Notes: a model not told the origin generated them from the sequence alone. Counted from the stretch's first letter, positions 1 through 17,412 are shown. The stretch: DNA of 17,412 nucleotides from Bdellovibrio sp. (GCA_020725805.1 DYEF01000068.1:1-17412), one strand, 5' to 3'. Program-made: numbers and translations.

Positions 1-60
1 AGAAAAAAGTGAATAAAAACCAGCTAAGATTTAGTTTTGCTTAAGGATATATGAAAAATT

Positions 61-84
61 TTGGATTATTTCCAGAAAATCCAA
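61..84. repeat. 7-bp inverted repeat upstream of the first promoter
   Basis: TTGGATT at 61-67 and AATCCAA at 78-84 form a perfect inverted repeat with a 10-nt AT-rich loop, about 10 nt upstream of a possible -35 box. It could be an operator for the gene at 167 or a weak hairpin at the end of an upstream gene. No T-run follows, so a strong intrinsic terminator is unlikely. The rest of 1-166 is AT-rich with no gene seen. Confidence 0.25.
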
Positions 85-93
85 TAATATTTC

Positions 94-121
94 TTGAACA
101 TATTTCCATTTTTGATACACT
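94..121 (+). promoter_or_regulatory. putative sigma70-type promoter for the gene at 167
   Basis: TTGAAC at 94-99 and TACACT at 116-121 are separated by 16 nt. The -10 box matches the consensus at only four of six positions, so this is plausible rather than strong. It would give a leader of about 40 nt before the start codon at 167. Confidence 0.4.
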
Positions 122-166
122 GTTGAACTAACAAATTTTCACAGCCTTATAAGGAGGGCAGATAGT

Positions 167-829
167 ATGAAGATTATTAAAGTTTTCTTTATCGCGGTTC
201 TGGTACTTATTCCTCTCTCCTCATTTGCACAGATCAAGGTTGAAGACAGCGGAGGAATTACAGTAAAAAAGGAACTCGGCACACCTACTACGCTCTATCT
301 TGTAGGTGATTCTGCCTCAGAGAAGATCCCGATCTTTTCGGTTCTTTCGGAGAGTCAGTCTGTCGGAACAACGATAGGTACAGTCTCCTCCGCCGGCGGC
401 GGGGTCGGGACATATTCGGGGACATCCACATCATACGGACAACAGGTCCAGAGACTCTGTGACACACCCTGCAAGCTCAAACTTGACCCCGGAGTATACA
501 GTATAAGAATCGGTGACAATGTTACACTCGGGAAGAAACTCGACCTTACGGTTTCGGGAGGGGAACTTGCATATAAGGTATATCCCGGAAGTTTCGGTGC
601 ATTCTTTGTGGGAACGCTCAGTATCGTTTTCGGCACCTGTATAGGTCTTACTATGGGCGGTGTGGATCTGGCTCTTGGCTCAACAATGTTCGGAACGACG
701 GGAGACCTGATATTTCTCGGAAGCGGGGCAATTCTCACGGTAATAGGTATAGTACTCTGGTCAGGACCCGCATTCGGGAGTGCAACTCCTATCTCCCCGG
801 AAAGCGCAAAGACACAGTTTGCCAGATAG
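167..829 (+). CDS. exported protein with two C-terminal membrane helices, PEGA-like middle
   Basis: A 220-residue protein of unknown function. Residues 1-21 are a clear signal peptide (Lys at 2 and 5, hydrophobic core, SSFA before Q22). Residues 23-140 are beta-rich and polar, with a Gly/Ser-rich stretch at 65-90 and a short segment at 98-115 (LCDTPCKLKLDPGVYSIRIG). That segment resembles the PEGA-type motif seen in many deltaproteobacterial surface proteins; its two Cys may form a disulfide. Two hydrophobic segments (about 143-163 and 180-200) suggest a C-terminal membrane anchor. AAGGAGGG at 151-158 supports the ATG at 167. The layout (beta domain, then paired helices) recalls the product of 9155-10075. 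The exported location is fairly sure; the role is unknown. Confidence 0.75.
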   Translation: MKIIKVFFIAVLVLIPLSSFAQIKVEDSGGITVKKELGTPTTLYLVGDSASEKIPIFSVLSESQSVGTTIGTVSSAGGGVGTYSGTSTSYGQQVQRLCDTPCKLKLDPGVYSIRIGDNVTLGKKLDLTVSGGELAYKVYPGSFGAFFVGTLSIVFGTCIGLTMGGVDLALGSTMFGTTGDLIFLGSGAILTVIGIVLWSGPAFGSATPISPESAKTQFAR

Positions 830-913
830 AATATAAGTTCGCTCCTTTCGGCATAAATCAGACACAGAGCCGGATACAATATTTCTCAAAATAAAACTAT
901 CTTGCTCTTATCC
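830..913. other. short intergenic region, no gene seen
   Basis: Between the stop at 829 and the next promoter there is no credible ORF with a ribosome-binding site and no clear intrinsic terminator. Only a weak CGGC/GCCG pairing is visible around 858-878. Confidence 0.5.
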
Positions 914-941
914 TTTACAAAACCACCAATTTATATATAAT
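914..941 (+). promoter_or_regulatory. strong sigma70-type promoter for the GH3 operon
   Basis: TTTACA at 914-919 and a perfect TATAAT at 936-941 are spaced by 16 nt. Transcription would start near 948, leaving a leader of about 20 nt that contains the AGAGGAG ribosome-binding site at 957-963 just before the ATG at 969. Confidence 0.7.
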
Positions 942-968
942 CGGTCTACCTCTTTTAGAGGAGTCTTT

Positions 969-2681
969 ATGAAGGATTTGCTTATCAACAATTTTCTCAG
1001 ATACGGGGCGAGGGCTCTATTTACAAGAACCATTAAAAAATTCGAAAACGATACGACCAATTTAAGAGAGGCACAGGAGAACGCCCTTAAAAAGATAATA
1101 GAAAAGAACAGAGACACTCTCTACGGAAGAGAGTTTGGTTTTCAGAACATCAGGTCGGTTGAGGATTTTCAAAAGGCCGTTCCTCTAAATGACTATTCTA
1201 CGCTGGAGCCCTACATCGAAAAAATGGTAATGGGAGAGACGAATATTCTTACTCCCGATGAGATAATCTTCTTCGGCACAACCAGCGGGACGACAGCCAA
1301 GCCCAAGTTTATACCGATTACAGACGAACACTTCAGATATGTGGGCAGGTCGGTTCTGCCATATTTCAGATTCATTACAGAGGAGGCGCCGGCCGCTATC
1401 AGAGGCGGGACTATCAAGATGACCTCACCCAAACTCGAGGGATTTACAGAGAAGGGTGTCCCCTACGGCTCTCCGTGGTACATAACCGAAGTGGCAAAAA
1501 ACAGAAGAAATCCGCTCATAAGGGATATCTTTATCTCTCTCAACAGAAACTACTGGGAAGACGAGATATTCAATATTACTGACTTCAACACAAAATATTA
1601 CATAATTATGAGACTCGCCGTCGAGAGGAATATCACACACTTTTCGATGGCCAATCCGTCTACCGTCCTGCTCTTTGCAAAAAAGCTCAACGAGTTTGCC
1701 GAAGACATAATCAGAGACCTCTATGACGGACAGATCAAGAAAGGCATCTTTCTCGACCCCGCCTTAAGAATAAAACTGATGAGAAAGATAAAGAGAAACA
1801 CGAAAAGGGCAAAGGAACTCGAGAAGCTCCTTGCATCTGACGGAATGCTCAAACCCTCAAAGGTATTCAAAAATCTTGCCCTTATCTCCTGCTGGAAGGG
1901 TGGTTCGGCCGGATTCTACATAAAGCAGTTCCCCAGATACTTCGACAACACCCCTACAATGGAATACGGAATCGGTGCAACCGAAGGCATATTTGCAATC
2001 CCGTATAAACTGGAGGAGCGCGGCTGTATACTCCAGCCCGGATATATATTCTTCGAATTCATCCCCGAGGAGGAATACTTTTCCGACAGAAAGACTATTC
2101 TTACCGCAGACCAGATAAAGGAAGGGGGACGTTATTCTATAGTTATTACGGGATACAACGGTCTCTACCGGTATGATATGAGGGACATCGTGGAAGTCGT
2201 CGGATTCTACAACCGCGCACCCGTAATTGCATTTCTGCACAAGGCAGGGAATGCCGTCTCATATACAGGAGAGAAAATCTTCGAAACACACATAACAGAC
2301 GCGGTGAACCTCACAATCTCCGATACCGGCATTCAGCTCAACGGGTTTACATTCCTTCCCGACGAAAGCGGCGAACTCCCGAGATACATCCTGATGATAG
2401 AGCCCCAGAAGGAACTAAAGGAGGAAACCGCCTCCGATTTTCTGAAAGCTTTCGAAAAGAATCTCAAGAAAGTCAATATGGAATATGAGACCAAGAGAGA
2501 TTCGATGAGGCTCGGCGCCCCTGCCCTTGCGATACTCAAAGGCGGCGAATATGAGAGATTCAGGGCATCCCTCATTGCAAAAGGCGCATCGGATGCCACA
2601 ACAAAACCGCCGGTTCTCAAAAAAGAGCCATCCTTTATAAACAATTTCAATGTTATCAGAAGAACCGAATTAAAGGAGTAA
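969..2681 (+). CDS. GH3-family acyl-adenylating protein (acyl-amide synthetase-like)
   Basis: A 570-residue cytosolic protein of the GH3 branch of the ANL adenylating superfamily, close to the usual family length. The ATP-binding motif TTSGTTAKPKFIP is at residues 104-116, the second motif YGIGATEG at 333-340, and the third, YRYDMRDIVEVVGF, at 400-413, with SYTGEKIFE at 431-439. Plant GH3 enzymes adenylate a carboxylic acid and conjugate it to an amino acid. Bacterial homologues are mostly uncharacterised, so the substrate cannot be named. AGAGGAG lies 5 nt before the ATG. It leads a tight operon with a DUF2505-like protein and two acyltransferase domains, which suggests the acyl-adenylate or amide feeds an acyl-transfer pathway, perhaps lipid-related (inference). 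Family call is confident. Confidence 0.88.
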   Translation: MKDLLINNFLRYGARALFTRTIKKFENDTTNLREAQENALKKIIEKNRDTLYGREFGFQNIRSVEDFQKAVPLNDYSTLEPYIEKMVMGETNILTPDEIIFFGTTSGTTAKPKFIPITDEHFRYVGRSVLPYFRFITEEAPAAIRGGTIKMTSPKLEGFTEKGVPYGSPWYITEVAKNRRNPLIRDIFISLNRNYWEDEIFNITDFNTKYYIIMRLAVERNITHFSMANPSTVLLFAKKLNEFAEDIIRDLYDGQIKKGIFLDPALRIKLMRKIKRNTKRAKELEKLLASDGMLKPSKVFKNLALISCWKGGSAGFYIKQFPRYFDNTPTMEYGIGATEGIFAIPYKLEERGCILQPGYIFFEFIPEEEYFSDRKTILTADQIKEGGRYSIVITGYNGLYRYDMRDIVEVVGFYNRAPVIAFLHKAGNAVSYTGEKIFETHITDAVNLTISDTGIQLNGFTFLPDESGELPRYILMIEPQKELKEETASDFLKAFEKNLKKVNMEYETKRDSMRLGAPALAILKGGEYERFRASLIAKGASDATTKPPVLKKEPSFINNFNVIRRTELKE

Positions 2682-2684
2682 TAT

Positions 2685-3194
2685 ATGATATACCGTGCAA
2701 CCCACACCCTTAAGATAAAGGAAGAGGATTATTTCAGGGCTATGTTCAGCGACGAATTTGACAACTATCTTTCGGAAAAGCTCAATCTCGCAAGCCGTAA
2801 AACTCTCTACAACAATGAGACAGACGAGAGAATCGAGAGAAAGGTAAGGTCGACATCGAAGGAGTTGTCAGAGAGGGCGCAGAGCATTCTGAGACAGAAA
2901 ACCCTTACCGTCGACGAAGAGATTACTGTCAACAAGACTACGAAGGAGTTCAGCTGGCAGTTTGTCCCCGACGTCTTTACAAAGATGGTCACAATAAAGG
3001 GGAAGGGGAGGATATACAAAAAGGATGAGGAGAGCATCAACCGGGAGATGGAGCTGGATATCAAAGTTCACGTCCCGCTTTTCGGGAAGAAGATTGAGGA
3101 GTTTATCATAAGCAGACTCGATGCCTGGTACGAAAAGGTAAATCTGTCGCTCGAGGAATTTTATCAGAAAGTATATCTTAAAAAGGTCAACTGA
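2685..3194 (+). CDS. DUF2505-like protein (SRPBCC/START-type fold suspected)
   Basis: A 169-residue cytosolic protein without signal peptide or membrane helix. It begins with the pattern of DUF2505 and other SRPBCC-fold proteins: an initial strand with 'ATHTLKIKEEDYFRAMFSDEF', alternating strands through the middle, and a C-terminal amphipathic helix preceded by KVHVPLFGKKIEEFIISRL (about 124-142). SRPBCC proteins usually hold a hydrophobic ligand in a deep cavity, so a lipid or acyl carrier role would fit its place between an acyl-adenylating enzyme and two acyltransferases; that is inference. The ATG lies 3 nt after the GH3 stop, and AAAGGAG at 2672-2678 overlaps the end of that gene, so translation is probably coupled. 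The family assignment is by eye and moderate. Confidence 0.62.
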   Translation: MIYRATHTLKIKEEDYFRAMFSDEFDNYLSEKLNLASRKTLYNNETDERIERKVRSTSKELSERAQSILRQKTLTVDEEITVNKTTKEFSWQFVPDVFTKMVTIKGKGRIYKKDEESINREMELDIKVHVPLFGKKIEEFIISRLDAWYEKVNLSLEEFYQKVYLKKVN

Positions 3195-3205
3195 AGAGGT
3201 GAGAT

Positions 3206-4021
3206 ATGAACAGGACACCTGAAGAGATTATTGCAATGAGAAGGCTGGTGATCGACAGGTTTCACCGCCTGAACTGTGCACCTACCGTAACGATCAATAT
3301 GGATGCATTTATCGAGCCCGCCCTGGCCTTCAAGGACAGACTTAATCAGGACGAGCGGGCAAAGAAATACAAGATTACCTTAAATCACATTATTCTTAAA
3401 GCCACTGCAATGGCACTAAGGGAGCATATCTTTTTCAACTATGATTACGACGGGAAATACAGGATATATCCGAACGACAAAATTGACATACGAACACCTG
3501 TTGACCTCGGAGAATTCCCGATGCACATAGTGATACCCGATACAGACAAGAAGAATGTCTTCGAGATAGCCCAGACATTCAACGAACGTCTCGAGGAAGT
3601 CAGAAAGAATGTGGATACACAGATGCAGAAATACGTAAACTTCCAGATGAAAAACAAGGGTCTTTCGGCACTTATGAACGTATGGACAGAGATAGCCAGA
3701 AGGGCCAGACCGTATTTTCCGAGATGGGAGAAGAGGTGGTTTGAAATTCAGCACAGGTTTATAGGGACATTTATGGTAACAAATATGGGTACCCTCGGTG
3801 TAATCGATTGCCACGGCCAGCTCGTAAAACCGTCTATTGCAGCACTTCTCGTCCTCTCGTCAAAGGACGTGGCCGAGATAGTCGACGGTAAGCCCGTAAA
3901 CAGAAAATATCTCGGACTGGCACTCGAATTCGACCACAGGGTAACGGATGCCGGTGAACCGGGACGTTTTCTGGCGACAATCAAGCGAAACCTTGAAGAA
4001 CCGGAGAAATACTGCATATGA
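3206..4021 (+). CDS. stand-alone E2/CAT-type acyltransferase, first copy
   Basis: A 271-residue protein matching only the catalytic domain of 2-oxoacid dehydrogenase E2 components, which share the chloramphenicol acetyltransferase fold. There is no lipoyl domain or peripheral-subunit-binding domain, so it probably does not serve a classical dehydrogenase complex; no E1 or E3 gene is nearby. The active-site motif is DHRVTDAG at 243-250, keeping the catalytic His244 and Asp248. The GTFMVTNMGTLGV motif is at 187-199. A stretch rich in aromatic and basic residues (about 150-185) precedes it and is longer than in classical E2 proteins. GAGGTGAG at 3196-3203 precedes the ATG. It overlaps the next gene by 4 nt (ATGA) and is its paralogue. 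It likely transfers an acyl group from CoA to an unknown acceptor. Confidence 0.82.
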   Translation: MNRTPEEIIAMRRLVIDRFHRLNCAPTVTINMDAFIEPALAFKDRLNQDERAKKYKITLNHIILKATAMALREHIFFNYDYDGKYRIYPNDKIDIRTPVDLGEFPMHIVIPDTDKKNVFEIAQTFNERLEEVRKNVDTQMQKYVNFQMKNKGLSALMNVWTEIARRARPYFPRWEKRWFEIQHRFIGTFMVTNMGTLGVIDCHGQLVKPSIAALLVLSSKDVAEIVDGKPVNRKYLGLALEFDHRVTDAGEPGRFLATIKRNLEEPEKYCI

Positions 4022-4836
4022 ATATCTTTGACCCGGAAGATTACATTGCCCGACGGCTGCATATGATAAGGACCTTTTCCGAAAAGAGGGTTGGTCCGAC
4101 AGTGCTTGCCACAATAGAAGTAAATATGGACAACGCCCTCAGATACAGAGAAGAATTCAATAATAAATCCGATACGAAGGTCTCCCTGAACGATATGATA
4201 ATCAAGGCTACCGGAAATGCGCTTACAAAACACCGCCTCTACACATGGGCATACAACGGCAGATACAGGCTCTTTCCGACCGATAAAATTGACATCCGAG
4301 CACCTGTGGATGTCGGAGATGACCTCGGTATGCTCATAGTAAGGGATGTTGACAAGAAGAGCCTTAAAGAGGTAGCGGAGGAATCAAAGAGGATTCTTAA
4401 GCAGATAAAGGATTCGACTCAGGCAAGACTCGACAGGATTGCCAGTATCAATAAAAAATTCTGGTTTTTAAGGCCTGTTGTCGGCGCAGGACGAAAGATT
4501 TTTGAACTGGCAACCCTCCTCTCGCCCGATCTGGAGGAGTGGCTCTATCAAAAGCATAGAGAGACTCTCGGGACATTTCTGATTTCGAATCTCGGCAAAC
4601 TCGGTGTAAACGATGTAGCATCACCGATTGTGACTCCCTCAATCGTCCAGATGAATGTCAGCACACTGGAGAAAAAGAAGATAGCGGATAACGGGACTCT
4701 GAAGGAGATCAGCATTATCAAACTCATCGGGAAACTCGACCACAGAATAACCGATGTGGCACAGACGGTCAGATTTCTCAAAGACATAAAGAAGAATCTG
4801 GAAGAACCGGAAGAAGGACTGAAAAGGATTGAATAA
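4018..4836 (+). CDS. stand-alone E2/CAT-type acyltransferase, second copy
   Basis: A 272-residue paralogue of the preceding gene, alignable end to end: the DKIDIRAPVDVG block at 89-100, GTFLISNLGKLGV at 185-197 and the active-site DHRITDVA at 241-248. The His242 and Asp246 pair is kept, but the Gly that normally follows is Val. The same long insert with hydrophobic and aromatic residues (about 147-182) sits before the GTF motif. No lipoyl domain is present. The start codon overlaps the stop of the first copy (ATGA), the usual sign of translational coupling. CAT-fold enzymes work as trimers with the active site at subunit interfaces, so the pair may form a mixed oligomer (inference). The operon ends here, 13 nt from the convergent pgsA. 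Confidence 0.82.
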   Translation: MNIFDPEDYIARRLHMIRTFSEKRVGPTVLATIEVNMDNALRYREEFNNKSDTKVSLNDMIIKATGNALTKHRLYTWAYNGRYRLFPTDKIDIRAPVDVGDDLGMLIVRDVDKKSLKEVAEESKRILKQIKDSTQARLDRIASINKKFWFLRPVVGAGRKIFELATLLSPDLEEWLYQKHRETLGTFLISNLGKLGVNDVASPIVTPSIVQMNVSTLEKKKIADNGTLKEISIIKLIGKLDHRITDVAQTVRFLKDIKKNLEEPEEGLKRIE

Positions 4837-4864
4837 AAGCCAGATACCTTCAGTGCGCCTTCTT
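4811..4864. terminator. possible weak bidirectional hairpin between convergent genes
   Basis: AAGAAGG plus ACTGAA at 4811-4823 can pair with TTCAGT at 4849-4854 and CCTTCTT at 4858-4864. The stem has a 3-nt bulge (GCG) and a loop of about 25 nt. It spans the 13-nt gap between the acyltransferase operon and pgsA. The large loop and lack of a T-run make a Rho-independent terminator uncertain; no better candidate is visible. Confidence 0.2.
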
Positions 4865-5446
4865 GTCTATCTCGGTTGCAAACCACTTGAAATATGAAGC
4901 TGCCGAGAGAAGAGAGAAGACCATCGAAAGGATTACGAGAATAATTCCGACCCTGTGAAAATCTATCATACCCCTGAAAAGGATAAAATTGATTTCGTAC
5001 GGATAATGAACGAGCAGCCCTACAATTCCGACCATCTGAAGAGCCGCCTTTGCCTTACCCTCCTGTCCTGCCGCAAGGACGAGCCCCTCCTGAGCGGCAA
5101 GCGCTCTAAGTACAGTGATTGAAAACTCCCTTGCCAGAAGGATAACGACAAGCCACGCAGGGACGCGATTGAGCGGTATGAGCATAACGAGACTTGTTAC
5201 TACCATCAGTTTGTCTGCAAGCGGGTCGAGGAATTTTCCGGTTACTGTAATAAGATTCAGTCTGCGCGCAAGATAGCCATCGATAAAATCCGTACCGGAG
5301 GCCAGAGAGAAGAAGAGTGCGGCGAGAAAACAGTTACGGGGGGATTCGTAGGTAATGAGCACGGCAACGACAGGAATCAGAATAATCCGGAAAAGAGTAA
5401 AGAGATTCGGAATGTTAAAGATGTCTTTTCTTATACTGCTCTTCAA
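4850..5446 (-). CDS. pgsA: CDP-diacylglycerol-glycerol-3-phosphate 3-phosphatidyltransferase
   Basis: A 198-residue integral membrane enzyme that makes phosphatidylglycerophosphate from CDP-diacylglycerol and glycerol 3-phosphate, the committed step to phosphatidylglycerol. The CDP-alcohol phosphatidyltransferase signature is complete: D56 G57 .. A60 R61 (8 residues) G70 (3) D74 (3) D78. The N-terminal NIPNLFTLFRIILIP is typical of PgsA rather than of cardiolipin or phosphatidylserine synthases. Several hydrophobic helices follow. The start is TTG at 5446-5444, overlapping the upstream transglycosylase stop as TTGA, with GAGGCGAG at 5453-5460 as the ribosome-binding site. An ATG start near the conserved NIPNLFT block is not available. 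Length is normal for the family. Confidence 0.9.
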   Translation of the reverse strand: MKSSIRKDIFNIPNLFTLFRIILIPVVAVLITYESPRNCFLAALFFSLASGTDFIDGYLARRLNLITVTGKFLDPLADKLMVVTSLVMLIPLNRVPAWLVVILLAREFSITVLRALAAQEGLVLAAGQEGKAKAALQMVGIVGLLVHYPYEINFILFRGMIDFHRVGIILVILSMVFSLLSAASYFKWFATEIDKKAH

Positions 5447-6075
5447 TTTGCACTCGCCTCAAGATTCTGTTGCTTCTTTTTATACTCCTCCTTGTACTGG
5501 AGATAGAGCCTCGAGACCTTCTTTACGTAATCTATTGTCTCCTGAAACGGAGGAATCTTATTGCCGTATTTCTTTACGGCGGCGTGTCCCGCATTATAGG
5601 CTGCAAGTATCAGCACAAGGTCGCCGTTGAACATATTTGCCAGAAATCTCAGATATCTTGCACCTCCCATTATATTGGCCTTAGGGTCAAAGCTGTCCTT
5701 GACCTCCATATCCTTCGCAGTAGACGGCATAAGCTGCATAAGTCCTTCCGCTCCCTTCGGGGAAACGGCATAGGGATTATAACTCGATTCAACGGCCATT
5801 ACCGCCCTTATCAGATACTCAGGCAGGTTGAATACAGAGGCCGCCTCTTTTATATATTCATCGTAGGCCTTCGGGTCAATCTTTGCAGGTTTGATAAATT
5901 TTATCTGCCTGTCCACGACCTTGTTCTTGGAGACCTTTATGAAAACAGTGCAGCTCTTCCCCCTCCTGTCTGTAAAGATTACCGAACCGTCGGGCTCTGT
6001 ACACTGATATATACTCTGTGCAAAACCAGTAAGAGCAAAAGACAGGAAAAAAATAACTGTAAAAACAGACCTCAT
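5443..6075 (-). CDS. DUF4124 + SLT-domain lytic transglycosylase
   Basis: A 210-residue exported murein-cleaving enzyme. Residues 1-19 (from the ATG at 6075) are a signal peptide ending in TGFA. A short DUF4124-type domain follows (IYQCTEPDGSVIFTDRRGKSC, roughly 22-45), with two Cys likely paired. The SLT domain covers about 75-200: the catalytic Glu lies in AVESSYNPYA, then GLMQLMPSTA, and AAYNAG near 158-163. It would cleave the beta-1,4 bond of peptidoglycan to form 1,6-anhydro-muramyl ends. The ATG at 6075 is preferred over the TTG at 6084 because the latter falls inside a perfect -10 box and the signal peptide starts properly at MRSVF. No Shine-Dalgarno is visible; the transcript may be nearly leaderless. 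It overlaps pgsA by 4 nt. Confidence 0.88.
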   Translation of the reverse strand: MRSVFTVIFFLSFALTGFAQSIYQCTEPDGSVIFTDRRGKSCTVFIKVSKNKVVDRQIKFIKPAKIDPKAYDEYIKEAASVFNLPEYLIRAVMAVESSYNPYAVSPKGAEGLMQLMPSTAKDMEVKDSFDPKANIMGGARYLRFLANMFNGDLVLILAAYNAGHAAVKKYGNKIPPFQETIDYVKKVSRLYLQYKEEYKKKQQNLEASAN

Positions 6076-6083
6076 ATAAAACA

Positions 6084-6111
6084 ATTATATAGAGAATTGT
6101 CAGATTGGCAA
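6084..6111 (-). promoter_or_regulatory. sigma70-type promoter for transglycosylase-pgsA, almost no leader
   Basis: On the minus strand TTGCCA (6111-6106), a 16-nt spacer and TATAAT (6089-6084) form a near-consensus promoter. The ATG at 6075 lies 8 nt beyond the -10 box, about where transcription should start. A 6-bp dyad (ACAATT 6081-6086, AATTGT 6095-6100) overlaps the -10 box and may be an operator. The -35 box falls in the 3' end of the oxidoreductase gene. Confidence 0.6.
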
Positions 6112-7620
6112 CTTTTTACCGCGCTCCCGGATAATCAGTTCGGCACAGAGCTTTCCCGAATATGCCGCCATCGCAATCCCCTGACCCGGAAATGTACTAT
6201 CGCCGGCGAGATAGAGATTTTCCAGTGCCGTCTTGTTACCTCCCCTGTTGTACAACCCCTGTCTGAAATCCATTTTTCTCCCGAATGTCCCGTCTTCGCG
6301 ACCGGTTATCTCTTCGATCTCCAGCGGAGAGTTGCATTTAATAACAGATGAGGCCTCTCTTATTCCGGGGATGATATTGTTCAGGCCGTTGAGTATCTTT
6401 TCGGTCATTGCCTCTTTCTTCTTCTCTGTATGTGTTCTGTCTTTCCATCCCAACACGTCCTGCGGGGTGCTTATTATAAGGCAGTGATGACTCTTACCTC
6501 TGACAAGTGAGTTATCAATCATAGAGGGAATAAATATCCTGACAATATCCGATTTGTCATACGTTTCGGAGAGTCGGGGGATATAGAGTATATTGGGTGA
6601 TTTAATGTGCCTTAAAGCCTTTTTGTCGGTCTTCAGATACAGATAGAAGAATGAATCCGCATTTTCTATGACATCATAGCTGTGTCTGACATTATCGCTC
6701 AGATATTTTCTGTCTATCAGTTTCGTAAAAGTCCTGTATGATGTTGTGTTGGAGATGACCCTGTCTGCATGGATGACCCTGTCATTTGACAGTATAACTC
6801 CGCGTGCGTAATTATTGCTTACGAAAATTTCCCTGACATTTGAATCCGTAAATATACTGACACCGGCAGCCTGAGCCGCCTTGACAATCTCCTTTACAAG
6901 ATATGCATTCGTCCCTCTTGTGTAATATAGTCCTTCCCTGTGAAGGCCTATAAGAAGATATGCCGATATAAATGCAGGCACCTCATATGACCTGAGAAGT
7001 GTAAAATGGGCAACAATGTTGTTGAAGATACTCTTCAGCTCCTCCGAGAAGCCGTATCTTTTATAAAGACTGTTGAGTGTATTAAACGAGTTGAGTATCA
7101 GTTTTTCGGAAAGGTGCGGGTGGAATATCGCTGTCTTCAGGACAGAGAATCTGCCCATAGGTTTGTAGTATGGAATCTCCAGCAGTATCTCGTAGAGCTC
7201 CTCGAGTTCGGAATAAAACTCACTGAGCTCTCTCCTGAAGGACGGGAAATATTCGTTCAGCTCTCTCAAAAATTCCTTTCTGTCCCTGAGAAGAGTAAAT
7301 GACTTGTCAGGGGTAAAGACCTCCATCGGAGGCTCGACCGGAAGCAGTTCGGGATTTACATCTATCACGGAGAGTGCCTGCCTCAGAAAATTTACCGGTT
7401 CGGCAAAACCCGCCCCATAGATATATGTCCCGAAGTTGTCAAATATACATCCGTCCTTTTCAAAGGAAGAGAGCACACCGCCCGGATAACTGTTTTTTTC
7501 GAGGACAGCGACCGAAAGGCCGTTTCTGGCAAGAATAGTAGCGGCTATCAGTCCACCGATACCACCGCCTATAACCACTACCTCATACTTATTTTTTATT
7601 TCCTTACCATTTCCTGTCAT
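6100..7620 (-). CDS. CrtI/COG1233-type FAD-dependent oxidoreductase (phytoene desaturase/isomerase-like)
   Basis: A 506-residue flavoprotein. The dinucleotide-binding fold is at the N-terminus: VVVIGGGIGG with G18, G20 and G23, then E41 at the end of the second strand and NSYPGGVLSSF. The C-terminal FAD-contact motif is LYLAGDSTFPGQGIAMAAYSG near 470-490. This is the signature of phytoene desaturases, carotenoid isomerases and retinol saturases; the exact reaction cannot be read, and no crtB or other carotenoid gene is in the window. ATG 7620 is chosen over TTG 7638 because CGGAG at about 7631-7635 lies 10-11 nt upstream and the fold starts soon after. It begins 27 nt after the ASH-lipoprotein stop, so it may be co-transcribed with it. 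Class is sure, substrate is not. Confidence 0.82.
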   Translation of the reverse strand: MTGNGKEIKNKYEVVVIGGGIGGLIAATILARNGLSVAVLEKNSYPGGVLSSFEKDGCIFDNFGTYIYGAGFAEPVNFLRQALSVIDVNPELLPVEPPMEVFTPDKSFTLLRDRKEFLRELNEYFPSFRRELSEFYSELEELYEILLEIPYYKPMGRFSVLKTAIFHPHLSEKLILNSFNTLNSLYKRYGFSEELKSIFNNIVAHFTLLRSYEVPAFISAYLLIGLHREGLYYTRGTNAYLVKEIVKAAQAAGVSIFTDSNVREIFVSNNYARGVILSNDRVIHADRVISNTTSYRTFTKLIDRKYLSDNVRHSYDVIENADSFFYLYLKTDKKALRHIKSPNILYIPRLSETYDKSDIVRIFIPSMIDNSLVRGKSHHCLIISTPQDVLGWKDRTHTEKKKEAMTEKILNGLNNIIPGIREASSVIKCNSPLEIEEITGREDGTFGRKMDFRQGLYNRGGNKTALENLYLAGDSTFPGQGIAMAAYSGKLCAELIIRERGKKLPI

Positions 7621-7647
7621 AAAAGATTGACTCCGCAAGCAAAACAG

Positions 7648-9153
7648 CTATTTTCCGTTACAGATCTGAAGGACATACTTTTCACAGGAGGCACTGCTGA
7701 GAGGAATACCGCCTGAGCTGTCCTTGTTACGGTAAACACGGATATAATATCTCGCTGTATCGTCTATACAATGATTTACGTCCTGCAGCTGAGGATTGTT
7801 TACAGGGAGCTGACATACCTCCTCTCCCCGCATATAGATATCTCCCTGCAGCTTCGTGTTCTTCGACATACTGAATTCGAGAGAGTCGCACTTCTGATTG
7901 TAACCGTCCTCGAGATTCCTCTTCTTGTCCTCTTTCTTCGGAATACAGTCGGCTCCCGAACAGTATTCGGTATTGCCCCCTTTCGAGTCCGTGCATCCCT
8001 TGTACATATCGAATATTAACTTGTCCGGATTCGAGAGAAAATTGACCGAGATTCTGTATTTGTCTCCGCCCGTTGTCGCACCACCCTGTACATCGGCAGT
8101 ATCAACGCCAATAAATGTCCACCAGTCCTCGGCATCATCGGGCACAAGATTACCTGTCACTGTCACACAACCGCCTGTATCCGGCAGATTATCTCCGGCA
8201 ATAATAGACTTTACGAGGTCCTTGTCGCAGGAAGTCCCGCCCCTCTTGTCTCCCAGACACTCACACCCGTCAGCCGGGTCCCTGTTCATATCATAGTAGC
8301 CGGGCTCACATTCCTCACTTACATAAGCCCTGACCGAAATATTGATTACCGGTTTGTCCTTATCTGCGCTCTTGATGACAACTGTTGTGGTAAGGGTCCC
8401 GGGAGTCTTCGGTGTAAAGGATATCTTAAAGGATATACTGCCGTTGGGAGAGACACTTGCCCCTCCTGCCGGTGTGTTCTTCAGCACAAAGTCCGGAGGA
8501 GTACCCTCACTAAGGGAGATGCTATCTATCTGGAGAGGACCGTCACCTGTATTGCTTATCTTTATCTCCTCGGTCTTTTCGGGCCCGTTCTTGAAATGAT
8601 TGCCGAAATCGATAGATGAAGGTGTAACCTCGATATTCGGGTCTACACCCCTGCCGGAAAGTTTGACCTTTGCAGTAAAATTACCGGGTTCATTCGATGA
8701 AATCACCAGATAGGCGGAATTCTCTTTAAGCATTTTGGGAGAATATGATACCTGAAAGGCAAGAGTACTGTCGGGTTTGAGCTCCTGAAATGACTCGTTT
8801 ACCGCCTTAAAGACGTCTTTTCCGTTCTTGTCCTTGTTATCCGTTTCGATTGTCCCCTTGATATTTATCGGGGCACCCGATATTGCAACATATTTTACAT
8901 CGACCGTACTTATCTTCTGCGTCCCGACCTGAACATTGCCAAAGTCGAGAGAAGATGCGGGGACCTGAAATCCCGGCTGAATGTAATAACCATTCTGACA
9001 CTCCTGCGCATTGCAGGGGACGCATTTCTGCTTCTCACACTTGTAGTTTTTCGGACATTCCGTCTGGATATTGCAGGGGATGTCTGACATAAAATCCTGC
9101 GCACAGGATACGGTAAAAAAGAGAACAAAGAAGAGAAGTAAAATCCTTTTCAT
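7648..9153 (-). CDS. ASH/choice-of-anchor D domain lipoprotein
   Basis: A 501-residue lipoprotein. The signal peptide ends in a lipobox (TVSC, Cys17). A Cys-rich segment at 27-52 (seven Cys) is followed by two ASH-type beta domains: 65-170 (SLDFGNVQVGTQ) and 176-278 (SIDFGNHFKNG, then FKISFTPKTPG). These immunoglobulin-like repeats are common in choice-of-anchor D surface proteins. A small motif CEPGYYDMNRDPADGCEC at 282-299 is typical of deltaproteobacterial secreted proteins. The C-terminal part, 330-500, is a further beta-rich domain with about nine Cys. It is probably on the cell surface or in the outer membrane; the role is unknown. AAAAGGAAGG at 9161-9170 precedes the ATG and lies in the end of the TolB-like gene, one nucleotide upstream, so the two are co-translated. 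Confidence 0.82.
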   Translation of the reverse strand: MKRILLLFFVLFFTVSCAQDFMSDIPCNIQTECPKNYKCEKQKCVPCNAQECQNGYYIQPGFQVPASSLDFGNVQVGTQKISTVDVKYVAISGAPINIKGTIETDNKDKNGKDVFKAVNESFQELKPDSTLAFQVSYSPKMLKENSAYLVISSNEPGNFTAKVKLSGRGVDPNIEVTPSSIDFGNHFKNGPEKTEEIKISNTGDGPLQIDSISLSEGTPPDFVLKNTPAGGASVSPNGSISFKISFTPKTPGTLTTTVVIKSADKDKPVINISVRAYVSEECEPGYYDMNRDPADGCECLGDKRGGTSCDKDLVKSIIAGDNLPDTGGCVTVTGNLVPDDAEDWWTFIGVDTADVQGGATTGGDKYRISVNFLSNPDKLIFDMYKGCTDSKGGNTEYCSGADCIPKKEDKKRNLEDGYNQKCDSLEFSMSKNTKLQGDIYMRGEEVCQLPVNNPQLQDVNHCIDDTARYYIRVYRNKDSSGGIPLSSASCEKYVLQICNGK

Positions 9154-9154
9154 G

Positions 9155-10075
9155 TCAGAACCTTCCTTTTATTCCAAAAGTGTATACATCATCCGATGCC
9201 GTAAGGACCGGGCTGATTCTGAGTTTCTGAGGGGCGTCGAATATACCTGCAGTCCCTTCGTCCTTCGGTTTTTCCCAGTAAAAGAAGAATACCGTTGCAC
9301 CCGTTGAGACAACCGCAAGTCCGTAGAAAATCCAGGCAAGCAGCATATATGTTTCGCCCTTACTTATCATATCATCAGGCTTGTTGTGCGGACCACTGTG
9401 AAGGTCATCATTTACACCCTTTGCAAGGAGATTGAATGTAATAGCGGCAGAGAGCGTTATTGCCTCCGCACCAAGAGCAATCCAGGTATACAGTCTCGGC
9501 TTCCCCTTGGAACCCGTATCAACACCGGCTGTTGCCGTAGTCTGACCGCCACCCCCTACCGGGGTCGCTATTATGGTCTTGGTAGAAGCCTCTGTAGAGG
9601 GCATAGGGGCACCGGACAAAAGAGCAATGACGAGTTTACTCGTATTATTTGCCACCTCGACGGTCTCACCTGAAAGTTTTCCTGTATAATCCCTTTCTAC
9701 TTTTCCCAAAACCGCATCATACATCTTCAGTTCGATATTAATGACATCCATATCCTTCGAGAGTTTTCCGTACAGAATCACATTTATACCGAGCGAACCG
9801 GCCGAGGCAAGTACACAGTCGATATCCTCGAGACAACTCTTTGCGTTCTTCCCCTCCATCTCCAGACTCGCCGCAATATCCGCATAGTCCGCAACCGTAA
9901 ATCCGGGTACCTTCGATATGTCCTCCTGAATCGTAACATTACACAGGTCCACTACTGACTTGGTGTCAGGCCCTCCCCTGAACGGGACAAAAAAGACCTT
10001 CTTTACATCCTGGGCCCAAAGACCCCCGGCAAGAATCAGAGCAAATAATACAAATACTGATATTCTGGTTTTCAT
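9155..10075 (-). CDS. exported TolB-like N-terminal domain protein with paired membrane helices
   Basis: A 306-residue exported protein of unknown function. Residues 1-21 form a signal peptide (MKTRISVFVLFALILAGGLWA). Residues 24-150 resemble the TolB-like/FlgO-like nucleotide-free fold of many myxobacterial proteins: a first strand VKKVFFVPF, then CLEDIDCVLASAGSLGINVILYGKLS at 81-106, and a strand describing a component of variable type. A Gly/Thr-rich linker at 160-192 leads to two hydrophobic helices (about 195-218 and 241-266), then a C-terminal strand ending in Phe. The longer ORF start at 10129 would lie inside the -35 box, so ATG 10075 is used; AAGGAAGGAG at about 10080-10089 supports it. 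It is one nucleotide from the ASH lipoprotein, likely its partner. Confidence 0.75.
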   Translation of the reverse strand: MKTRISVFVLFALILAGGLWAQDVKKVFFVPFRGGPDTKSVVDLCNVTIQEDISKVPGFTVADYADIAASLEMEGKNAKSCLEDIDCVLASAGSLGINVILYGKLSKDMDVINIELKMYDAVLGKVERDYTGKLSGETVEVANNTSKLVIALLSGAPMPSTEASTKTIIATPVGGGGQTTATAGVDTGSKGKPRLYTWIALGAEAITLSAAITFNLLAKGVNDDLHSGPHNKPDDMISKGETYMLLAWIFYGLAVVSTGATVFFFYWEKPKDEGTAGIFDAPQKLRISPVLTASDDVYTFGIKGRF

Positions 10076-10100
10076 ATCCGCTCCTTCCTTAGGAACTACC

Positions 10101-10129
10101 ATTATATAACAATTTATATAATGTGGCAA
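10101..10129 (-). promoter_or_regulatory. near-consensus sigma70 promoter with embedded 9-bp dyad
   Basis: On the minus strand TTGCCA (10129-10124), a 17-nt spacer and TATAAT (10106-10101) precede the TolB-like gene by about 25 nt. A perfect inverted repeat, ATTATATAA at 10101-10109 and TTATATAAT at 10114-10122, covers the -10 box and most of the spacer. It could be an operator or simply AT-rich promoter DNA. Confidence 0.65.
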
Positions 10130-10149
10130 ATTTTTTGGAATGGTTTATC

Positions 10150-11118
10150 TCAGTTTCCTGTTCTCGGCAGTTCGGTCGTATTCTTTATTTTCAGAATCCA
10201 TCCGCCCGGAACAAGGTCCGCGGTCTCCTTCTCAAGAGATTTGATAATCTTTCTTAGTCCGTTGTATTCCTCTCCGCTGATTCTCTTAAATCCCGTAACT
10301 CTGTTTATATTGACAAGGGCATCCCTGCATTCGCTATCCTGCGGACATTTCATCAGTGCTGAGATGACCTTCTCCCGAATCTTATCGGGCAGACCTTTCC
10401 TGAATACGACAGGCTCGTTCGGCACAGGCGGGGCCTTGTATATTACCGATGTCTTCGAAAAGATATCGGGGAACTCGCCAAGCATAAGGTTGCGGCTGTC
10501 GAGTTCGTTGTTCATTGAATCGCAGGAGGTATATATGGCCGCCGCATCGGCATTCCCCGCCAAAAGCATACGCAGCGCTTCTGAATAACTGCCTGCAAAT
10601 ATTCTCTTCGAAACTTTTATACCCTTTTCCCTCAACGTATATAAAGGTATCAGATACCCTGCCGTTGAATATTCATCAGAAAACGCAATACTATGCCCGT
10701 TCAGCGAATCGAGTGATGTAAGATTCACCGAAACAATCGCCGGACAATAGGAGGTCACTGTATCTTCTCCGGTCCCGCGTCTCAATACCAGAAGCTCTGC
10801 TACCGCACCGAATTCGTCATTGGCAAAGAGATAACCTATATCATTCAGAATCGCCACATCGGCCTTTCTGCCTGTATTTGAAAGTGCCTGAATATAATCT
10901 ATGCTCTTCTTCGGAACGTAAATGGCTGTCTTCAGACTGCTCTCCCTTTCAATAAATTTTGCAATGGTCTCGATATTCTTTACAGCCTCTGAAATCTTTA
11001 CCGGAGTCAGTATCTCAAGTACCAGCGGATTAGTGGCGGTCCCGATATCCGTACCCCTGCAGTTACAGGATGCAAAGACCATACACAGAGCAAAAGTCAG
11101 CAAAATCAGTCTGTACAT
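10150..11118 (-). CDS. PhnD-like substrate-binding lipoprotein
   Basis: A 322-residue lipoprotein of the phosphate/phosphite/phosphonate-binding periplasmic protein family (PhnD-like). The signal peptide ends with a lipobox (VFAS then Cys18). The typical two-lobe fold is visible: LVLEILTPVKISE at 32-44, the AIYVPKKSIDYIQAL segment at 65-79, KADVAILNDIGYLF at 85-98 and the ligand-loop DEYSTAGYLIP at 148-158. Known PhnD proteins have a D-x-x-STSG-x-x-x-P style loop here, so the pocket looks mostly kept. No ABC permease or ATPase gene is nearby, so it may work as a sensor or with a distant transporter; the ligand is not predictable. GAGAGGAG at about 11126-11133 precedes the ATG. It has its own promoter. 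Confidence 0.78.
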   Translation of the reverse strand: MYRLILLTFALCMVFASCNCRGTDIGTATNPLVLEILTPVKISEAVKNIETIAKFIERESSLKTAIYVPKKSIDYIQALSNTGRKADVAILNDIGYLFANDEFGAVAELLVLRRGTGEDTVTSYCPAIVSVNLTSLDSLNGHSIAFSDEYSTAGYLIPLYTLREKGIKVSKRIFAGSYSEALRMLLAGNADAAAIYTSCDSMNNELDSRNLMLGEFPDIFSKTSVIYKAPPVPNEPVVFRKGLPDKIREKVISALMKCPQDSECRDALVNINRVTGFKRISGEEYNGLRKIIKSLEKETADLVPGGWILKIKNTTELPRTGN

Positions 11119-11143
11119 ACATTTACTCCTCTCTTACTGCCAT

Positions 11144-11172
11144 TTTATACATTCAACTTAAGGCAAGTTCAA
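11144..11172 (-). promoter_or_regulatory. sigma70-type promoter for the PhnD-like gene
   Basis: On the minus strand TTGAAC (11172-11167), a 17-nt spacer and TATAAA (11149-11144) lie about 25 nt upstream of the ATG at 11118, with a good ribosome-binding site between. Confidence 0.62.
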
Positions 11173-11230
11173 TAAAATTCCGCCCCGGATGTAATACCGT
11201 TTCCTGCTCAGGTACGAAATATTTTATAAA

Positions 11231-11259
11231 TTGACTCCGTATTCAAATAAATGTATAAG
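11231..11259 (+). promoter_or_regulatory. sigma70-type promoter for the cNMP-GspE ATPase gene
   Basis: TTGACT at 11231-11236 and TATAAG at 11254-11259 are spaced by exactly 17 nt, followed by GGAGG at 11276-11280 and the ATG at 11285. It is divergent from the PhnD-like promoter, so 11144-11259 is a shared control region. Confidence 0.65.
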
Positions 11260-11284
11260 ACTACTATAATTTTGCGGAGGTTTT

Positions 11285-13261
11285 ATGGAAGATTTAACAG
11301 CCTTTCTCGACCGGACACAACTACTGCATTTTTTCCCGGCCCACTACAAGGAGCAGATAGCAAAGCACCTGATAAAACTCGAATTTCAGAAAGACAAGGT
11401 CATCTTCAAGGAAGGTGACCCGTCTGACGGATTATATCTGATTGCCGCCGGCTCGGTAGGCGCATTCATCTCGGACCCCGAACTCGGGATAGAATTCCAG
11501 ATAGCCAGACTGGGTATAAACGAGTGCTTCGGCGAGATGGGCCTTTTAACCGGCGAACCAAGGTCGGCAACAATAAGAACACTCGAAGACGTCGTTTTGT
11601 ACCAGCTTCCGTCAAAGGTCTTCTTTACACTCTTAAACGGCAGTGCACAGATGGCCGTCGAGCTCGGAAAGATTCTTGCAAAAAGGGTTGCGGAGATGAG
11701 CCGCAATCAGCCTACCACACAGACCGCCGACATCAGCAGATTTCAGTTCAATGCCGACCTCTTTCATATGCTCTCGGAAAATCTCATAAACCAGCATAAA
11801 ATCATCCCGCTCGCACTCGAAGAAGGGACACTCACAGTAGGCTCAGTGAATATCAAGAATACCCTTGGCTACGATGCAGTAAAGAGGATTTTCAGAGGAG
11901 TAAGACTGCAGCCTCTACAGATAAGTGAATCCGATTTCAACAAGTTTATGGAGAAGGCAAAACAACTGATGGCAAAGCCCGTAGCCGCCGCACCTCAGGT
12001 AAAGAAGGCGCATACCATTCAGTACTGGTCGGAGGACGAAAAGGACGAAAAGGCGGGTATGTCGATATCCGGAGAGGAGACCAGGAAGATTCTCGACAGC
12101 ATACTCTCAGAGGCGATCGACCTCGAGGCGAGCGATATTCACATCGAGCCGGAATATGAAGAGACCGTGGTTAGATACAGGGTCGAAGGAAGACTCAGAA
12201 AACGTTCGGGAAACGTACTCCCGAGACATATCTACAGAAGCCTCGTGAGCAGAATAAAGGTTCTGTCAAAACTCGATATCGCGGAGAAAAGACTTCCGCA
12301 GGACGGACGATTCTCGATAACCATCGACGACAGAGACATAGATTTCAGGGTCAGCACGCTTCTTTCAAAAAACGGAGAGAAGGTGGTCTTAAGAATCCTG
12401 GATGCCTCCACCGCACTCATCGAACTCTCGAGAGTCATAATAGCCGATAAAATCTATCAGGTGATAAGAAGAGTTCTTTTCCAACCGCACGGAGTGATAC
12501 TGATATCCGGTCCTACCGGTTCAGGAAAGACAACGACTATGTACTCGATGCTCAACGAGAGGAAATCCAAGGAACTCAACATTGTAACGGTGGAGGACCC
12601 CATCGAGTATTCAATCCCCGGAATAACACAGGTTCAGATCAACGAGGCAATCGGCCTCGGATTCTCTACGGTCCTCCGGACAATTCTCAGACAGGACCCC
12701 GATATCATTCTTGTGGGAGAGATAAGGGATTCGGATACGGCGAAGATGGCATTCGAGGCAGGGCTCACCGGTAAACTTGTTATATCCTCATTCCACGCCA
12801 ACAACTCACTCTCCGCACTCGTCAGACTCTTCGAACTCGGAATCGACCCGTATCTCGCATCGAGCGCACTGCTCGGAATCATCAACCAGAGACTCGTAAG
12901 AAGGCTCTGCCCGAACTGCGCAAAACCATTCGATTATCCCGAGGCGGTCATCAAGAGCCTCACATTTGCAGGCGCCTACGACCCGAAGGTCCCGGTAAAA
13001 CTCCTTCAGCCGAGAGGTTGCCCGACCTGCAACAATGCAGGATTCAAGGGCAGGATGAGTGCGCTCGAACTTATGATATTCAACGAAGCGACCAAACACC
13101 TCATTCTCAAGAAGGCCCCGCCTGCGGAGATAAAGAGAGAGGCAGAGAAAGGCTCTTACATATCTCTCGGGAAATATTGCAATTTCCTCCTTGCAAATGG
13201 TCTTACCGCACCCGGTGAGGTACTGAGAGTCCTTCCCAGAGAAGATGAGATGAAGGTATAA
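11285..13261 (+). CDS. cNMP-binding domain fused to GspE/PilB-type secretion/pilus ATPase
   Basis: A 658-residue cytosolic motor ATPase of the type II secretion/type IV pilus extension family with an extra N-terminal domain. Residues about 15-130 are a cyclic-nucleotide-binding domain; its phosphate-binding cassette is FGEMGLLTGEPRSAT (82-96) with Glu84 and Arg93 kept, so real ligand binding is plausible. Residues about 150-230 resemble the MshEN/GspE N-terminal domain. The ATPase domain has Walker A GPTGSGKT (409-416), the Asp box TVEDPIEY with Glu437 and Asp438, Walker B IILVGEIRD (474-482), the His box with His504, and four zinc-site Cys (542, 545, 579, 582). All catalytic features are intact. 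GGAGG at 11276-11280 supports the start. No gspF, pilC or pilin gene is in view, so its partners lie elsewhere. Confidence 0.92.
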   Translation: MEDLTAFLDRTQLLHFFPAHYKEQIAKHLIKLEFQKDKVIFKEGDPSDGLYLIAAGSVGAFISDPELGIEFQIARLGINECFGEMGLLTGEPRSATIRTLEDVVLYQLPSKVFFTLLNGSAQMAVELGKILAKRVAEMSRNQPTTQTADISRFQFNADLFHMLSENLINQHKIIPLALEEGTLTVGSVNIKNTLGYDAVKRIFRGVRLQPLQISESDFNKFMEKAKQLMAKPVAAAPQVKKAHTIQYWSEDEKDEKAGMSISGEETRKILDSILSEAIDLEASDIHIEPEYEETVVRYRVEGRLRKRSGNVLPRHIYRSLVSRIKVLSKLDIAEKRLPQDGRFSITIDDRDIDFRVSTLLSKNGEKVVLRILDASTALIELSRVIIADKIYQVIRRVLFQPHGVILISGPTGSGKTTTMYSMLNERKSKELNIVTVEDPIEYSIPGITQVQINEAIGLGFSTVLRTILRQDPDIILVGEIRDSDTAKMAFEAGLTGKLVISSFHANNSLSALVRLFELGIDPYLASSALLGIINQRLVRRLCPNCAKPFDYPEAVIKSLTFAGAYDPKVPVKLLQPRGCPTCNNAGFKGRMSALELMIFNEATKHLILKKAPPAEIKREAEKGSYISLGKYCNFLLANGLTAPGEVLRVLPREDEMKV

Positions 13262-13433
13262 GAATATTGTTATTTATGTATTCATAAAGGTTAGAATTAT
13301 CTTTTCTATTATACTTAATCTGATCTGTTTGAATATATCTTGAGATATTCCTATCATACCACATCCACCAGTTGTAGTAGAGTCCTGTCTCTTCTACGAA
13401 ATGTTGTACAGGAAATCTGTGATTCTTATTCAT
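13262..13433 (-). pseudogene. truncated Rhs core-end fragment (orphan cassette A)
   Basis: Reading leftward from 13433, the frame gives the end of an Rhs core: HRFPVQHFVEETGLYYNWW, then MWYDRNISRYIQTDQI and NLYEYINNN. It matches the other three copies in this window until residue 57 (NNN, ending at 13263). There it stops abruptly and runs into antisense of the gspE end, whose stop codon is at 13259-13261. The tip and any partner gene that should follow are missing. It starts 8 nt after the stop of the upstream partner gene. No good ribosome-binding site is seen, so it is a dead remnant of a cassette, not a working gene. Confidence 0.8.
13365..13396 (-). repeat. Rhs core-end 32-bp block, copy A
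   Basis: This 32-bp block encodes EETGLYYNWW and is identical base for base to 14452-14483 and 15807-15838. It is the 5'-most shared anchor of the truncated cassette A. Confidence 0.85.
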
Positions 13434-13441
13434 TAATTAAT

Positions 13442-14113
13442 CTATTGGCAATATTTTTTATAATCTGATCTAACCCATATCTCTTCTTCATATCCTATAT
13501 ATTCCTTTATTAGTTCACAATATAATTCAGTACTCAATTTATCTTGCTTACATATAAGATATGGCATCAAAAGAGATAATGCTTTTAATTTTTCTCCACT
13601 AGATATATATTCTAAGTATTCCATATAAATATCACCTGTAAAATCCTTTATATTCTTACAATCCTTTATTTGATCAAATTCAAAATAATTGGGTCCTATA
13701 TGAATATAAAGTTGTTTCTTATCTAACACACTAGAGTACCTGAAGAGTCCAATCATTACAAAAATATTACCATCTGGGCTTTTCATCTTAATCAACTTTT
13801 TGCTTACCCTTTTATTTAAAAAGCTATCATAAAAATTTTCTCCATCGTCATTGTCAATTAGCCTGTAGTTTATTGATAAAAAGTATTTTTTGTAAAATTC
13901 TAATAAATTATCATTTCTGTTTTTCTCTTTTATCACACACCTATACTGCAAAACAAGTGAAGAAAATAGAGTCGATTTCTTTTCAAAATATTCGACACAT
14001 TCTTCATAAAGAGGTATCTTCAGTATTCCTTTATAATCTACAACGCTTGGTTTATCCATTGGTTCTCTGCAAAAAATAAAAAAAGCAATAATCAATAAAC
14101 AATACTTATTCAT
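13442..14113 (-). CDS. exported/lipoprotein-like partner of orphan cassette B (candidate immunity protein)
   Basis: A 223-residue protein not recognised as any family. Residues 1-15 (MNKYCLLIIAFFIFC) are a hydrophobic signal; Cys15 with Phe before it is a poor but possible lipobox, so it is either a lipoprotein or a simply exported protein. The rest is polar, Lys/Glu-rich, with scattered aromatics and a few Cys. The ATG at 14113 is preferred over 14128 because it starts the signal directly and lies 2 nt after the stop of cassette B, with weak AGAGTGA upstream. Codons are strongly AT-rich. Its position right behind an Rhs tip is where an immunity gene is expected; that role is inferred from layout only. 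Confidence 0.62.
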   Translation of the reverse strand: MNKYCLLIIAFFIFCREPMDKPSVVDYKGILKIPLYEECVEYFEKKSTLFSSLVLQYRCVIKEKNRNDNLLEFYKKYFLSINYRLIDNDDGENFYDSFLNKRVSKKLIKMKSPDGNIFVMIGLFRYSSVLDKKQLYIHIGPNYFEFDQIKDCKNIKDFTGDIYMEYLEYISSGEKLKALSLLMPYLICKQDKLSTELYCELIKEYIGYEEEIWVRSDYKKYCQ

Positions 14114-14115
14114 TT

Positions 14116-14610
14116 TCACTCTTGACATTTGTTCTTATTATCATCTTCCCTGCAACTCTTTTCTTCCCTAGGCTTGTTACATGCACACTCATCACCACTT
14201 TCTGGATCTAATCCATACTTATTACCACTCCATATTATTGGTGTATCAAATGGAACACATAACCAGTAACACATACAAATAACATTATAAACTCTATCCC
14301 ATCCTTGCCTTTGCCATTCACCATAACAGTCCTTCAATCCAAGAATATCGATATACATTTGTGGATTATTTTGAGAATAAATATATAAATTACCCTTAAA
14401 TTCTATCCAATCCTGTTGTAAGTATCGTCCCATCTGATTTTTATACCACCTCCACCAGTTGTAGTAGAGTCCTGTCTCTTCTATGAAGTATTGTCCCGGG
14501 AAGCGGAAGTTGTTTGTTGTTCTCTCAACCAATATATTCACCTTTCCAAATGGCTCATAATCTCCATACCACGCAATCTGTCCATTTTTGTCTGTTATTA
14601 TTAAATATGT
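14116..14610 (-). CDS. orphan Rhs core-end + Cys-rich tip (cassette B, no good start)
   Basis: The frame is open from 14610 but has no ATG; the first usable start is a GTG at 14541 with no convincing ribosome-binding site, so it is probably silent unless recombined. It carries the Rhs core end: TDKNGQIAWYGDYEPFGKVN, then FRFPGQYFIEETGLYYNWW and the YIDILGL end motif (to about 14335). A new tip of about 72 residues follows, with eight Cys and an acidic/basic tail (DDNKNKCQE). The tip shares no visible similarity with the other tips. The DNA at 14443-14597 is about 88% identical by eye to 16825-16979 of the main rhs gene. A candidate immunity gene follows by 2 nt. Toxin activity is not established. 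Confidence 0.68.
   Translation of the reverse strand, partial: TYLIITDKNGQIAWYGDYEPFGKVNILVERTTNNFRFPGQYFIEETGLYYNWWRWYKNQMGRYLQQDWIEFKGNLYIYSQNNPQMYIDILGLKDCYGEWQRQGWDRVYNVICMCYWLCVPFDTPIIWSGNKYGLDPESGDECACNKPREEKSCREDDNKNKCQE
14443..14597 (-). repeat. Rhs core-end repeat, copy B (155 bp)
   Basis: Aligned without gaps to 16825-16979 it shows about 18 differences by eye (about 88% identity), mostly third-position transitions. It includes the 32-bp block at 14452-14483 shared with copies A and C. Homology ends abruptly near 14597. Confidence 0.8.
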
Positions 14611-14638
14611 TCAACATATAAATTAGTCACTGCTTTTA

Positions 14639-15277
14639 TTATTTATTAATCTCCATTATTTTTTCTATAAAATCTCCTTTCTCTGTGCTTATCCCAACAT
14701 AGCCAATCCCATTACAGAAATGATAATCATAATTTAATAATTTACCAAATCTATTAATTTCCTCACTTTCACATCTAATGATTATACATTTAGTTTTAAC
14801 ATTTGCATATTCCTTTTCATAAATATTGTTTATTTTACACCTAATTGATATTTTCTTTTCCTCCTTTTCTCTAAATGACTTTCCTTTATTTTCACTTTCA
14901 ATCAACAATCCCGTATTTGTCCCTGAAACATTCCACTCTTTTCCAATATATACAGGCCCCTCCATAATAACAGACTTTTTGGAAATCCCATCCTCAATAA
15001 AATAAATTTTGTCATTATTTTTGTCAATTTCGTAATACATAATAATATCTTTTGTAATAATAGGTTGTTCTGTTTTAATCCTAACATCTGCAAAAGATTT
15101 TTTTAATTTTATTTTGACAATATCATCTTGTTCCAATATGTTTTCCACCTTAATATTATAATCGAAATATTTATTTTTATATTTATAAACAGTACCCTCA
15201 TTTAACTTCCAAAAATAGTTATATATGCTTTCTGTTCCAGCGAAAATATATAAGAATTGTATAGTAAAGATAATCAT
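14639..15277 (-). CDS. exported beta-rich partner of orphan cassette C (candidate immunity protein)
   Basis: A 212-residue protein with a short signal peptide (MIIFTIQFLYIFAG, then TES). The mature part is beta-rich: WKLNEGTVYKYKNK, GPVYIGKEWN, the segment AKVKTK-like ANVKTKCIIIRCESEE, and NYDYHFCNGIGYVGIS near the end. That order resembles a widespread group of secreted proteins described as DUF3108/TapB-like, but only loosely. A strong ribosome-binding site (AGGAGGAGA at 15286-15294) lies 8 nt before the ATG, so this gene is well set up for expression even though the upstream cassette is not. It starts 19 nt after the cassette C stop. The immunity role is inferred from position only. Confidence 0.65.
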   Translation of the reverse strand: MIIFTIQFLYIFAGTESIYNYFWKLNEGTVYKYKNKYFDYNIKVENILEQDDIVKIKLKKSFADVRIKTEQPIITKDIIMYYEIDKNNDKIYFIEDGISKKSVIMEGPVYIGKEWNVSGTNTGLLIESENKGKSFREKEEKKISIRCKINNIYEKEYANVKTKCIIIRCESEEINRFGKLLNYDYHFCNGIGYVGISTEKGDFIEKIMEINK

Positions 15278-15296
15278 TATTACTATCTCCTCCTAT

Positions 15297-15887
15297 CTAT
15301 TTACTAAAGCAATAATCAATACCACTCCAAGGATTTGGACAACAATATAGCTTACCATACGCTCCTTGCAAAACTATGCCAATTGTCTGCTCTGCATCTA
15401 AGATCCTTTCTTGTTTCCTGTATTCATATTTTACCTTTTCATCATATTTAATATAACACTTTAACTCATATTTATCTTTACATTCATCTCTTAATTTTTC
15501 ACAACAAAAATATCTTTCTCTAACTTCTCTTTTTTGTTGTATACTAGCAACTTTTTGCCACCAACAGGAAACAATATTTCCTGCAATATCTACTTCTATT
15601 GTTTGCAATTTATATTTATATCCTAATAAATTTGCATCTTCCCATTCTCCAGTTTTGGGAGGTAATGGAATGCAAAATAATCCTAAAATATCTATATTAT
15701 TTTGAGAATTATTTTTAACATAGATATATCCACTTTCTCTTTCAGAAATAGAAGTCCTAATTTTATCTTTCTGTAAATACCTCCCTGTCTCACTCCCATA
15801 CCACCTCCACCAGTTGTAGTAGAGTCCTGTCTCTTCTATAAAGTACTGCTCAAATAAGTGAAAGTTACTTTGAGTTCTTATTGCCAT
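15297..15887 (-). CDS. orphan Rhs core-end + Cys-rich tip (cassette C)
   Basis: A 196-residue ORF. Residues 1-70 are the Rhs core end (IRTQSNFHLFEQYF, IEETGLYYNWWRWYGSE, GRYLQKD and NNIDILGL); residues 71-196 are a new tip with nine Cys, including CC at 128-129 and near 181-182. The tip is not similar to the other tips and was not recognised. An ATG exists, but only AGAAG lies upstream and two stops (TAG at 15902-15900 and TAA/TAG in other frames) separate it from anything longer, so independent expression is doubtful. Unlike cassette B it keeps only a short stretch of core homology. It is followed by a gene with a strong ribosome-binding site. The most likely reading is a silent tip cassette of an Rhs locus. 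Confidence 0.7.
   Translation of the reverse strand: MAIRTQSNFHLFEQYFIEETGLYYNWWRWYGSETGRYLQKDKIRTSISERESGYIYVKNNSQNNIDILGLFCIPLPPKTGEWEDANLLGYKYKLQTIEVDIAGNIVSCWWQKVASIQQKREVRERYFCCEKLRDECKDKYELKCYIKYDEKVKYEYRKQERILDAEQTIGIVLQGAYGKLYCCPNPWSGIDYCFSK
15807..15838 (-). repeat. Rhs core-end 32-bp block, copy C
   Basis: Identical to the blocks at 13365-13396 and 14452-14483. The flanking DNA is related to copy D over about 15791-15850, then diverges. Confidence 0.85.
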
Positions 15888-16002
15888 TCTATTAATCTTC
15901 TAATTCATTACTATTATTACCCACCTCTTTATTAGCTCTAATTATTTCAATCTGATTCATTATCTTTTAATAATAAGCATTAAGAGAAAACAAAGTTGAA
16001 AT
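15888..16002. other. AT-rich gap between cassettes, no convincing gene
   Basis: This 115-nt gap separates the membrane partner protein from cassette C. On the minus strand it holds only a 22-codon ORF (15960-15892) without a ribosome-binding site and no recognisable hairpin terminator. It is the longest spacer in the array. Confidence 0.5.
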
Positions 16003-16413
16003 CTATAGAAGCAAGTATGAAACAGGCAACAAAAAAAACTCAATTTCCCAGCCTTTTATCCATGCTAATAATATTCCATAGATCAAAATGATGGTCCCAA
16101 GAAATGTAAAAATGATGGTATTGATTTTATTGATTTTTGAAAAAAACATATTATTTGTCCTTCCTTCTTGCTTAATACTATAATTTCTTATCATTAATAT
16201 TTCACTATCGATCATTGTCTTTGTTTTTCTAAATAAAAATATTAAACCTCCGGTTATGAAAACCGCTGAATCTCCAAGAATCTTATAAAGATAATACTTT
16301 TTATCATCCATTGGTAAAGGATAAATATCAAAAAACACTAATGACGAAATCACTATTCCAAAGATGTAAAAGGAATAATTAAACCCATAATAAATAAACC
16401 GAATTAGCATCAT
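16003..16413 (-). CDS. small multi-pass membrane protein, partner of the main Rhs tip (candidate immunity protein)
   Basis: A 136-residue membrane protein with about four hydrophobic helices: roughly 6-28, 45-62, 99-115 and 120-136. A short basic loop at 62-95 (FRKTKTM, then NYSIKQEGRTNNM) lies between the pairs. It was not recognised as a named family. The ATG at 16413 lies 2 nt after the rhs stop, without an obvious ribosome-binding site, so translation is probably coupled to rhs. A second Met follows directly and could be the true start. Immunity proteins against membrane- or periplasm-acting toxins are often multi-pass like this; here the role rests on position alone. Strongly AT-rich. 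Confidence 0.65.
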   Translation of the reverse strand: MMLIRFIYYGFNYSFYIFGIVISSLVFFDIYPLPMDDKKYYLYKILGDSAVFITGGLIFLFRKTKTMIDSEILMIRNYSIKQEGRTNNMFFSKINKINTIIFTFLGTIILIYGILLAWIKGWEIEFFLLPVSYLLL

Positions 16414-16415
16414 AT

Positions 16416-17412
16416 CTATAAATGTTGAGGTATTGGTGATTTATTTAAAGGAATGCATTCTTTCGCAGGAATTGGATAAAGTCCAAGAGTAAAGCAACCA
16501 ATACATACTATACAACTGACTTCTGTAATTACATCGATGGGATCAGGTAATGGATTTGCAAAACATTTCTTTAAGCAATCAATACATTCATCCATATTCT
16601 CACATTTCCTTTTACTTTTATCTTTCTTTTTATTACATTCTATTATGCAATATATCCCTTTACCTACATATTTGGCAGCACAAATAATACAAGCTAATTC
16701 ACAAATATCTGGGATAATATATATCTGACCGTTGAAATCAATATATAATTGTGAATTATTTCTTGCATAATAATAACTGTAATCAAAATAATCTACTGCA
16801 TTATACCTTCCTACCTCACTCCCATACCACCTCCACCAGTTGTAGTATAAGCCTGTCTCTTCTATAAAGTACTGCCCCGGGAAGCGGAAATTATTTGTCG
16901 TTCTCTCAACCAACATATTCACCTTCCCAAACGGCTCATAATCTCCATACCACACAATCTGCCCATTCTCATCAGTTAATACCTGCAGTGTCCCAAGATG
17001 ATCATTGTGATAGTAATAAATTCTATCAGCTGTCGATGATACATACTCCTTCTCAACAAAACTTATTTCATCAAAATATACCTCCCCTCCCCTCGTTGTT
17101 ATTGATATTGCATCAAACAATACTATCCCATTACAGGTATCATTGTCATTTATAAAACGTATCTTGTTTATTGTAGGATAATACCCATACTTTGCATACC
17201 AGTCCGCTCCCACAGGTATCTCATACACATTCCACTGATTTGCCGGCAAGCTGTTGAAATACCTGTAATTCACCCAATCTGCATTCCACCCATACTGCGT
17301 CCCCTGTGTAATATAGAGTAACTGCTTTGAATTATCTCCTATCCCTATCCCCTGAAGCTCACCTTTAAGCGGCACTTTTATTGCAACTCTCAATATACTA
17401 CCTCTGTTGAGC
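16416..17412 (-). CDS. Rhs protein, C-terminal part (5' end outside the window)
   Basis: The reading frame is open to the right edge of the window, so this is the 3' part of a larger rhs gene; the TTG at 17393 is not its start. From right to left: a jelly-roll, carbohydrate-binding-like domain to about 17043 (ending GGEVYFDEISF); the end of the Rhs core, 17021-16725 (RIYYYHNDHLGTLQVLTDEN, GDYEPFGK, FRFPGQYFIEETGLYYNWW, GRYNAVD, YIDFNG); and a tip of about 102 residues, 16724-16416, with 13 Cys and short hydrophobic runs. Rhs cores form a shell around the C-terminal tip, which is often a secreted toxin. The usual DPxGL cleavage motif is altered to YIDFNGQ, keeping the Asp. A membrane protein gene follows by 2 nt. 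Confidence 0.88.
   Translation of the reverse strand, partial: LNRGSILRVAIKVPLKGELQGIGIGDNSKQLLYITQGTQYGWNADWVNYRYFNSLPANQWNVYEIPVGADWYAKYGYYPTINKIRFINDNDTCNGIVLFDAISITTRGGEVYFDEISFVEKEYVSSTADRIYYYHNDHLGTLQVLTDENGQIVWYGDYEPFGKVNMLVERTTNNFRFPGQYFIEETGLYYNWWRWYGSEVGRYNAVDYFDYSYYYARNNSQLYIDFNGQIYIIPDICELACIICAAKYVGKGIYCIIECNKKKDKSKRKCENMDECIDCLKKCFANPLPDPIDVITEVSCIVCIGCFTLGLYPIPAKECIPLNKSPIPQHL
16825..16979 (-). repeat. Rhs core-end repeat, copy D (in the main rhs gene)
   Basis: The matching 32-bp block at 16833-16864 differs from copies A-C at three bases, all synonymous (the Gly and Leu codons of EETGLYYNWW). This is the copy attached to the full-length gene. Confidence 0.8.

Follow-up and report, generated by a model that had tools for sequence, protein, structure and literature searches.

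An array of Rhs core ends with candidate toxin tips and partner genes in an uncultured deltaproteobacterium

Introduction

Why would a genome keep several ends of one Rhs core side by side, and what are the small genes that lie next to them? This question is raised by one end of a 17,412-nt stretch of DNA (hereafter the window), which the original prediction read as an array of cassettes, each with a toxin tip and its immunity partner on a short piece of core. Orphan rhs-CT/rhsI modules in Dickeya, Yersinia and Salmonella have such an anatomy (PMC3150448, PMC3967940), and in Salmonella an orphan tip was activated by recombination with the main gene across 522 bp at 95% identity (PMC3967940). 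The window is an entire contig (C64) of an uncultured Deltaproteobacteria MAG of 3.29 Mb (G000). Of the genomes compared, only MAG SKW273 (G001) shares its genus and family, and the assemblies of G000, G001 and a third genome, G002, are 94-98% complete.

Results

Four Rhs core ends had been predicted in a row on the minus strand, and all were confirmed there as matches to TIGR03696 (cut-off 32.5 bits). Copy B matched at 14335-14559 with 74.1 bits, copy C at 15678-15875 with 47.5 bits, copy D at 16725-16940 with 45.9 bits and copy A at 13266-13433 with 40.6 bits, the last over model positions 13-66 only; PF03527 also matched copy D (E 3.4e-15). At the DNA level the core copies make up a repeat family 135 nt long, in which the other copies are 64-79% identical to copy B, and the cores of B and D share 178 nt at 84% identity. 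GC content falls from about 50% to 25-39% between position 13262 and the end of the contig.

All parts of the array are encoded on the minus strand. Copy D (16728..17411) consists of the Rhs core end and about 130 aa of upstream non-YD sequence, of which 126 aa had no other match anywhere in G000. It continues into tip D (16416..16727; 102 aa, 13 Cys, two hydrophobic stretches), and the joint frame is stop-free over 331 aa and runs past the contig end at 17412; D may belong to a larger rhs gene, as the original prediction had it. The short core fragment of copy C (15678..15887) is joined to tip C (15297..15677; 126 aa, 9 Cys) in a frame of 196 aa, while copy B, the longest core fragment among the orphans (14335..14610), is joined to tip B (14116..14334; 72 aa, 8 Cys) in a frame of 141 aa from the first start codon or 164 aa open. 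The frames and the TIGR03696 matches thus bear out the description of B and C as short pieces of core fused to new tips.

Each tip is followed by a different small gene, as anticipated, at measured distances of 2, 2 and 19 nt for D, B and C. Tip D ends at 16416 and partner D (16003..16413) starts at 16413; it is a 136-aa membrane protein with hydrophobic segments at residues 13-35 and 96-122. Tip C ends at 15297 and partner C (14639..15277), with a start at 15277, has 212 aa and a hydrophobic core that is probably an N-terminal signal peptide. Tip B ends at 14116 and partner B (13442..14113) starts at 14113, or overlaps the tip if an ATG at 14128 is used; it is a lipoprotein-like protein of about 223 aa, beginning MNKYCLLIIAFFIFC-, with a hydrophobic core followed by Cys. 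The three tips are unlike one another and so are the three partners.

Copy A (13262..13433) is a core remnant that has lost tip and partner. The prediction that it is cut off was right in that the copy is incomplete, but the junction sequence shows that this remnant breaks off where the neighboring gene has its stop codon (13261) and is not cut by the edge of the window. This neighbor is GspE/PilB-like: one protein encoded at 11285-13261 combines a GspE/PilB-type ATPase (MshEN and T2SSE) with an N-terminal cyclic-nucleotide-binding domain. Farther away, 969-4836 encodes a GH3-family protein, then DUF2505 and then a tandem pair of 2-oxoacid dehydrogenase acyltransferase catalytic domains, which stand alone without lipoyl domains; this gene set looks like one operon.

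Stop-free frames in the array reach 331, 230, 217, 200, 164 and 145 codons. In 200 dinucleotide shuffles the mean longest frame was 97 codons, and a frame of at least 130 codons occurred in 9 of them. Because length and number both exceed what shuffled sequence gives, the frames are not due to chance.

A Pfam and NCBIfam profile search of tips and partners returned nothing beyond the Rhs core, in agreement with the prediction that the pairs would be unrecognised. A PDB sequence search with partner C, partner B and tip C likewise gave nothing convincing. Structure prediction was one of the proposed checks. AlphaFold2 without an alignment gave a beta-rich model of partner C at low confidence (pLDDT 47.7; 33.1 for the frame of copy C), and no Foldseek match of partner C reached E 0.001. 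The top Foldseek matches of partner C were exported or lipoprotein-like beta proteins, which is a hint only. The tip and partner families are new in that neither Pfam nor NCBIfam contains them; the kind of locus is already known.

We looked for the same arrangement elsewhere in the genome and its relatives. Further copies of the window's core type (type 1) occur in G000 on contigs C69 (four, three of them with tips and partners) and, as single copies, on C44, C20, C71 and C15. On C65 there is one more array, with three tips, whose cores belong to a second subfamily. The C65 array (L047 4511-8367) is Cys-poor, two of its tips look glycine-rich and one partner carries HExxH. In G001, cassettes lie on two contigs (C99 and C103) that share an exact 141-bp end and so belong to one array of at least three cassettes and one decayed copy (L025 3740-6017 and L024 6697-4106). 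That array sits between ftsA/ftsZ/DUF523 and fur/feo genes (names read from translations), with no full rhs gene upstream. A separate G001 contig (C32; L026 448-3652) encodes a Rhs-like protein with an N-terminal signal peptide and no detectable YD repeats, split across two overlapping frames of 445 and 626 aa.

Across about 85,000 genomes, searches with the tip sequences found nothing; with the core, the matches were limited to SKW273 and a further Deltaproteobacteria MAG, VGRB01. A phylum-wide query with concatenated tip and partner lost sensitivity and missed known relatives in the same genome. VGRB01 (L054 140-5651) has a long Rhs protein with YD repeats and a Cys-rich hydrophobic tip, followed by an overlapping small hydrophobic protein; the similarity of its tip to tip D was not significant (z 1.8).

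The G000 assembly lacks the main rhs gene. YD repeats (TIGR01643) had no match in G000 or G001, and four contigs (C64, C69, C44 and C71) end inside rhs; the YD shell of the G000 rhs may be unassembled.

Tips and partners could be paired across these loci. The best tip pair was C69c-C44 (z 41), in which both members carry HEIAH, and the second was tip D with C69a (z 14.9 against shuffles), whose tips are 35% identical. When all partner pairs were ranked, the two at the top belonged to precisely these tips (z 6.1 and 3.6, respectively), a coincidence of ranks that we calculate at about 1 in 9,000 for 136 pairs. Because two independent tip families recur with recognizably related partners, tip and partner are inherited as a unit. 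A further proposed check was to look for the same tips on full rhs genes. The D family was seen twice, each time at the head of an array; for C no other occurrence was found.

In the G001 array one tip, itself an orphan, is weakly similar to tip B (z 5.6); its partner is lipoprotein-like as well, but not significantly similar to partner B (z 1.8). For tip C, a search of 195 genomes of the phylum found no relative. Divergence is faster in the partners than in the tips; the immunity proteins of CDI ionophores are highly polymorphic too, with about 30% identity within a group (PMC11630599). The sibling tips on C69 and C44 (L013 5556-6098; L014 1-603) read HEIAHAV...ADRWADEH and HEIAHAV...ASYWAEKN, which is zinc-metalloprotease-like. 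They have related partners of 350-365 aa and a weak NCBIfam match to the phage exclusion protein Lit (E 0.07).

The core end itself is well kept. GLYYNWW is common to 11 of 11 aligned core copies of the genus, and ten aligned copies keep a DxxG[LQR] motif right after which the tip starts; the proline of DPxGL is mostly replaced. Both aspartates of the Rhs C-terminal autoprotease, matched by position, are kept in nearly all copies and are the positional counterparts of Tse5 D1141/D1164. Given this retention, a tip recombined into a main gene could be cut free. In the core block several codons are fixed while neighboring synonymous sites vary, and we make no claim for a hidden recombination site at the DNA level.

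Homology among the core copies is limited. Exact runs shared with copy D span 16-33 nt, the longest being 24 nt for D-B and 33 nt for D-C. With only 135-178 nt of core homology at 64-84% identity, frequent switching in this strain is unlikely. The cores do not become steadily less similar to D the farther away they lie, as D-C is lower than D-B, so that a simple ordered displacement is not proven. A recombination test at third codon positions left 5 of 66 pairs below 0.05, about as many as chance would give; all-site runs looked significant and were discarded as confounded by non-homologous 5' flanks.

The orphan frames in the window have no Shine-Dalgarno (SD) sequence, with energies of -1.0 (C), -2.4 (B) and 0.4 kcal/mol (A) against -5.6 to -12.7 kcal/mol at the starts of nine flanking genes; in the rest of the genus the orphan tips give a mixed picture. 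Published orphan rhs-CT sequences also have no translation start signals (PMC3967940). The SD of partner C is strong (-10.2 kcal/mol), whereas those of partners B and D are weak, and these two partners may depend on coupling to the tip. A promoter scan was uninformative (34 matches against 26 expected, no terminators).

These signals bear on a variant that overlaps with the cassette-array reading, in which the orphan tips are never reused and the array serves as a library of immunity genes kept against kin or rivals. A strong SD on partner C beside SD-less orphan tips is what such a library would show, the G001 array has no upstream main rhs, and Vibrio immunity arrays arise in this way (PMC5361080). 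Yet the tips of B and C are still intact frames, where a library would let them decay like copy A, and the weak SDs of partners B and D may need the tip for coupling. We regard this variant as a credible minority view.

Export signals are common among the partners. N-terminal hydrophobic cores of 16 partners, compared with their own shuffles, gave a combined p of 1e-9; several reach it weakly alone and three are clearly without such a core. For partner B, the core followed by Cys had p 0.0025 against shuffles, and for partner C p was 0.06 alone. The signals of partner B and of one G001 partner (b) end in a lipobox-like Cys, and partners D, C69a and C69b are membrane proteins by sequence. Type-1 tips contain 6-16% Cys; for the G000 tips on C65 the figure is about 1%. 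No VipB/TssC (PF05943) sheath gene was detected in G000, G001 or G002, with E. coli as a positive control. Export by Sec, and not injection by a T6SS, is the probable route of Rhs proteins in this lineage, and the composition of tips and partners suggests toxins that act outside the cytoplasm or at the membrane.

Cys-rich tips and exported partners would also fit variable adhesive or structural domains of surface Rhs-like proteins, accompanied by membrane or lipoprotein accessory factors. The G001 Rhs-like protein with its signal peptide, the missing T6SS sheath and the failure of the tips to match any known toxin family point the same way. We nevertheless consider this improbable: sibling tips carry a zinc-protease motif, tips and partners pair one to one, the autoprotease aspartates are kept, and, as is seen with immunity proteins, the partners have diverged faster than the tips. 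Weakest and disfavored is the idea of degraded tails, that is, repeats left by unequal recombination inside rhs with unrelated bystander genes, which the copy A remnant and the divergent core copies (64-84% DNA identity) would allow but which the intact frames beyond chance, the recurrent tip-partner families, the constant 2-19 nt spacing and the repetition of the unit in several arrays and the sister species make very improbable.

Discussion

We conclude that the locus is very likely an array of orphan rhs-CT/rhsI modules, in which candidate toxin tips and their cognate immunity genes are carried on short core. This agrees with the original prediction and is supported by the published module layout, by the co-inheritance of tip and partner, and by recurrence at several unrelated loci and in the sister species.

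Such an array could arise if an incoming tip/immunity pair recombined with the end of the rhs core, using homology on the core side and illegitimate joining on the other. The new tip would become active, and the previous tip, its partner and a core stub would be pushed downstream, with the oldest copy (A) decaying. On this model the tip currently used would be that of D, and modules C and B would have been displaced. Homology-anchored illegitimate insertion has been described and also extended to strings of orphaned rhs 3' ends (PMC5361080); it accounts better than duplication for an array whose tips are unrelated.

Expression of partners without their tips could confer immunity to kin that still deploy an old tip, and such a tip could be restored if the cores recombined. 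A role as silent spare tips for a neighboring rhs is one possible role but not the only one, because the sister species has a store without an adjacent main gene.

We propose that the tips are disulfide-stabilized domains whose site of action is the inner membrane or the periplasm, with D probably a membrane-inserting toxin, and that the partners are exported or placed in the membrane because the tips act there. A more far-reaching scheme would have a Sec-exported, T6SS-independent Rhs, with every tip a disulfide-bonded extracytoplasmic toxin, every immunity protein exported or in the membrane, and scattered stores, able to exist without an adjacent rhs, that feed distant main genes in trans. 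Taken as a whole, this scheme is tentative and we would rather bet against it.

With this array come several tip/partner families not recognised before, from a lineage of which few genomes have been sampled. It also suggests that the swapping of Rhs tips is not confined to Gram-negative bacteria with a T6SS and that the toxins involved perhaps act outside the cytoplasm. The all-orphan array of the sister species lets one ask whether such stores hold spare weapons or spare antidotes.

Cys-rich tips, exported partners, the lack of a T6SS sheath and a free-standing store in the sister species are an unusual combination. The closest known systems, the rhs-CT/rhsI modules, share with our array the core stub, polymorphic tip and small linked gene in a same-strand row, as well as orphan tips without start signals. 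Unlike them, the lineage described here has no T6SS sheath that we could find, Cys-rich tips, partners that mostly bear export or membrane signals, several array loci, a sister-species array without a main gene in cis, and shorter and more divergent core homology. The T6SS immunity arrays of Vibrio cholerae resemble it in stepwise downstream displacement and in anchor homology on one side only; there mainly immunity genes remain, whereas here orphan tips are intact (PMC5361080). Tse5 of Pseudomonas aeruginosa has a Rhs core, a two-aspartate autoprotease and a membrane-acting C-terminal toxin to which tip D may be compared, but it is pore-forming and T6SS-delivered, and we draw the likeness as an analogy and claim no sequence relation (PMC10684867). 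CDI ionophore toxins differ in being delivered by CdiA; they resemble the proposed toxins in being polymorphic and in acting on the membrane, and the immunity proteins belonging to one toxin group diverge strongly (PMC11630599).
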